A stretch of 64,000 nt of DNA. Origin: Allocoleopsis franciscana PCC 7113. Lineage in GTDB: Bacteria > Cyanobacteriota > Cyanobacteriia > Cyanobacteriales > Coleofasciculaceae. The notes below the pieces were generated by a model that made no database searches, was not told the origin of the DNA, and saw only the letters and a list, made by a program, of their open reading frames with translations. Where the stretch lies: the NCBI RefSeq assembly GCF_000317515.1, contig NC_019738.1:3126001-3190000 (forward strand). Reading direction: 5' to 3'. Position numbers and translations under genes: made by a program. Position 1 is the first letter of the stretch. Each line of letters starts with the position of its first letter. Below are positions 1 to 64,000 of the stretch, in pieces.

Positions 1-1941
1 GAAACTATTGACAACGGTTCCACTTTCGGTAGTGAACTGAGTCAAATCCACCCAAGGCCCAACACCGCGCCGAAACCAACCTGTCACACCAACCTGCGCC
101 CCTAATAGATTTTTCACCCGCTTCATGCCAAACCAGAAATTCCCCAAAGGGCCAAAGCGAGAGGCATAATGCAGGAAAATCAGACCCGTGCGGTCTTGGA
201 GTTTCAAGTCAGACCCAAACTCATACCCGGCATCGCCGCGCCCCATCAACTCACCTTGTAGCTTGACCGGCTTACCCCGCAACGGACTCGCGTAGGGGTC
301 AGACATTAACTTCAACACATCCGATTCCGGTGCTTCTTTGAAGTTGGGGAACATCACAAAGGTGCGGATTAAGGTTCCTAATCCCAATCCCAAGATTGGC
401 AAAGCCACCAGTGCCATAGGTATCGTTCCCGTTAGCACAATCCCCACTGCCAAACCCACAAACAACCCAATCGGCATCGCCGAGAAGATGACTAAATCCA
501 GGACAAAGCTACCATAGAGCTTTTTCTTACTCAGGCTTTTCCCCTCTCCCACCACGCGCCCCATGTCAAACTCCGTGGGTAAACCCAACTGTTCGGCATA
601 GGTACTCAAGGCACGAACCCGCTTGCCGGTTAGGGGGTGAGTCGAATTCAACTCCATCCACCAACCCCAAGGGTTAAACAAATCCCACAAAAAGACTCGA
701 CCGAGTTGGTAGGGTTTAGCGGCAACCCGGTAAGCAGTACCCGTACTAGCGGCGGCTTTGTGGTCATAAATTCCTAAGGCGCGAGTGCCTTCAATCAGAC
801 GGCTGGGTTCTGAGGAGTGTTTGCCTTCTTCTAAAATCCCGTAAGCAATCTTCACCAAGGCACGAGAAAGGGCGTTAGGATTACCCGTGGTTTCTGCTGC
901 AAAGTGGTCGGCAAAATACTCTCGTGTCCGGGACAGGTAGAGAACTAAGTAAGTCCCAATGATATAAAACGGATAGGCAACCAAGGCAGCCGTCCCCGCC
1001 GCATCTTTCAGCTTATCGTTGCCGCCCCGACCGAAGCGTCTCGCAAAGTTGTAAATCAGGTAGGTGATTTGCACTAATGTGGAGGCTAACGTCATCACCG
1101 CAAAGTCCCAATGGACGATGTGTCCTAGTTCGTGGGCGTAGACGGTGGCAATTTCATCATCATCCAGGTAGGTAAATAATCCCTGACTCACCACGAGACG
1201 GGCGCTGTTGGGTAATGCGCCATAGGTAAAGGCGGTGGGGTTCTGGTCGTCGATGATTCCCAGTCGGGGGGTTTTGAGTTTTTTCTGTTGACAAACCCGC
1301 CCAATGACTCGCGCCGCTTCCGGACTTTGACGCGCCACCTCGTCGAGGGAAACCCAACGGGTGTTGTATAGCCATCTCTGGGTTAAGTCCATCAGGAAGG
1401 GAGAGAGGAAAAAACCCGCAATGTTAAAGATGACGGTAATCCCTAAGGCGATCGCTAAGCCGGTGGTAGGGTCGTGACTATCCAGGATAAACACCAGAGC
1501 TAAGGATAAGACCAACACCATGCCGATTAGCAAGGAAACGGTGACGCCAGAAGCCAAGGCGAGATTGCCTGCCACACTCGCCATTGTTAGCTTCACACCC
1601 ACTTGAGTGGCGCGGCTGGCTTTTTGGATGGCATGGGACGGCTGTGGTATGGGTGAGGGAGAAGGTGCTGATTCGGCTGTTTGAGTACTACTGAGGGAAT
1701 TGAGAGCATTCATCGCCCAACTGCTGACTTGGGGGTTTTCATTCGTACTCAAATCTTTGGCAAGTGCGATCGCTTGTTCTGTATCGCCCAGACGATGATA
1801 GGCTTTCACCAATCCTACCTGAGCTTGAATATACCCTTTAGAGCCTCGTTGGGTGTAATACTGACAGAAATCTTGCAGGATTTGAACGGCATCTCGATAA
1901 CGTCCTTCATTTAGGGCATCTAATCCAGCTTGGAGTGACAT
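1..1941 (-). CDS. M48 family metalloprotease with N-terminal repeat region, partial
   Basis: This is a membrane zinc endopeptidase of the HtpX/Ste24 (M48) type; the C-terminus runs off the left edge of the window. The start is the ATG at 1941. Residues 1-75 form a helical, TPR-like segment (short repeats about chain length and order). Two hydrophobic segments follow at about 120-180, and then the zinc motif HELGH at residues 270-274, followed by a downstream RTREYFAD segment that would supply the third zinc ligand (Glu). Another hydrophobic pair lies after residue 400. M48 proteases of this kind take part in membrane protein quality control. The TPR-like N-terminus is common in cyanobacterial members. 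The frame stays open to base 1. Substrate unknown. Confidence 0.9.
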   Translation of the reverse strand, partial: MSLQAGLDALNEGRYRDAVQILQDFCQYYTQRGSKGYIQAQVGLVKAYHRLGDTEQAIALAKDLSTNENPQVSSWAMNALNSLSSTQTAESAPSPSPIPQPSHAIQKASRATQVGVKLTMASVAGNLALASGVTVSLLIGMVLVLSLALVFILDSHDPTTGLAIALGITVIFNIAGFFLSPFLMDLTQRWLYNTRWVSLDEVARQSPEAARVIGRVCQQKKLKTPRLGIIDDQNPTAFTYGALPNSARLVVSQGLFTYLDDDEIATVYAHELGHIVHWDFAVMTLASTLVQITYLIYNFARRFGRGGNDKLKDAAGTAALVAYPFYIIGTYLVLYLSRTREYFADHFAAETTGNPNALSRALVKIAYGILEEGKHSSEPSRLIEGTRALGIYDHKAAASTGTAYRVAAKPYQLGRVFLWDLFNPWGWWMELNSTHPLTGKRVRALSTYAEQLGLPTEFDMGRVVGEGKSLSKKKLYGSFVLDLVIFSAMPIGLFVGLAVGIVLTGTIPMALVALPILGLGLGTLIRTFVMFPNFKEAPESDVLKLMSDPYASPLRGKPVKLQGELMGRGDAGYEFGSDLKLQDRTGLIFLHYASRFGPLGNFWFGMKRVKNLLGAQVGVTGWFRRGVGPWVDLTQFTTESGTVVNSF

Positions 1942-2703
1942 AGACCTCTCCGTTCAAAAAAATGGGTATTGAGTCAATCAATACTTAGTAATACAAGCGT
2001 CGTCACGGAGAATTCGTAAAAATTCAAAAATATCTTGAACCTCCAGCTAGAGAACTGGTCGGGGATGGTCTTTGTTCCTGATGATTGAGTTTTTCACCGG
2101 ATGGAATGGAGACTCCCCAAAAAGTCAAGCAAAATTACTTATCATTAACCCAAGCTGATGCCAATTAATCATTAAAATTGGAAGCTATCTTTCTCTCAAA
2201 TCTTTAAACTATTTAACAAAAATTAAAATGGAATCGCCAAGAAAACGCTTTGGTAAAAAGAGCTACAATTCTTGGTAAAAATAAACGTAAGAATTAGAAA
2301 AAGATTGCCCATCAGTAGAGTCAGTCCAATTGAAATTGACCACTACCGAGATTTAAGATACGGCTTGGTTCGATAGATGAGGGGCGTGGTTGAGAACCAC
2401 TATTAATTAGACTTTTGCACAGAAGTGAGTGTCAGCTCAGATTTTTAGAGCATTGGCATTGCTTAGATCTAGCGCTCATGATTAACTAATAAATTGTGGT
2501 TTGTAAAGTTAGAAGGGCGACTGGTTGAGTTAATTCTTAAAGATAATCAGGCAATCGTGAGACTGTTAGGGAAACGTTGAAAAAAGTACACTATTGCTAG
2601 CTCTCAAAAGGTGCGATTGCGCTGCACGCATCATTGCTCTTGAGTCGAGAGCAAGGGGATCGCATAGGAACACACAAGGATGGAGAGGACAAAATAAAGA
2701 CCC
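1942..2703. other. Intergenic region, 760 bp
   Basis: This divergent intergenic region lies between the M48 protease (minus) and the GUN4 gene (plus) and is A/T-rich. The only structure that stands out is a tight 6-bp hairpin at 2386-2400 (GTGGTT, loop GAG, AACCAC). Open frames here lack coding character. It presumably holds both promoters, but I cannot place them with confidence. Confidence 0.5.
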
Positions 2704-3573
2704 ATGACAAATCATCTCAACCAACCTCGTCCCGGCAACTTCCTTCTTCGTGAGCAATCCTCATCAACAGAAATGAGTTGCTTAATGGGACTGGAAGAAT
2801 TAAAGTCGCATTTGAGCAGTAAATCCAAGGAAACTCGAATTGCTGTACTCTCCGAGGCGCTTAAATGCGGTCAGCCTGGAAAAAATTGGATTTTTCAGAT
2901 TCTCAAGCATGAGACTGGCCCTGTGCAGTGGGGCGCGTATGATGTGCTTTGGGATAGTGCCAATGAGAGTACTCGACAAAAGTTATTGCCCTATTGGCCT
3001 TTGCATTCAGAAGTTGGGGTAGACTACACCCGCCTGCGGGACTTGTTGGCAGCCGGTCAGTGGAAAGAGGCGGAAGGGGAAACCAAAAAGGTCATGCTCA
3101 AAGCAGCAGGACGCGAGAAGGAAGGTTTACTCGACAGAGAAGCGAGTGAAAATTTTCCCATCGTAGACCTTCGTACCATTGACCAGTTATGGGTTAAGTT
3201 CTCAAAAGGGCGCTTCGGATTTAGCGTGCAAAAGCAGATTTTGCAGCGTCTGGTGGGAGAGGAGAATGTCAACCCAGAAACGTCAGAACGCCGTCGCGTT
3301 GCTGAAGACTTTAAAGTACACATCAATGAGTTTGGTGAACAGGTAGGATGGCGCATGGCGGGAAATTGGTTGAACTTTCGCGACCTGATGTTTGACACCT
3401 GTGCACCGGAAGGACACCTGCCTTCACCTAGTTTTGCCACTCCTTGCAATGGCAATGAGGGGGAAGAACAACAACCTTGGGGACGGTGGTGTGTTTCGTT
3501 TTGTTTTGGGGGGATTAAGTGTGGGGTGTTGTTTTTGGGTTGGTGGTCTTTGCTTTCACGGTTAGACTCGTAA
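2704..3573 (+). CDS. GUN4 domain-containing protein
   Basis: The GUN4 core runs from about residue 107 (DYTRLRDLL, AGQWKEAE) through AAGREKEG, DLRTIDQLWVKFS and GRFGFSVQKQI to about residue 235. GUN4 domains bind protoporphyrin IX and Mg-protoporphyrin; the canonical Gun4 stimulates Mg-chelatase in chlorophyll synthesis. An N-terminal helical domain (about residues 30-100) precedes the core, as in cyanobacterial Gun4. The C-terminal 45 residues are unusually rich in Gly, Trp, Cys and Phe and do not resemble the core. An ATG at 2773 is an alternative start; neither start has a strong Shine-Dalgarno sequence. Many cyanobacteria carry several GUN4-domain proteins, so this need not be the chelatase activator itself. 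Confidence 0.85.
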   Translation: MTNHLNQPRPGNFLLREQSSSTEMSCLMGLEELKSHLSSKSKETRIAVLSEALKCGQPGKNWIFQILKHETGPVQWGAYDVLWDSANESTRQKLLPYWPLHSEVGVDYTRLRDLLAAGQWKEAEGETKKVMLKAAGREKEGLLDREASENFPIVDLRTIDQLWVKFSKGRFGFSVQKQILQRLVGEENVNPETSERRRVAEDFKVHINEFGEQVGWRMAGNWLNFRDLMFDTCAPEGHLPSPSFATPCNGNEGEEQQPWGRWCVSFCFGGIKCGVLFLGWWSLLSRLDS

Positions 3574-3583
3574 CCCCTCCCCA

Positions 3584-3606
3584 TCCCTCCCCGCAACCGG
3601 GAGGGA
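3584..3606 (+). terminator. G/C-rich hairpin after the GUN4 gene
   Basis: The perfect inverted repeat TCCCTCCC / GGGAGGGA (3584-3591 and 3599-3606) has a 7-nt loop and sits 10 bases after the GUN4 stop codon. There is no T-tract, so it may act as an RNA 3' end or simply be the first member of the palindrome cluster that follows. Confidence 0.4.
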
Positions 3607-3639
3607 GTAATACTAATTCACTCAATGCTTGCTACAGAT

Positions 3640-3870
3640 AGTTTTCTTGTTCCCCCCTTGATAAGGGGGGCTAGGGCGTGTTTTCAAATTTCTCTGTCAG
3701 ATTTAGATCCCCCTAAATCCCCCTTGTAGATCCCCCTCCCGTCCCCCTTAAAAAGGGGGAAGCCAGAGGATGCTTCGCTTTTGATTTAACGGGGACTTTG
3801 ATTGGATTCTCCCCCCTTAATAACCGGAGCTTTAGTGAGGGGGGCTGGGGGGGATCGAACGAAAAGTAGG
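3640..3870. repeat. Cluster of C/G-rich palindromic repeats
   Basis: Several hairpins lie in tandem: CCCCCCTT/AAGGGGGG at 3652-3670, a CCCCCTT/AAGGGGG-type hairpin near 3739-3761, and C-runs at 3708-3740. The stretch at 3822-3840 contains, in reverse orientation, the 17-mer CCTCACTAAAGCTCCGG that is also found at 6072-6088 and inside ureC at 61299-61315. This looks like an accumulation of small interspersed repeats rather than a gene. Confidence 0.7.
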
Positions 3871-3934
3871 TTATTAAGAAGGGTCGGCATGGTGCTAAAA
3901 TTGGGGGTTACATGTCGGTATCTGCTCTAAAGCC

Positions 3935-5239
3935 ATGACCGCTTCTCCTGTTGCTTCCCTCCCCCTAACCGCGATCGCTAAAGCTACTCGTCAAGCTGCA
4001 CGGCAGTTGGCGGTACTCCCCACTGAGGCGAGGAATCAAGCGGTGGAAGCGATCGCCCAAGCCTTAGAAGCCGCGACTCCAGAAATTTTGGCGGCAAATG
4101 CGGCGGATTGCCAAGCGGCACAGGCGGAGGGGATTGCGAAACCTTTGTATAATCGCCTGAAGCTGGATGAGACGAAGTTGAAAGCGGCGATTGAGGGGGT
4201 GCGCGATGTGGGGAAGTTGGCTGATCCCGTGGGTACGGTGCAAATTCAGCGGGAACTGGATGAAGGATTAATCCTGAAGCGGATTACCTGTCCGGTGGGG
4301 GTTTTGGGGATTATTTTTGAAGCGCGTCCCGATGCCTTGATTCAAATTACCTCCTTGGCGATTAAGTCGGGGAATGGGGTGATTCTTAAAGGGGGCAAAG
4401 AAGCGATTCGTTCTTGTGAAACGTTGGTGAAAGCGATTCATCAAGGATTATCGACAACGGCGGTAGATGCGGCGGCGGTGCAATTGCTGACAACCCGAGA
4501 AGAAATCCGGGCGTTGTTGCAGCTTGATGAGTATGTGGATTTAATTATTCCTAGGGGATCGAATGAATTTGTCAGGTATGTGCAGGAAAATACGCGCATT
4601 CCGGTTTTAGGTCATGCGGATGGTATTTGTCATCTATATATAGATCGGGCGGCGGAACTTCAGAAAGCGGTTGAGATTACGGTGGATGCGAAGACGCAAT
4701 ATCCAGCGGTTTGTAATGCGATTGAAACGCTGCTGGTGCATTCTGCGATCGCACCAACTTTCCTACCCCTAGCGGCGGCGGCTTTACAAAAACGGAATGT
4801 GGAGTTGCGCGGGGATGAGGTAACTTGCCAGATTTTGGAGATGGCGGCTGCCACTGAGGAAGATTGGTCTACGGAGTACAACGATTTAGTTTTGTCGATT
4901 AAGGTGGTAGATTCTCTGGAAGAGGCGATCGCACATATCAATACATACGGTTCTCGGCATACGGATGCAATTGTTACCGAAGACCCAAATATAGCGGATA
5001 CGTTTCTCAATCAGGTGGATTCGGCGAATGTGTTTCACAACTGTTCTACCCGTTTTGCGGATGGTTTCCGCTATGGTTTTGGCGCAGAAGTGGGAATTAG
5101 TACCCAAAAGATGCCGCCGCGTGGGCCGGTGGGGTTAGAAGGGTTGATTACTTATAAGTATAAGGTGACAGGGAATGGTCACATTGTTGCTCCTTACGCG
5201 GGTAAGGATGCTAAGCCGTTCACTCATCGGGATTTTTAG
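3935..5239 (+). CDS. proA: Glutamate-5-semialdehyde dehydrogenase (gamma-glutamyl phosphate reductase)
   Basis: This enzyme performs the second step of proline synthesis: NADPH-dependent reduction of gamma-glutamyl phosphate to glutamate-5-semialdehyde in the cytosol. At 434 residues it has the full family length. Recognisable segments are the N-terminal helix ([12 protein letters not shown]), [19 protein letters not shown], the [10 protein letters not shown] and [11 protein letters not shown] stretches, and the active-site region [14 protein letters not shown] with the catalytic Cys at residue 260. The C-terminal [18 protein letters not shown] block is also present. The start ATG at 3935 follows a HIP1-poor spacer. 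The gene appears monocistronic; no proB is adjacent. Confidence 0.97.
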
Positions 5240-5504
5240 GTTTTTTGGCTGTTTTGGTGACAACCAGTAGGTGTTTTTTGGAGGGGGTTCAAAATTGGGG
5301 CTGTATTCCTTATCCCACAAGGGTTTTAAGTCTTTGCCCTTCTCAGGGGTGTGTCACGGTTTCTGAAACCTTTGATATGGCTAGATTTCAGCGGATTTTT
5401 TATTTTACTCTTGTCATCCTTTGGCTCTGGAATGCTACTATAAGAGGTGTCCGTCACCAACGTACCTTGAAAACTAAATATAGTAAGGGTTCTGGATGCC
5501 TGCG
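5240..5504 (+). promoter_or_regulatory. Putative CRISPR leader
   Basis: This 265-bp stretch has no convincing gene and lies between the proA stop and the first repeat. It becomes A/T-rich close to the array. Its side is chosen because the repeats are perfect here and the degenerate repeat is at the other end, which is the usual leader-to-trailer polarity. The repeats also read with ATTGAAAC at their 3' end in this direction, the typical crRNA handle orientation. Confidence 0.6.
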
Positions 5505-6041
5505 GTTTAAATTCCACTTAATCCCTATCAGGGATTGAAACTTGCTCTATAAGCAGGTGCCTCGCGCCGATGTTGAGTTTAAATTCCACTTAATCCCTAT
5601 CAGGGATTGAAACTTTACTGGTTTAAGTAGTTCATCAGAGGCAAATTGTTAGGTTTAAATTCCACTTAATCCCTATCAGGGATTGAAACTAAAGACTGTA
5701 AGGGATATTGAGTAATTATACTCAGCTAGTTTAAATTCCACTTAATCCCTATCAGGGATTGAAACATAATGTTATCTCTGACTTATCAAGCTTGTATTTG
5801 TTTAAATTCCACTTAATCCCTATCAGGGATTGAAACACATTGAATAGGAAGAGAAAAACAAAGACGGATTCAGTTTAAATTCCACTTAATCCCTATCAGG
5901 GATTGAAACTTTTAAGTACGTAAGGTGCATTCATTTTTACTTCACGTTTAAATTCCACTTAATCCCTATCAGGGATTGAAACAAGCTTACACCTAAACAA
6001 CAAACTAATCTCTTCGGTTTAAATTCCACTTAATCCCTATC
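5505..6041 (+). CRISPR. CRISPR array, 7 full repeats and 1 truncated repeat, 7 spacers
   Basis: The 37-nt repeat starts GTTTAAATTCCACTT and ends CAGGGATTGAAAC, with the internal palindrome AATCCCTATCAGGGATT. Full copies start at 5505, 5577, 5653, 5729, 5800, 5873 and 5946 and are identical by eye. The eighth, at 6017-6041, keeps only its first 25 nt. Spacers are 35, 39, 39, 34, 36, 36 and 34 nt. The ATTGAAAC end is common for type I-D/III-associated cyanobacterial repeats, but subtype cannot be fixed without cas genes, and none lies in this window. No spacer matches other parts of the window by eye. Confidence 0.98.
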
Positions 6042-6155
6042 TCGGCTCCGGTTGATTTTTCTCCAGTCCGTCCTCACTAAAGCTCCGGCGGCGGACTTCG
6101 GTTTTATAGCCGCGAATTCCATTCGCCAGGGCTTATTTCTTCCGGAGTCGTCTTT
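6042..6155. repeat. Interspersed-repeat sequence abutting the CRISPR trailer
   Basis: Directly after the break in the last CRISPR repeat comes non-array sequence with the 17-mer CCTCACTAAAGCTCCGG (6072-6088), shared with 3823-3839 (reverse) and with ureC at 61299-61315. The abrupt switch at 6041/6042 suggests that a rearrangement or repeat insertion removed the rest of the array's distal repeat. Confidence 0.55.
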
Positions 6156-6232
6156 AGACGAATGCGAGCTATTAGCCAGGGGTTTAAACCCTTAGCGAGT
6201 TATTGCGACTAGTGCAAGATCTGAGAAGACCT
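6156..6232 (+). pseudogene. Decayed copy of the small ORF at 13768-13959
   Basis: Twenty bases at 6156-6175 are identical to 13863-13882, and similarity continues with substitutions to about 6232. In the matching frame the residues read DECELLARGLNP followed by TAG where the other copy has TGG (Trp), then a diverged tail. It is therefore a fragment of a small gene family disrupted by a nonsense mutation. The function of the family is unknown to me. Confidence 0.6.
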
Positions 6233-6406
6233 ATTCTTCTGCCCTCCAAAGGCAACATCCCCAAGAAAAAACCCCAGAGCTCGTGAAAGCACTGGGGGAG
6301 TCATCAGGGTGTATCTACTTATTTCCTTATCCGTCATCCCTCGAACCATTTCCGGATAAATCGAGAAAAGTTCCATCCTAGCTTCAGGTGCATCCCTAGA
6401 ACTCAT
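6209..6406 (-). CDS. Small hypothetical protein, 65 aa
   Basis: I do not recognise a family. The ATG at 6406 overlaps the stop codon of the upstream 38-aa gene as ATGA and is preceded by GGAGAAGGATAA, a good Shine-Dalgarno sequence at proper distance; both suggest translational coupling. The protein is soluble, with charged residues at both ends and a short hydrophobic LSRALGFFLGDVAFG stretch near residues 40-54. Its 3' end overlaps the decayed repeat copy at 6156-6232, so the C-terminus may have been altered by that sequence. It is the last gene of a five-gene minus-strand cluster. Confidence 0.5.
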   Translation of the reverse strand: MSSRDAPEARMELFSIYPEMVRGMTDKEISRYTLMTPPVLSRALGFFLGDVAFGGQKNRSSQILH

Positions 6407-6519
6407 TTATCCTTCTCCCCAAATGCCAATACACCCTTAAATAACATCAACAAACCGCCCACTAAGATAGCCAGTGCTACCCCACCGGCGACCAAATCCA
6501 TTAAATGTGTTGTTTCCAT
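6403..6519 (-). CDS. Tiny membrane protein, 38 aa
   Basis: The sequence begins METTHLMDLVAGG and contains one transmembrane helix (about residues 9-29, rich in Ala, Val, Gly and Leu) followed by a short basic/acidic tail ending GEKDK. AGGAAAG lies about 5 bases ahead of the ATG at 6519. The stop overlaps the start of the next gene by four bases (ATGA), and the Nudix stop lies only 26 bases upstream. No family is recognised. The single-helix form would fit a small membrane-bound regulator or accessory subunit, but that is inference. Confidence 0.6.
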   Translation of the reverse strand: METTHLMDLVAGGVALAILVGGLLMLFKGVLAFGEKDK

Positions 6520-6545
6520 AATTCTTTCCTAAAACTTCCGCATCC

Positions 6546-7268
6546 TCAAATTGACAGATATTGTTTTCCTTCAAAATATCTCTCAACCTGAATCGCTACT
6601 TTATACGGATAAGCATCAATTGAGGGCACAAAACTTTTTTTCGTTACATTCATCTGATGCGCTTGAGGCAACCGATTCAGCAACTCCACCCCTTGAGCTT
6701 CATAACTATAGCCCTCCAAGGTAAATAACTTCAACATTTCCCTCACTGGTATCTCATAGAAACCCGCCAACTCTTCAGGCTGAAGTTTAAACGCCTCAAT
6801 AGTTAAATCAGTTTCATATAAAAAAACATCAATAAGCTCATTATTTTTAACCCCTTGTTCTCGATAAACCACCAAGCGCTTCCCCAAGGGTGTCAAGTCT
6901 TCCAATTTAACCGTTAAACCAATCTCTTCTTCAACTTCCCGTACCCCATCCGCCATCTTTTCGCCCGAACGGTAATGACCCCCAACCGGCACATCCAGAT
7001 ATCCCGGAGCCACATCTTTATCTTCCTTGCGACGTTGTAAATACATCATCGGCTCTTTACTATGACTAACCAGCCAAAGATGAAATGCTCCGTGCCAATC
7101 CCCTTCTGCATGAACTAAAGAGCGAGCTTTTGTCTGTCCTGTAGGATAACCTGTAACGGGGTCTAGGATATCGAAAACCTCTTCTGCATCTGGTTGAAAT
7201 TGAAGCATTTTTTCCGAAATCATAGTGACCCCATTATCGATCGCAGCCCTCAAAATGATCTGATTCAT
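6546..7268 (-). CDS. Nudix hydrolase, IPP isomerase-like
   Basis: The protein hydrolyses or isomerises a nucleoside- or isoprenoid-diphosphate type substrate. The Nudix box lies at residues 96-118 and ends REVEEEIGL; its first Glu is displaced by one residue (SGE at 101-103), a pattern seen in the IPP-isomerase-like/YfcD-type branch. The segment FDILDPVTGYPTG near residue 32 and the Trp-His (DWHGAFHLWL) segment also match that branch. Translation may begin at the ATG at 7268 or at Met16 or Met21, since most relatives begin close to that point. It lies 26 bases after the HetZ-like gene on the same strand, which suggests cotranscription. The substrate cannot be named from sequence. Confidence 0.85.
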   Translation of the reverse strand: MNQIILRAAIDNGVTMISEKMLQFQPDAEEVFDILDPVTGYPTGQTKARSLVHAEGDWHGAFHLWLVSHSKEPMMYLQRRKEDKDVAPGYLDVPVGGHYRSGEKMADGVREVEEEIGLTVKLEDLTPLGKRLVVYREQGVKNNELIDVFLYETDLTIEAFKLQPEELAGFYEIPVREMLKLFTLEGYSYEAQGVELLNRLPQAHQMNVTKKSFVPSIDAYPYKVAIQVERYFEGKQYLSI

Positions 7269-7294
7269 GCTTTTCCCATCCCTGTGCAGCCAGC

Positions 7295-8530
7295 TTAGGC
7301 CGCCACGGACTGGTTATTACCCTCCTGAACCGTCTCTACTCCATTGTTACGAACCAAACTTGCCATCTCTAACACTTGAGTCCAGCGCTTTTGCACTTGT
7401 TTCGGTGTAATTTTCAGAGCTTTGACAATCTCAAAATCGCTCATTTTCGCCCGCTTGAGTTCTAACAATTGCTGTTGCATGGGGTCAAGTTGACCGACAA
7501 AAGCATCCCACTGCTTAGAAGAAAGTCCCAGTTTTTGATCCAAGTCAGCACCTAACCATTGATGTACCAGTTGCCACTGAGACGTGCGGGCAAATTTTTC
7601 TACATGGTACTTAAAGCGCTGTTGCAGATAGTCCCGTTGGCGTGGGGTTAAACCCATGATGTTGTCAATTTCGGGGGCGGCAAAGTCTTGCAGCTTTAAG
7701 ATTAAGTAATCGGCACAATCTTTGTGACCCTGACTTTCCAGGTATTGTACCAGCTCACCCACAACGCGATCGCGCAGAACTGCGTCATGAGGGTCTTTGG
7801 TTTCAGCCACTAAACGCTCTCGTACTTGCTGGATCATCGGTGAACGGCTTTGCATCTGTGCCTCTTCACCTTTAGCAAACTCGGTTACCTGTTCAATATC
7901 CATGACAGTATCAGTGGGTTGGCGCTTGGCAAAGCTTTTAGCTCTGAGTACCAGTAATTGCACAGCACCATAACCCGTCATCACCCGCCGCTTGGCGTAT
8001 TGCTCGGTAAACGCCATGTATTCGGCTAATTCAATTTTGGTGCGAGGGGTGTAGTTGTCAGCAACCTGATTTTCCCGTCGAAACGCTTTGAGGGAATCAG
8101 CATAAAAGTCTTGCAAGAAGTCTTCAATCAACAGACGGCGAGCGGCAAAGCTTAACTGAGCTTGAGCGGGTGCCACTTGGCGATATATCATCACGCTCAG
8201 GTTGCTGTGTAGTTCCACACGACCTTGCTTAGAACCCAGCTTATAGTACTCAACACACTTCGAGAGACGATGACGTGCCAAGGTTAACTGCCAGGAGCGA
8301 ATGTCACCGCCCTGTTGGATGCGGTCACTTTTATCACAAATCCGTTCGACTTCGGTCACGATGCGCTGGATGACCGTTACAGCGTTGCTAGGTAAGGAAC
8401 CCAGTTGACGGGTCAGTTCTTCTTTCAACAACTCAATCAACGCCATAGTGTCTTGGTTGGTGATATTGTCCGGAGCGTTGTCAGTGGTGACGGAAGATTG
8501 GGGTAAGGAGTTGCTGGTTGTAGTGTTCAT
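7295..8530 (-). CDS. hetZ: HetZ-family DNA-binding regulator
   Basis: The 411-residue protein matches the HetZ family in length and in blocks I recall: LARHRLSKCVEYYKLGS, GRVELHSNLSVMIYR, LLIEDFLQDFYADSLKAFRRENQ and LAEYMAFTEQYAKRR. HetZ acts early in heterocyst differentiation in Anabaena, but homologues also occur in filamentous cyanobacteria without heterocysts. The C-terminus (about residues 360-395, MSDFEIVKALKITPKQVQKRW) looks like a sigma-region-4 type helix-turn-helix, consistent with DNA binding. It sits second in a tight minus-strand cluster. A HetZ paralogue rather than the true orthologue is possible, because the usual patU/hetP neighbours are absent. Confidence 0.72.
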   Translation of the reverse strand: MNTTTSNSLPQSSVTTDNAPDNITNQDTMALIELLKEELTRQLGSLPSNAVTVIQRIVTEVERICDKSDRIQQGGDIRSWQLTLARHRLSKCVEYYKLGSKQGRVELHSNLSVMIYRQVAPAQAQLSFAARRLLIEDFLQDFYADSLKAFRRENQVADNYTPRTKIELAEYMAFTEQYAKRRVMTGYGAVQLLVLRAKSFAKRQPTDTVMDIEQVTEFAKGEEAQMQSRSPMIQQVRERLVAETKDPHDAVLRDRVVGELVQYLESQGHKDCADYLILKLQDFAAPEIDNIMGLTPRQRDYLQQRFKYHVEKFARTSQWQLVHQWLGADLDQKLGLSSKQWDAFVGQLDPMQQQLLELKRAKMSDFEIVKALKITPKQVQKRWTQVLEMASLVRNNGVETVQEGNNQSVAA

Positions 8531-8554
8531 GGTAAAAGCCCTATTAGAGTTGAG

Positions 8555-8830
8555 TTACAGCGGCGACGATTTAAGAAGATTGGTGTTGGGTTCACCTCTT
8601 TTCTTTTCGTCCACAATTCGACTGTAAAGCGCTTCTGATAAGGTTTGTGCTCTGCGTGTGCAGGCTCCCCAATATGGTTGGTGTAAGGCGAATTGTCTCA
8701 AAGGTTGATTGGCAGGGTCGGCTGCTCTCAATTGCTCACTGTGCCAAGATTTGAGCCATTTTTCGGGGGATGAATCCCCATCCTGTATCGAGGCGATTGG
8801 AGTGGACAATCCGTCAACTGGTTGGATCAA
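8555..8830 (-). CDS. Hypothetical protein upstream of hetZ, 91 aa
   Basis: I do not recognise this family. The frame starts with TTG at 8830 (no ATG upstream in frame), without a clear Shine-Dalgarno, so the start is uncertain. The C-terminal half (PLRQFALHQPYWGACTRRAQ, then a helical SEALYSRIVDEKKRG segment) has a conserved, helical, basic look. It ends 24 bases before the HetZ-like gene on the same strand, so it probably heads that operon. Confidence 0.5.
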   Translation of the reverse strand: MIQPVDGLSTPIASIQDGDSSPEKWLKSWHSEQLRAADPANQPLRQFALHQPYWGACTRRAQTLSEALYSRIVDEKKRGEPNTNLLKSSPL

Positions 8831-8947
8831 TCAGTGTTCTGGTTCGTAACGATGAATCTGACGACCTGTAGCCTTTTACACCATTGATTTGATGTTTTCA
8901 GGAATGGTTTCGGCAAAAGGCGGTTAAGATGTTGTTCGCCCAGTCTA

Positions 8948-9436
8948 ATGAGCAGCTTTGGAATGACAGCCGCCGTCAAAATTCAACCGATTGGCTTCAG
9001 CGTTCAGTATCCCAAGACACAGTGGCGTGTCAACTTTGTGGAAGACGCTTCTGGCAAGTATCGATTCTCACTTTCTGGCAGAGACTTTAAATTTGAACCC
9101 CGTGACCGCTATTATTACCCCAGCCACGACGATGCCAAACGAGCCGCCTATTGTTTTCTGGAACTGATGAAGCGATTGGAGCGCTCACGGATGCGCCTCA
9201 GCGTCCTGGCTGAAATTGGTCTACTCAAGTTCCCTGAGGAACTTTACCGCACTTATGAGCTTTGGGTGGTCATTGACCGAACTCGCTATACCTGGGAACT
9301 CACCACCGCTAATGGCTTCTGTGTCAGGTCACAACGTTGGTACAAACACCCTGACACAGCTTTGGCTAAAGCGAAAGCTCACATTGACCGCGAACTAGCT
9401 GTTTCTCAAATCAGAGGGGTTGTCGGCTGGGTTTAG
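8948..9436 (+). CDS. Conserved cyanobacterial hypothetical protein, 162 aa
   Basis: No domain is recognised. The protein is soluble and mixed alpha/beta, rich in aromatic and basic residues, with two similar-looking aromatic blocks (about residues 20-55 and 95-135) each containing a W/R-rich strand followed by a helix with Ala/Lys. The first reads KTQWRVNFVED and the second RYTWELTTANGF, which hints at an internal duplication. It is transcribed divergently from the hetZ cluster, sharing a 117-bp intergenic region. Confidence 0.6.
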   Translation: MSSFGMTAAVKIQPIGFSVQYPKTQWRVNFVEDASGKYRFSLSGRDFKFEPRDRYYYPSHDDAKRAAYCFLELMKRLERSRMRLSVLAEIGLLKFPEELYRTYELWVVIDRTRYTWELTTANGFCVRSQRWYKHPDTALAKAKAHIDRELAVSQIRGVVGWV

Positions 9437-9458
9437 CTATCTATATGTTGACATCTAG

Positions 9459-9620
9459 TCAATGCTCTAGTTTTTTGACAATTTCTAGGGCACATAAAAT
9501 TGTGCCGTGCAGGGACAAGTAGAACCAAAGCTCTAGACGATCTGTGACCAACAGCCAAGTCATGACGACAGGAAAAGCAATCACTAGCATAAAGATGACG
9601 ATGTCAATCCAGCGGTTCAT
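9459..9620 (-). CDS. Small membrane protein, 53 aa
   Basis: The frame starts at ATG 9620 (MNRWIDIVIFMLVIAF) and ends with TGA at 9459. It has two hydrophobic segments, at about residues 5-25 and 31-46, separated by the charged TDRLE turn, and a basic C-terminus (KKLEH). It would be a small helical-hairpin membrane protein. No family is recognised and no clear Shine-Dalgarno is seen, so confidence rests on length, composition and lack of an overlapping gene. Confidence 0.5.
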   Translation of the reverse strand: MNRWIDIVIFMLVIAFPVVMTWLLVTDRLELWFYLSLHGTILCALEIVKKLEH

Positions 9621-9795
9621 AGTTTATTGCAGATTAATGTCTTAATCCCCAGCTTGTAAAAAGCGCCTTTTGCCCTAGGGAGCATTGGGAGTTGAAGTTT
9701 TTTCATTCCATCATTGGAAATGAAATGATCTGTATTTTGGGAAAGTGGTAGCAAGTTGGTCTGGAGGGTAGCGGTCAACTAAATCTGCTTCTATC

Positions 9796-9918
9796 TTAGA
9801 GGCTGTTTCTCAAGAAGTGTAAATGCACGAAACTCAGCCTAATTAACCTGTCTAAAAAGAATCTATCCCATATTAGGCAACATAGACAGCTCATAGGACT
9901 TTAGAAGCAGCCTCTTAA
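9796..9918. mobile_element. Possible MITE-like element
   Basis: Imperfect terminal inverted repeats flank about 120 bp of noncoding DNA: TTAGAGGCTGTTTCTC near 9796-9812 and, inverted, TTTAAGAGGCTGCTTCT at about 9901-9918. The interior has no ORF. The form suits a miniature inverted-repeat element derived from a DNA transposon, but no target duplication is evident and no second copy is seen in this window. Confidence 0.4.
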
Positions 9919-10003
9919 AAGTTATAAGGAAATAATGAAGAACTTATGAAGATATCCTTGGGCAATCAGCTAATACAAATTCTCTCGGTTTCATGCAGGT
10001 TTA

Positions 10004-11050
10004 TTACTCAGCAATAACAGCATCCACCAGCGAATCCCCTCCAAACCGAACGGCATCGGTGCAAGGTAATCCGGTTTCTTCCTGTACCTGTGCGATCGCC
10101 CGTTGGGCGGCTTCCCCATCCAAATGACCCGTATTCAATGCGATCGCCACCACTCTCACCGCCGCAAAGGCCCCCCCTGCCCTCGCCACCGTTTCATACA
10201 GCCCAATCACCTCCGGCAAGGGAGGAATCGGCACATGCTCGTGATTGCGGATATGAGCCTGTCCGGCTCGATGTACTAATACCAATCCCGTTGGCTGGGT
10301 TCCGCGCATCAGAGGTAAGGTTGCCGTTGAACCCGGATGTAACAGCGAACCCTGCCCTTCCACAATCAACAAATCGTAATCATCACCAGCACGCATCACC
10401 AGTTGCTCTACAGCTCCGGCAGCAAAATCTACCCGTATCGCATCTAAAGGAATTCCCTCCCCGGCAATCATCACCCCCGCTTGACCGGTGGCTAAAAACT
10501 TGGAGCGTATGCCTTGAAACCGCGCCGCTCGATGCAACTCCAAACTTGCAGACATCTTGCCCACACTCATATCCGTCCCTACCGTCAATAGGCGCTGACA
10601 GGAAAGCGATCGCGCCTTCCCACTTCCTACAGCTAATCCCTCTGGCTCCCGACGAATATCCCAAATCCATTGATGGGGGCGCAGTAACCCGCGTAACTCA
10701 GCATCAGAGTCCATCTGAGTATGTAACCCATTCACCACCGACAACCCAGCCGCAACCGCTTGCTTCACCTCCTGCCACCAGACATCGGGTAACGCCCCTC
10801 CGGAGGGGGCAATGCCAATCAACAAAACATCCGGTTGATAAACTAAAGCGGAGGTGACTGAATCCACAATCGGCGCATCACAGGAGATACCCGTGAGTTG
10901 AGATAAAGACTCCCCAGCACACTGACTATCAATTACGGCGACAATCGGGGTTTCGCCATAGCGTAAAAACGTCAGTCCTGTTTTCCCATGAGAACCACGA
11001 ATTCCCTCATGGAGCAAAATGGCAACACGATGATTAGGGGTTAGACGCAC
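10004..11050 (-). CDS. DUF1611 family protein, DgcN-like
   Basis: DUF1611 proteins pair an N-terminal alpha/beta domain with a C-terminal P-loop-type domain. The second begins here with LTVGTDMSVGKMSASLEL (about residue 155) followed by VEGQGSLLHPG. The experimentally described relative DgcN works with DgcA in D-glutamate use in marine bacteria, reported as N-acetylation of D-glutamate. The gene overlaps the end of the neighbouring enolase-superfamily gene by 17 bases, so the two are almost surely translated together. That pairing is the main reason for the DgcN-like call; biochemical activity is inferred. Confidence 0.75.
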   Translation of the reverse strand: MRLTPNHRVAILLHEGIRGSHGKTGLTFLRYGETPIVAVIDSQCAGESLSQLTGISCDAPIVDSVTSALVYQPDVLLIGIAPSGGALPDVWWQEVKQAVAAGLSVVNGLHTQMDSDAELRGLLRPHQWIWDIRREPEGLAVGSGKARSLSCQRLLTVGTDMSVGKMSASLELHRAARFQGIRSKFLATGQAGVMIAGEGIPLDAIRVDFAAGAVEQLVMRAGDDYDLLIVEGQGSLLHPGSTATLPLMRGTQPTGLVLVHRAGQAHIRNHEHVPIPPLPEVIGLYETVARAGGAFAAVRVVAIALNTGHLDGEAAQRAIAQVQEETGLPCTDAVRFGGDSLVDAVIAE

Positions 11051-12110
11051 GATATTGCACTCCCAGTCCTGGTAAATCGTTAGGAATCAGACGCCCATCT
11101 TGCACGGTTGCTCCTGTAAAGGGGTCATCCACTAAGTTTAGATGACTGTCTAAATCCAAATAATCCGCTAACGGTGCGAGGTGAGATGCCGCTGTATTAG
11201 CCAGGGTGCTGTCGGAATAGCAACCGAACATCACTTGTAACCCACAAGCCCTTGCGGTATGCACCATCCGCATCGCCTCGGTTAAACCGCCCGACTTCAT
11301 TAATTTGATGTTAATCCCATGCACCCGATCAGCTAACTTGGGGATATCGTGGCTGGTGAAACAACTTTCATCCACAAAAATCGGTAAAGGCGATCGCTCA
11401 TACAATATCGGCAATTGGTTCTCTTCCCCTGCGGCTAGTGGTTGTTCCACATACTTTACCCCCTGACTCGCCAGCCAGTCGCACATTTGTATCGCCGCCT
11501 CCAAACTCCAACCTCCATTAGCATCTACCAAAAGCTGCGCTTGGGGGGCTTCGTCTCGCACCGCCAGCAGCATCTCCCGATCCGCCTCAATTCCTGCTGG
11601 AGAACCGAGTTTGATTTTCAACACCCCTCCACCGGTCAACGGCAGCCAATCGCGCACTCGCTGCCTCGCTCCTTCTGGGGAATTAATCCCAACGGTGACC
11701 GAAATTGGCACAATCCGACGGCGGTTCAATCCCCACTGACGCCATAGGGGCACTCCTGTCAACTTCCCCATCCAATCGTGCAAGGCTAAATCAATCGCCG
11801 CACAAGCGGCAGACGGCACCTCTGTCTCCCTTAACACCTGTTCAATTTTCTGCCGTTCCCACGGGCTAAACGTTTCCAGCCTAGATGCAACCATCTGTAA
11901 GGCTTCCCACAGTTCCTCCGCGCTTTGCCGAACCCCAGAGATACCTGCCTTGTCATCTCCACGGATGGAAAAAGGAGACGCTTCACCCCAGCCTTCGATT
12001 CCTTGCTGCTCTACCCTCAGCCAAATATTGGTGGTTTGGGAGGTTGTTCCCCGGCTGATGGTTAAGGGGAACCGCTTATGTACCGTGAAGGTTTCCAAAA
12101 CAAAATGCAT
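11034..12110 (-). CDS. Enolase-superfamily racemase/epimerase, DgcA-like
   Basis: This 358-residue protein belongs to the mandelate racemase/muconate lactonizing branch, dipeptide epimerase type. Visible motifs are the catalytic KIKLG pair, the metal-binding VDANGG, VEQPL and DESC segments, and the second catalytic lysine in NIKLMKSGG. Relatives epimerise L-Ala-D/L-Glu or, as DgcA, racemise N-acetyl-D-glutamate. I chose the ATG at 12110 (MHFVLETFTVHKRFPL), since the longer upstream frame adds an unrelated hydrophobic stretch lying in the promoter region shared with the Hlip gene. With the overlapping DUF1611 gene it forms a two-gene operon. Confidence 0.8.
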   Translation of the reverse strand: MHFVLETFTVHKRFPLTISRGTTSQTTNIWLRVEQQGIEGWGEASPFSIRGDDKAGISGVRQSAEELWEALQMVASRLETFSPWERQKIEQVLRETEVPSAACAAIDLALHDWMGKLTGVPLWRQWGLNRRRIVPISVTVGINSPEGARQRVRDWLPLTGGGVLKIKLGSPAGIEADREMLLAVRDEAPQAQLLVDANGGWSLEAAIQMCDWLASQGVKYVEQPLAAGEENQLPILYERSPLPIFVDESCFTSHDIPKLADRVHGINIKLMKSGGLTEAMRMVHTARACGLQVMFGCYSDSTLANTAASHLAPLADYLDLDSHLNLVDDPFTGATVQDGRLIPNDLPGLGVQYRASNP

Positions 12111-12135
12111 AATTTTTAGGGTTGTGAGCGTTGTC

Positions 12136-12152
12136 TTTACAAAATTTAATAT
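12136..12152 (+). promoter_or_regulatory. Putative hli promoter with HLR1-like half site
   Basis: TTTACAAA at 12136-12143 matches one half of the RpaB-binding HLR1 motif, and a good -10-like TAATAT lies at 12147-12152. The second HLR1 half is poor. The site is about 60 bases ahead of the Hlip start and lies in the 93-bp divergent spacer with the DgcA-like gene. Confidence 0.35.
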
Positions 12153-12203
12153 GTTTGTTAAGTTAAGTAACAAGAACAAACACAGATAAATCAGGAGATT
12201 GAC

Positions 12204-12416
12204 ATGACCCGTAGTGGAGCTATTGTGGACGAGCAAGGCAAATTGAACAACTTTGCGATTGAACCGAAGATGTATGTGGACGAAAATCCTCGCACTGGCT
12301 TTACATCCTACGCTGAAGTACTCAATGGTCGTCTCGCCATGATTGGGTTTATTTCTTTGCTGGCTTTAGAAGCCATCAGTGGGCAAGGTTTGATTGGATT
12401 GTTGACAACCCTATAA
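12204..12416 (+). CDS. hli: High-light-inducible protein (Hlip, one-helix CAB-like)
   Basis: This 70-residue thylakoid protein has a single chlorophyll-binding helix. The signature ExxNGRxAMxGF lies at residues 38-49, followed by the hydrophobic helix to about residue 60. Hlips bind chlorophyll and carotenoid, dissipate energy, and assist photosystem II assembly under stress. The start ATG at 12204 is preceded by AGGAG at good spacing. A hairpin terminator follows about 160 bases downstream. Family membership is certain; which of the several Hlip paralogues this is cannot be told. Confidence 0.95.
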   Translation: MTRSGAIVDEQGKLNNFAIEPKMYVDENPRTGFTSYAEVLNGRLAMIGFISLLALEAISGQGLIGLLTTL

Positions 12417-12574
12417 ATGATTTGAGAAAAAAATATAATACCCTTCCTACTATTTTGGATGCGATACTTTTAGATTTTGGATTTTAAAAATTTTGGTCGT
12501 AGCCAGTTTTAGAGGGTCGAATGTAAGCCGTCTCAACCCAAATGGGAGCAAGGCGTTAGACTGGGTAAAAAATT

Positions 12575-12608
12575 GAGTCAGGTGATGATTTTCCCTGGCT
12601 CGATTTTT
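12575..12608 (+). terminator. Rho-independent terminator
   Basis: The stem GAGTCAGG / CCTGGCTC (12575-12582 and 12594-12601, one G-T pair) is followed directly by a run of seven T. It fits the end of the hli transcript. Confidence 0.75.
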
Positions 12609-12649
12609 TTGTCACAATTTAAGCATTCTTTGCCAATGATCCATCTAAC

Positions 12650-13225
12650 ATGACTTCTATACAGCCTTGGAAAATTCTCAACTCACAGCTTGTCTTAAAC
12701 AACCCATGGTGTAAAGTCAGGCGAGATGAGGTCGAGTTACCCAGTGGTCAAGTCATTGATGACTTTTTTGTCAATGTTAGACCCGATATCGTTCTCATCC
12801 TTGCAGTAACTCAGCAGCAAGAGATTGTGTTTGTGCGTCAATACCGTCATGGTGTCCAGGATATTTTATTAGAACTTCCTGGCGGTGGCTTTCACCCACA
12901 ACGAGAGACGAGTCTGTCAGCGGCACATCGAGAACTCGAAGAGGAAACCGGATATGTGGCTGAACAAATGAGGCTTCTGGCAACTTTATATGATAATCCG
13001 GTCAAGGATACCAATAAAATTCATTTATTTTTGGCAGAAAATGCCCATCCCTCCAGTATTCAACAGCTCGATGTTACCGAAGAAGTTGAAATTGTCCTAG
13101 TCCCTATTAAAGAGGTTTTAGGCAAAATCTCAACGGGAGAAATTTGCGTTTGTGGCACGGTTACGGCTTTATTTTTAGGGTTAAACGTTCTGGCTTCGTC
13201 GTCCTTTCCTGGTAATAGTCCCTAA
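12650..13225 (+). CDS. Nudix hydrolase, ADP-ribose pyrophosphatase type
   Basis: A perfect Nudix box occupies residues 80-102 (G, E86, R94-E95-L, E98-E99, G101). The preceding strand VFVRQYRHGV and the ELPGGG segment are typical of ADP-ribose/nucleoside-diphosphate-sugar pyrophosphatases, which cleave ADP-ribose to AMP and ribose 5-phosphate. The full length of 191 residues fits. The ATG at 12650 has no obvious Shine-Dalgarno. It ends six bases from the convergent minus-strand DUF6464-like gene. Confidence 0.88.
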   Translation: MTSIQPWKILNSQLVLNNPWCKVRRDEVELPSGQVIDDFFVNVRPDIVLILAVTQQQEIVFVRQYRHGVQDILLELPGGGFHPQRETSLSAAHRELEEETGYVAEQMRLLATLYDNPVKDTNKIHLFLAENAHPSSIQQLDVTEEVEIVLVPIKEVLGKISTGEICVCGTVTALFLGLNVLASSSFPGNSP

Positions 13226-13231
13226 TCGAAA

Positions 13232-13543
13232 TTAATTCTCTAATATTTCTTCTTTGGGTTGATAATGACAACACTGTTCACAGGGACCGGATGGGTTAAT
13301 TGCACATCGGATGTAAGCTGAACGGGCGTTGAATTGGCAGGTAATATCACCAATTAAATAGCCAACACCGTCAAGGTAATATTGATCTGGAGGCAGGTGG
13401 TTTCTGGGTGGTACCCTGACAAAAGACTGTTGCCTCACGGCTAAAAGCCTTGCTTCCATCCGTTCCTTTGCTCTTCGCATCATCCACAGAGAAAGGATTG
13501 GTGGTGTCAAACCCAAGACAAAAATTAAGATGGTATCTAACAT
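13232..13543 (-). CDS. DUF6464-like membrane-anchored protein
   Basis: The 103-residue protein has one N-terminal transmembrane helix (residues 2-20), then a basic segment, and a conserved C-terminal domain with the block GVGYLIGDITCQFNARS and the cysteine-rich ending RCAINPSGPCEQCCHY. Four to five Cys could bind metal or form disulfides. I set the start at ATG 13543 because AAGGAG lies 7 bases upstream; a longer TTG frame would put that ribosome site inside the gene. I recall this as a cyanobacteria-specific family of unknown function. Confidence 0.75.
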   Translation of the reverse strand: MLDTILIFVLGLTPPILSLWMMRRAKERMEARLLAVRQQSFVRVPPRNHLPPDQYYLDGVGYLIGDITCQFNARSAYIRCAINPSGPCEQCCHYQPKEEILEN

Positions 13544-13767
13544 CCTCAATCTCCTTTGGGGCAACTTTGCCTATATTGTTGCTCAGTTACTCAGCAATTG
13601 CGCTAAATCCTTTGCAGCATTTTTGAAGAAGTAGTAAAGCCTTGCTTTTCGCTGTAAGTTTTTAGTACGAGTCAAGGAGTCCGGTTTTAATCACGTTAAG
13701 GAGCCAAAGACTCCCGTACTACTTGTATTATCGACAAAAATAAGGATACACCTGACATCTTGCACCT

Positions 13768-13959
13768 TTGTCAGTAAGCCTCCACACTGCCAAGAAATTA
13801 ATTTCTACAGCGAGTAGCTCAAGTCCATTGAAATGGACTGAAACTCAAATCCTGTCGTATGAAGACGAATGCGAGCTATTAGACAGCGGTTTTAACCACT
13901 GGCGGTTGTTGCAACTGATGCAAGAGCTCAAATACACCCGATTTCACAGACGCGAGTAG
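13768..13959 (+). CDS. Small hypothetical protein, up to 63 aa
   Basis: No ATG start exists; the frame can begin at TTG 13768 or at the TTG before KWTETQIL (about 43 residues). The C-terminal part (DECELLDSGFNHWRLLQLM, ending ELKYTRFHRRE) is helical and basic. A diverged copy with a nonsense codon lies at 6156-6232, which shows it belongs to a small duplicated family. It may itself be a remnant. Confidence 0.4.
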   Translation: MSVSLHTAKKLISTASSSSPLKWTETQILSYEDECELLDSGFNHWRLLQLMQELKYTRFHRRE

Positions 13960-14010
13960 GAAATCACCGAAGTCGTTAGCTACGGGCAGTCGTTCATCAT
14001 ATAAATCACA

Positions 14011-14039
14011 AAGGGCAAGGATAACGACACCTTGCCCTT
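14011..14039. terminator. Bidirectional hairpin terminator
   Basis: A perfect 10-bp stem AAGGGCAAGG / CCTTGCCCTT with a 9-nt loop lies between the convergent small ORF and speD. T-tracts on either side are weak. Confidence 0.6.
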
Positions 14040-14075
14040 AATTACTGCTTCATTATTCAGTCACGAAGTCACAGA

Positions 14076-14474
14076 TTACCCAATCGTCTGGTAAGCAAGA
14101 TCTTCCAATCGCCCATTGCTGTGTGCGGCTGTATCAAAGCCACGGGGGATTTCTCTCTGCCTGACTTGCTTGGCTTTCAGCGCTGTTTGTAGAAGTTTCA
14201 TTGCCTCCGCTGGCTTGCCACGACCGCAAAAGAATAAATCAGCTGCAAAATAGCCGTGTTCAGGCCAAGTGTGGATAGCGATATGAGACTCTGCCAATGT
14301 TGCCGTTGCTGTCACTCCGTGGGGACTAAACTGGTGTACACACAAATCGATAAGGGTAGCTTCTCCAGCTTCAATTGCATCCATAATGGCGCGGCGAATT
14401 CCCTCAGGGTCATTGAGAAGGTCTTCCGGTGCTCCCCATGCGTCAACGACCAGATGAGTTCCCACTTGTTTCAT
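14076..14474 (-). CDS. speD: S-adenosylmethionine decarboxylase proenzyme
   Basis: SpeD makes decarboxylated S-adenosylmethionine, the aminopropyl donor for spermidine synthesis. It is a self-cleaving, pyruvoyl-dependent enzyme. At 132 residues this is the short bacterial form. The cleavage site Glu62-Ser63 sits within LAESHIAIHTWPEHGYFA; Ser63 becomes the pyruvoyl group, and the downstream LFFCG cysteine is the catalytic Cys of the family. The start ATG at 14474 gives the standard N-terminus MKQVGTHLVVDAWG. Monocistronic, with a hairpin terminator downstream. Confidence 0.96.
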   Translation of the reverse strand: MKQVGTHLVVDAWGAPEDLLNDPEGIRRAIMDAIEAGEATLIDLCVHQFSPHGVTATATLAESHIAIHTWPEHGYFAADLFFCGRGKPAEAMKLLQTALKAKQVRQREIPRGFDTAAHSNGRLEDLAYQTIG

Positions 14475-14767
14475 TCTTATTTTCGTACTCCACCCGATAA
14501 GGTCTCAAAGATTTCATTTATAGCACATTCCCTAACTCAGAACAACAAGAGGGCAAGTGCAAAGATTATTAAAGAACTTGACATTAACAGCATGACTCCT
14601 TGTAATAAAATAACTAAGATAAAGTTTGGCAGCCTGTCAAGAGTCTCAAGAAGAATTTTGAGCAAATAGCCCTCAAGAGGGTGTGTTCGATTTGACCCCA
14701 GCGATGTCAAAATTGTAGGCATCAGCTCCAGTCGCATACACGCTCTTGAGGTGGCACTTGACAATCA
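14475..14767. other. Intergenic region upstream of speD
   Basis: This divergent spacer lies between speD and the 114-aa hypothetical. A 75-codon minus-strand frame exists here but has no ribosome site and odd, very hydrophobic composition; I do not call it a gene. No clear operator was found. Confidence 0.4.
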
Positions 14768-15112
14768 ATGGACTACAAAACAGCCCGTAGCTTTCTAATT
14801 CACCAGGGAACGTCCTCTGACTCCAATACTGATGCTTTCCTCATGCGTCTAAAGCAGAGAAAGCCACCCATTCCGGGCCAGGTGACGACTATTTTGTTAG
14901 CCCTAAAAGTTGTGTTTGAGGGTCTACGAACCGCTTCCGCCCTTGACCGGGAACTTGTTTACTCCCTTTATCTATTATCGTTTGAAGGACGACAGCATTT
15001 TGAGGCTGGAATTCAGGCTGGGGTTGACTGGCCACCTCTACTCAAAGAAGATTTGAAGCGAATTTCAAGAGCGGTCAAGAGTATTTTTGCGGGTGTTTGG
15101 CATAGTGATTGA
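14768..15112 (+). CDS. Conserved cyanobacterial hypothetical protein, 114 aa
   Basis: The protein is helical and soluble. The blocks TARSFLIHQG, RKPPIPGQVTTILLALKVVFEGL and LDRELVYSLYLLSFEGRQHF are conserved in a cyanobacterial family that I recall being mislabelled dethiobiotin synthetase in some genomes; it has no P-loop and is far too short for that enzyme. Function unknown. The start ATG at 14768 has no strong Shine-Dalgarno. Confidence 0.7.
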   Translation: MDYKTARSFLIHQGTSSDSNTDAFLMRLKQRKPPIPGQVTTILLALKVVFEGLRTASALDRELVYSLYLLSFEGRQHFEAGIQAGVDWPPLLKEDLKRISRAVKSIFAGVWHSD

Positions 15113-15114
15113 CA

Positions 15115-15137
15115 CTCCCCCCTTTAGAAAAGGGGGG
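15115..15137. repeat. Hairpin of an IS200/IS605-like right end
   Basis: CCCCCCTTTAGAAAAGGGGGG forms a strong stem overlapping the tnpB remnant's stop codon. IS200/IS605 elements carry subterminal hairpins just beyond tnpB, so this is plausibly the old right end. Confidence 0.5.
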
Positions 15138-15282
15138 ATTCTTGGGTCAGTGGGGAGCCAACGCTTAACCCCTCTCCAAGCATCTTGACCGTAGGTCCTA
15201 CGGCTGCAAGTCCACGTTGCATCACTACCATTGCAGCAGCGGTGTCGCGGTCAGTCTCGTAAAGTTGGGTCAGATGAAAACG
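15124..15282 (-). pseudogene. C-terminal remnant of a TnpB-type transposase
   Basis: On the minus strand the frame reads ETDRDTAAAMVVMQRGLAAV followed by GPTVKMLGEG and ends SVGSPLTQESPLF-stop. TDRD-x-AAA carries the third RuvC aspartate of TnpB, and the tail is the usual cyanobacterial IS200/IS605 TnpB ending. Everything upstream of about 15282 is gone, including the other RuvC residues, so the gene is dead. The zinc-finger cysteines that precede TDRD in TnpB are also lost or mutated. Confidence 0.75.
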
Positions 15283-15316
15283 GCTTTAAGATCGGTTCGC
15301 CTCAGTCTTTTGCCGC

Positions 15317-15976
15317 TTAGCGAGCACGCACTTCGGTTTCTATCTTTTTGAGGTCTTCTTTAAGAAATACCGTAATTTGCCCGTTGAAAGCCTTACCACT
15401 TTCGGTATTGGTAATCTCCAGCCAATAAGCGAAACGATCTCCTAAGCGGAGTTCGCCTTGCTGTTGCTCTAATAACGGGCGATTCTGTCGCCGTGCTAAA
15501 TCTATGGTTGCGGGGACGGGATAATCGTAAATGAGTTGAGCGCGTTCGTAATCTTCATAAATGGTCGGGCCATAAATTACCCGTAGCGATTCCCTCAACC
15601 GCTCAAGGGTTACGCCGTTAATCATGTCATAGAAAGTCATGCGCTCACTGCGGATGGTACCTTGGTCTTTCGCCAGCGTGAAGCGACCGGGAGGCAGTAC
15701 AGAGGCTTGGAAGGTAAATCGCTGGGCGGGGGTGCTGCTTCTGGTCACCCGCAACCCATTTCCAATAGCCGGTCGTAGAGTTGGGTTGGCGTTAATCCAG
15801 GCGACAACCGCTTCTGTTCTTTGACCGGGTAGGGCGTTGGCAATAGAAGGAAAAAGCACAAGGAAAACGGTAAGCGGGAACAGGAGTTTAGTCCTTCGGC
15901 TTTGTGGAGGATTTGCCTTTCCCCATCCCAATTCCCAACTCCCAAATCGATTGACGTTTGACTTTTGAGTGAACAT
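15317..15976 (-). CDS. Secreted or periplasmic hypothetical protein
   Basis: The 219-residue protein has a long signal region: a basic stretch (SRRTKLL) and hydrophobic core at about residues 30-46 with cleavage probably after ANA. The mature part has no recognised domain; repeated basic/acidic strands and a C-terminal helix (FLKEDLKKIETEVRAR) are visible. Its ATG at 15976 overlaps the alcohol dehydrogenase stop as TGATG, so the two are translationally coupled. Function unknown. Confidence 0.7.
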   Translation of the reverse strand: MFTQKSNVNRFGSWELGWGKANPPQSRRTKLLFPLTVFLVLFPSIANALPGQRTEAVVAWINANPTLRPAIGNGLRVTRSSTPAQRFTFQASVLPPGRFTLAKDQGTIRSERMTFYDMINGVTLERLRESLRVIYGPTIYEDYERAQLIYDYPVPATIDLARRQNRPLLEQQQGELRLGDRFAYWLEITNTESGKAFNGQITVFLKEDLKKIETEVRAR

Positions 15977-17013
15977 CACGGCCTCCCCGGTTCAATAGCC
16001 ACCTTAATGGCTTTACGATTTTTCATCTCTTCCAGCGCTTGCTCCAAATCTTTGAGTGGTCGATAGTCTGTGATTAGCTGTTCAAAGGGGATGACTCGAC
16101 TTGCCAACAACTCCAAGGCTTGGCGCACATGGGCGGGTGTATTGTGGAACACTCCTTTGAGAGTTAGGGCGTTGTAATGTAACTGTTCGGTACTCACAGT
16201 AATGGTGGTATCGCGAGGACAGCCACCAAATAGGTTAATGGTGCCACCCGGACGACCACAAGCGATCGCAATTTCCCACACGGCTGGAATACCTGTCGCT
16301 TCAATCACCACATCCGCCCCCCATCCTTGGGTTAAGTCTCCCACCTGTGCGGGTACATCCGACAACTGATGATAATTAAACGTCCTAGATGCCCCTAATT
16401 GTTCCCCAATTTGCAATCGGCTGTCATTTCCCCCAAACAGAAACACTTGGCTACCACACTGATGGGCGAGTACCGCCACGAACATCAGCCCAATGGCACC
16501 ATCTCCAATCACCACAACCCGATCGCCTGCTTGGACATTAGAACAGGATATCCCATGCAGGACACAAGCCAAGGGTTCCGTCATCGCGGCTAGGGCGTTG
16601 GGTAAATCGGGAGGGACGGCTAACAGGTTGTGTTGCACGATAGGGGCTGGGATTTTGAGATACTCAGCAAACGTGCCGTTGTTGAATAGCAAGTTGGGAC
16701 ACAAAGAATACTCGCGACGCTGGCAAAAAAAGCAGGACATACAGGGGGCGGAGTTGTTCGCCACGACGCGATCGCCGATATTCCATCCTGTCACCCCAAC
16801 GCCTGTGGCGACAATTTCACCCACCACCTCATGACCAAATAAGGTCGGTGGTTTTAACATTCTGGCATGACCCCCACGCCGCCAAACTTTCAAGTCAGTG
16901 CCACAGGTGGTGGCGGTGCCTACTTTAATCACAACTTCACCCGCCGCCGGGGTGGGTATGGCAACCTCTTCCAAACGTAAATCTTCCTGACCGTAGAGTA
17001 ATGCAGCGAGCAA
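15976..17013 (-). CDS. Zinc-dependent alcohol/polyol dehydrogenase family protein
   Basis: This is a medium-chain dehydrogenase/reductase of 345 residues. The catalytic-zinc ligands are CGTD near residue 37 and GHE near residue 60. The structural-zinc cysteines follow in APCMSCFFCQRREYSLCPN. The NAD-binding Rossmann motif is VVVIGDGAIGLMFV (about residue 165). The best general match is the sorbitol/threonine dehydrogenase branch. The substrate is not deducible. The gene is coupled by TGATG overlap to the secreted protein downstream. Confidence 0.88.
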   Translation of the reverse strand: MLAALLYGQEDLRLEEVAIPTPAAGEVVIKVGTATTCGTDLKVWRRGGHARMLKPPTLFGHEVVGEIVATGVGVTGWNIGDRVVANNSAPCMSCFFCQRREYSLCPNLLFNNGTFAEYLKIPAPIVQHNLLAVPPDLPNALAAMTEPLACVLHGISCSNVQAGDRVVVIGDGAIGLMFVAVLAHQCGSQVFLFGGNDSRLQIGEQLGASRTFNYHQLSDVPAQVGDLTQGWGADVVIEATGIPAVWEIAIACGRPGGTINLFGGCPRDTTITVSTEQLHYNALTLKGVFHNTPAHVRQALELLASRVIPFEQLITDYRPLKDLEQALEEMKNRKAIKVAIEPGRP

Positions 17014-17154
17014 TGGAGTTTTGTCTCCTCAGCTTGATTCACCTGATTTTAGCAGGGTCGCTTCCTGGGGGTTGAGGGAGATGGGGGAAGCAAGAGATTT
17101 TATGGGGTGTTTTCGTTCAGACTGCCTTTTGGCTGGAAACCGAACAACAACAAA

Positions 17155-17192
17155 AGCGACAAGGAATGAACGTTTGCCCTGTCGCTATTTTT
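17155..17192. terminator. Hairpin terminator in the 17.0-17.35 kb spacer
   Basis: AGCGACA (17155-17161) pairs with TGTCGCT (17180-17186), with ATTTTT after it on the plus strand and TTTTGTTGTTGTT after it on the minus strand. The likely user is the minus-strand zinc-ribbon gene ending at 17354. The rest of the 340-bp spacer shows nothing else. Confidence 0.6.
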
Positions 17193-17353
17193 AAGTATTG
17201 AGATTGAGTCTCAGTGGTTAGGGATTTTTTTTAGAGCGGGATTAAATGAACTGATTCGAGGACAATTACGCATGACTCTACCCTAAACAAAGAATCCATA
17301 CGTAAGCCATTCAACCCCTGTCGCCCTTGCCTAAATCAGCCCTGTCAACATGC

Positions 17354-17536
17354 CTATGAATTGACCGACTGTAAAATTTGCGATCGCTTTTTCCTCGGTT
17401 CAGAACACATCGGTAACTGACCCATCATCAAAGGCACCATTTCTTCATGGCAGGAGGTGCAATACCAATAGACACCCTTCCGTCGCGCATGGCGCAGTAA
17501 GACACTACCACAACAAGGACAAGTGTTGACCAGCAT
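17354..17536 (-). CDS. Small zinc-ribbon protein, 60 aa
   Basis: Two Cys pairs, CPCC near residue 6 and CTSC near residue 26, form a zinc ribbon; a basic segment (RHARRKGVYWYC) lies between them and the C-terminus is polar and basic. It could bind nucleic acid or act as a small regulator. ATG at 17536 is preceded by AGGAGATAACAAAGT, a good ribosome site. I recall similar short zinc-ribbon proteins as common in cyanobacteria, with unknown roles. Confidence 0.7.
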   Translation of the reverse strand: MLVNTCPCCGSVLLRHARRKGVYWYCTSCHEEMVPLMMGQLPMCSEPRKKRSQILQSVNS

Positions 17537-18295
17537 ACTTTGTTATCTCCTGATTTTAAAATCTAGTTACTTAAAACGCTGATTTTTGCGCTAAAGAACT
17601 GCCCTTTCCACTAAGCCACTTGATACTAATTGTTGCTATCGAATCCATCGGACTGGATTACGTTTTATTCATTGTTCTGCCTTCCCATCGGTTTGGCACA
17701 TTCCGTAGCTTTCTTAAGTTAAATCCTTATGGCTTCCCTCCTCATCTATCTCAAGAAGTAGGTATACCCAATCGATCCCAACTTGGGCACGTTCTCATTG
17801 ATCCCTAGCACATCAGCATCTAATTTTAAAGGGGAAGTACACCCCTTTTTCGCCCTTCAACTCCTAATCTTTATAGTTATTTAAGCTGGAGAAATTGACC
17901 CACTACAGTGCAGTCGCTAAGTAGATTGAGCAAGCATTTTCTTAAAACCTCAATGCGTTATAAATCTTAAAAAAAATGAGAAACGATAACGATGCGGCTT
18001 TACACTCTATCCCTCGTCCCATCTAGATTTGGCAACTTGCCATGATAACTGAAGCTCGGTTTTCTTAGCCATTTTCACAGGGGAACACGGGAAAGGATGA
18101 AATTGTTTAAACTTCTGACTTAAAGTCCAAGGAAGCTTGGGATCACCAAGAAATCACTAAGGTTACAAGGCAACAGTATCTCTGTTTGTGTGTGGTTTCT
18201 TTTTATCCCTGACATACCTTAACCTGATCTGTTAAGAACGGGCGGTGAACTAGGATACAAAATCTAAATACACTTTCCATTAAGACAGGAAACAA
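17537..18295. other. Gene-poor region, about 760 bp
   Basis: I see no convincing gene. A 62-codon plus-strand frame at 17620 has no ribosome site and no coding feel. The sequence is A/T-rich and presumably carries the zinc-ribbon promoter at its left and the hybrid-kinase promoter at its right. Confidence 0.5.
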
Positions 18296-18508
18296 CTGGG
18301 TTTAATCGAGTTAGGCAACCCAGAAAAAATCTAAACTCTAGATCAGTCGTGACAAGTCTGGATGGGCACACAGTGGGAGCCATGCCTTGGTATGGCTTCG
18401 TTAATCAGAAGAAGGAAAAGGCGCACGTCCGCTTCCTGTGGTAGCCTTAAAACATCAGGAGTTAGCCAGGATACCGAGTCAATACCCAGGCTGTAAACGC
18501 TAACTCCT
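18296..18508 (+). ncRNA. Structured leader upstream of hybrid kinase (candidate RNA element)
   Basis: Three clear stem-loops follow each other. The first is CTGGGTT/AACCCAG (18296-18302, 18317-18323). The second is GGAGCCAT/ATGGCTTC (18376-18383, 18392-18399, one G-T pair). The third is a perfect 10-bp AGGAGTTAGC/GCTAACTCCT (18457-18466, 18499-18508) enclosing 32 nt. No known riboswitch consensus is recognised. Because no ORF covers this region, a regulatory leader or independent small RNA is plausible. Confidence 0.35.
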
Positions 18509-18610
18509 AGAACAATCTGTTTGGGTCACCGAGAGCAGCTCCAAAACTATAGAGAAATCGTTCTAAGATTTCTGGCTAATTATCGTCCTGCTGCTCGCCG
18601 AGTAACTCTC

Positions 18611-20770
18611 ATGCCGACTGAAACCCTCACGATTTTGCTGGTAGAGGATAACCCCCAAGATGCTTGTCTTGTGCAAGAAATGTTACAAGCAGCTAAGACA
18701 TTCCCCTTTCAACTGATACAGGTTTCGAGACTGGAAGAAGCTTTAACTTGCCTGAGCCGAAGCTCATCAATTTCGGTAATCTTGTTAGATTGGTCACTGC
18801 CAGATGCCCAAGGAGCAGGCATGATCACGCAGTTGCGCCGAGTGTCGCTGGATACCCCAATTTTGGTGATCAATGACTGGGAGGATGAAGCAATTGCGCT
18901 TCAAGCTTTACAAACAGGTGCCCAGGATTACTTAGTCAAACATCAAACGGACTCGAAGCGACTGGTGCGCTCCATCCGCCATGCGATCGCCAGAGAGAAG
19001 GCGAATCTCTCCAAGCGGTGTGTTTCCCATATCCGTACACAGCAGGAGCAATCGTTACGAGAGTCGGAGGCTAAGTTTCGCACGCTGTATGAATCAACGA
19101 GTACGGCGGTGATTTTGCTGGATGAAAAGGGAATTTTTGATGGCAATAGTGCCGCCTTACGTCTTTTTGGTTGTACCCATCGCGAACAGCTTTGTGGCGA
19201 AGGCGAACCGATGGAAAGTGGGAGAGTGGGAGAAAGCATACACAGGCAGGGACGTGAAGAGGTAGGGAATTTTCCATGCTCTCAGTCACGGTATCACCCT
19301 GTCGTTGCCTCCTCTCTCCTCAAGTCCTGTGTTCCCCTGATTGGCTTTTCACCTGCCGTGCAGCCCAACGGTGAAGATTCATACTCCCTGGCTAATGAGT
19401 ATATAACGAAGGCGATCGCTCAGGGCAGTTGCCGATTTGACTGGATGTACTGCAAACAGAATGGAGAAGAGTTTCCCGCCGAGGTAACATTGACCCGAAT
19501 TGAGCTGGGGAAGCGCAAAATACTGCAAGCTACAATCTACGATATTAGCGATCGCAAAGCCACGGAAAGACAGTTACTCCAAGCCAAAGAAGCCGCAGAA
19601 GCCGGAAGTCGTGCTAAAAGTGAGTTTCTCGCCATGATGAGCCACGAACTGCGAACCCCGCTCAATGCCGTGCTAGGACTTTCCCAATTGATGCGCCAAG
19701 AAATCTTCGGCACGCTGAATGAAAAGCAAAAAGAATATGTGAGCTGTATACAGAGTAGTGGGGAACATTTGCTGGCGCTGATTAACGATATTCTCGACCT
19801 CTCGAAGGTGGAAGCCGGTAAAGAGCAACTCACGTTTGTGCCATTGGATATCCAGGATTTGTGCGACTACTGCCTAGCCATGGTACGGGAGCAAGCTCAT
19901 GAGCAAGGGTTAAAACTAAAGCTGCAAATCGATCCGCAAGCCCGAATTCTGATTGCGGATGAGCGACGCTGCAAGCAAATGTTGCTCAATCTCCTATCCA
20001 ATGCGGTGAAATTTACACCCATGGGTGAAGTTTTATTAAGTGTGACCAAACGACCCATTAGCAGTAGCGTAAGCGGCATAGCGGAGTCTACGAGTGTCCA
20101 GGAGATTTGCTTTACCGTCAAAGATACAGGGATTGGGATTGCCTCCCATCATCTCCCTCTGTTGTTTGAGCCATTTCGCCAATTAGATAGTGGCCTAAAT
20201 CGGCAGTTTACTGGCACCGGTTTGGGGTTGGCTCTCACCCGCAGTTTGGCACGGTTACATGGGGGGGAGGTTATCGTCCAATCCAACCTCGGCGAGGGGA
20301 GTCAATTTACCCTGTGTCTGCCAGATCGGCTTCTAGAAGAATGTATTCTGCCCTCATTGCCCCAAGATCCAGGAGTTATTCAAGGACAAAGCTGTCCCCT
20401 GTGGGCGAAATCCCGTATTCTTTTGGTTGAAACGGATGAGCGTAGCGCCTTGATATTGAAAGACTACCTTCAGGTCATTGGTCACAGAGTTGAGCATTTA
20501 ATCGATGGTCAAGACTTTTTGCACAAGGTGCGGCAGTTCAAGCCCAGCTTAATTTTGATGGATGTGCAGCTTAGGGGGGAGTATACAGGATTTGATTTAT
20601 TAGCTGCACTCCGCCGAGAACCCGACACAAAGAACCTGAAAGTGGTGATGGTGACAGCCATGGCGATGGCCGGCGATCGCGAACGTTGTTTAGAGGCCGG
20701 TGCGAATGAATATCTCAGTAAGCCCATTGGTATTGCACAATTAGAGGCGATCTTGATGCGCTTCCTTTAA
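18611..20770 (+). CDS. Hybrid sensor histidine kinase: REC-PAS-HisKA-HATPase-REC
   Basis: The protein has 719 residues from ATG 18611; an upstream TTG frame at 18521 adds an unlikely extension. Domains in order: receiver (phospho-acceptor Asp60 in LLDWSLPDAQG); PAS domain (about 165-320); H-box SHELRTPLN with His345; the ATP-binding domain with DTGIGI, the F-box and GTGLGL; and a C-terminal receiver (LILMDVQLRG). Lack of transmembrane segments indicates a cytosolic sensor in a phosphorelay. The PAS domain seems to carry an insertion of about 45 residues between LCG and FSPAVQPNGEDS. Signal unknown. Confidence 0.9.
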   Translation: MPTETLTILLVEDNPQDACLVQEMLQAAKTFPFQLIQVSRLEEALTCLSRSSSISVILLDWSLPDAQGAGMITQLRRVSLDTPILVINDWEDEAIALQALQTGAQDYLVKHQTDSKRLVRSIRHAIAREKANLSKRCVSHIRTQQEQSLRESEAKFRTLYESTSTAVILLDEKGIFDGNSAALRLFGCTHREQLCGEGEPMESGRVGESIHRQGREEVGNFPCSQSRYHPVVASSLLKSCVPLIGFSPAVQPNGEDSYSLANEYITKAIAQGSCRFDWMYCKQNGEEFPAEVTLTRIELGKRKILQATIYDISDRKATERQLLQAKEAAEAGSRAKSEFLAMMSHELRTPLNAVLGLSQLMRQEIFGTLNEKQKEYVSCIQSSGEHLLALINDILDLSKVEAGKEQLTFVPLDIQDLCDYCLAMVREQAHEQGLKLKLQIDPQARILIADERRCKQMLLNLLSNAVKFTPMGEVLLSVTKRPISSSVSGIAESTSVQEICFTVKDTGIGIASHHLPLLFEPFRQLDSGLNRQFTGTGLGLALTRSLARLHGGEVIVQSNLGEGSQFTLCLPDRLLEECILPSLPQDPGVIQGQSCPLWAKSRILLVETDERSALILKDYLQVIGHRVEHLIDGQDFLHKVRQFKPSLILMDVQLRGEYTGFDLLAALRREPDTKNLKVVMVTAMAMAGDRERCLEAGANEYLSKPIGIAQLEAILMRFL

Positions 20771-20857
20771 TTCTAGATAGGATGAATTTTCAGCGTTTTG
20801 AGTCGCCTCAACTAATTCTAGATAGGATGAATTTTCAGCGTTTTGAGTCGCCTCAAC
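20768..20857. repeat. 45-bp perfect tandem duplication
   Basis: Copy 1 spans 20768-20812 and copy 2 spans 20813-20857; both begin TAATTCTAGATAGG and end TCGCCTCAAC. The first three bases are the hybrid-kinase stop codon. The pair lies in the 123-bp spacer before the antiporter start. Confidence 0.95.
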
Positions 20858-20893
20858 TTAGTTTTGTCAGAATCAAACATCAGGAGTTAGCGT

Positions 20894-22456
20894 ATGGCGA
20901 TAGAAGCCCTTGCGGAACACAATGCAATAGAAGCCAATCTCAGGCAATTCCTGCTCGTGCTTTCCGTTTCTCTTAGTGTTGCCACGCTACCACAAGTGAT
21001 TAGCTGGTTTCGTCACATCCCCTACACCTTGCTATTGGTGATTGTTGGTTTGGGTTTGGCATTAGTCGATGTACGGCTGGTGAACCTCTCCCCGGAACTC
21101 ATTTTGTCAATTTTCTTACCCCCCCTATTATTTGAAGCCGCGTGGAATTTGAAATGGTCGGGTTTGAAGGAAAATTTAGTCCCGATTAGTTTATTTGCCA
21201 TCTTGGGGGTGATGATTTCTGTGGTGGGTGTAGCCTTTGGCGTCAATCAATTGGTTGGCGTATCACTCCCAACGGCGTTGTTACTGGGTGCAACCCTCTC
21301 AGCAACCGACCCCGTTTCTGTCATTGCCCTGTTCCGGGAACTCGGCGCACCCAAACGTCTCACGACATTGATGGAAGGTGAGAGTCTGTTCAATGATGGT
21401 GTAGCGGTTGTCGCCTTTAGCTTGTTGGTAGGGATTCCGTTGGGAATCGAACAATTCGATCTTCAACTCAGCATTATTCGATTTTTTGTCTTTGTTGGCA
21501 TTGGTTTGGGAGTCGGAGGGTTAATTGGTTTTGGCATCTCCTATCTCACCCAGCGCTTTGACTTGCCGTTAGTCGAACAGTCGTTAACCCTCGTTTCTGC
21601 CTATGGTGCCTATATTATTACAGAAGAATTCGGGGGATCTGGGGTCATTGGGGTCGTGACTTGCGGCTTAATCTTAGGTAACTTTGGCTCTCGAATTGGC
21701 ATGAACCCGCGAACACGGGTGATCGTCACGGAGTTCTGGGAATTCCTAGCTTTTTTTGTGAATTCAATTGTCTTTTTACTGATTGGCGATCAGATTCGCT
21801 TTGCCAGTTTGGGAGAGAATTTGGATTCGATTGCTGTAACGATCGCAGCGGTTATTGTCACGAGAGCGATCGCGATTTATAGCTTAGGCAGCTTGAGTAA
21901 CTGGCTTGTCAAATCTGAAATTAATTGGCGAGAACAAACCGTTCTGTGGTGGGGTGGCTTAAGGGGTTCAGTGTCCATCGCCCTCGCGTTGAGTCTACCC
22001 ACCGCTTTACAGGGACGAGAAGAGATTATTGCCACGGTGTTTGGTGTAGTGCTGTTTACCTTGCTCGTACAGGGTTTAACCACTAAGACGTTGCTAGAAC
22101 GATTGAATCTTTTAGGGAATGAACCCCTACGCCAAAAGTATACAGAAGCGCTCGCACGTCGAGCGGCTCTGTTGCGCGTCCTCGATCGTCTCAAGCAGGT
22201 AGACAAACGCCCAGAAATTGAGCCAGAGTTTTATCGCTATCAAACGGCTTTAGTGAAAGGGCAACTGGATAGCTTGCAAGCAGAAATTAACCAGTTAAAG
22301 CGAGAATATCCTCAAATGCAGGAATATGCCATTGAACAGTTACGAGACGAACTGCTAGCAATCGAAGCCGATACCTACGCCGAATTTGTTCGGGCCGGTC
22401 AACTAAACAACGAACTCTCACCTTTTTTGCAGGAAGTTCTCCAATCTGAGGAGTAG
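20894..22456 (+). CDS. Na+/H+ antiporter, CPA1 (NhaP/NhaS) family
   Basis: The 520-residue integral membrane protein exchanges cytosolic Na+ (or K+) for H+. About 12 hydrophobic segments cover residues 15-420. The family's ion-site motifs ATDPVSVIALF and ESLFNDGVAVV are intact. A cytosolic, charged, helical tail of about 100 residues follows. AGGAG lies 7 bases before the ATG. The 16-nt block AACATCAGGAGTTAGC containing this ribosome site also occurs in the hybrid-kinase leader at 18451-18466. The gene may be cotranscribed with the kinase. Confidence 0.93.
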   Translation: MAIEALAEHNAIEANLRQFLLVLSVSLSVATLPQVISWFRHIPYTLLLVIVGLGLALVDVRLVNLSPELILSIFLPPLLFEAAWNLKWSGLKENLVPISLFAILGVMISVVGVAFGVNQLVGVSLPTALLLGATLSATDPVSVIALFRELGAPKRLTTLMEGESLFNDGVAVVAFSLLVGIPLGIEQFDLQLSIIRFFVFVGIGLGVGGLIGFGISYLTQRFDLPLVEQSLTLVSAYGAYIITEEFGGSGVIGVVTCGLILGNFGSRIGMNPRTRVIVTEFWEFLAFFVNSIVFLLIGDQIRFASLGENLDSIAVTIAAVIVTRAIAIYSLGSLSNWLVKSEINWREQTVLWWGGLRGSVSIALALSLPTALQGREEIIATVFGVVLFTLLVQGLTTKTLLERLNLLGNEPLRQKYTEALARRAALLRVLDRLKQVDKRPEIEPEFYRYQTALVKGQLDSLQAEINQLKREYPQMQEYAIEQLRDELLAIEADTYAEFVRAGQLNNELSPFLQEVLQSEE

Positions 22457-23089
22457 TCGATTTTGGCAGAAGTGGAGGAGGGGGGAGAGGGAGATTGGGA
22501 GATTGGGAGAGGAGACTACTCTGTTCGGTGCCAACTTCCCACGGCGATCAATCAACGGACTCGGACAGGGCTTCCTGTTATGCTTGGCATAGTAGGGTTA
22601 ATCTAGCAACCTCTTATTCATAGCAACTAGCCTCCCATTTAAATCCTGGCGAATACCAAGAAATGGCAAGAAGTGACGCAGAATTGGCAAGCCTTCAGTG
22701 TCACGAACAATTTCAGGTTTTGATTCAGGGTGAGAGTGATTACCAAAGCAATTGTGCCGTATTTCTCGTAGAGGTGGCACAATAATAGTTTCTAGATCTC
22801 CCAAACCCTCACGCTTAGAGTGCGTTTGCTGTTGGGAGGAACTGGCTTAAAGGTCAGTTCCTAGTCTCAAGCCTTGTCAGGGTTAGGCATCTCCCTGCTG
22901 GATGAAGCATTGGCAGTACAGCCGTCTTTAAGGTCAAGCGCAGCATGTTGGCGCTTCGTGCTTTCAATCGCTGCAAACCTCTCCAGTGTGGGATGATTTG
23001 ACATTTCGGTCGTCAGGTGTACATTTACCTAATCTGCGAAGCAACGCATCAACGAAAAAAACGATTAATTCAGCATCAACCCCCCAACC
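22457..23089. other. Intergenic region with short repeats, about 630 bp
   Basis: The region holds a GAGATTGG-type tandem octamer run (about 22488-22512) and a perfect 8-bp hairpin AGGAACTG/CAGTTCCT at 22837-22862. A plus-strand frame of about 40 codons (ATG 22663, MARSDAELASLQC) and a minus-strand frame of 68 codons overlap each other; neither is convincing and either could be a relic. Confidence 0.4.
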
Positions 23090-24613
23090 ATGCAGACTAT
23101 CGAAAAGACCGAACCGAAACTCTTAGAACTCAAAGCACGCCTCGCCGAAATCCATGATATTGAAGCAGCAGCTTCTCTACTTTACTGGGATCAGGCAACT
23201 TATATGCCTCCTGGAGGGGCGGCAGCTCGTGGACGCCAGCTAGCCACGTTGCAACAAATTTCCCACAGTAAATTTACTGATCCGGCGGTGGGCGAACTGC
23301 TGGAAGATTTGCGCCCCTACGAAGAAAGTTTAGCCTACGATTCGGATGAAGCGAGCCTGATCCGCGTCGCTCGACGCAATTACGAAATCGCGGTGCGGGT
23401 GCCAGCGAAATTTATGGCACAACTCTCGATGCATCGGACACAAACTTACGAAGCTTGGGTGGTAGCGCGACCCACGAATAGTTTTGCGACGGTAGAACCT
23501 TACCTGGAAAAAACTCTGGACTTGAGCCGCGAGTTGGCTAACTTTTTCCCTGGGTACGAACATATCGCCGATCCCCTGATTGACTTTGCTGACTACGGCA
23601 TGAAGGCATCGTTTTTGCGATCGCTGTTTGCCGATTTGCGAAACGAACTCGTACCCATTGTGGAAGCGATTACGTCCCAACCCCCTATTAATGATAGCTG
23701 TTTACATCAGTTATACCCAGAAGCTCAACAGTTAGATTTTACGCTCAAGATACTTGAACAGTTGGGTTATGACTTTCATCGGGGGCGTCAAGACAAAACT
23801 CACCACCCGTTTATGACCAACTTCTCCATTGGCGACGTGCGAATTACCACCCGCGTCTATGAGAACGACCTAGGTCAAGCGTTGTTTAGTACAATCCACG
23901 AGATGGGTCATGCTCTCTACGAGCAAGGCATCAACCTGGAGTATGAAGGCACACCCTTAGCGGCGGGGACATCCTCCGGCGTCCACGAGAGCCAATCCCG
24001 ACTATGGGAAAATCTAGTGGGACGGAGTCTAGGGTTCTGGAACTATTATTATCCCCAGTTGCAGGCTGCTTTTCCCGCTCAGTTGGGTGAGATTTCCCTG
24101 GATACATTTTACCGGGCGATTAATAAAGTGGGGCGATCGCTGATTCGGACTGACGCCGATGAAGTCACGTACAATCTCCACGTCATGATTCGCTTCGACT
24201 TAGAATTACAAATGCTGGAAGGGAGTCTGGACGTGAAAGACCTTCCCGAAGCTTGGAACGAACGCTACCGCTCCGATTTGGGGATTATCCCAAAAACGGA
24301 TACCGATGGTGTATTACAGGACGTTCATTGGTACACGGGTCAAATTGGTGGGATGTTTCAAGGCTACACCCTAGGTAATTTACTCAGCGCTCAGTTTTTT
24401 GAGGCCGCCATCCTTGACCATCCAGAAATCTTAATAGACATAGAGCAAGGACAGTGTATTACACTACATAATTGGTTGAAAGATAAAATCTATCAACACG
24501 GTTGCAAATATACAGCCACTGAACTGATCAGGGGCGTGACCGGTGCGTCTTTACGCATCGAACCATTTATTCGTTATATCCGACGAAAGTATGGACAACT
24601 TTACACCCTCTGA
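23090..24613 (+). CDS. Carboxypeptidase Taq (M32) family metallocarboxypeptidase
   Basis: M32 enzymes remove C-terminal residues from peptides in the cytosol using a divalent metal. The zinc motif HEMGH is at residues 270-274 with the downstream HESQSRLWEN block that provides the third ligand. IRTDADEVTYNLHVMIRF and GIIPKTDTDGVLQDVHW are further family signatures. The length of 507 residues is typical. The ATG at 23090 gives an N-terminus matching the family. Single gene with no evident operon partners. Confidence 0.95.
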   Translation: MQTIEKTEPKLLELKARLAEIHDIEAAASLLYWDQATYMPPGGAAARGRQLATLQQISHSKFTDPAVGELLEDLRPYEESLAYDSDEASLIRVARRNYEIAVRVPAKFMAQLSMHRTQTYEAWVVARPTNSFATVEPYLEKTLDLSRELANFFPGYEHIADPLIDFADYGMKASFLRSLFADLRNELVPIVEAITSQPPINDSCLHQLYPEAQQLDFTLKILEQLGYDFHRGRQDKTHHPFMTNFSIGDVRITTRVYENDLGQALFSTIHEMGHALYEQGINLEYEGTPLAAGTSSGVHESQSRLWENLVGRSLGFWNYYYPQLQAAFPAQLGEISLDTFYRAINKVGRSLIRTDADEVTYNLHVMIRFDLELQMLEGSLDVKDLPEAWNERYRSDLGIIPKTDTDGVLQDVHWYTGQIGGMFQGYTLGNLLSAQFFEAAILDHPEILIDIEQGQCITLHNWLKDKIYQHGCKYTATELIRGVTGASLRIEPFIRYIRRKYGQLYTL

Positions 24614-24721
24614 TCGTTGCCCTCTTGAATATGTGTTGATCTATCTCAGGGAATAAGCTTTCTGGACAGCAATTTGTAAATTGTTGTTATCACTGTTCTA
24701 TTTTGCGCTTTGGGAGTTGCG

Positions 24722-27142
24722 ATGATCAATCTGATCCAGGACGTTCTTGAAAGTGACGAGAGAAGCGATCTCAGGCAGTTCGCTAGCCAGTTACGTGCCT
24801 CAGATAAACGGTATCTACTGCGAAACGATATTCTTGCTGCTTTTAGTGAATACTGCGCTAGCCACAAAAAACCGGAACATTTTTTTCAGCATTCCCAGCT
24901 AGGACAGCTGGTGTATTATACCCAGGAAATCATTCTCGATAGTGAGAGCCTCTACCTGCTGATCCGACCGAAGATTGCTTCTCAAGAGGTCTACCGGGTT
25001 TTAGAAGACTTGACGGTTGAGTCGGTCACGGTACAAGAACTGCTGGATCTGCGCGATCGCTTCGTCAATCACTACCATCCCACGGAAGGGGACGTTCTCG
25101 AACTCGATTTCCAGCCTTTCTATGACTACAGTCCAACCATTCGCGACCCCAAAAACATCGGTAAGGGCGTTCGCTTCCTCAACCGCTACCTGTCGAGTAA
25201 GCTGTTTCAAGACCCCCGGCAGTGGTTGGAGTCGTTGTATACGTTCCTGAGGGTGCATCAGTTCCAGGGCACACAACTGCTGATTAATGGGCGAATTCAA
25301 AACCAACAACAACTTTCAGATCAGGTGAAGCGGGCGCTACAATTTGTGAGCGATCGCCCCGATGATGAGTCTTTTGCAGAATTTCGCTTTAAACTCCAAG
25401 AAATGGGCTTTGAAGCGGGATGGGGTAATACAGCCTCTCGTGTGCGGGATACGCTAGAAATTCTCGATGAACTGCTGGACTCTCCCAATGATGAGGGACT
25501 CGAAAAGTTCATCTCTCGCATCCCGATGATCTTTCGCATCGTCCTTGTCTCTATCCACGGTTGGTTTGGGCAAGAAGGCGTTTTAGGGCGTCCTGATACT
25601 GGCGGTCAAGTTGTATACGTCCTCGACCAAGCCAGGAGTTTAGAGAAGCAGTTACAAGAAGATATTAAACTGGCGGGATTAGAAGGATTGGGCGTTCAGC
25701 CCAAAGTCATCATCCTCAGTCGCCTAATTCAGAATAGTGATGGTACACGGTGCAACGAACGCCTGGAAAAAGTTCACGGCACGGATAATGCTTGGATTTT
25801 GCGGGTGCCGTTCCGGGAATTCAATCCCAACGTCACCCAAAACTGGATCTCACGGTTTGAAATTTGGCCTTACTTGGAAACTTATGCCATTGATGCGGAA
25901 AAAGAACTTTTGGCAGAGTTCCAAGGTCGTCCAGACTTAATTGTTGGTAACTACACTGATGGAAATTTGGTGGCTTTCTTGCTGGCCCGAAAGCTACAAG
26001 TTACTCAGTGTATCGTTGCCCACGCCCTGGAAAAATCCAAATACTTGTTTAGTAACCTCTACTGGCAAGAGTTAGAGGACAAGTACCACTTCTCCTTGCA
26101 ATTCACGGCAGATTTGATTGCCATGAATGCGACGAATTTCGTAATTAGTAGTACCTATCAGGAGATTGTCGGGACACCGGATAGTGTCGGTCAGTATGAA
26201 TCTTATAAGTGCTTCACGATGCCCGATTTATATCACGTTGTGAATGGGATTGAGCTATTCTCTCCTAAGTTCAACGTGGTACCGCCAGGGGTGAATGAGA
26301 ATGTCTACTTTCCCTATACCCGCACCGAAGATCGAGTTCCTAGTGCAATCGAACGGCTGGAAGAAATGCTGTTCACTCAAGAAGACCCCGCCCATATTTT
26401 TGGCAAACTGGATGACCCGACGAAGCGCCCCCTGTTCTCCATGGCGCGTCTTGACCGGATTAAGAACATGACCGGTTTAGCGGAAATCTTTGGTAAGAGT
26501 AAGGAGTTACAAGAGCGGTGTAACCTAATTTTAGTGGCAGGGAAGTTGCGCGTTGAAGAATCTGACGACAACGAAGAAAAAGACGAAATTGTCAAGCTCT
26601 ACCGGATTATCGACGAGTACAATTTACACGGTAAAATCCGCTGGTTGGGCGTGCGCCTGCCCAAGGGAGATTCCGGTGAGATTTATCGGGTGATTGCTGA
26701 CCACCGAGGGATTTTTGTCCAACCTGCCTTGTTTGAAGCCTTCGGTTTGACCATTTTGGAATCAATGATTACGGGTCTGCCTACTCTGGCAACTCAGTTC
26801 GGTGGACCTTTGGAGATTATTCAAAATAAGGTAAATGGGTTTTTGATTAACCCCACTGACCATGAAGGGACGGCTGAGAAGATTCTCGATTTTGTCTCGA
26901 AGTGTGACCAGAATCCCAACTATTGGGAAGAAATTTCTAATAAGGGGATGGAGCGAGTTTATACCACTTATACCTGGAAAATCCACACGACACGGCTGTT
27001 GTCCTTGGCGCGGATTTATGGTTTCTGGAACTATACCTCTAAGGAAAACCGGGAAGATATGCTACGTTACATTGAGACATTGTTTTATCTAATTTACAAA
27101 CCACGGGCGAAGCAGATTTTAGAGGAACACATGCATCGTTAA
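24722..27142 (+). CDS. sus: Sucrose synthase
   Basis: The enzyme reversibly converts sucrose and UDP/ADP to fructose and NDP-glucose; in cyanobacteria it mainly cleaves sucrose. From the ATG at 24722 it has 806 residues, the usual length. A TTG four codons earlier is less likely. The N-terminal regulatory domain is followed by GGQVVYVLDQARSLE at about residue 290 and the GT-B C-terminal domain with the EX7E motif EAFGLTILE starting at Glu672. It links to glycogen and polysaccharide synthesis by supplying NDP-glucose. Monocistronic here. Confidence 0.97.
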   Translation: MINLIQDVLESDERSDLRQFASQLRASDKRYLLRNDILAAFSEYCASHKKPEHFFQHSQLGQLVYYTQEIILDSESLYLLIRPKIASQEVYRVLEDLTVESVTVQELLDLRDRFVNHYHPTEGDVLELDFQPFYDYSPTIRDPKNIGKGVRFLNRYLSSKLFQDPRQWLESLYTFLRVHQFQGTQLLINGRIQNQQQLSDQVKRALQFVSDRPDDESFAEFRFKLQEMGFEAGWGNTASRVRDTLEILDELLDSPNDEGLEKFISRIPMIFRIVLVSIHGWFGQEGVLGRPDTGGQVVYVLDQARSLEKQLQEDIKLAGLEGLGVQPKVIILSRLIQNSDGTRCNERLEKVHGTDNAWILRVPFREFNPNVTQNWISRFEIWPYLETYAIDAEKELLAEFQGRPDLIVGNYTDGNLVAFLLARKLQVTQCIVAHALEKSKYLFSNLYWQELEDKYHFSLQFTADLIAMNATNFVISSTYQEIVGTPDSVGQYESYKCFTMPDLYHVVNGIELFSPKFNVVPPGVNENVYFPYTRTEDRVPSAIERLEEMLFTQEDPAHIFGKLDDPTKRPLFSMARLDRIKNMTGLAEIFGKSKELQERCNLILVAGKLRVEESDDNEEKDEIVKLYRIIDEYNLHGKIRWLGVRLPKGDSGEIYRVIADHRGIFVQPALFEAFGLTILESMITGLPTLATQFGGPLEIIQNKVNGFLINPTDHEGTAEKILDFVSKCDQNPNYWEEISNKGMERVYTTYTWKIHTTRLLSLARIYGFWNYTSKENREDMLRYIETLFYLIYKPRAKQILEEHMHR

Positions 27143-27345
27143 GCTGCAATTAGTTTAGGGGATAAATTGAGAGAGTGATCATACCAGTTAGTTGAGAGGC
27201 GATCGCTCTTTCTTCCGTTTCTGGCTTCACGTTCCTGGGTGGGAGGCAATTCAACATGTTCCTAATGAATAAGCAGAAAGAGGGAAGCCGCTTCTGCTGA
27301 GTTTTGCTTTCCTTAGGGAAGGCTTATCAAAAGGAGAAGGTTTCA

Positions 27346-27600
27346 ATGGCTCACGATCATGCTACGAGAACAGAACACGACCACATTACCCGAGCAGAAC
27401 ACAACAGAATTACCCGGAAAAATCTGGTTTCTAGCTTAGCTACAGGTCTGGTAATGGGCATTATTGCCGGTGCGCCTATTGGTTGGTTTGGTCATCGAGT
27501 TTTTTATCAGCAGAGAGCAGGTCAGGTGTTACTTTGTCGTCAGCAGCATCTCGGTCAACCTGAAGCTGAACTTAAGGCATTGTGTGGTTCCCTTTATTAA
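27346..27600 (+). CDS. Small membrane-anchored hypothetical protein, 84 aa
   Basis: The start at ATG 27346 is chosen because AAGGAGAAGG lies just upstream. The N-terminus contains near-repeats of RTEHDHIT/RAEHNRIT (His, Thr and charged residues), followed by one transmembrane segment (about residues 31-52) and a polar C-terminus with two Cys. The His-rich repeated head could bind metal, but no family is recognised. A hairpin lies between this gene and the convergent coiled-coil gene. Confidence 0.6.
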   Translation: MAHDHATRTEHDHITRAEHNRITRKNLVSSLATGLVMGIIAGAPIGWFGHRVFYQQRAGQVLLCRQQHLGQPEAELKALCGSLY

Positions 27601-27641
27601 TCCTGTCCACCTTAACTCCAGATGGTTAGGAAAACAGGAAA

Positions 27642-27679
27642 CCCCGACTTCAACCTCTGATTAGGGAGGTCGGTCGGGG
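27642..27679. terminator. Bidirectional hairpin between convergent genes
   Basis: CCCCGAC at 27642-27648 pairs with GTCGGGG at 27673-27679, with an inner CCTC/GAGG pairing. It lies between two tail-to-tail genes and probably ends both. Confidence 0.6.
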
Positions 27680-27689
27680 AGAATGTTAA

Positions 27690-27884
27690 TTAAACCGTTG
27701 GGGTTGTATCTTCTTGGTTTAATTGCTGTTCAATGGTGCTAATCGCGGCATTAAGTCCAGCTAACCGAATTTCCATATCGCCCCGCATCGATTTAAGAAA
27801 CTGGAGCTTACGTTCTAAGTTAGTTTTCCGAGAAACAGGTTCTCCACCGCAGCAAGTGCTATTCCAATTCCAGAAAGGAAACAT
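27690..27884 (-). CDS. Small coiled-coil hypothetical protein, 64 aa
   Basis: The sequence begins MFPFWNWNSTCCGGEP and then forms an amphipathic helix from about residue 19 to 56 (NLERKLQFLKSM, then IRLAGLNAAISTIEQQL), likely a short coiled coil. Two adjacent Cys lie near the N-terminus. No family is recognised. The coding character and terminator placement support a real gene. Confidence 0.55.
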   Translation of the reverse strand: MFPFWNWNSTCCGGEPVSRKTNLERKLQFLKSMRGDMEIRLAGLNAAISTIEQQLNQEDTTPTV

Positions 27885-28134
27885 AATTGACCTTCATGCT
27901 CATCTAACTCTATTCTCATCTTGGCGAATTTCTGAGTTCAATAGCCATAAAGTGATGGACGGAAAACCGATCTCCTGTTTTCGGGTCTGACCCTGTTGAA
28001 TCCCCAACCCCTTATTGAGTTGATATGATAATTCCCTACTGTGTGTCTAACGTTGAGGAGGCGATCGTCTTGTTGCCTAAAGTTCATGTCTCATAGGAGT
28101 GCCAAACTGAAGTATTAACTATGAACGATGAATT

Positions 28135-29001
28135 ATGAATTGGATGGAATGCTCTCGCCAAGGAACATTCAAGAGTACGGACGGGCTAGAGCTGTATTAC
28201 CAAAGCTGGCATCCAGAGGGTCAGGTTCGAGCCATATTAGTCATTGTGCATGGACTCGGAGGACATAGCGGACTGTACGGTAATATAGTTCAGCACCTGA
28301 TTCCTAAGAACTATGCAGTCTACGCCTGTGACCTACGGGGGAATGGACGCTCACCGGGTCAGCGAGGCTATATCAAAGCTTGGGCTGAGTTTCGAGAAGA
28401 CTTGCAAGCCTTTGTGCAGTTGATTAGAACCCAGTATCCAGAACAACCCTTATTTCTGCTGGGGCATAGCGTGGGGGCGGTGATTGTTTTGGACTACGTC
28501 CTGCGTTCTCCCTCAGAAGCCAATGATTTCCAGGGTGTGATAGCCTTAGCACCAGCCCTAGGGAAGATTGGGGTTCCACCGTTTAAACTTGCTCTCGGAC
28601 GACTACTGTCACGAGTGTGCCCTCGTTTTAGCCTGAGTACCAGCATTGACCTGAGTACAGCGTCAAGCGATCCGGCGGTGATTGCGGCATATACTCAAGA
28701 TCCATGGCGGCATACTCAAGGCAATGCTCGTTTCGCTACAGAGTATTTAGCCACAGTTGCCTGGATTCAAGAACATGCGGCGGATTTGCAAGTGCCGCTC
28801 CTGATTCTCCACGGTGGAGCAGACCAAGTGGCTCTACCGGAGGGAGGGTGTGCTTTTTTCCAACGAGTGACCATCCTGGATAAGGAACGACGGGAGTATC
28901 CTGGGGTGTATCACGAGATTCAAAACGATCGCAATTACCAAGAAATGCTAACCGACCTGGACAATTGGCTGGAGCGCCACCTACCTCCCCAAGCCTCATA
29001 G
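28135..29001 (+). CDS. Alpha/beta hydrolase, monoacylglycerol lipase-like
   Basis: The nucleophile elbow GHSVG places the catalytic Ser at residue 112. The oxyanion region is VHGLGGHSGLY, and the likely acid and base are in HGGADQVAL and YHEIQND. The family (serine aminopeptidase S33/lysophospholipase group) hydrolyses monoacylglycerols or lysophospholipids. It is followed 70 bases later by an acyltransferase gene on the same strand, which suits a lipid-remodelling role. The ATG at 28135 lies amid several possible starts (ATGAATTATGAATTGG); only the last is in frame with the domain. Confidence 0.88.
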   Translation: MNWMECSRQGTFKSTDGLELYYQSWHPEGQVRAILVIVHGLGGHSGLYGNIVQHLIPKNYAVYACDLRGNGRSPGQRGYIKAWAEFREDLQAFVQLIRTQYPEQPLFLLGHSVGAVIVLDYVLRSPSEANDFQGVIALAPALGKIGVPPFKLALGRLLSRVCPRFSLSTSIDLSTASSDPAVIAAYTQDPWRHTQGNARFATEYLATVAWIQEHAADLQVPLLILHGGADQVALPEGGCAFFQRVTILDKERREYPGVYHEIQNDRNYQEMLTDLDNWLERHLPPQAS

Positions 29002-29070
29002 GTTGAGCAACTCAACGTTGTACACTCAGATCTATTTAATATTTTTGGCAATGCAACTTGGAGACTAATT

Positions 29071-30495
29071 TTGTCCGATTCGATTCAGCACGCTCAACCC
29101 CCACTAGCATTTATTCCACCACGCTTGAACCCACTTGTCCTGCGGATTGTTCAGTGGTTGCTGCCCATCTTGCTGAGGTTCCGGCTTCGGCGCTGGTTAC
29201 CGGCTGGTATTTCACACATTGAAGCGGAAAATGTCAAGGTTTTGGTCGATCTTTACCAACAATTTCAAGCTGGCAAAATTCGCTTTTTGATGGCATTTCA
29301 CCATCCTGAAGTTGAAGACCCACTGTCTATGTTTTACCTGATTAATCGTGCCGTGCCACGGGCTGCACGTCAGTTAGGGATTCGGCTACAATACCCAACT
29401 CATAGTTACTTTGTTTATGAACGGGGTATGACGCTGTGGGCGGGAGACTGGCTTGGTTGGATGTTTTCTCGGATTGGAGGGATTCCCATTCATCGAGGCA
29501 AGCATCTCGATTGGAGTGGGATGCGAACAGCCCGGGACGTGTTTGTGAATGGCACATTACCGATCGGAATAGCCCCAGAAGGAGCCACTAATGGTCATAG
29601 TGAAATTATTAGTCCCTTAGAACCCGGTGTTGCCCAATTGGGATTTTGGTGTGCGGAAAGTTTGCACAAAGCGAATCGTCCTGAGCAAGTTTTTATTGTG
29701 CCGATCGGCATTCGCTATCATTATGCTGAACCGCCTTGGTCAAACCTGGATAAGCTGTTGAGTCAAATGGAAGCAGATAGCGGTTTGTCGGTGCAGCAAA
29801 TCGATCCGTCAGCCGTTGATAACCGAGAAAAAATTTACTATCAGCGCCTCTTGCGCCTCGGTGAATATCTCCTGTCCGAGATGGAAGAGTTTTATCGGCG
29901 GTTCTACCATCAAAATCTGCCAGAACTGACAGGGATGGAGAGTAACCCCTCCACTCATTCCAATCAGTTGCTGTTGGCGCGACTTCAGCGCTTACTGGAT
30001 ACAGCGTTACAAGTGGCTGAAGAGTATTTTGGACTCAAGTCGCAGGGAACTGTGATTGATCGCTGTCGCCGCTTGGAGGAGGCGGGTTGGAGTAATATCT
30101 ATCGCGAAGATATACCGGATTTAAATACGTTAGCCCCCTTCAAACGGGGTTTAGCCGACTGGGTGGCCCAAGAATCCGAACGGCACATGCGGCACATGCG
30201 TTTGGTGGAAAGTTTTGTGGCAGTCACGAGTACCTATGTCCAGGAAAAGCCAACGGCTGAACGCTTTGCAGAAACGACACTTTTAATGTTTGATTTCATT
30301 TCCCGGATTAAGGAGAAAAAAATACCCCGTCGTCCTCGGTTGGGTTGGCGGCAAGTCAGGATGACAGTAGGGGAACCGATTTGTGTGAACGATCGCTGGT
30401 CAACTTATCACAGCAGTCGTCAAGCTGCAAGGCAATCAGTTACTGACTTAACGCAAGATTTGCAAAAGGCTTTAGAGAAGTTGATTTCTGTGTAG
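29071..30495 (+). CDS. 1-acylglycerol-3-phosphate acyltransferase-like (PlsC domain) protein
   Basis: The PlsC-type HX4D motif is HPEVED inside FHHPEVEDP (near residue 78). The GIAPEGATN segment matches the EGT/EGxxS-like block of glycerolipid acyltransferases. Residues 20-35 are hydrophobic and may tether it to membrane. A C-terminal extension of about 200 mostly helical residues is specific to this cyanobacterial form. Start is TTG at 29071, supported by GGAG 8 bases upstream. It lies between the lipase-like and the glycosyltransferase genes. Confidence 0.82.
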   Translation: MSDSIQHAQPPLAFIPPRLNPLVLRIVQWLLPILLRFRLRRWLPAGISHIEAENVKVLVDLYQQFQAGKIRFLMAFHHPEVEDPLSMFYLINRAVPRAARQLGIRLQYPTHSYFVYERGMTLWAGDWLGWMFSRIGGIPIHRGKHLDWSGMRTARDVFVNGTLPIGIAPEGATNGHSEIISPLEPGVAQLGFWCAESLHKANRPEQVFIVPIGIRYHYAEPPWSNLDKLLSQMEADSGLSVQQIDPSAVDNREKIYYQRLLRLGEYLLSEMEEFYRRFYHQNLPELTGMESNPSTHSNQLLLARLQRLLDTALQVAEEYFGLKSQGTVIDRCRRLEEAGWSNIYREDIPDLNTLAPFKRGLADWVAQESERHMRHMRLVESFVAVTSTYVQEKPTAERFAETTLLMFDFISRIKEKKIPRRPRLGWRQVRMTVGEPICVNDRWSTYHSSRQAARQSVTDLTQDLQKALEKLISV

Positions 30496-30556
30496 GGTTA
30501 GGTGAATGCGATCGGATAGGCTAACCTACAGGCAATTTCACTGAAGAGAGGATGTT

Positions 30557-31555
30557 GTGAGAAAGCTTTATTTTTTAGTCCCTGGAACCGGTGGTAAATT
30601 TGCCTGTGGTGGTCTTTGGGCAGAGTTAAAAACCCTGAATCTCGCTCAACAGGTTTGCAGTGCGGATGTGGTGACTTACCGCCAACGGGAAAAAGACGTA
30701 CTTTTCCTCGATGACTTGCTGAAGCAAAACCATTTAGAGGATGTAATTTTTATCATTAGCTGGGGATTTGATGTTGCCAAACTCGCCACTAAGTTAAAGC
30801 CCTACAATGTTGTTTACCATGCTCACAGCGCTGGGTATGGATTCAGTCTCCCTTCCAGTATTCCCATCATTACCGTTAGCCGAAATACCATGGGATACTG
30901 GGGACAAAAGTCACCCAATTCCCTAATTTACTATTTGCCGAATCAGATTGCAGATGAGTTTCGTAATTTACATCTTGAGCGGGATATTGATGTTTTAGTT
31001 CAGGCTCGAAAGTCCTCTGAATATTTACTCCAAGAATTAATTCCAGCGTTGCAGCAGCACTGTAATGTTAGGGTGATTGATTCTTATGTAGAGGACTTGC
31101 CCGGACTGTTTAATCGAGCTAAGGTTTATCTTTATGACTCGGCTGAGTATTGGGCACAACAAAGGGTGAGTGAAGGGTTCGGTTTGCAACCGCTGGAAGC
31201 TCTTGCCTGTGGTTGTCAAGTTTTCTCTAGTGTCAATGGTGGACTGTCGGATTATTTAGACCCTGGATTTAATAGCTATAAAATTGCTGCTTATTCAAAA
31301 GAGTATGATGTGCAGCGCATGATGAAAGTCGTTGAACAATCAGTATTAATTCCTCTCTCGGAACATTTTATTGAAGAATATCGGACAGGAAATATAATTC
31401 AGCGATTTAAAGTGATTATGGAGGATATCAATGAATTTTTTGATCACAAAAAACAGCATCAACCCAATATCAAGAGCTTGACATCAAGGCATATTGCCAA
31501 ATCAAGAATCAAGAGGATATTGGGCAAGCTACAACAGAAATACTTTAATTTTTAA
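30557..31555 (+). CDS. Glycosyltransferase family 4-like protein
   Basis: The C-terminal half has the GT-B signature VSEGFGLQPLEALACGCQVF (about residue 213), which carries the EX7E element of family 4 retaining transferases. The N-terminal domain includes FLVPGTGGKFACGG and HAHSAG. At 332 residues it is short, so both domains are compact. Start is GTG at 30557; the ATG six bases earlier runs straight into a stop. The basic C-terminus (RIKRILGKLQQKYFNF) is amphipathic and may bind membrane. Sugar donor unknown. Confidence 0.75.
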   Translation: MRKLYFLVPGTGGKFACGGLWAELKTLNLAQQVCSADVVTYRQREKDVLFLDDLLKQNHLEDVIFIISWGFDVAKLATKLKPYNVVYHAHSAGYGFSLPSSIPIITVSRNTMGYWGQKSPNSLIYYLPNQIADEFRNLHLERDIDVLVQARKSSEYLLQELIPALQQHCNVRVIDSYVEDLPGLFNRAKVYLYDSAEYWAQQRVSEGFGLQPLEALACGCQVFSSVNGGLSDYLDPGFNSYKIAAYSKEYDVQRMMKVVEQSVLIPLSEHFIEEYRTGNIIQRFKVIMEDINEFFDHKKQHQPNIKSLTSRHIAKSRIKRILGKLQQKYFNF

Positions 31556-31585
31556 GACATCATAAATTGAGCGATTTAAAATAAA

Positions 31586-32527
31586 TCACGTCGCTTGCAA
31601 CGGAATAATTCCCTTGTCAAACACTTGGTTATTCGTGTCAATACCACTGATGAGGATGCGATCGCGATACACCTCATACGCCGCAAAACTCAGCCGTTCA
31701 GCCGCAGTCGCTGTCCATTTTGATCGCCCTACAGGACGAGTCCCAGCCCCACCTCCACAAATCAAATAGGTCGTGCCATCAATGGGACGAGTACGCTCAT
31801 AATTGTGTTCATGACCATTGATATAAACCTGTACGCGATATTTTTGGAATAGGGGCGTTAGGGTTTTAATGAAAGGTTGATTCAGCCCATACTGACCGGA
31901 CGAGTAAATCTGATGATGTCCAAATACCACTTTCCAAGGTGCATTACTGCGGCTGAGTTCTTCCTCTAACCAAGGAAGTTGAGCCTTCCAATCGGCATTG
32001 TGATTCGTATCCAAGGCAAAAAATTGCACATCCCCCCGCCGAAACGTGTAGTAACGCCCCGACATATTAAAGCCAGGATAACGGACTTGATCGTCACCAT
32101 TGCCGGTACGAATGTCATGGTTACCGAGGCAAGCTTGAAATTTGACCCCCTGTTGGAGTAACCCTTGATAGGGCTTCTCAAATACGGCACCAATCTTTTC
32201 CATTTCGCCGTTGTTATAAATATTGTCACCCGCCAAAATCACTAAATCGTAAGGATTGAGCTGATGATAGCGAGTCATTGCCGCCGCTACCGCATATTGT
32301 CCAACGGCACCCGTGCCTGTGTCGGCAACAGAGACAAAGCGTAGTAGAGGCGGCCCTTCTACAGGTTGGATCAGGGCATCTGCCTTATCTGACGCGAGAT
32401 TGTCGGTATTTGTCGGACTGATATTTGTAACTTCAGGAGTTTGACTGCGGAGGAGTTTACTGAAAATCGCCACACCAAAAACACTCAAACTAGTCAAAAA
32501 CAGAAATTTACGACGGTTAAGACTCAT
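31586..32527 (-). CDS. Exported metallophosphoesterase (purple acid phosphatase-like)
   Basis: The N-terminus NRRKFLFLTSLSVFGVAIF is a twin-arginine (Tat) signal, so the folded enzyme is exported. The two-metal motifs appear in order: ADTGTG, GDNIYNNGE, GNHDIRTG, FGHHQIYSS and NGHEHNYERT. The family removes phosphate from monoesters outside the cytoplasm. At 313 residues it is a single catalytic domain. Promoter faces the repeat-rich membrane protein at 32650, which is transcribed divergently. Confidence 0.9.
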   Translation of the reverse strand: MSLNRRKFLFLTSLSVFGVAIFSKLLRSQTPEVTNISPTNTDNLASDKADALIQPVEGPPLLRFVSVADTGTGAVGQYAVAAAMTRYHQLNPYDLVILAGDNIYNNGEMEKIGAVFEKPYQGLLQQGVKFQACLGNHDIRTGNGDDQVRYPGFNMSGRYYTFRRGDVQFFALDTNHNADWKAQLPWLEEELSRSNAPWKVVFGHHQIYSSGQYGLNQPFIKTLTPLFQKYRVQVYINGHEHNYERTRPIDGTTYLICGGGAGTRPVGRSKWTATAAERLSFAAYEVYRDRILISGIDTNNQVFDKGIIPLQAT

Positions 32528-32649
32528 AGACCTTTATCTGTAGACTGAGGGCAAGTTTGTGAGAAATGATAGAGTTGTGCTGTAATGGCAGCTTTGGGTA
32601 AGAATCTATCGCATTTGAGTCCAAAGGCGCTGCCTGGGAGGAGGTTCTA

Positions 32650-33822
32650 ATGTCAGACGATCAACAGAAGCAGCCACAATCAAAAAGTTCCCCACCTCGA
32701 ACACTGCCAATATCTTCTGCGACAGGTCAAGCAACAGGCAAGACGGTTGGGCGTACTGAAAACCAAAATAAGCCGTTTCTCAAGGCTCAAACCCTTAAAG
32801 TCTTGCGAGGAACTATTGGACTACTAGAAGGGGTTGTGCAAAAACTAGAGGCAGAACCTGTCCGGGAAATTCCTCCTCAGGCAACCTCTCCTGCCACAAC
32901 AACCGTGTCCGCACCCGTGTTAGACACCACGACGGCGACACCGGAAACGGAGTCGGTGAGTCGTGCCTCAGAATTGATCGCGGATGATACCCCAAGCGTT
33001 ACACCAGAGGTAGTGGGTTCTGATACCCCAAGTGTTACACCAGAAGTTGTCAGTTCCGATACTCCCAGCGTTACACCAGAGGTAGTGGGTTCTGATACCC
33101 CAAGTGTTACGCCAGAAGTTGTCAGTTCCGATACTCCAACCGTCACGCCAGAAGTCTTAACACAGGAATCCGTTTCTGAACCAGTCATCCAAGCAGCGCC
33201 GACGAGGCTGCTTGATCGCATCCTGCCCACGTTTGACAAACTTCAGGCATTTTGGGATGCAACCTTAACGAAAGTTCGCTCTTTACTGCCCGCCGTTTGG
33301 AATCAAAAGCTATCCGATTGGGCATTAACCAGTGCGATCGCAGGCATTGTTGTGGTTATTATGGTGGCAACAGCCGCACTACTCCCAGAAACACCCGCAC
33401 AAGAGGCGAAAGCACCTCCTAATACCATTGATGCACCTCCTGAATTGAAAGCCCCCAAACCAGCGCAACCCGTGGAAGTGATACCCCCTCCTGAGCCAGA
33501 ACTCACTCCAGAGCAAAGCCTAGTCGCCTCGATTCAACAGCAAGTCGCTGAAATTACGGATCGCTACGGCAATGGACTGATTCAGTCCATCGAAGCCAAC
33601 TTTATGGCGAGTCGTCTCATGGTCAAAGTTAGCGATCGCTGGTATGAACTCAAAGAGTCTCAGCAAAATAAGTTAGCTGACGAAATCTTGCGCCGCTCTA
33701 GAGAACTGGATTTTAGTAGATTGGAAATCACCGATCTCCAAGGGACGCTAGTTGCTCGTAACCCAGTCGTCGGGTCGAATATGGTAATTTTAAAACGACA
33801 GGAATTAGCAGTCAATCTATAG
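32650..33822 (+). CDS. Single-pass membrane protein with Thr/Pro/Val tandem repeats
   Basis: Layout: polar Gln/Ser/Pro-rich head; a helical segment (KAQTLKVLRGTIGLLEG); five 12-residue tandem repeats of the type DTPSVTPEVVGS at residues 113-172; a helical segment; one transmembrane helix (about residues 228-246); a Pro-rich linker; and a C-terminal domain of about 100 residues (beginning PEQSLVASIQQQV and ending ILKRQELAVNL). The C-terminal part may be a small periplasmic or lumenal domain. No named family is recognised. The ATG at 32650 follows GGGAGGAGG, a strong ribosome site. Confidence 0.75.
   Translation: MSDDQQKQPQSKSSPPRTLPISSATGQATGKTVGRTENQNKPFLKAQTLKVLRGTIGLLEGVVQKLEAEPVREIPPQATSPATTTVSAPVLDTTTATPETESVSRASELIADDTPSVTPEVVGSDTPSVTPEVVSSDTPSVTPEVVGSDTPSVTPEVVSSDTPTVTPEVLTQESVSEPVIQAAPTRLLDRILPTFDKLQAFWDATLTKVRSLLPAVWNQKLSDWALTSAIAGIVVVIMVATAALLPETPAQEAKAPPNTIDAPPELKAPKPAQPVEVIPPPEPELTPEQSLVASIQQQVAEITDRYGNGLIQSIEANFMASRLMVKVSDRWYELKESQQNKLADEILRRSRELDFSRLEITDLQGTLVARNPVVGSNMVILKRQELAVNL
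32986..33165 (+). repeat. 36-bp in-frame tandem repeats, 5 units
   Basis: Each unit encodes DTPSVTPEVV plus GS or SS; GS and SS alternate, giving a 72-bp higher-order unit. The fifth unit is diverged (DTPTVTPEVLTQ). Confidence 0.95.
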
Positions 33823-34066
33823 ACAATTAATGCCTTGTGCATTGAGAATGTCTCAATTCCCAGTCTGCTTGTGCATCTACTAGCCGTGTTTTTGTACCAC
33901 TCTCCTTCCAGCTAGAACCACTAAGCTGTTGTGCATTTAATTTGGAAGTTAGGGTTCAGCCTTTTTCTGGTGGGAAGGGAAGAATTGCCAGTTCAATTGC
34001 TGTTACTTAAATGCCGATTAGCTTTATCACTCAATTGATGCACCTGTGCAAGGGAAACGAGTAATC

Positions 34067-35410
34067 ATGCCAGCCTGGGGAGATATAAAAGAGCTAATCG
34101 TACCCGTCAAACAAGGACTCGCTTTCTTGAGAGCCAGTTTGTCTGCCTCTTGGTCGGCTGACTACGAAGTGTGGCGCAACAGCTTCTTGAGGAACCGCTT
34201 GCGCCTCACCTTGTGGATTTCGCTGGGTGCTGTGTTTACCGTTATCCTCCTGATTTTAGCGATGGCGGCCTTAAATCAGAGGTTTGCATGGCCCCAACTG
34301 TTGATCGGTTTCGCCGTGGAACTTTGTCTCCTAGCCTGCTTAGCGCTGCTCAAGACTCCCCTCAGTTACCGTTATCCAGGACTGATCTTTCTCGGATTCT
34401 CTTGGTCGATCATCTTAGTGCCACAAATTGGATCTTCCCTCTTAGGGAATACCGATCTGAATTTGTTTAACGGAACGTTTGCGTTTTTGACACAAGCCAC
34501 ACTCATGCCGGTGCGCTGGCCTCTTCACTTGCTGTCCCAGTTGAGTGCACCTATCTTTTATTTGGGTGTGAATATTGCCTTCAATTTGAACGTGGATCGA
34601 CAGATTTACTTGAATCTGCCACTGAATTTGTATCTGTTCTGGTTTTGCTTTATCTGTGACCTTTCTGTATTTCTATACGAACGTCTACAACGTTCTGAGT
34701 TTAATGGTCGTCGGGAAATTGAAGTGGCTTATCAAAAACTAGAAGCCGAGCGGGAAAGAACCGAGCGATTGTTGCTCAATATCTTACCCCAACCGATTGC
34801 CGAACGATTGAAGCATGAAGAGCAAACTATTGCTGATCAGTTTCCGGAAGCAACGGTTTTGTTTGCCGATGTTGTGGGCTTTACTCAGTTAGCTTCCGAA
34901 ATCTCGGCGGCTGAATTAGTGGTATTGCTCAACAGATTGTTCTCCATGTTTGACCAACTGGCTGAACAGCATCGGGTGGAAAAGATCAAAACAATTGGGG
35001 ATGCCTATATGGTCGTGGCAGGTTTGCCCACCCCCCGGATCGACCATGCTCAAGCGATCGCTAATCTCGCGATTGATATGCAACATGCCGTGGCTCGTTT
35101 TAATGTCGAGCTGAACCAATCTTTGAGTATTCGGATTGGGATTAACACTGGCCCCGTTGTCGCTGGGGTGATTGGGATCAAACGCTTTATCTATGATTTG
35201 TGGGGAGACACGGTCAATATTGCCAGCCGTATGGAATCTCAAGGAATCGCTGGTGTTATCCAGGTTTCAGAAGCGACCTATGAGTGTTTAAAAGAGCATT
35301 ATTTCTTTCAAAAACGAGGAATTATTCAAGTTAAAGGTAAAGGCGAGATGACCACTTATCTGCTGATGGGCAAGCGGAGTCCGTCGCCTATATCCAGTTT
35401 ACCGAGTTAA
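34067..35410 (+). CDS. Membrane-bound class III adenylate cyclase
   Basis: The 447-residue protein has about six hydrophobic helices (residues 45-205), a short coiled linker (EVAYQKLEAERERTERLLLNI) and one class III cyclase domain. Metal-binding Asp268 (FADVVGFT) and Asp312 (IGDAYM) are present. Lys308 and Asp377 (DLWGD) are the adenine-selecting pair, so ATP rather than GTP is expected. Transition-state Asn and Arg are in VNIASRM. It would act as a homodimer producing cAMP. Start set at ATG 34067; a GTG seven codons earlier is possible. Confidence 0.9.
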   Translation: MPAWGDIKELIVPVKQGLAFLRASLSASWSADYEVWRNSFLRNRLRLTLWISLGAVFTVILLILAMAALNQRFAWPQLLIGFAVELCLLACLALLKTPLSYRYPGLIFLGFSWSIILVPQIGSSLLGNTDLNLFNGTFAFLTQATLMPVRWPLHLLSQLSAPIFYLGVNIAFNLNVDRQIYLNLPLNLYLFWFCFICDLSVFLYERLQRSEFNGRREIEVAYQKLEAERERTERLLLNILPQPIAERLKHEEQTIADQFPEATVLFADVVGFTQLASEISAAELVVLLNRLFSMFDQLAEQHRVEKIKTIGDAYMVVAGLPTPRIDHAQAIANLAIDMQHAVARFNVELNQSLSIRIGINTGPVVAGVIGIKRFIYDLWGDTVNIASRMESQGIAGVIQVSEATYECLKEHYFFQKRGIIQVKGKGEMTTYLLMGKRSPSPISSLPS

Positions 35411-35720
35411 TCAGTTTAACTTTAATTTTTTATTTCTCACTTGGGCTACGTTCTACCCATTGGCTTTTGGGCTGTCAAATTTCACTCCCATCTCTAATGC
35501 CCATTGGGTTAATTTCGCCTATTTAATTATGAAAAAAATTCATATAAGAATTAATGGTTGGCACTATTAGCTGGGCAAGCTTTTGCCACTTACTAAAGCT
35601 GGGTATTTTAAGAATAGATATACTATTATCATACCGTAAATTATAAAAACATACCTATTCCTATTAAAGATGTTTTTCTCTTTTCAAAAGATAAAAAACC
35701 TTACAGGGGAGACAGATTCA
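35411..35720. other. Intergenic region, about 310 bp
   Basis: A very A/T-rich spacer before the PEP-CTERM gene. I see no hairpin or ORF of note. It presumably carries the promoter of the secreted protein. Confidence 0.4.
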
Positions 35721-37532
35721 ATGCATAGCTCTTGCTTAAAAAAACAATCAACCCGTCTAGTTGGGACGATGTTCATCCTCCTAGGATCAGCCGCTGCCTC
35801 ACAAGCAACAACCCTGACGGGCTATGCCACTTACGGCAATATGATGAGCGGGATGCGGGTAACGGCTAATTTCTTGGATGGCTCTTCCCAAACTCTAACT
35901 TGGGGTGCTACTGATGCAATATCAGGAGGAGTTTTTAGCAATACCTGGTCTTTAACTCAATCCGGTAATACCTACGCACCCGATAATTCCAATCCAGAGG
36001 CAGCGGCCTGGATTTTAACCAATTATGGTGCAGGGATTACCTCTTTGGTGATTGATGCCATTCCGGGAAACACCGTTTTTGATAATGTGTATGAAGTGAA
36101 CACTCCCCTACAAACACCTGGTTCAGAAAGGGGTTGGCCTTTTCAGGTTGTTTCTGGATTAGGCCCAAGTTCCTTTAATTTCTCAACCCCCATCGATATC
36201 TCCTATGGAGACTTGTTTGGAAAACTGTCACTCTATTGGAACACTGGATTTACAGGAATCCTGAGATTTTTTGCCGATGCCGATAGCGGTACTAGCAGTG
36301 ACCCCGTTAGACCCAGAGACCCAGTCGAGTACAATTCTCCGCCAACGGTCTATTTCGCGGCACCTACCATCTACGAAGGTCAATCTGCATCAACTGTGGT
36401 ACAGGCGACCGATCCTGGTGCAGAGGCCATTACATTTTTACTCAACGGTGGCAATATTGGCACGGACTACACCCAGGCAGGCGTCCGTCAAGTTGGCGTT
36501 AATTTTGGCACCTTTCTCGATAATGGCAATTACACTTATACAGCTCAAGCGAGGGATGAGGGCGGCAATTACAGCCTGCCTGTGACGAGTACGCTCAGCG
36601 TCTTAAACCTGCCTCCCACCATCACCGGTGTTAACATCCCGACTATTTATGAAGGCCAATCAGCGTTAGCGTATATCTCTGCCACTGATCCAGGTGCTGA
36701 CGCCGTCAACTTTTACCTGAACGGGAATTATGTCGGTACTGACTTTAATACTTCAGGAACTCGCGCCGTTAGTACCAACTTAGGATACTTTGCGGATAAT
36801 GGTTACATTCCCTATACAGCTAGCGCTTTAGATAAAGATGGAGCTTGGAGCGAGCCAGTTGCCAGTGGACTGAGTGTCTTAAATGTAGCTCCAACCCTAA
36901 CGAGTTTCGACCTGGCAGAGTATGTGATTAATGAAGGTCAATCGGTAACTGCCCTATTGACGGCTACTGATCCAGGCGCAGACGCGCAAACATTTTTTAT
37001 TAATGGGGTTAATATCGGCACTGATTTGCAAATTTCCGGCACTCGTGCAGCGACAACAAACCTCGGCTCCTTTGCCACGGGTACCTATACCTTCACGGGT
37101 TTAGCACAAGATAAAGATGGGGCTTGGAGTAATCCCATTGAAAGAACGCTAATCGTTTCAAATGTTGCTCCAACCATCACTCAAGTCACTCAGAACTTAG
37201 TGGCAAAAGCCAACGATTTCTTTGATTTTGCAGTATCCGCCGTTGATCCCGGTAAGGATAGTACGGTTCTCACCTACGAGTGGGATTTGAATGGAGATGG
37301 CTTATTTGATGACTTTGTCGGTGCGGCTGGGCAGTGGACTTTTCCCGACTACGGTAACTATAAAGTGGCAGTACGAGTCTCGGATGGGGATGGCGGTTAT
37401 GCTTACGGTTCCTTTGACGTAGAAAGCGTTCCTGAACCGAGTTCGGCGCTGGGTGTATTCCTGTTTAGTGCTGGTGGTGCCGCTGCCTTATGGAAGCGTA
37501 AGCAGCCACCCAAAAGCAACAATCAAGGATGA
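35721..37532 (+). CDS. PEP-CTERM exported protein with Ig/PKD-like repeats
   Basis: Start at ATG 35721 (MHSSCLKKQSTRLVG) with GGGGAG upstream gives a signal peptide ending ASQATT. A beta-rich N-terminal domain of about 170 residues is followed by three copies (about 90 residues each) of a cadherin/PKD-like repeat with the markers IYEGQSA, TDPGA, FLLNGGNIGTD and KDGAW. A fourth, calcium-type PKD module follows (YEWDLNGDGLFDDF). It ends with the sorting signal VPEPSS near residue 570, a hydrophobic helix and KRK. PEP-CTERM proteins are processed by an exosortase and linked to exopolysaccharide; none is nearby. Confidence 0.88.
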   Translation: MHSSCLKKQSTRLVGTMFILLGSAAASQATTLTGYATYGNMMSGMRVTANFLDGSSQTLTWGATDAISGGVFSNTWSLTQSGNTYAPDNSNPEAAAWILTNYGAGITSLVIDAIPGNTVFDNVYEVNTPLQTPGSERGWPFQVVSGLGPSSFNFSTPIDISYGDLFGKLSLYWNTGFTGILRFFADADSGTSSDPVRPRDPVEYNSPPTVYFAAPTIYEGQSASTVVQATDPGAEAITFLLNGGNIGTDYTQAGVRQVGVNFGTFLDNGNYTYTAQARDEGGNYSLPVTSTLSVLNLPPTITGVNIPTIYEGQSALAYISATDPGADAVNFYLNGNYVGTDFNTSGTRAVSTNLGYFADNGYIPYTASALDKDGAWSEPVASGLSVLNVAPTLTSFDLAEYVINEGQSVTALLTATDPGADAQTFFINGVNIGTDLQISGTRAATTNLGSFATGTYTFTGLAQDKDGAWSNPIERTLIVSNVAPTITQVTQNLVAKANDFFDFAVSAVDPGKDSTVLTYEWDLNGDGLFDDFVGAAGQWTFPDYGNYKVAVRVSDGDGGYAYGSFDVESVPEPSSALGVFLFSAGGAAALWKRKQPPKSNNQG

Positions 37533-39288
<1,756 letters not shown>

Positions 39289-39405
39289 AATTTACCGCAG
39301 TAGGGTGGGCGAGAGCTTGCCCTACTGTATGGGCGTAAGGCTTTATGCCCTGGATAAATTTATCGTCCTAGACCCTTTCTAACCCTAACCCCTACTCACC
39401 AACGG

Positions 39406-39816
39406 ATGACTTTAACTGTTCGTGTAATTTCTCCCGACAAAACTGTTTGGGATTCCGAGGCTGAGGAAGTAATTCTCCCCAGCACCACTGGACAACTGGG
39501 TATATTGTCCGGTCACGCACCTCTGTTGACCGCTTTAGATGTGGGTGTGATGCGAGTCCGCCCTGGTAAAGATTGGTTGCCCATCGCGCTCATGGGTGGC
39601 TTTGCAGAAGTTGAAAACAACGAAGTGACGATTCTCGTTAACGGCGCTGAGCGCGGAGATGCGATCGATAAAGCAGTGGCTCTCGAAGCCTACACCAAAG
39701 CTGAAGAACGTCTCAACCAAGTTCAAGGCACTGAAAATCGACAGGAACAAATTCAGGCGACTCAAGCCTTTAAGCGAGCACGCGCTCGTTATCAAGCGGC
39801 TGGTGGCTTGGTGTGA
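39406..39816 (+). CDS. atpC: F1Fo ATP synthase subunit epsilon
   Basis: Epsilon is part of the central rotor stalk and inhibits ATP hydrolysis. The N-terminal beta-sandwich ([20 protein letters not shown]) and the C-terminal helical hairpin (from about residue 85) are both present in 136 residues. It lies 117 bases downstream of atpD on the same strand and is followed by a strong hairpin, giving a two-gene unit. Confidence 0.98.
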
Positions 39817-39832
39817 GCCATTGAGCCATAAA

Positions 39833-39872
39833 AAAGGCAAAAGAGAAGGCGTGAGTCCTTTCTTTTGCCTTT
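39833..39872 (+). terminator. Terminator of the atpD-atpC unit
   Basis: AAAGGCAAAAGAGAAGG pairs with CCTTTCTTTTGCCTTT (one bulge), loop CGTGAGT, 16 bases beyond the atpC stop. It also lies at the 3' side of the convergent PSRP-3 gene and may serve both. Confidence 0.75.
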
Positions 39873-39894
39873 GAGTTAAACCAACTTCGCTGGA

Positions 39895-40239
39895 TTAAGC
39901 GCTGCCAGTAAAAGTTACTTCGGGAAACTTCGACTGAGCTTCCGTCATCGGGCGGCGTCTACCTTCTTCTTGCCAGTAGTTAATGACTTCCGTTGCCTTG
40001 TTGAGCAGGTCAATGCGATCGCTTTCGGAAATCCAGTGTTTGGCTTCCAATTCATTTTTGAGCTGTTCCCAGGCATCATTCCGGGGCCAGAAAAAGTATG
40101 AGGTCAAAGGACTAGTCCCTTTACCCACCACTTGATCTACAGCTAGAGCTACGTTTTCTTCCAACCAGAGCACTTTTAGAATAAATTTGGCCAATCGCAC
40201 CTCCAGCGATACTTCAGGCGTTCTGAAATTATTGTACAA
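39895..40239 (-). CDS. 30S ribosomal protein PSRP-3 / Ycf65
   Basis: PSRP-3 is a small-subunit ribosomal protein found in cyanobacteria and plastids. Clear blocks are [39 protein letters not shown] and [17 protein letters not shown]. No ATG is available; the frame opens with TTG at 40239, and a GTG within [10 protein letters not shown] would give a start nearer to that of most relatives. The ribosome site is weak in both cases, so the N-terminus is uncertain. Confidence 0.92.
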
Positions 40240-40275
40240 TTTTCTATCTTAACCCACGGTGTATCCACCTGAGTG

Positions 40276-41100
40276 ATGACTCATCCACAATCCCAAACAT
40301 TCACTTCCCAAAGCACAGCTATTGTGATTTTTGATATTGATGGCGTCGTGCGAGATGTGGCTGGGTCTTATCGACGGGCGATCGCAGATACGGTAGAGCA
40401 TTTCACCAATGGCGTTCACCGACCTTCTGGGGTAGAAATTGACCAGCTCAAATCAGAAGGATTTTGGAACAACGATTGGGAAGCGTCACAAGAGATCGTT
40501 TACCGCTACTTTGAGCGTCAGGGTCAGACGCGGATGCAAGTGGATCTGAATTACGATGCCCTGATTGCCTTTTTTCAGTCTCGTTACCAAGGCACAGACC
40601 CAGAACATTGGACGGGGTATATCTGCACCGAACCCTTACTCATCCAATCCAGCTCTCTCGAACGTCTAACTGCCGCCGGAATTTCCTGGGGGTTTTTTAG
40701 TGGTGCCCCCAGACGCGAAGCTCTATATGCACTCACAACACGTCTGGGCCTGGTTAACCCCGTGCTGATTGCCATGGAAGATGCTCCCGGCAAGCCTGAC
40801 CCTACAGGGCTGTTAGCAACGATTGAGCAATTAGGACAACGGCACAATCTTGAGCTGAACACGCCTGTACTCTACGCCGGAGACACGGTTGCCGATATGT
40901 ACACCATCCAGAAAGCTAAAACCCTTTATCCCAAACGCACTTGGATTGGGGTTGGCATTCTACCGCCTCACGTTCAAGCCATACCAGAACGCTGCGAGGC
41001 TTATCAACAGACTCTTCAATCAGCGGGTGCAGCAGTGGTATTGAGTCATGTTGAGCAGTTGACTCCAGAACGAATTCAGCAACTTGTGCTTCAAGGCTAA
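40276..41100 (+). CDS. HAD-superfamily hydrolase, subfamily IA
   Basis: The motif-I aspartates are in FDIDGVVRDV near residue 19. Motif II is the GFFSGAPR segment, with motif IV in LYAGDTVADMYT. The helical cap is of the C1 type. Members dephosphorylate small metabolites; this cyanobacterial branch (the TIGR01548-like type) has no assigned substrate that I can state. ATG at 40276 is preferred to the GTG directly before it. Confidence 0.85.
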   Translation: MTHPQSQTFTSQSTAIVIFDIDGVVRDVAGSYRRAIADTVEHFTNGVHRPSGVEIDQLKSEGFWNNDWEASQEIVYRYFERQGQTRMQVDLNYDALIAFFQSRYQGTDPEHWTGYICTEPLLIQSSSLERLTAAGISWGFFSGAPRREALYALTTRLGLVNPVLIAMEDAPGKPDPTGLLATIEQLGQRHNLELNTPVLYAGDTVADMYTIQKAKTLYPKRTWIGVGILPPHVQAIPERCEAYQQTLQSAGAAVVLSHVEQLTPERIQQLVLQG

Positions 41101-41153
41101 AATCCGGTGATTCAAACAAGCTATCCTAACCCTCCCACCAGAAATCTCTGGTC

Positions 41154-41435
41154 TTAACACCTACTTTTAGAGGATGCCTCTTTATCTTTAGAGGATGCTT
41201 CGCTTACCTCAATTTCATCCACAATTTTTACCCAGCCTTGCCGCACAGCATAAATGAGTCGTGTTAATAAATCTTCATCTTCTTGTGTGAAGGAATGCTC
41301 TAGAGGAGCCGTCATCAAGTCATACCAGTCAGCAAAGCTGATTTCATGAGTATGAATCACCTTAGCAAATAGCTCCGGCAGCCGACAGGAGCTAGTGCTG
41401 TCTTTGTACTTTAGTTGCCCTTCCCCAAATAACAT
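41154..41435 (-). CDS. Small conserved protein, paralogue of 42006-42206
   Basis: The 93-residue protein has a helical core (LFAKVIHTHEISFADWYDLM, then LTRLIYAVRQGWVKIVDE) that aligns residue by residue with the 66-aa protein at 42006-42206. It has an extra charged, Ser/Lys-rich C-terminus. The family is small and helical, without known function to me. The two genes are divergent across a 570-bp A/T-rich spacer. Confidence 0.65.
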   Translation of the reverse strand: MLFGEGQLKYKDSTSSCRLPELFAKVIHTHEISFADWYDLMTAPLEHSFTQEDEDLLTRLIYAVRQGWVKIVDEIEVSEASSKDKEASSKSRC

Positions 41436-42005
41436 ATAGTTAGTGCGTAGGTGCTGTTTTGTGTAATAGAAATACCATTTTAATATTTAGTTTTTATCTT
41501 CTCAGAGATAGATATTTTTTCTTAAAACAACTCCTCTTGGCCAATCTGTACTCATCCCATAAAATTGACTGGATTTCACCAGTAGGTGAAACTGAATGTT
41601 GCGATTAATTACTTTTTTAAAGTTATCAATAAGCTAATTCGGATTAAACTTTGAGGTCAGCATAAACTAAACTTATACATATAACGAATTTTAAAATTTT
41701 CTACTCAGATCTTTTTAAGTAATTGTTATAAACTTAAATGTTTTGTTACATTGATCGGCAGAACTCTCTATTTTTAAAGAATTTTGACTTTATGATTGTT
41801 TACAATCATAAGCTTTTACAGAACTCTAATAATTAAAGAGTAGATGAAAGGAGAGGTTATTCTGCCTATGCCTTAGTGAATTACCCTTATGATTTTCTGT
41901 AAAGCTCATTAAGGTTTAATTCAATGTTGTTCAAAAATCTTGAGGGCACGAACAGAAAAGTAAAAAATATTTACCTGAATAGTAGTTCGAGGGAGGACTG
42001 CTAAT
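41436..42005. promoter_or_regulatory. A/T-rich divergent regulatory region with perfect palindrome
   Basis: 570 bp without a gene separate two divergent paralogues. At 41791-41810 lies a perfect inverted repeat of 9 bp with a 2-bp spacer (TATGATTGT/ACAATCATA). The 9-mer CAGAACTCT occurs on either side, near 41759 and 41819. This has the look of an operator for one or both genes. Confidence 0.45.
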
Positions 42006-42206
42006 TTGTGCCAAGTTTACTTCCTCGAATCAACAATCGCTCAGTTATTTGCTCATGTCCTTCAAAAAGGGAAGCTCACTCTAACAGATCGCTGTGTGTT
42101 AATGACCGCACTGGTCAATAATTCCCTTTGCCAAGAAGAAGAAATCTTGATTAATCGGTTATTGCACGCGGTGCGCCGAGGCAGATTGAAGGTGGTAGAT
42201 GAGTAA
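42006..42206 (+). CDS. Small conserved protein, paralogue of 41154-41435
   Basis: This 66-residue frame reads LFAHVLQKGKLTLTDRCVLM and NRLLHAVRRGRLKVVDE at the same spacing as the minus-strand paralogue. The frame starts TTG/GTG-type (no ATG before MCQVYF residues is certain), with GGAGGACTG shortly upstream. It looks like a helical protein, possibly DNA-binding given the basic VRRGRLK segment. Function unknown. Confidence 0.6.
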   Translation: MCQVYFLESTIAQLFAHVLQKGKLTLTDRCVLMTALVNNSLCQEEEILINRLLHAVRRGRLKVVDE

Positions 42207-42218
42207 TTCTCACTCAAT

Positions 42219-42295
42219 TTGGATATGGGTCATTGGATATGGGTCATTGGTCGTGAGTTCCTCAATCCCCAATCCCCAATCCCCAATTTCTAATT
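42219..42295. repeat. Short tandem repeats (14-mer and heptamer STRR)
   Basis: GGATATGGGTCATT occurs twice in tandem (42221-42248), then CAATCCC-type heptamers follow at about 42263-42289. Heptameric STRR repeats are common between cyanobacterial genes. Confidence 0.8.
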
Positions 42296-42373
42296 TCTAT
42301 CGTGAGCTAGAGCTGACAACCTTAAGGAATAATCTTATAACTATTCTTCCTAGGCTTTACCTCTAAATAGTCT

Positions 42374-43198
42374 TTATCTCAAAGTTAGAAACTTCTCCAA
42401 CGCGGCAACCATGACAGGAGGCCAACGACGAATTGTTTTGACCCACTCTAAGTCTTTATAGCGATTGTCAAGACCAACCACTGCCGCCCAATTGCTCTCC
42501 GCTTCGCCCCGTTTTCCGTCTTCCCACAACGCAGCCGTGAGGGCAGCTCGTACATCAGGGAATTGTGGATATTTGCGGATAATATTACGTAGGGTGCGAA
42601 GGGCTTCTTCTTTTTGACCCGTTTGATAAAGGGCAAGGGCGTAGTTGGCACGAGCAAAAGCAAAATTGGGGGCTAATTCGGCAGCTTTTTCATAGCCTGC
42701 AATCGCCTCGTCCCATTTTCCCTGTCCGGCTTTGGCATTCCCCAAGTTGTTGTAAGCCATGGCATCAAGAGGGTCGATTTCTAGTACCCGTTGGTAATCG
42801 GCGATCGCATCTTCCCACTCTCCCAATCCTTCATAAGCCGTACCCCGATTGAGATAGGGGTCAGGTGCATTGGGGGCTAACTCAATTGATTGGTTGAAAT
42901 CTGCGATCGCCTCCTTTAACTTATTCTGACTGACTCTAGAATTTCCTCGATTGCTCCAGCCGACGGGATTATCGGGCAACAGCTCAATTAACTGAGTCCA
43001 ATACCCTTCAGCCGTCGGAAAGTCACCTCTATTGGTCGCGGCAAACGCTTGCTGCCTGAGTTCATTAAATTGTTGCACCTGAACCTCCGTCAAGTCAGAT
43101 GCCTGTATTTCCTGCGCCATCACTGGCGATATCATCACTAAACCCGTGATTACAACAACAAGCAGTGCACTCAGAAGTCTCAAAAACCAGCGAATCAT
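42374..43198 (-). CDS. TPR-repeat protein with signal peptide
   Basis: A signal peptide (hydrophobic residues 5-26, cleavage after VMA) sends the protein to the periplasm or thylakoid lumen. Four to five tetratricopeptide repeats cover about residues 50-235 (PVGWSNRGNSRV, PDPYLNRGTAYEGLGEW, AMAYNNLGNAKAGQGKW, AFARANYALALYQTG). TPR proteins are scaffolds for protein assembly; many cyanobacterial ones help assemble photosystems, but no specific partner can be named. The promoter region is shared with the divergent urt operon. Confidence 0.85.
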   Translation of the reverse strand: MIRWFLRLLSALLVVVITGLVMISPVMAQEIQASDLTEVQVQQFNELRQQAFAATNRGDFPTAEGYWTQLIELLPDNPVGWSNRGNSRVSQNKLKEAIADFNQSIELAPNAPDPYLNRGTAYEGLGEWEDAIADYQRVLEIDPLDAMAYNNLGNAKAGQGKWDEAIAGYEKAAELAPNFAFARANYALALYQTGQKEEALRTLRNIIRKYPQFPDVRAALTAALWEDGKRGEAESNWAAVVGLDNRYKDLEWVKTIRRWPPVMVAALEKFLTLR

Positions 43199-43370
43199 TG
43201 AATGCTTTTTCCTTTAACTTTTCCGTGCGAGAAGTCCCCATGTGTAGCGTAGCGGAAGTTGGGGATGAAAGCACAGATTTCTGCCTGTTCGCTAATTCGC
43301 CAGAAACCCCATGCCATAAAGCATCAAGACTTGAAAATGGTTAGGGTGTCACGTCAAGATATTGCTGTTC

Positions 43371-43413
43371 TGTATCATTGGTAACAATTAGTGGGTTAAC
43401 CTCGCTCTAATAT
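43371..43413 (+). promoter_or_regulatory. Putative NtcA-activated promoter of urtA
   Basis: TGTA-N8-AACA (43371-43386) differs from the NtcA consensus TGTA-N8-TACA by one base, and a -10 box TAATAT follows at 43408-43413. The 21-base distance between them is that of class II NtcA-activated promoters. The urtA start lies 65 bases beyond. Confidence 0.55.
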
Positions 43414-43477
43414 CACACCTTATCTGCAAGTGTCTCTCTATCAGTAAGCAGAATTAATAGGGGGTTATAGATAAAGT

Positions 43478-44794
43478 ATGGTGAGGAGATTTGGGCGACG
43501 GAAATTTCTGCTCTACGGCTCTGCAACTTTGGGAACCAGCATTCTCCTGAAAGCTTGCGCTAGCAATGAACCCACAACAACGGCAGCAAGTCCAGCGGCT
43601 TCTGGATCGCCGGTGGTAGCTGCCGGGAGTAGCGGCGATACAATCAAGGTCGGGATTTTACACTCCCTGAGCGGCACGATGGCGATTAGTGAACAAAGCG
43701 TCGTGGATGCTGAATTACTAGCGATTGATGAAATCAACGCAGCGGGTGGAGTCCTCGGTAAACAGATCGAGTTCATCAAAGAAGATGGCGCTTCTGACTG
43801 GCCCACCTTTGCCGAGAAAGCCAAAAAACTCATTGATCAAGATAAGGTTGTGTCGATCTTCGGCTGCTGGACTTCGGCTAGCCGTAAAGCCGTGCTGCCG
43901 GTGTTTGAAGAGAAAAACCACATGCTCTGGTACCCTGTCCAGTATGAGGGTCAAGAGTGTTCCAAGAGCATTTTTTACACCGGTGCTGCCCCGAACCAGC
44001 AAATTGAGCCGTCAGTGGATTGGCTTTTGCAAAATAAGGGTAAAGAGTTTTTCCTCGTGGGTTCAGACTACGTTTTTCCCCGAACTGCCAACACCATTAT
44101 TAAGGCACAATTGGAGGCTAAAGGTGGTAGAACAGTCGGTGAAGATTACTTACCTCTGGGGAATACGGAAGTTACACCGATCATTAGCAAAATCAAAGCC
44201 GCTTTACCCAACGGTGGCGTGATTTACAACACCCTAAATGGGGATAGTAATGTAGCTTTCTTTAAACAGCTTAAAGGGGCTGGCTTAACTCCAGACAAAT
44301 ATCCCACCATGTCTGTGAGTATTGCCGAAGAAGAAGTCAAAGCCATTGGTCCAGAATATCTCAAAGGTCAGTACGCGGCTTGGAATTACTTCCAAACTGT
44401 AGATAATCCGGTCAATAAAAAGTTTGTTGAAGCGTTTAAGAAAAAGTACGGAGAAAGCCGAGTCACCAATGACCCAATGGAATCTGCGTACATAGCGGTT
44501 TACATCTGGAAGCAGGCCGTTGAAAAAGCAAAGACAACAGATATCGAGGCCGTGCGGAAAGCGGCTTTGGGTCAAACCTTTGAGGCTCCCCAGGGGAAAG
44601 TGACGATGGAAAATAACCATCACCTTGCCAAGTTTGTGCGGATTGGTGAAGTTGGGGACGATGGTCTATTTAAGATTGTTTATTCTACAGAAAAAGCAGT
44701 TGAACCTGTGCCCTGGAATCAATTTGTGGCGGAAACGAAAGGCTTTGGCTGTGATTGGTCAGATCTAAATAAAGGGGGCAAGTACAAAATTTAG
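43478..44794 (+). CDS. urtA: Urea ABC transporter, substrate-binding lipoprotein
   Basis: UrtA captures urea for the high-affinity transporter. The N-terminus has a twin-arginine motif ([12 protein letters not shown]) and a lipobox LLKAC, so it is probably a Tat-exported lipoprotein. After a Thr/Ala/Ser-rich linker comes the type I periplasmic-binding fold ([19 protein letters not shown] to about residue 430), with [17 protein letters not shown] and [15 protein letters not shown] typical for UrtA. First gene of urtABCDE, preceded by the NtcA-like site. Confidence 0.96.
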
Positions 44795-44811
44795 AATCAT
44801 GAATTTGTCAA

Positions 44812-44855
44812 AGATTTGGATTTTGGATGTGAACTCCATCTAAAATCCAAAATCT
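44812..44855 (+). promoter_or_regulatory. Intercistronic hairpin between urtA and urtB
   Basis: AGATTTGGATTTTGGATG can pair with CATCTAAAATCCAAAATCT (one bulge), loop of about 7 nt. A stable stem in this place could trim downstream transcription or protect urtA mRNA, so that more binding protein than permease is made. The sequence also resembles repeated AATCCAAAATC tracts common in cyanobacteria. Confidence 0.45.
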
Positions 44856-44882
44856 AAAATTTAAACTGCTTGGAGAAAGGGC

Positions 44883-46064
44883 GTGATCGCAGCACTGTTT
44901 GATAGCCTATTTAATGGACTAAGTATTGGCGCTGTTTTATTAATTGCAGCGCTAGGATTAGCCATTGTTTTTGGACTGATGGGCGTGATTAACATGGCTC
45001 ATGGTGAGTTGATGATGCTGGGGGCTTACACGACCTTTATTGTGCAAAATGGCTTCAACTTGCTGGGAAAGCCGTGGTTTGAAACCTATATCTTTGTTGC
45101 CCTGCCAATGGCTTTTATGGTGGCGGCGGTGATGGGTTTGATTTTGGAACGGGGGGTGATTCGATATCTTTATGGACGCCCCTTAGAGACTCTCTTAGCG
45201 ACTTGGGGAGTCAGCCTCATTTTGCAACAGTTTGTGCGAAGCGTGAACTGGGTATTGGCAATTAGTCTAGCTGTGTTTTGTCTGCTCTTTTTTGGTGCAC
45301 TCTGGATTCTATCTCGTCGCCCGGAGATAGAGAGGATGCGTAACTGGGTGGTAGCGGTGATGCTACCGCTATCACTCGGTATTGCCTGGGCGACTGGCGC
45401 ATTCTTGGCTCAAACTTACAAACTCACTGTCACTCAGCCTTGGTTTGGTGCACAAAATGTGAATGTCACAGCACCTCGTTGGCTACAAGGTAACTTGCCT
45501 GTGTTTGGTCTGACACTGCCCTACACCCGACTGTTTATCATTGGCCTTACGATTCTTTGTGTGGCGGCGATTTACTTGTTTTTGCAGCGTTCCCCATGGG
45601 GGTTGCGAATTCGGGCGGTGACGCAAAACCGGAGTATGAGCTCTTGCCTGGGGATTCCCACTCAAAAGGTGGATGCTTTGACGTTTGCCCTCGGTTCTGG
45701 GTTGGCTGGTGTGGCGGGTTGTGCGATTAGTTTCCTGGGTTCTGTCGGTCCAAATACCGGTCAGAATTATGTGGTTGATACGTTCATGGTCGTAGTGGTG
45801 GGTGGCGTTGGCAAGTTAGTGGGGAGTATTGTGGCGGCGCTGGCTATCGGTACGGCAAACTACCTAATCGGTTCAGGCGTAATGGTCACAATTATCCCGG
45901 CACCCCTGTTGGCAATAGAACCATTCAAATCCTTGGCTGATTTGTTAACATTCTTTTCTTCCACCAGCATGGCTAAGGTCATCGTATTTGCTCTAATTAT
46001 TGTGTTTCTTCAGGTGCGACCGGGAGGAATTTTCCCTCAAAAAGGACGCACGGTTGATGCTTAA
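44883..46064 (+). CDS. urtB: Urea ABC transporter permease UrtB
   Basis: An inner-membrane permease of the branched-chain amino acid (LivH) family, 393 residues and about nine hydrophobic segments. Motifs: GLAIVFGLMGVINMAHGELM, YTRLFIIG, and the C-terminal VVVVGGVGKLVGSIVAA. UrtB pairs with UrtC to form the urea channel. Start is GTG at 44883 with GGAGAAAGG just upstream. The central stretch LFFGALWILSRRPEIERM is an additional loop seen in UrtB. Confidence 0.95.
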   Translation: MIAALFDSLFNGLSIGAVLLIAALGLAIVFGLMGVINMAHGELMMLGAYTTFIVQNGFNLLGKPWFETYIFVALPMAFMVAAVMGLILERGVIRYLYGRPLETLLATWGVSLILQQFVRSVNWVLAISLAVFCLLFFGALWILSRRPEIERMRNWVVAVMLPLSLGIAWATGAFLAQTYKLTVTQPWFGAQNVNVTAPRWLQGNLPVFGLTLPYTRLFIIGLTILCVAAIYLFLQRSPWGLRIRAVTQNRSMSSCLGIPTQKVDALTFALGSGLAGVAGCAISFLGSVGPNTGQNYVVDTFMVVVVGGVGKLVGSIVAALAIGTANYLIGSGVMVTIIPAPLLAIEPFKSLADLLTFFSSTSMAKVIVFALIIVFLQVRPGGIFPQKGRTVDA

Positions 46065-46176
46065 TTAAGGATTTAGGGACGGGGAGTGAAAGAAGGATTT
46101 GCCAAGGTTTCGCCTCTATCTCGTCTAATTTCCTTTTTCTATTAGCTAATAATTCATAACTTATAACTATTCAGTA

Positions 46177-47352
46177 ATGGTTAATGATTCAGTAATGGAA
46201 ATGCCAGGAATTGACCGACGACATCGCCGCCGTCGGTTACTGCTAATTGAGGTAGGTGTTGTTGCCCTTGTGGCGCTGATGTTGATCTTCGTTATGCCAG
46301 TTGTCCTCACCAGCGTACGCCTCAACCAAATGGGGCGTTTTTTAGCCTTAGCGATCGCAGCCCTCGGCATTGACCTAATTTGGGGTTACACGGGACTTTT
46401 AAGTCTCGGACATGGCATCTTTTTTGCTTTTGGGGGTTACGCCCTAGCCATGCATCTTCAGCTAGCACCGGTAGAAGCTGGGACGTTGCCGGAGTTCATG
46501 AATCTCTACGGGGTGGATAAATTGCCCTGGTTTTGGACTCCGTTTGATTCCTTTGGTTTGGCGGCGATCGCTGTTCTCTTAATTCCCTCGTTATTAGGGG
46601 CTGTCCTAGGTTATTTAGTCTTCCGTAATCGCATCCGAGGCGTTTACTTTTCCATCCTCACCCAAGCCGCAACCATTGTATTTTTTAACTTTTTTAATGG
46701 TCAGCAGAAGCTTTTCAATGGTACAAATGGTCTGACGAACTACAAAACCTTATTGGGAGCAGATGTGAATGCTCCGAAAACACAGTTTGTCTTCTACACC
46801 CTCACTATATTGTTTCTCGTCGCTGCTTATACCCTTTGTCGTTGGTTGACTAGAGGACGCTTCGGAAATTTGCTGATTGCCATTCGGGATGATGAAAGCC
46901 GTGTTCGGTTTACAGGTTATAACCCCACGAGTTTTAAGGTTTTAGTATTTGCCATTTCTGCGGGTTTAGCCGGTTTGGCAGGGGCGATGTATACGCTACA
47001 AACTGGGATTATTTCACCGAAGGCGATGGATATTGCTTTTTCCATTGAGATGGTAATTTGGGTCGCTGTGGGAGGACGCGCCTCTTTGGTGGGAGCGATT
47101 TTAGGGGCGCTAGTTGTGAATTTTGCCAAGAGTTTGTTGAGTGAGAAATTCCCGGAAATTTGGCTATTTTTCCAGGGTGGATTGTTTTTGTTGGTGGTGA
47201 TGGTACTCCCGAATGGGGTAGTGGGGTGGTTGCGTGAACAAGGCATGGATTGGTTAGCACGCCTGGGACGCCCGAAGCCTGTCTTTACTTATCCGAGTCT
47301 GGAAGAAAGTCCGGAGGTGCAGCATGAACGGGAGACTTTGGGGAGGGAGTAG
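46177..47352 (+). CDS. urtC: Urea ABC transporter permease UrtC
   Basis: LivM-type permease of 391 residues, partner of UrtB. Basic N-terminus (IDRRHRRRRLLL), then about nine membrane helices; YTGLLSLGHGIFFAFGGYALAM and SILTQAATIVFFNFFNGQQK are family blocks. Met8 (46198) is an alternative start. The gene lies 112 bases after urtB. Confidence 0.95.
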   Translation: MVNDSVMEMPGIDRRHRRRRLLLIEVGVVALVALMLIFVMPVVLTSVRLNQMGRFLALAIAALGIDLIWGYTGLLSLGHGIFFAFGGYALAMHLQLAPVEAGTLPEFMNLYGVDKLPWFWTPFDSFGLAAIAVLLIPSLLGAVLGYLVFRNRIRGVYFSILTQAATIVFFNFFNGQQKLFNGTNGLTNYKTLLGADVNAPKTQFVFYTLTILFLVAAYTLCRWLTRGRFGNLLIAIRDDESRVRFTGYNPTSFKVLVFAISAGLAGLAGAMYTLQTGIISPKAMDIAFSIEMVIWVAVGGRASLVGAILGALVVNFAKSLLSEKFPEIWLFFQGGLFLLVVMVLPNGVVGWLREQGMDWLARLGRPKPVFTYPSLEESPEVQHERETLGRE

Positions 47353-47474
47353 GCTTTAACGTGGATGCGTAGGGCTTGCCGCAGCGTCCCACAAAGAGCA
47401 CAGAAGGCACAGAGAGAAGAGAAAAAAGTTATTTGAGTTGGTAATTTTTGAGGGAAGAAGGGATTGGGTATGAT

Positions 47475-48239
47475 ATGAGTGGAAAAATTATTGAAACTGA
47501 GAATGTAACCGTTAGTTTTGATGGCTTTAAGGCGATCAATAACCTGAATTTCAGTATGGATGTTGGGGAATTGCGGGTAGTGATTGGGCCTAATGGTGCT
47601 GGAAAGACGACGTTCTTAGATGTGATTACCGGTAAGGTGCAACCGACACAAGGGCGGGTGCTATTTAAAGGGCGGAATTTACGGCGTTTGTCTGAACATC
47701 AAATCGCTCTTTTAGGTATTGGTCGTAAGTTCCAGACGCCGCGTGTTTACCTCAATCTAACGGTTCGTGAAAACTTACAAATTGCTTGTAATCGCCAGAA
47801 AAATGTCTTTTCCGCGCTGTTTGGTCGTCCTTCATCCGCTGAACGAAATACGGTTAAAGGTTTATTGGAAACAATTGGATTAACGATTAAAGCTGACTTG
47901 GCGGCGGCATTGCTATCTCATGGGGAAAAGCAACGTTTAGAAATTGGGATGTTAGTGGCTCAATCGCCAGATTTATTGCTGGTAGATGAACCGGTTGCGG
48001 GTTTGACGGATGAGGAAACGGAAAATATTGGAAATTTACTCTTAGCACTAGCAGAAAGCCACTCTATTTTGGTGATTGAACATGATATGGAATTTGTGCG
48101 CCAGATTGCGCGGAAGGTAACAGTATTGCACGAGGGTTCAGTTTTATATGAAGGCAGTATCGAAGAAGTTCAAAATGAGCCGCGTGTGATTGAGGTGTAT
48201 TTGGGAGAACCTCTGGAAAATCAACAAAAAATTGCTTGA
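47475..48239 (+). CDS. urtD: Urea ABC transporter ATPase UrtD
   Basis: ABC ATPase of the LivG type, 254 residues. Walker A GPNGAGKTT, signature LSHGEKQRLEIGM and Walker B LLLVDEPVAG are all present; the signature has His where LSGGE is usual, a known LivG/UrtD feature. I start at ATG 47475 (MSGKIIETENV), preceded by GAAGAAGGG, rather than an upstream TTG. Confidence 0.95.
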   Translation: MSGKIIETENVTVSFDGFKAINNLNFSMDVGELRVVIGPNGAGKTTFLDVITGKVQPTQGRVLFKGRNLRRLSEHQIALLGIGRKFQTPRVYLNLTVRENLQIACNRQKNVFSALFGRPSSAERNTVKGLLETIGLTIKADLAAALLSHGEKQRLEIGMLVAQSPDLLLVDEPVAGLTDEETENIGNLLLALAESHSILVIEHDMEFVRQIARKVTVLHEGSVLYEGSIEEVQNEPRVIEVYLGEPLENQQKIA

Positions 48240-48285
48240 GGAGTAAACTCAAGTTAATGATTAACGCAGAGAACGCTAAGGAAAT

Positions 48286-48366
48286 CGCAAAGGAACGCAG
48301 AGGGTGATTGAAATATGGTTCATTGAAAGTAATAATAATTGTTATTTAATTTGGCGTTCCTTTGCG
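48286..48366 (+). repeat. 13-bp inverted repeat between urtD and urtE
   Basis: CGCAAAGGAACGC (48286-48298) is perfectly inverted at 48354-48366, around 55 nt. It belongs to the widespread cyanobacterial CGCAGAG/CTTTGCG type of intergenic repeat. Confidence 0.75.
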
Positions 48367-48379
48367 TTGAAAAATTATT

Positions 48380-49081
48380 ATGTTGCAAGTCTCTGGACTC
48401 AATGTCTACTACGGTGAAAGTCACATCCTCCGGGATGTCGATTTAAGTGTTCCATCAGGGCAAATGGTTTGCCTCATTGGACGCAATGGGGTGGGCAAAA
48501 CCACGTTGCTAAAAACCATTATGGGATTACTCAAACCTCGCACGGGAACGATTACCTTGACAGGGGAAACCATTACAGATAAATCACCGGATAAACGAGC
48601 AAGATTGGGAATTGGTTATGTTCCTCAAGGACGGGAGATTATTCCTCGATTGACGGTAAAAGAAAATCTGTTGTTGGGTTTGGAAGCACGACGGCACGGC
48701 AGAAATGGAAAAGAGGAAATTCCCGAAGATATCTTTGCTCTGTTTCCAGTTTTAAAAACCATGCTCTCCCGGATGGGGGGCGACTTGAGTGGCGGACAAC
48801 AACAACAACTTGCAATTGCCCGTGCGTTAATGGGACGCCCTCAATTACTGGTGTTAGATGAACCTACTGAAGGCATTCAACCTTCAATTATTCTAGAAAT
48901 TGAAGCGGCTGTCCGCCGCATTATTGAATCCACGGGAATTTCTGTACTTTTAGTCGAACAACATCTACACTTTGTGCGACAAGCCGATAAATACTACGCC
49001 ATGCAGAAAGGTGGAATTGTTGCCTCTGGAGCCACTAGCGAACTGAGCAATGAAGTTATTCAACGATTTTTAGCGGTTTGA
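48380..49081 (+). CDS. urtE: Urea ABC transporter ATPase UrtE
   Basis: LivF-type ABC ATPase, 233 residues. Walker A GRNGVGKTT, signature LSGGQQQQLAIARAL and Walker B LLVLDEPTEGI are intact. It works as a dimer with UrtD to drive urea uptake. Last gene of the urt operon; a weak AAGTCC/GGACTT hairpin follows the stop. Confidence 0.96.
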   Translation: MLQVSGLNVYYGESHILRDVDLSVPSGQMVCLIGRNGVGKTTLLKTIMGLLKPRTGTITLTGETITDKSPDKRARLGIGYVPQGREIIPRLTVKENLLLGLEARRHGRNGKEEIPEDIFALFPVLKTMLSRMGGDLSGGQQQQLAIARALMGRPQLLVLDEPTEGIQPSIILEIEAAVRRIIESTGISVLLVEQHLHFVRQADKYYAMQKGGIVASGATSELSNEVIQRFLAV

Positions 49082-49569
49082 TTCCAATCGGCGCAAAGTA
49101 AAATTCAAGTCCTCAGGCAATCAGGGACTTCAGTTCCATCTGGATTCAGATATCGGAATCTTGAAATTATCGCTCTCGATTTCTACCATTAAGCATTAAA
49201 CACCAGTCTTGCAGTATTTTCCGTAAATGCCAAAATTCGCTTGGAGTCTATACTCCGGCGTCCTATGATTCAGTCTACGTTAGTGGGCTGAAGTCCTTTT
49301 ATATGCAGTTCAGGTAACAGGATCTTTACAGTTGTCTAGTGCAAGATGTTAATTTAAGCAGTAAACCATGCTGTTGGGTGGTGATTGTCAATAACCGGGG
49401 AAGTATACTCAGGCTTGATAGGATTTAGAAATAACCGGGTTTCTCTCTTCAGAGTTGACGACGCGATGGAAAGACATCCCACCGTTTCCCCACCCGTTCG
49501 AGAGGCCAACTCAACATCAGTTCTTCCAATAAGGTTTTCCTGGTTGGTGTTTGGCATCGAATAATACAA
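49082..49569. other. Intergenic region, about 490 bp
   Basis: Besides the weak hairpin after urtE I see nothing coding. A 71-codon minus-strand frame at 49354-49569 would oppose the kinase promoter and has no ribosome site. Confidence 0.45.
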
Positions 49570-51369
49570 ATGAACCTATTGGAGCTACGGTCTTTTATGC
49601 ACTACTCAGATTCTGGTATCTACCCAACTCATAAAAGCAAGTCTCTTAAAGCTCAGTCAAAGCGAAGGTTCAAGATTATAGCAGAAACTGGAAACTGGTT
49701 CAATTACATCACTCATCATTGGAGTATTCACAAAAAGATTGGCTCCGGCTATATCTTATCCATTGGTATTGCCATCCTGGGAACTGGAGTAGGACTAATG
49801 GTGGGTGAGTATTATGATGACAAAGGTGTGGAGCAATTTAGAATTGCCCAGCAAAGATATACGAGAATCGATCATTTAGAAAAAGCAGTTTGGCAGGTAA
49901 AGTTTAATCAGCAAAAACTGATTATTTCCTCTCAAAAAAATGAACTTCAACCTCAAGACATTAAGCAATTACAAGCAAGCATTGCGGAAGCCAACAACCA
50001 ACTTTTTTTACTCAAATATAATTTAAAAGATTATCACACTCTTCCCGAAGACTATGCAACAGACTTAAAAACATTTTTGCAGGTTTGCGATCGGGAAGTA
50101 GACTCGTATACGCAGCTACTGGAGTCACTCTTACAAAAAGTAACTATCCCTAATCCAACAAAAAAAGATATTGCAGCAAGAGAGCAGATTTTACAGGAAA
50201 TTGTCAATGGTAAGCAAGGTGCAAGGGTTGAACAACTCTCTCAAACATTAGAGAAACTCGTTGATTCCACAGGCGTTCAAGAAAAGCAAGCTGGAGCGAC
50301 CTTTAGAAGAGCTAAGGTTTTACGATTGACCATCATTATTATGAGTATGGTGCTATCTATGGCGATCGCTATGACTTTAGCCCTCTATACCAGTCGTGCG
50401 ATCGCTCGTCCCATTAAAGCCGTCACGAAGGTTGCTAAGCAAGCCACTCAAGAGAGTAATTTTGAGCTACAAGCCCCTGTTACCAGCGACGATGAAATTG
50501 GAGTTTTAGCCACCTCTCTCAATCAACTGATTCAGCAGGTAGCCACACAAATCAGGGAATTGAAGCAAGCCCAAGCCCAACTGATTCAGGGCGAAAAAAT
50601 GTCTAGTTTGGGTCAGATGGTTGCCGGAATTGCCCATGAAATCAACAACCCCGTTAACTTTATTTACGCAAACCTGAGCCACGCCAACGACTACACCCAA
50701 GAGTTATTAGAAATCCTACAATTGTATCAGCAGTACTATCCCCAACCTGAGCCTGAAATTAAGAACAGGATAGAGGACGCTGAACTTGATTTTATTGGGG
50801 AAGATTTGCCCAAAATTATCTCATCCATGCACACCGGAGCGGAGCGCATCCGACAAATTATTCTATCGTTGCGTAATTTTTGCCACCTGGACGAATCTGA
50901 AATGAAACAGGTGGATATCAATGAAGGTATTAACAATACTTTGTTGCTTTTGAACCACCGACTCAATCCGGGTATTGAAGTCATCAATCAGTATGAAAAA
51001 TTACCCTTAGTGGAGTGCTATCCCGCTCAACTTAATCAAGTCTTTTGGCATATCATTACTAATGCTATTGATGAACTTATATCGCATCATCAATTACTCT
51101 GCGATCCCCAGATTTTGATTCAGACAAAACTTGTCAATGGTCAGCAAGTAGAGGTGAGAATCCGCGATAATGGCAAGGGAATTAGCCCAAGCATCCAAGA
51201 GAAAATATTTGACCCGTTTTTCACCACTAAACAGGTGGGGGAAGGAACAGGAATGGGGCTGGCAATTTGTTACCAAATTGTAGAGAAACATCAGGGCAAA
51301 ATCCAGGTGATTTCGCAGTTAGATCAGGGCACAGAGTTTGTAGTTACTTTGCCGATACAAAATCGTTAA
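49570..51369 (+). CDS. Membrane sensor histidine kinase
   Basis: Layout in 599 residues: polar head; transmembrane helix at about 60-82; a periplasmic helical sensor of about 170 residues (YTRIDHLEKAVWQVKFNQ); second helix at about 250-272; HAMP (ARPIKAVTKVAKQAT); coiled coil; H-box GIAHEINNPVNF with His356; and ATPase with DNGKGI and GTGMGL. The second part of the H-box helix has a YPQPEPE insertion often seen in cyanobacterial HEINNP kinases. No response regulator is adjacent. A second start, ATG 49597, is possible. Signal unknown; its place after urt may be chance. Confidence 0.88.
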   Translation: MNLLELRSFMHYSDSGIYPTHKSKSLKAQSKRRFKIIAETGNWFNYITHHWSIHKKIGSGYILSIGIAILGTGVGLMVGEYYDDKGVEQFRIAQQRYTRIDHLEKAVWQVKFNQQKLIISSQKNELQPQDIKQLQASIAEANNQLFLLKYNLKDYHTLPEDYATDLKTFLQVCDREVDSYTQLLESLLQKVTIPNPTKKDIAAREQILQEIVNGKQGARVEQLSQTLEKLVDSTGVQEKQAGATFRRAKVLRLTIIIMSMVLSMAIAMTLALYTSRAIARPIKAVTKVAKQATQESNFELQAPVTSDDEIGVLATSLNQLIQQVATQIRELKQAQAQLIQGEKMSSLGQMVAGIAHEINNPVNFIYANLSHANDYTQELLEILQLYQQYYPQPEPEIKNRIEDAELDFIGEDLPKIISSMHTGAERIRQIILSLRNFCHLDESEMKQVDINEGINNTLLLLNHRLNPGIEVINQYEKLPLVECYPAQLNQVFWHIITNAIDELISHHQLLCDPQILIQTKLVNGQQVEVRIRDNGKGISPSIQEKIFDPFFTTKQVGEGTGMGLAICYQIVEKHQGKIQVISQLDQGTEFVVTLPIQNR

Positions 51370-51561
51370 AGTATTAAGGATGAAATATGGATTAAACAAG
51401 ACTTAAATTTTTACCCAACTAATACGATTAAATCTAGTTTTGGTGCTTTATTCATAAGCAGAGATACCATCCTACTGGCAAAACCGATGGAGAATTATAA
51501 ACCCCATCCGCCTATGCGGTGAGGTTGTTGACTAACGACTTCAACATCAGCAATATCAAGA

Positions 51562-51954
51562 CTAGAGATCATCAACCGATGTTGACATTGAACGCTGAAA
51601 ACTATTGCGCCATTCATCGTTTAGCTGGTCAGGCTCTATCTCTGGCAATGAAGGCGGTGAACCCACAGGTGGATTACCCCCAATCAGAGGTTGTTCGAGG
51701 GAGAGATTTGTTGGGGCAGAACGAATACTGTTGAGCCAGCTATCCCTATTTTTGAGCGTTCCCGTATCCGGGACACTGCGTCCCTTATCGAGCAACTGAC
51801 TCAGATGGTGCAGCCCTTCACACAATTTATGTAAGTGAGCAGCTCTGTAATCGGCAGCTTGCCAATCTCCTGCTTCGAGGGCTTCAGCATATCCCTTTTG
51901 TAAGGCTCGGATCAGTCTCAGCTGGGTTTCAATGATTGGATAGTTAATTGCCAT
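51562..51954 (-). CDS. Hypothetical protein, 130 aa
   Basis: The first 60 residues are helical and hydrophilic (ETQLRLIRALQKGYAEALEA and DYRAAHLHKLCEGLHHLSQL). The remainder is Ser/Pro/Asn-rich and likely disordered. No family recognised. The ATG at 51954 (MAINYPIIETQ) is followed by good coding sequence on this strand; plus-strand frames over the same DNA look like shadows. Confidence 0.55.
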   Translation of the reverse strand: MAINYPIIETQLRLIRALQKGYAEALEAGDWQAADYRAAHLHKLCEGLHHLSQLLDKGRSVPDTGTLKNRDSWLNSIRSAPTNLSLEQPLIGGNPPVGSPPSLPEIEPDQLNDEWRNSFQRSMSTSVDDL

Positions 51955-52187
51955 TTGTCTTGCTGTTGTTCAATCTGAACTGGTATCTACCCCTGATGCC
52001 TCTGTTGGTTTCTTCCGTTCTCAACCTATTCTGGCTCAGGCATCAGGGCGTTGCACACTAATACAACTTACGGACTCAGTGCGAATGCTCTGGAAAATTT
52101 GTTCTTTCCGTAAATACACGGTTACATGGAGAGAGCCTGCCCCCTTATAATCCGTCCAGTTTCGCCGTTATTTCAGGAGCTAGGGCG

Positions 52188-52460
52188 ATGTACGACCGTG
52201 ATTTAGTGCAGGTAGATGAGCCTCACAACAGTGTAGAGCCTGTGTGGCAACAGGTTAAACAGCTATCTAAACAAGAAAAAGCTGAAATTGTCAGGAGGCT
52301 GTTGGGCCAAGAATCTGGTTTGGTGTTGGTATCTACAAATAGCCACCTTGTCGATTATATAATTGCACAGATGAGCCTTTTGTCTCATGAGGGATTGGCT
52401 TACGTTTTAAGAGCGATCGCGTCTCGAATGACAGAGGATGCTGATCGTTCTCAACGTTGA
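52188..52460 (+). CDS. Hypothetical protein, 90 aa
   Basis: Small, acidic, helical protein with KQLSKQEKAEIVRRLLGQES, a helix pattern often seen in toxin-antitoxin or regulatory small proteins of cyanobacteria, followed by IIAQMSLLSHEGLAYVLRAI. No partner toxin is next to it. AGGAGCTAGGGCG stands just ahead of the ATG. Function unknown. Confidence 0.6.
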   Translation: MYDRDLVQVDEPHNSVEPVWQQVKQLSKQEKAEIVRRLLGQESGLVLVSTNSHLVDYIIAQMSLLSHEGLAYVLRAIASRMTEDADRSQR

Positions 52461-52622
52461 CTGAGCAAGCAACATCAGTTCAGGACTCAACGGTAAATGG
52501 GTGTCAGTCCGATGAGCCGCCCCTGCACCCCAACTCTTCATCAACATGCCCCAAAAAAAGCCCTGAAAGCTAGGTTTTATACCACACCCTCGCCTATAAT
52601 CGAAGCTAAATTAGCTTGACAA

Positions 52623-54677
52623 ATGGCGGGAAAAATGCAAACGGCTGCGAATTCCCAGCAGCGATCCCATGCCTCTCCAATAAAACTAGACCGTTTTTTG
52701 GTTTGTGGGCTAGGCAGTTTGGGTCAGCAGTGTGTTGTCGCGCTTAAGGGATTTGGGGTGAGTATCATTGCCATTGAGGAAGTGCAACCCAGAACCTGGG
52801 AGATTCCTGATATACCCAACTTATTAGAAGACTTAGTGATCGGCGATTGCCGCCAAGAGAGTGTTTTAAAACAGGCCAAAATACAGCAGTGTCGGGCTGT
52901 CCTCCTGGTTACCAGTAGCGAACGCATCAATACAGAAGCCGCCTTTACCGCACGGCTCTTGAATCCCCACACGCGCTTAGTGGTGCGTTCCGCCAAAGAA
53001 AATCTCAATGAACTGTTGAGTCAACACTTGGGGAATTTTGTCTCCTTTGAGCCAACTCAACTCCCCGTAACGACGTTTGCCCTAGCGGCGATGGGCACCA
53101 TGACCTTGGGATTTTTCAACCTAGAAGGACATCAACTCCGGGTGGTGAAGCGTCGCATCCAACCGGGCGACCTGCTTGGCAGAAGGTTGGTACATGATTT
53201 CAACAGTTCCACACGCCGGGTTCTGAGCCACACACCCAACTCATCCAGAGTGGTGACAGGATTTCATCAGTGGGAACCGAATGCTTGCGTGCAAGCAGGA
53301 GACGCTCTGGTCTACGTTGAAGTTACCGAAGAATCTTTGAGCCGTTCTGAGAAACCCGTCACGGAGACGAAGCGAGAACGCAAGCCCATTTGGCAAGACA
53401 TTGTTCAAGGTTGTAATTGGCGCAATCTCAAACGCAGGCTTCATCAATTCTGGCAATCCACCTATCAGCGTCAGGTGCAGCGTGTAGCAATTGTCAGTGG
53501 GATTGGTGTGCTGGTTCTATGGCTGTTGGGCACACTGTTGTATCTATTAAATTATCCCAAAATCAGCGTAGGAAACGCCTTTTACACAACGGCAATCCTG
53601 CTGTTGGGCGGATTTGGAGATTTATATGGCGGATTCGACATCCAGATTCCGGTTCCTTGGTGGTTGCAGTTGGTTAGTCTGGGACTCGGTTTAGCAGGCA
53701 CCGCTTTTGTGGGCGTGTTGTATGCATTGCTTACGGAAATGCTTTTAAGTGCTAGATTCCAGTTTTTAAAGCGCCGTCCACCCGTGCCGCAACAAGACCA
53801 TGTGGTGGTGATTGGATTAGGTCGCGTCGGTCAGGGAGTGGCAGCGATGTTGCAAGAATTTAAGCAATCGGTGGTAGGGATTACCAATACCGAGCTTGAC
53901 CCCAATATCCTACCGGAACTACCCGTGATTACCGGAAATTTTGCCGAAGCTTTGAAAATGGCGCATCTACCCACAGCAAAAAGTGTTTTGGTCGCCACGG
54001 ATGATGAGATGCTGAATCTAGAAGTTGGGTTGATGGCACATGCAGCGAATCCGGCAGGGGGTTTAGTCATCCGGACTTTTGAGGAAGGATTGAGTAAGAA
54101 TTTGGCACAGTTGTTGCCCGATGCTCAAGTTTTGTGTGCTTATGCATTGGCAGCAGAAGCGTTTGCGGGAGCGGCGTTTGGGGAAAATATTGATAATCTG
54201 TTTCGCCTGGATAACCAAACCATTTTGGTGACGGAGTACAAAATTGAAATCGGTGATACCCTCAATGGGTTGCTGTTGGCAGAGGTGGCTTATGGCTACG
54301 GCGTGGTGCCGGTGCTTTACCAAAAAGGGCAAGACACACCTACGTTTATGCCATCGGATGATATTCGTTTAGCGATTGGCGATCGCATGGTGGTTTTAGC
54401 CACCAGTATGGGTTTACGACGCATTGAAGAAGGGTTTAAGAGCATTCTGCCCAAACGCTGGCGAGTGTTGGTAGAGAAAGCGATGAACCCAGAAGCGATT
54501 TTTGAGGGGGCTAATGCGATTGCGCGAATTTCCGCTTGTGAACTCAGCACCGCTAGAGCTTTGATGCACAATTTACCAGGGGTATTGGAAGTCTCTTTGT
54601 ATAAACACCAAGCTCAACGCCTAGTGCGATCGCTCAAGCAGGCTCAGGTGAGAGCTCGCCTGATTCCGATTACTTAA
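52623..54677 (+). CDS. Ion channel with two RCK/TrkA-N domains
   Basis: The 684-residue protein has an N-terminal Rossmann TrkA-N domain (FLVCGLGSLGQQCV, about residue 28), a TrkA-C-like part to about 235, a two-helix pore module (about 280-385), and a second TrkA-N domain (VVVIGLGRVGQGVAAM, about 395) plus C-terminal part. The pore stretch LLLGGFGDLYGG (GGFGD at residues 329-333) stands where K+ channels have TVGYGD. RCK domains bind NAD(H) or ions and gate the pore. A potassium or cation channel is likely; selectivity is uncertain because the filter is non-canonical. Confidence 0.82.
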   Translation: MAGKMQTAANSQQRSHASPIKLDRFLVCGLGSLGQQCVVALKGFGVSIIAIEEVQPRTWEIPDIPNLLEDLVIGDCRQESVLKQAKIQQCRAVLLVTSSERINTEAAFTARLLNPHTRLVVRSAKENLNELLSQHLGNFVSFEPTQLPVTTFALAAMGTMTLGFFNLEGHQLRVVKRRIQPGDLLGRRLVHDFNSSTRRVLSHTPNSSRVVTGFHQWEPNACVQAGDALVYVEVTEESLSRSEKPVTETKRERKPIWQDIVQGCNWRNLKRRLHQFWQSTYQRQVQRVAIVSGIGVLVLWLLGTLLYLLNYPKISVGNAFYTTAILLLGGFGDLYGGFDIQIPVPWWLQLVSLGLGLAGTAFVGVLYALLTEMLLSARFQFLKRRPPVPQQDHVVVIGLGRVGQGVAAMLQEFKQSVVGITNTELDPNILPELPVITGNFAEALKMAHLPTAKSVLVATDDEMLNLEVGLMAHAANPAGGLVIRTFEEGLSKNLAQLLPDAQVLCAYALAAEAFAGAAFGENIDNLFRLDNQTILVTEYKIEIGDTLNGLLLAEVAYGYGVVPVLYQKGQDTPTFMPSDDIRLAIGDRMVVLATSMGLRRIEEGFKSILPKRWRVLVEKAMNPEAIFEGANAIARISACELSTARALMHNLPGVLEVSLYKHQAQRLVRSLKQAQVRARLIPIT

Positions 54678-54914
54678 CGACTTGTCCCAAGCTGATTCTA
54701 CTCATGAGGAAGAAGATATCTTGTCGTCTCTAGTAGCAACCAGGTGTGGATTTATTGCCCTAAATTAAAGCAATGTGCTGTCTCCTAGAACCGTTTTAAA
54801 TAGATGTGCATTTTAATGGGCAATGGAGTTACTCCAGCCTGGAATAAGGTAAGCTAAGAAGCTGAAGATTCCTGAAGAATCCTGAAAAAAAGTAAAGCGA
54901 TCGCTAAAATTCAG

Positions 54915-55418
54915 ATGATCATGAGGTACTTTCAGCCACTAGCGGCATTCCTGTTGGCACTCATTCTGCTGTTCTTCCCTTTATCGGCACAAGCCGCCAG
55001 CTCTTCTTCAATTTCTCGCTCCGTGGGCAAAGGGGAACTCACTGGCAAGGATTTTTCCAATCAAAGCTTGATTGGGCAAGAGTTTACCAGCGTCAATCTG
55101 GAGCAAACCAACTTTAATAATGCAGATTTACGGAATGTGGTATTTAGCAGTTCAACCCTAAAACAGGCTTCTCTGCACGGGGCAGATTTTACCAGTGGAA
55201 TTGCTTATCTGTCCGACTTCACAGGTGCCGATTTGAGCGATGCGGTGTTGACAGAAGCGATTATGCTGCGTTCTCGCTTTGATGAGGCAGACATCACCGG
55301 GGCTGACTTCACAGATGCGGTTTTAGATGGTGTTCAGATCAAAAAACTCTGCGCTAGGGCAACGGGTGTCAATTCCAAAACCGGTATGGCGACTCGTGAG
55401 TCTTTAGGATGTAGATAA
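54915..55418 (+). CDS. Exported pentapeptide-repeat protein
   Basis: A signal peptide (FLLALILLFFPLSAQA) precedes about 18 pentapeptide units of the A(D/N)LxX kind over residues 42-142 (ADLRNVVF, LHGADFTS, ADLSDAVL, ADITGADF). These fold as a right-handed beta-helix. The closing part (IKKLCARATGVNSKTG, ESLGCR) has two Cys that could form a disulfide. It resembles thylakoid lumen pentapeptide proteins of plants and cyanobacteria. Role unknown. Confidence 0.87.
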   Translation: MIMRYFQPLAAFLLALILLFFPLSAQAASSSSISRSVGKGELTGKDFSNQSLIGQEFTSVNLEQTNFNNADLRNVVFSSSTLKQASLHGADFTSGIAYLSDFTGADLSDAVLTEAIMLRSRFDEADITGADFTDAVLDGVQIKKLCARATGVNSKTGMATRESLGCR

Positions 55419-55514
55419 GTTAGAGCTGAAACGGATGAGCGCAAAGGAAAAAGTATGTGTAAGCTAACGCGCATTTAAATTGTATCTGTTGAAAACAAGA
55501 TAAAAGCACTCAAT

Positions 55515-55583
55515 TCCACTCCCCCGCACCCCAGCACCCCAGCACCCCCGCACCCCCGCACCCCAGCACCCCCGCTCCCCCGC
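55515..55583. repeat. C-rich short tandem repeat upstream of ureD
   Basis: About eight imperfect copies of a CCCCNGCAC unit stand directly before the ureD start. The purine-free strand could form unusual structures; such tracts are variable in cyanobacterial genomes. Confidence 0.85.
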
Positions 55584-55598
55584 AAACCTCATAATAAA

Positions 55599-56465
55599 AT
55601 GCACAACAGCTCATCAGGGTGGCATGGCAGCTTGCAGTTAGTCTATGCCCATGATCACAACGGCACTCAGTTGACTCACGCCCAAGTGCAAGCGCCGTTA
55701 AAGGTGCAGCGATCGTTTTATCCAGAGGGGTCAGCGGTTTGTCATAGTGTGGTGTTGCATACGGCTGGGGGAATAGTGGGGGGCGATCGCCTCTCCCAAA
55801 CCATCCACCTCTCTCCTCACGCCCATGCCTTAATTACAACGGCTGCGGCGAGTAAAATCTATGGCAGTAAAGGTAAATCTCGTGCCTGTCCCCAAGGACA
55901 ACCCGCCAAACAAACGATTCAGATTCAAATCGATCAAGCGGCTTGTTTAGAGTGGTTACCTCAGGAAACCATTGTGTTCAATGGTGCCATTTATCAGCAA
56001 GATTTGCGGGTAGAATTAGCACCGGGAGCCAGTTGGCTGGGATGGGAGATTACACGCTTTGGGCGCAGTGCTAGGGGGGAAAGGTTCTTGCAAGGAGAAT
56101 GGCGATCGCATACTGAAGTCTGGCAGCAAGGACGCCCGTTATGGATTGATCGGCAATGGCTACCTGGGGAGGAACAAGTCCTGGATAGTCCTCATGGTTT
56201 AGCCGGAAAACCAATTGTGGCAAGTCTGGCTTGGGTGGGGCAAGCGGTTTCTCCAGAGATGATCGAGAAAGCCAGATTAATTTGGGCAACCCAGGAACGT
56301 CAGGGAGAAGCTGGTGTAACTCAACTCATGTCAGGATTATTGTGCCGATATCGGGGTTCTTCCACCTCAGAGGTGAGAAACTGGTTTACGGAGGTTTGGC
56401 AACTGCTTCGCCTGTCTTTTTTGGGACGCCCCGGTTGTCCACCACGAGTCTGGCAAAAGAGTTGA
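55599..56465 (+). CDS. ureD: Urease accessory protein UreD
   Basis: UreD (UreH) docks on the urease apoprotein with UreF and UreG to deliver nickel. The 288-residue protein has LHTAGGIVGGDRL, ALITTAAASKIYGS, LEWLPQETIVFNGA and GWEITRFGRSARGE, all family blocks. Start ATG 55599 follows the C-rich repeat. Next gene is ureA at 36 bases. Confidence 0.95.
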   Translation: MHNSSSGWHGSLQLVYAHDHNGTQLTHAQVQAPLKVQRSFYPEGSAVCHSVVLHTAGGIVGGDRLSQTIHLSPHAHALITTAAASKIYGSKGKSRACPQGQPAKQTIQIQIDQAACLEWLPQETIVFNGAIYQQDLRVELAPGASWLGWEITRFGRSARGERFLQGEWRSHTEVWQQGRPLWIDRQWLPGEEQVLDSPHGLAGKPIVASLAWVGQAVSPEMIEKARLIWATQERQGEAGVTQLMSGLLCRYRGSSTSEVRNWFTEVWQLLRLSFLGRPGCPPRVWQKS

Positions 56466-56472
56466 ACGTTCA

Positions 56473-56493
56473 AACCTTTAACCTTTAACCTTC
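56473..56493. repeat. Heptameric repeat in the ureD-ureA spacer
   Basis: Three tandem heptamers of AACCTTT (last one AACCTTC), 7 bases before ureA. Confidence 0.8.
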
Positions 56494-56500
56494 AATCCCT

Positions 56501-56803
56501 ATGCAATTGACGCCCCAAGAAAAAGATAAATTACTCATTTTTACCGCCGCCCTCGTAGCAGAACGACGCAAAAACAGAGGCTTAAAACTCAACTATCCAG
56601 AAGCCATTGCCTACATTTCTGCGGCGATTTTAGAAGGCGCGAGGGATGGACGGACTGTGGCGGATTTAATGAGTTATGGAACTACCTTACTAACGCGGGA
56701 TGAGGTGATGGAAGGCGTGCCAGAAATGGTGCATGAAGTCCAGGTAGAAGCGACATTTCCCGATGGCACTAAACTGGTGACAGTGCATGACCCAATTCGT
56801 TAG
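56501..56803 (+). CDS. ureA: Urease subunit gamma
   Basis: Smallest structural subunit of urease, 100 residues. [28 protein letters not shown] and [12 protein letters not shown] are standard. It is placed right after ureD but separated from ureB by a 600-bp interval that holds an opposite-strand gene. Confidence 0.98.
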
Positions 56804-56806
56804 ATT

Positions 56807-57160
56807 TTATCCATATAATTTCACACTTAGCATAATTCGTAAGACTAACTGCTCTACTTCTTGAAGTCGCCTACATCGGTCAATAATTTGATGGAGTCGT
56901 TCGATCAGAGTGTCAATCTCTTGTCTGTGTACTTGAGATTTTGCGTCCTGCTCTCTGAGAGCCTCAATGCTGTTGATACAATCCGTCACAGACTGCTGAA
57001 AAGCTTGGATTTCCTCAATTGAGAGATTTTCCAGTTTTTCCAAACATTCATCAATCGTATCTAAGAGCCTTTCCAGATCACAGGGTCTGTATTTTCTGCC
57101 GTTAACGACTAAATATCTAACGACAGCTAAATTACCGACCAGGCTTTTGAGAATATCCAT
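56807..57160 (-). CDS. Helical hypothetical protein between ureA and ureB, 117 aa
   Basis: Almost wholly helical, with heptad-like leucines (LERLLDTIDECLEKLENLSI and HRQEIDTLIERLHQIIDRC). The ATG at 57160 is likeliest; a TTG ten codons upstream is possible. The stop is 3 bases beyond that of ureA (convergent). No family recognised. Its position within the urease genes on the other strand is unusual. Confidence 0.6.
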   Translation of the reverse strand: MDILKSLVGNLAVVRYLVVNGRKYRPCDLERLLDTIDECLEKLENLSIEEIQAFQQSVTDCINSIEALREQDAKSQVHRQEIDTLIERLHQIIDRCRRLQEVEQLVLRIMLSVKLYG

Positions 57161-57410
57161 TGCAATAAAACTTAATAAAGTTGTATACAATTATTAACAC
57201 ATGTTTTTACAATGCATCGTAGAGAGATAATAAAGATTGTGTAAATAGGAGATAAATTCCTATTTGCTCAACTTGAAGGTGATTGGACAATCTGAGAATT
57301 GGCACAACATACTCTGGTTGATCGGAGCTTTGAGTGAGTTTTGTGATTGAGTCAAAAACTCACCTTTCAAATCGGATTGTTAGAGTCACTTTGTTGAGAC
57401 GGAGAATAGC

Positions 57411-57722
57411 ATGATTCCCGGAGAAATCATCACCCAGGAGGGAGACATTGAACTCAATGCAGGGCGTCCCACCGTGCAATTGCAGGTGGCGAATACAGGC
57501 GATCGCCCGATTCAAGTGGGTTCTCATTTTCATTTTTACGAAGTTAATGAAGCACTCCATTTTGATCGAGAACAAGCCAAAGGAATGCGGTTAGACATTC
57601 CCGCCGGAACAGCCGTCCGCTTTGAACCGGGAGATGAACGGGATGTGAAGTTAGTACCGTTTACGGGGACGCGTGAAGTTTACGGATTCAACGGCAGAAT
57701 TAATAGTCGGCTGGATACTTAA
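57411..57722 (+). CDS. ureB: Urease subunit beta
   Basis: 103 residues with [39 protein letters not shown] and [14 protein letters not shown], as in all UreB proteins. It stands alone: ureA is 600 bp before and ureC 2.4 kb after, so it would need its own promoter or readthrough past two opposite-strand genes. Confidence 0.98.
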
Positions 57723-57736
57723 GCCTGAAAGCGAAT

Positions 57737-58429
57737 TCAGAGAATCTGTTGCAAAGCCGTCTGATTACGGATGAGCGTTTCCGTCATCGTTGCAAGTTTG
57801 TCCAGCTTCGCTTGATCTTCAGTCGCCCGTTTTTTGTAGAAAAGTTTCTTTTTCAAAGCCTCACGCGCCAAGTCTTCTCTGCCTTGTTTCAGTGCTTGCT
57901 GGGCGACTCGCTGCCAAGCGTCAATTTCCTGAACAGCTTGCTTATATTCTGGTTGGATATTATCCCAAGTTCCCTTAATCGTGGCTAAAGCTTCATTGAG
58001 CGATCGCATTGCGTCACCCCGATCAGAGTGTTTGAGCGCGAGGAAAATAGGGGCAGACAAACTATCAGTATCAAGGTTTGCAATTATGGGGATAAAGTTT
58101 TTCACCTGCCGACTCTCGCTAATACCCGTCTTACACCAAGTCGCAAAGTGTTCGCAGTTATTAAACAGCAGATTGTAATTCTTTTCACCTAATCGGCTTT
58201 CTGCCCGTTGCACTACCGCATCTGGGATAAAACAGGTTCGATAGTTCCTGACATACACCTTAGACTTGGAGTGATTCATAAAGGTAGCAAAAGACGTGCG
58301 CTCAATTGTCTCCGTTCGCTTGCGTTGGTGAATCACGGTGCCATCGCCACAGTCAATGCCATGATGCTCATAGACACCTTCAAGGCTGAGAAACTCTTGC
58401 ATTACGTAAATTTGATCGCCACGTGCCAT
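57737..58429 (-). CDS. LRAT-domain (NlpC/P60-like) protein with helical tail
   Basis: The N-terminal 130 residues hold the permuted papain-fold LRAT/H-REV107 motif: YEHHGIDCGDG (His22/23), VIH (His34) and the catalytic Cys92 in NNCEHFATWC. LRAT-type enzymes transfer or release acyl chains of phospholipids; bacterial ones are mostly untested. Residues 140-230 are helical and highly charged (ALKQGREDLAREALKKK), resembling PspA-type coiled coils. No signal peptide. Convergent with ureB, 14 bases from its stop. A role in lipid or membrane repair is conjecture. Confidence 0.8.
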   Translation of the reverse strand: MARGDQIYVMQEFLSLEGVYEHHGIDCGDGTVIHQRKRTETIERTSFATFMNHSKSKVYVRNYRTCFIPDAVVQRAESRLGEKNYNLLFNNCEHFATWCKTGISESRQVKNFIPIIANLDTDSLSAPIFLALKHSDRGDAMRSLNEALATIKGTWDNIQPEYKQAVQEIDAWQRVAQQALKQGREDLAREALKKKLFYKKRATEDQAKLDKLATMTETLIRNQTALQQIL

Positions 58430-58738
58430 ACTTGCTCTTAATCCTGCTAATTATTGGCTCTCATGCACTGGCTGTTTCGATGCTGCCAGTGGTTTCAACA
58501 GCGTAGCCGATAAAGTCGGTGCGTCATAACGGCTCTATTCTGGCATTGGCAGGGTATTGTAGCGATTCAGGCTTTGTTAAAGGATGAAACTTTTGCCGTT
58601 GCCGTTACTTTTTTCCCAGTTGCTACCATTGAGTTGACGAGAGTTGTTAATAGAAATTTATTGGCATAGATAGCACCAATATGTAAGGGGTATGTGCCTT
58701 TAAGTTAAGATTAAACCAGAGTTGAGAGGGATATTGGT
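58430..58738. other. Intergenic region, about 310 bp
   Basis: Divergent spacer between the LRAT and Uma2 genes. I see no ORF or marked repeat; it should hold both promoters. Confidence 0.4.
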
Positions 58739-59404
58739 ATGGTACAATTTGACCCCAAGCTCCGCTTACCAACAAGCGATGAATTGCCTGACTCTGATGG
58801 GTTGCCAGTGGATAATGAACTTCATACTCTCGTCCCCAATTTATTAGGCTTGATTCTCGGTTTCATTTGGGGTCAGCGCTTTGATTGGTTTTTTGGGGTC
58901 AATATGGGAATTTACCATACCACTGGTATCAATACTAGAGTTCCGATTGTGCCGGATGGTTTCTTAAGTTTGGGCGTTGATCGTATTCGCGGAAATCAGT
59001 TACGCAAAAGTTACGTGGTATGGGAAGAAAAGGAGATCGTTCCCATTTTTGTTTTAGAAATCGTCTCCCAAACGCCAGGGGGAGAGTATGACCAAAAAAT
59101 ATCAATTTATGCCAAACTAAAAGTGTTATATTACGTCATCTATAATCCCGACTTTTGGCGCAGAGACCAACAAGAGCCGTTTGAGATTTATCAGTTAGTT
59201 AATGGGAGTTATCAACGTCAAATTGGTGAGCCATTTTGGATGCCTGAAATCGGGTTAGGAATTGGACGGGGAATTGGTATTCACCAAGGATTACAGCGCG
59301 AGTGGTTATATTGGTTTGACCAGCGAGGAAATCGGATTTTAACACCAGAGGAATTGTTAGCACGTTATCAAGAACAGTTTGGCGAATTACCAGGGAATGA
59401 ATAG
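58739..59404 (+). CDS. Uma2 family (DUF820) PD-(D/E)XK-fold protein
   Basis: The family is very abundant in cyanobacteria and has a restriction-endonuclease-like core. Here PIVPDGFLSLG supplies the acidic residue, FVLEIVSQTPGGEYDQKISIYAKLKV the E...K part, and YYVIYNP the following strand. 221 residues is typical. Copies are often mobile or accessory; natural substrate is unknown. Confidence 0.88.
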   Translation: MVQFDPKLRLPTSDELPDSDGLPVDNELHTLVPNLLGLILGFIWGQRFDWFFGVNMGIYHTTGINTRVPIVPDGFLSLGVDRIRGNQLRKSYVVWEEKEIVPIFVLEIVSQTPGGEYDQKISIYAKLKVLYYVIYNPDFWRRDQQEPFEIYQLVNGSYQRQIGEPFWMPEIGLGIGRGIGIHQGLQREWLYWFDQRGNRILTPEELLARYQEQFGELPGNE

Positions 59405-59522
59405 GAGGTTGTTAGAAACTTTTTTCGTTGTGTATAGGGTCTTTTTGCTAAGTGGGCGATTACTTTTTACCGCTGAGTTTCATCGACAAGAAAATCATTA
59501 ATCTAAGTAGTAAATCTGAAAA

Positions 59523-60059
59523 ATGGAATGGTATAATAAACCACCCGTTTGGAATGTCCAAGAGAATACAATCCAAATTACTTCGGGCGCAAAAACAGAC
59601 TTTTGGCGCGAAACTCACTACGGCTTCATTCGTGATAATGGGCACTTTTTTTATCAGCCAGTCAAGGGAAATTTCATCGTTGAGGTAAAGGTGAGTGGCG
59701 AGTATCAGGAGTTGTACGATCAGGCGGGAATCATGCTGCGTTTGGATCAAGCCAACTGGTTAAAGTGTGGTATTGAGTATGTGAATGGTGTACAACAAGT
59801 TAGCGCTGTGGTAACTAGAGATTACTCGGATTGGTCTGTCGTACCCATGCCACAGAATCCAGATTCGCTTTGGATGCATGTTACTCGCCGGGGTACGGCG
59901 ATAGAGGTGCAATACTCGTTGGATGGGGAACAATATACGATGCTACGTCTTGCCTATCTCACCCCAGTTGAAACCCTTAATGTAGGGTTAATGTGCGCCT
60001 CTCCGGACGGGAATGGTTTCTCGATGACATTTGAGGGATTCAAAATTCATCATTTATAA
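59523..60059 (+). CDS. DUF1349 family protein (concanavalin-like fold)
   Basis: 178 residues with beta-strand blocks DFWRETHYGFIRDNGHFFY, GEYQELYDQAGIMLRLD, WLKCGIEYVNGVQ and VGLMCASPDGNGF, the standard DUF1349 pattern. Related proteins have lectin/laminarinase-like jelly-roll folds and may bind sugars. It ends 55 bases before ureC on the same strand, so cotranscription is possible though no functional link to urease is known. Confidence 0.85.
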   Translation: MEWYNKPPVWNVQENTIQITSGAKTDFWRETHYGFIRDNGHFFYQPVKGNFIVEVKVSGEYQELYDQAGIMLRLDQANWLKCGIEYVNGVQQVSAVVTRDYSDWSVVPMPQNPDSLWMHVTRRGTAIEVQYSLDGEQYTMLRLAYLTPVETLNVGLMCASPDGNGFSMTFEGFKIHHL

Positions 60060-60114
60060 GCTTTAAGAAACTGGAAAGAATAGCGAAAATCCAAATGGGT
60101 GTGAGGAGATATTG

Positions 60115-61902
60115 ATGAGTTATAGAATGGATCGCCGCGCTTATGCAGAAACATTTGGGCCAACAGTAGGCGATCGCATCCGTCTGGCGGATACGGAACT
60201 GTTCATCGAAGTGGAACGGGACTACACCACCTACGGCGATGAGGTGAAGTTTGGCGGCGGTAAGGTAATTCGGGATGGGATGGGACAATCCCCCATATCC
60301 AACGCCGATGGTGCCGTTGATCTGGTGATTACGAATGCCCTGATTCTCGATTGGTGGGGCATTGTTAAGGCAGATATTGGGATTAAAGACGGCAAGATTT
60401 TCAAAATTGGCAAAGCGGGGAATCCCTATATTCAGGACAACGTTGATATCATTATTGGCCCGGGTACCGAAGCGGTGGCGGGAGAAGGGATGATTCTTAC
60501 GGCTGGGGGAATTGATAGCCACATTCACTTTATCTGTCCTCAGCAAATTGAAGTGGCGATCGCATCCGGTATCACAACCATGATTGGCGGTGGAACGGGT
60601 CCAGCCACCGGCACAAACGCCACCACCTGCACCCCTGGCCCTTGGAATATGTATCGGATGCTACAAGCGGCTGATGCTTTCCCTGTGAATCTCGGTTTTT
60701 TGGGTAAGGGTAATAGTAGCCAACCTCAAGGATTAGTGGAACAAGTCAGGGCGGGGGCGATGGGGTTGAAGCTACACGAAGATTGGGGAACGACACCAGC
60801 CACGATTGATACCTGTCTGAGTGTTGCCGATGAGTATGATGTGCAGGTGGCAATTCACACCGACACCCTGAACGAAGCCGGGTTTGTGGAAGCGACGATC
60901 GCAGCCTTCAAAAACCGTGTGATCCATACCTACCATACAGAAGGTGCAGGCGGGGGTCACGCGCCAGACATTATCAAGGTATGCGGTGAAGCGAATGTGT
61001 TGCCGTCTTCCACCAACCCAACTCGTCCCTACACCCTCAATACCCTGGAAGAACACCTGGATATGTTGATGGTGTGCCACCACTTAGATCGGGGAATTCC
61101 AGAGGATGTAGCGTTTGCAGAATCGAGAATTCGTCGGGAGACGATTGCGGCGGAAGATATTTTGCATGATTTGGGTGCATTTAGCATGATTTCGTCGGAT
61201 TCCCAGGCAATGGGACGAGTGGGCGAGGTGATTATTCGCACTTGGCAGACGGCGCACAAGATGAAGGTGCAACGGGGGAACCTAACCCCCCCAACCCTCC
61301 TCACTAAAGCTCCGGTTCCCTACCAGGGAAGGGGGGAGTTCAACTCCCCTCTCCTTATAGGAGAGGGGCAGGGGGAGAGGTCGGATAATTTCCGGGCGAA
61401 GCGGTACATTGCCAAGTACACGATTAACCCTGCGATCGCCCATGGGATTGCTGAGTATGTGGGTTCGGTGGAAGAGGGCAAGTTGGCGGATTTGTGTCTG
61501 TGGCGTCCGGCGTTTTTTGGGGTGAAACCAGAGATTGTGATTAAAGGGGGTGCGATCGCATGGGCGCAAATGGGCGATGCCAATGCTAGTATTCCCACAC
61601 CCCAACCGGTGCACATGCGTCCGATGTTTGGTAGTTTTGGCGGTGCGATCGCAGCAACCTCTCTCACTTTTGTTTCCAAGGCAGCATTAGAACAGGGAAT
61701 TCCCGAACAACTCGGATTGCAAAAATCAGCGGTGGCGGTGTCTAATACGCGGCAATTGAGTAAGCGAGATATGAAGCTGAATGATGCGTTGCCCCAGATG
61801 GAAGTAGACCCGGAAACTTACGAAGTGAGGGCGGATGGGGAATTACTCACCTGTGAACCCGCGACGGTTTTACCCATGGCGCAGCGATATTTTTTGTTTT
61901 AG
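60115..61902 (+). CDS. ureC: Urease subunit alpha with in-frame insertion
   Basis: UreC is the nickel-bearing catalytic subunit that hydrolyses urea to ammonia and carbamate. Nickel and catalytic residues are intact: HIHFICPQQ, the carbamylated lysine in [35 protein letters not shown], the flap Cys/His in MVCHHLD, and SSDSQAMG. Start ATG 60115 has GAGGAG upstream. The protein has 595 residues, against about 569 usual; the surplus lies at residues about 389-423, between MKVQRG and [17 protein letters not shown], where the DNA is a set of palindromic repeats. The frame is kept, so a functional enzyme is likely. Confidence 0.97.
61279..61381 (+). repeat. Palindromic interspersed repeat inside ureC
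   Basis: The stretch holds the 17-mer CCTCACTAAAGCTCCGG (61299-61315), then GGGGAGTT/AACTCCCC (61333-61349) and a perfect 10-bp stem CCCCTCTCCT/AGGAGAGGGG with a 3-nt loop (61346-61368). It corresponds to the residues not found in other UreC proteins. Confidence 0.8.
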
Positions 61903-62277
61903 TTCATTATTGAGGTTTTATACCAAATCTGACTTGTAGACCTCTTTTTTAAGTGCATAAAAAATCTCGTCTCCTCACTCTCCCCCTCCTTCACCCAATT
62001 GGGTGACTCAATCGGATGAAGTCTGTGTGCCTTATACCCAGTTATCTTAAAAATAACTTCTACCAAAAAGGAACCTTTTTGTTTCCTTTAAGTCGATCAA
62101 TGTGAACACTTCTACCAAGTTGCGGTTTATCGGCAATTCTTACCAATTAGTCATTGGCAATCGCTGAGCTTACCCAACCTTATTTTCCCTTACGCCTTGC
62201 CCAATATTCATGACCCAAGTGACTCTGAAAGGATGTCATTGGGTATCCCCTTTTGTTCAAGTTAGAGAGAATTTCCC
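61903..62277. other. Intergenic region after ureC, about 375 bp
   Basis: Contains a modest AAAGGAA/TTCCTTT hairpin (62067-62089) that may end the ureC transcript, and repeated ACTTCTACCAA-like 11-mers near 62056 and 62107. No ORF. Confidence 0.4.
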
Positions 62278-62946
62278 ATGTTAAACCTTAAGTCTTGGAA
62301 AACTGGAACGGCTGCTTTCTTGGCACTAACTATTACTAGCAGTGCTGTTACTCCCTTGATCACAACTGCACCTGCTTTGGCTCAGACTCGTTATCCTGAC
62401 TCAGAATCTTATAATCGATTTGTTCCCTCTGGCACTGCCATTAAAGTTCGATACGAAAAAGACAAAGTCCTGCTCATGCCGGATGAAAAGGTGCCATTAA
62501 CGTTAACAGTGGCAGAAGATGTCGTAGGCAATGACCGCAGAGTTTTAATTCCTAGAGGAAGTGAGATTAAGGGCGAGCTCAGACCGGCTTATCGAGGTAC
62601 CCAGTTTGTTGGTAAAGAGCTGACGCTGTATCGCGATCTGGGTAATACGCAAGTCAGACCTTATTATATTAATGTCACTTCCAATGTGGTGACGAGAACC
62701 GAAGAAGTGAAGAAGGGAGCCAACACCACTTCAATTTTGACCGGTACCGCGATTGGTGCAGGTGCGGCGGCAGCACTGGCAGCGCTCACAGGAAATCGCT
62801 CGATTTCAGCTTTAGAAGTTATAGGTGGTGCCGGTTTGGGTACAATTGGCGGGTGGTTGTTAAACCGGAAAACCGTCAAGATGGTGGCTGTTTATCCAGA
62901 ACAAGACTTGGCGGTGAAATTAAGGTCTGATCTGGCTCTGCGTTAA
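62278..62946 (+). CDS. Exported conserved hypothetical protein
   Basis: A signal peptide ends at ALAQT (about residue 36). The mature part has a beta-rich segment (SGTAIKVRYEKDKVLLMPDE, VLIPRGSEIKGELRP) that recalls the VirB10/TrbI-like C-terminal strand pattern, then a glycine/alanine-rich hydrophobic stretch (TGTAIGAGAAAALAALTG and GGAGLGTIGGWLLN) typical of a glycine-zipper membrane segment. I recall it as a cyanobacterial family without known role. A strong terminator follows. Confidence 0.75.
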   Translation: MLNLKSWKTGTAAFLALTITSSAVTPLITTAPALAQTRYPDSESYNRFVPSGTAIKVRYEKDKVLLMPDEKVPLTLTVAEDVVGNDRRVLIPRGSEIKGELRPAYRGTQFVGKELTLYRDLGNTQVRPYYINVTSNVVTRTEEVKKGANTTSILTGTAIGAGAAAALAALTGNRSISALEVIGGAGLGTIGGWLLNRKTVKMVAVYPEQDLAVKLRSDLALR

Positions 62947-63392
62947 AGCCTATCTGTGGTTTGGGTGAAGTATTTACTCTAAAAAATTGCGTTTGATTGA
63001 TACATCGTAGATTGGTTATAGAGGAAACCTTGCCAAACTTAATAGTTGACTTGTGACGGGCTAAATCTGCGATGATTTAGCCCGTTTCTTGATCAGAGGT
63101 AGGTGGTAAATTTAAGAGCGATCGCGAAGTCTTAAATTAAATTAACTGATATGAAGGTATGTGACCACATTCGGTCTGACCAAGACAATTAGTAGGAAAA
63201 AGGCTAAAATGTTCACCATGAACTAATAAGCCAATGTAATAGCTTTTACTCTTCATATACGTTTTTTTTGTAAATATTTTTTTAAAAGTTGAATTTTTCT
63301 GCTTGAGATAGAGTTCACAGCATGGGCTGAGACTAAGCAGAATATTTGACGTGCCCATCAACTAGGAATTCATCTCGTACTCGCTACCGTTG
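62947..63392. other. Intergenic region with terminator, about 450 bp
   Basis: After the terminator at 63056-63090 the DNA is A/T-rich with no convincing ORF; minus-strand frames here (63137-63361) lack coding character. The binding-protein promoter should lie near its right end. Confidence 0.45.
63056..63090 (+). terminator. Rho-independent terminator
   Basis: A perfect 12-bp stem ACGGGCTAAATC/GATTTAGCCCGT with the loop TGCGAT, followed by TTTCTT, lies 110 bases beyond the secreted protein's stop. Confidence 0.85.
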
Positions 63393-63407
63393 ATGAAGAT
63401 CGAACAC

Positions 63408-64000
63408 ATGAAAAAAACCCTCTCGTTTTGGGTTTGCTTACTTTTTTTCCTCCTCGCGTTAACAAGCTGTGGATTTAGGAATTCACAGGAAGGTATTACC
63501 GTAAGGTTAAGTGGTTGGCAAAGCAACCCCAACGAAAAACAGTTACTAGAGCAGGTTTTCAATCAATTTGAAATTCAGCATCCCAATATTAAGGTCAAGC
63601 ATGAAACAATTAATGACCAATATATGGATGTGATTAAAACTCGATTAATTGGTGACGCGGCACCTGATGTTTTTTATTTAGACGCATTTGAAGCTCCCTT
63701 ATTAATGCAATATGGGGTGCTTGAGCCTCTCAACTCTTATATTAATCCAGAGTTTAATCTAAATGACTTCGAGCCTACCTTACTGAAAGCGTTTCAGCTA
63801 GAAGATCGAATTTATGGCTTACCTAAAGATTTCTCCACGCTGGCTCTATTTTACAACAAGAAAGCCTTCCAATCCGCAGGAATCGATCAAGCTCCCAAAA
63901 CCTGGAATGAGTTACGTGAGGCTTCTCAAAAACTGACTCTCGATCAAAATCGAGATGGTAGAAAGGAACAATATGGATTTGGGATTGCTCCCGAACTTTC
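63408..64000 (+). CDS. Sugar-type ABC transporter binding lipoprotein, partial
   Basis: The gene runs off the right edge. The start is ATG 63408 (or the in-frame ATG 63393). A lipoprotein signal ends in LTSC, so the protein is lipid-anchored. The mature part is a family 1 (MalE-like) binding fold: VRLSGWQSNPNEKQLLEQVF, DAAPDVFYLDAFEAPL, GVLEPLNSYI, IYGLPKDFSTLALFYNKKAF and TWNELREASQKL. It would bind an oligosaccharide or polyol for an ABC importer whose permeases must lie beyond the window. Confidence 0.9.
   Translation, partial: MKKTLSFWVCLLFFLLALTSCGFRNSQEGITVRLSGWQSNPNEKQLLEQVFNQFEIQHPNIKVKHETINDQYMDVIKTRLIGDAAPDVFYLDAFEAPLLMQYGVLEPLNSYINPEFNLNDFEPTLLKAFQLEDRIYGLPKDFSTLALFYNKKAFQSAGIDQAPKTWNELREASQKLTLDQNRDGRKEQYGFGIAPEL

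Follow-up and report, generated by a model that had tools for sequence, protein, structure and literature searches.

Unrelated interspersed repeats recur in one variable loop of the cyanobacterial urease alpha subunit

The ureC gene of Allocoleopsis franciscana PCC 7113 raises the question of how DNA with the look of an interspersed palindromic repeat can stand in frame within a key enzyme, and whether the place where it stands is peculiar to this genome. The gene lies in the window, the stretch of 64,000 nucleotides that was analysed (contig NC_019738.1, positions 3,126,001 to 3,190,000), and its features are collected in Table 1. UreC is 595 residues long here, whereas most bacterial ureases of solved structure have 566-572; in the alignment with Klebsiella aerogenes UreC the only break comprises residues 392 to 420, in agreement with the initial annotation, which had placed a surplus of about 26 residues at 389-423. 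The loop spans 35 residues versus 8-10 in most bacteria, and the insert substitutes for the ordinary loop of about nine residues and is not a plain addition. The nickel-binding and catalytic residues H136, H138, K219, H221, H248, H274, H322 and D362 are invariant in the alignment. A structure model built on 42 sequences, a single predicted chain not placed in the full enzyme, matches solved ureases with a TM score of 0.88 and gives residues 395-420, flanked by two helices, a pLDDT below 50 (34-50 for the loop versus a mean of 80). The loop is predicted to be disordered, and its extra residues, about 26 in number, apparently come from translated repeat DNA.

Table 1. Positions in the window of ureC, its variable loop and the repeats within the loop DNA.
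Feature	Position	Strand	Evidence
ureC, urease alpha subunit, 595 aa	60115..61902	+	Translation; K. aerogenes UreC matched in sequence and fold; nickel-binding/catalytic residues invariant
UreC variable loop, residues 389-423, MKVQRG to DNFRAKRY	61279..61383	+	Loops compared among cyanobacteria and with other bacteria; pLDDT <50 at 395-420
Element A, interspersed, ACCTAACCCCC ... GGGGGAGAGGT; double hairpin, imperfect inverted repeat at the termini	61280..61381	+	Near full-length genome copies at 75-86%; ends compared
Nested 18-bp micro-repeat TCCTCACTAAAGCTCCGG, genus-specific	61298..61315	+	Copy counts across genomes; sequence contexts
First hairpin P1, TTCCCT-ACC-AGGGAA	61316..61330	+	Sequence; form in relatives CCCTTCCCTGCAAGGGAAGGG
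Second hairpin P2, CCCCTCTCCT-TAT-AGGAGAGGGG, perfect 10-bp stem, 3-nt loop	61346..61368	+	Sequence; genome copies

The repeat features that had first been noticed in the loop DNA, a 10-bp stem, an 8-bp palindrome (GGGGAGTT-C-AACTCCCC) and CTCACTAAAGCTCCGG, which recurs in the window, are all present. They belong to an element of about 102 bp with two hairpins, here called element A. Within its own 7.97-Mb genome the loop DNA has 41 matches, itself counted (E<=0.001); four other copies are near full-length at 75-86% identity, the best being 86% identical over nearly the full length, and one full copy lies on a 92-kb contig that is probably a plasmid. The core of hairpin P2 occurs in 31 copies at <=2 mismatches, with none for the reversed control. 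Its stems are perfect in 23 of these 31 copies versus a mean of 11 after arm shuffling, and nine of the stems carry a paired C-G to T-A change. Full copies start with ACCTAACCCC and end with GAGAGGT, forming an imperfect inverted repeat in which ACCT(AA/CT)CCCCC stands, imperfectly, at both ends. The repeat identity of the ureC loop DNA is far beyond chance, and the proposal of an in-frame interspersed palindromic repeat in ureC is borne out. Rfam gave no family above its gathering score, the best being a 23-bit match to RF02953 (cut-off 42). Since the RNA of the insert folds just modestly more strongly than its shuffles (z -1.9), we claim no RNA role for it.

Other genes of this genome also carry element A. 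Judged at the 31 core loci, eight copies, ureC included, lie inside large open reading frames with Pfam domains, the other seven hosts being WD40, CHAT, TPR/AAA, GH3, kinase-AAA_16, PNKP ligase and another AAA protein. Several of these copies stand between annotated domains and one stands within a CHAT domain; two further copies are near N termini and may fall outside the true coding region. A search of plasmids gave an 83-bp match on a Calothrix plasmid as the sole match to the element: part of element A (L003:1534-1616) matches AP018209.1:118313-118391 of the Calothrix brevissima NIES-22 plasmid at 92%, at a place where no gene is annotated. This plasmid is predicted to be conjugative, and such a copy is a possible route for element A between species.

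Nested within element A is a much smaller repeat. Its 18-bp form CTCACTAAAGCTCCGGTT has 49 copies in this genome (G000) at <=1 mismatch, with none for the reversed control, and 67 copies in a congeneric genome (G001); ten other genomes were searched, of which nine have no copy and the tenth has one. Several different host repeats contain it. In the window, CTCACTAAAGCTCCGG occurs elsewhere at 3824-3839 on the minus strand and at 6073-6088 on the plus strand, the former inside a C-rich palindrome and amid other hairpin repeats at 3640-3860. SDR5 and its kin are small dispersed repeats of cyanobacteria, and the 18-bp unit, likened to them by description, is likewise tiny, dispersed, restricted to a genus and found inside other repeats. 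In ureC the micro-repeat is present in G000 and not in G001. A gene of the GH3 family (L236 in G000, L296 in G001) contains element A in both species, in frame and at an identical site, and there the micro-repeat is found in G001 alone, adding a net 15 nt in frame. This reciprocal presence and absence in ureC and the GH3-family gene implies that units the size of the micro-repeat come or go in coding sequence within one genus. The nested unit looks recent and the outer element A, common to other genera of the family, looks older. The initial annotation had a mobile repeat inserting into ureC; its interspersed character stands, but the insertion is not a new one confined to this genome, the outer element being common to other genera of the family.

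Comparison across bacteria places this loop in a broader setting. The UreC loop has 8-10 residues in 29 of the 33 other bacteria read, with a maximum of 20, and 7-63 residues in cyanobacteria; the loop takes insertions, as the initial annotation had suggested it might. The rest of UreC, measured between a conserved N-terminal motif and the end of the protein, has an identical length in 103 of 105 cyanobacterial sequences. One of the two exceptions is a probable assembly duplication; in the ureC of G465 (L210) the C-terminal end is duplicated around an unresolved base, most likely an assembly join. At least four repeat families, unrelated in sequence, occupy the same loop: family A, the double hairpin, in this family (Coleofasciculaceae) and in some Nostocaceae-like genomes; family B, GGGCAAGATGCCCGTTCCACA, in one to four tandem copies; family C, CCCCCCTTANCAAGGGGGG, in one to several copies; and a heptamer family, (CCCTACT)n. 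In the genomes concerned these families occur in multiple copies, and in most other genomes they are rare. Family A has 9-69 genome copies in clear cases, family B about 14-267 copies per strand where a genome has full units, and the heptamer about 495 copies in the genome concerned. Family C reaches 45 copies per strand, with one to three copies in G039 and G159, and its own-genome contrast is weaker than for the other families. The loops of relatives, like that of A. franciscana, also hold repeat-like DNA, and the repeat itself is abundant elsewhere in the A. franciscana genome, so neither of the findings that would have spoken against the original proposal was obtained. The loop of G050 has a lineage-specific hairpin variant, CCCTCTCCGCAACGGAGAGGG, that is present several more times in that genome. 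In G130 (L172, family f33) the loop of 63 residues consists of a 48-bp tandem array whose source is the hairpin of family A.

The loop changes quickly within a gene that otherwise hardly changes. UreC of G000 and G001 is 97% identical, with loops of 35 versus 20 residues. Over 556 codons outside the loop, dN/dS between these two genomes is 0.029; between G000 and G005 it is 0.019, with dS near saturation. By these ratios ureC is under strong purifying selection, as the claim of an insertion tolerated in a key enzyme would have it, and the possibility that ureC of G000 is a pseudogene was rejected by dN/dS and the intact catalytic residues. Loop states require about 21 changes on a tree of 118 UreC sequences with the loop excluded, and the starred branches alone force six changes between empty and filled; because many inner branches of this tree are weak, the number of loop gains is uncertain. 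The clearest filled and empty pairs are the sisters G116 and G167 (15 versus 8 residues, support 98) and G467 and G465 (29 versus 10 residues, support 99), the latter differing by a clean 57-nt insertion.

We favor the reading, at a probability of roughly 0.8, that repeats repeatedly land and expand in the one length-tolerant loop of UreC, are translated, and survive as disordered peptide. Repeat identity, retention of the frame, recurrence in one loop and constraint on the rest of UreC can be read directly from the sequences. The loop between the helix that ends in MKVQRG and the helix that starts with DNFR would be the sole place in UreC that tolerates changes in length. Genomes of filamentous cyanobacteria are full of short interspersed repeats, and in these organisms the repeats common in each lineage would have invaded the loop again and again, as the sequences filling it indicate. 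The resident here would be the double-hairpin element of about 100 bp, which, to judge from the shared ends, was present before several genera of the family diverged, and the 18-bp repeat of the genus would have entered it later. Insertion is the likely mode of loop gain, and the repeats most likely move by a general mechanism of their own that is not aimed at ureC. Copies that keep the frame would survive because the extra peptide is exposed, disordered and without harm to catalysis; such exposure and neutrality are suggested by the open frames, by the constraint outside the loop and by the low order predicted for it. Tandem duplication, loss and nested insertion would then change the loop rapidly. 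More tentatively, and with rather less than even odds, the loop could be a phylum-wide safe landing site and a running record of the repeat invasions of each lineage, a natural experiment in insertion tolerance in which some peptides may have gained a role.

Several other histories could in principle give rise to long loops. Transfer or recombination of ureC alleles might spread filled loops from few true insertions, and loops interleave in a way consistent with such exchange, B with C loops inside a single genus and A loops among Nostocaceae-like genomes. It is nevertheless unlikely, because the contents of the loops match the repeat stock of the host, down to a variant specific to one lineage and the nested 18-mer specific to the genus. 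Very unlikely is a single ancient insertion followed by vertical decay and divergence, with no repeated landing. The ends and junctions of element A are indeed common to several genera and remnants run through a deep clade, but the heptamer and families A, B and C show no sequence relationship to one another, empty loops with ordinary sequence (SLAGDSNA) stand next to filled sisters, and the heptamer is a clean insertion relative to a congeneric empty site. The heptamer and G116/G167 pairs largely refute this history.

Recurrence in a single loop would also be expected if the loop were adaptive, for example in docking or assembly, with selection favoring long peptides rich in Pro and Gly that the repeats encode. 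Forward insertions of element A in the ureC genes of two distant families, and those in several further proteins of G000, do read in the same frame (xPLLxGEGLGER). Against this stand the wide variation of length and sequence among near relatives (20 versus 35 residues within a genus), the 8-9 residues found in many relatives and the predicted disorder of the loop, and we consider such selection quite improbable. Slippage in C and G runs, in which the loop DNA is rich, might have produced a low-complexity loop that resembles repeats by chance; 31 copies of the hairpin core versus none in controls, together with the 75-86% matches over about 100 bp, refute it and leave it a negligible probability, and the control counts likewise reject chance or low complexity in general. 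An assembly error is an unlikely source of the loop, the genome being in 9 contigs and filled loops being present in dozens of independent assemblies.

What the initial annotation observed is confirmed, and the phenomenon goes beyond what was stated there. In-frame palindromic repeats within proteins are already known from Rickettsia and from GTAG/CGTC REPs (PMC10969869, PMC3733652); what is new is that unrelated repeat families have used one loop repeatedly. The parallel entry of at least four such families into one loop of a well-studied enzyme, the rest of which hardly ever changes length, provides replicated cases of repeat DNA becoming protein. The filled and empty sister pairs allow direct tests, and the loop offers a permissive urease site for inserting tags or peptides. 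No report of these peptides or of repeat insertions in ureC or urease was found in the literature, of which subscription papers were poorly covered, and the main text of PMC3733652 makes no mention of urease.

How element A relates to known systems is best judged from its behavior. As outlined in PMC10969869 and PMC3733652, the Rickettsia palindromic elements (RPE) of Ogata et al. (2000) are short hairpin-forming interspersed repeats that lie in frame within numerous protein genes of unrelated kinds and are apparently tolerated there. Element A is likewise an interspersed palindromic repeat within the range of about 100-150 bp (~102 bp, 41 matches) and in frame in several unrelated protein genes (ureC and seven open reading frames with Pfam domains). 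In contrast to RPE, it occurs in a different phylum, one enzyme loop is hit by several unrelated families, and the repeats are nested. Element A behaves like RPE, beside which it is set by description and not by sequence; the suggested resemblance to the Rickettsia elements is one of behavior. GTAG/CGTC REPs include intragenic hairpin repeats that encode tens of residues in open reading frames, as element A does, and REP families are reported in cyanobacteria too (PMC3733652). However, element A ends in ACCTAACCCC and GGGGGAGAGGT without a GTAG or CGTC tag, and no RAYT transposase flanked by the same repeat was found in the genome. Because it is without REP tags and its likeness to RPE is one of behavior, we file it in neither group. 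Cyanobacterial MITEs (Nezha and others) are small with imperfect terminal inverted repeats (PMC10969869). Element A, small and with apparent imperfect inverted repeats at its ends, resembles them, but no clear target duplication or parent insertion sequence was found for it: no clear target-site duplication was seen by eye in five near full-length copies, and no transposase in the genome could be linked to the element. A RAYT as its mover was rejected, the single full Y1_Tnp (RAYT-like) gene (L260:1300-2010) being flanked on both sides by another palindrome, GTATAGCCCCAC(C/T)CTTCAGGGTGCGGG. This gene and its flanking palindrome are likely a separate REP system, and a copy of the micro-repeat lies in the 5′ flank of the gene.
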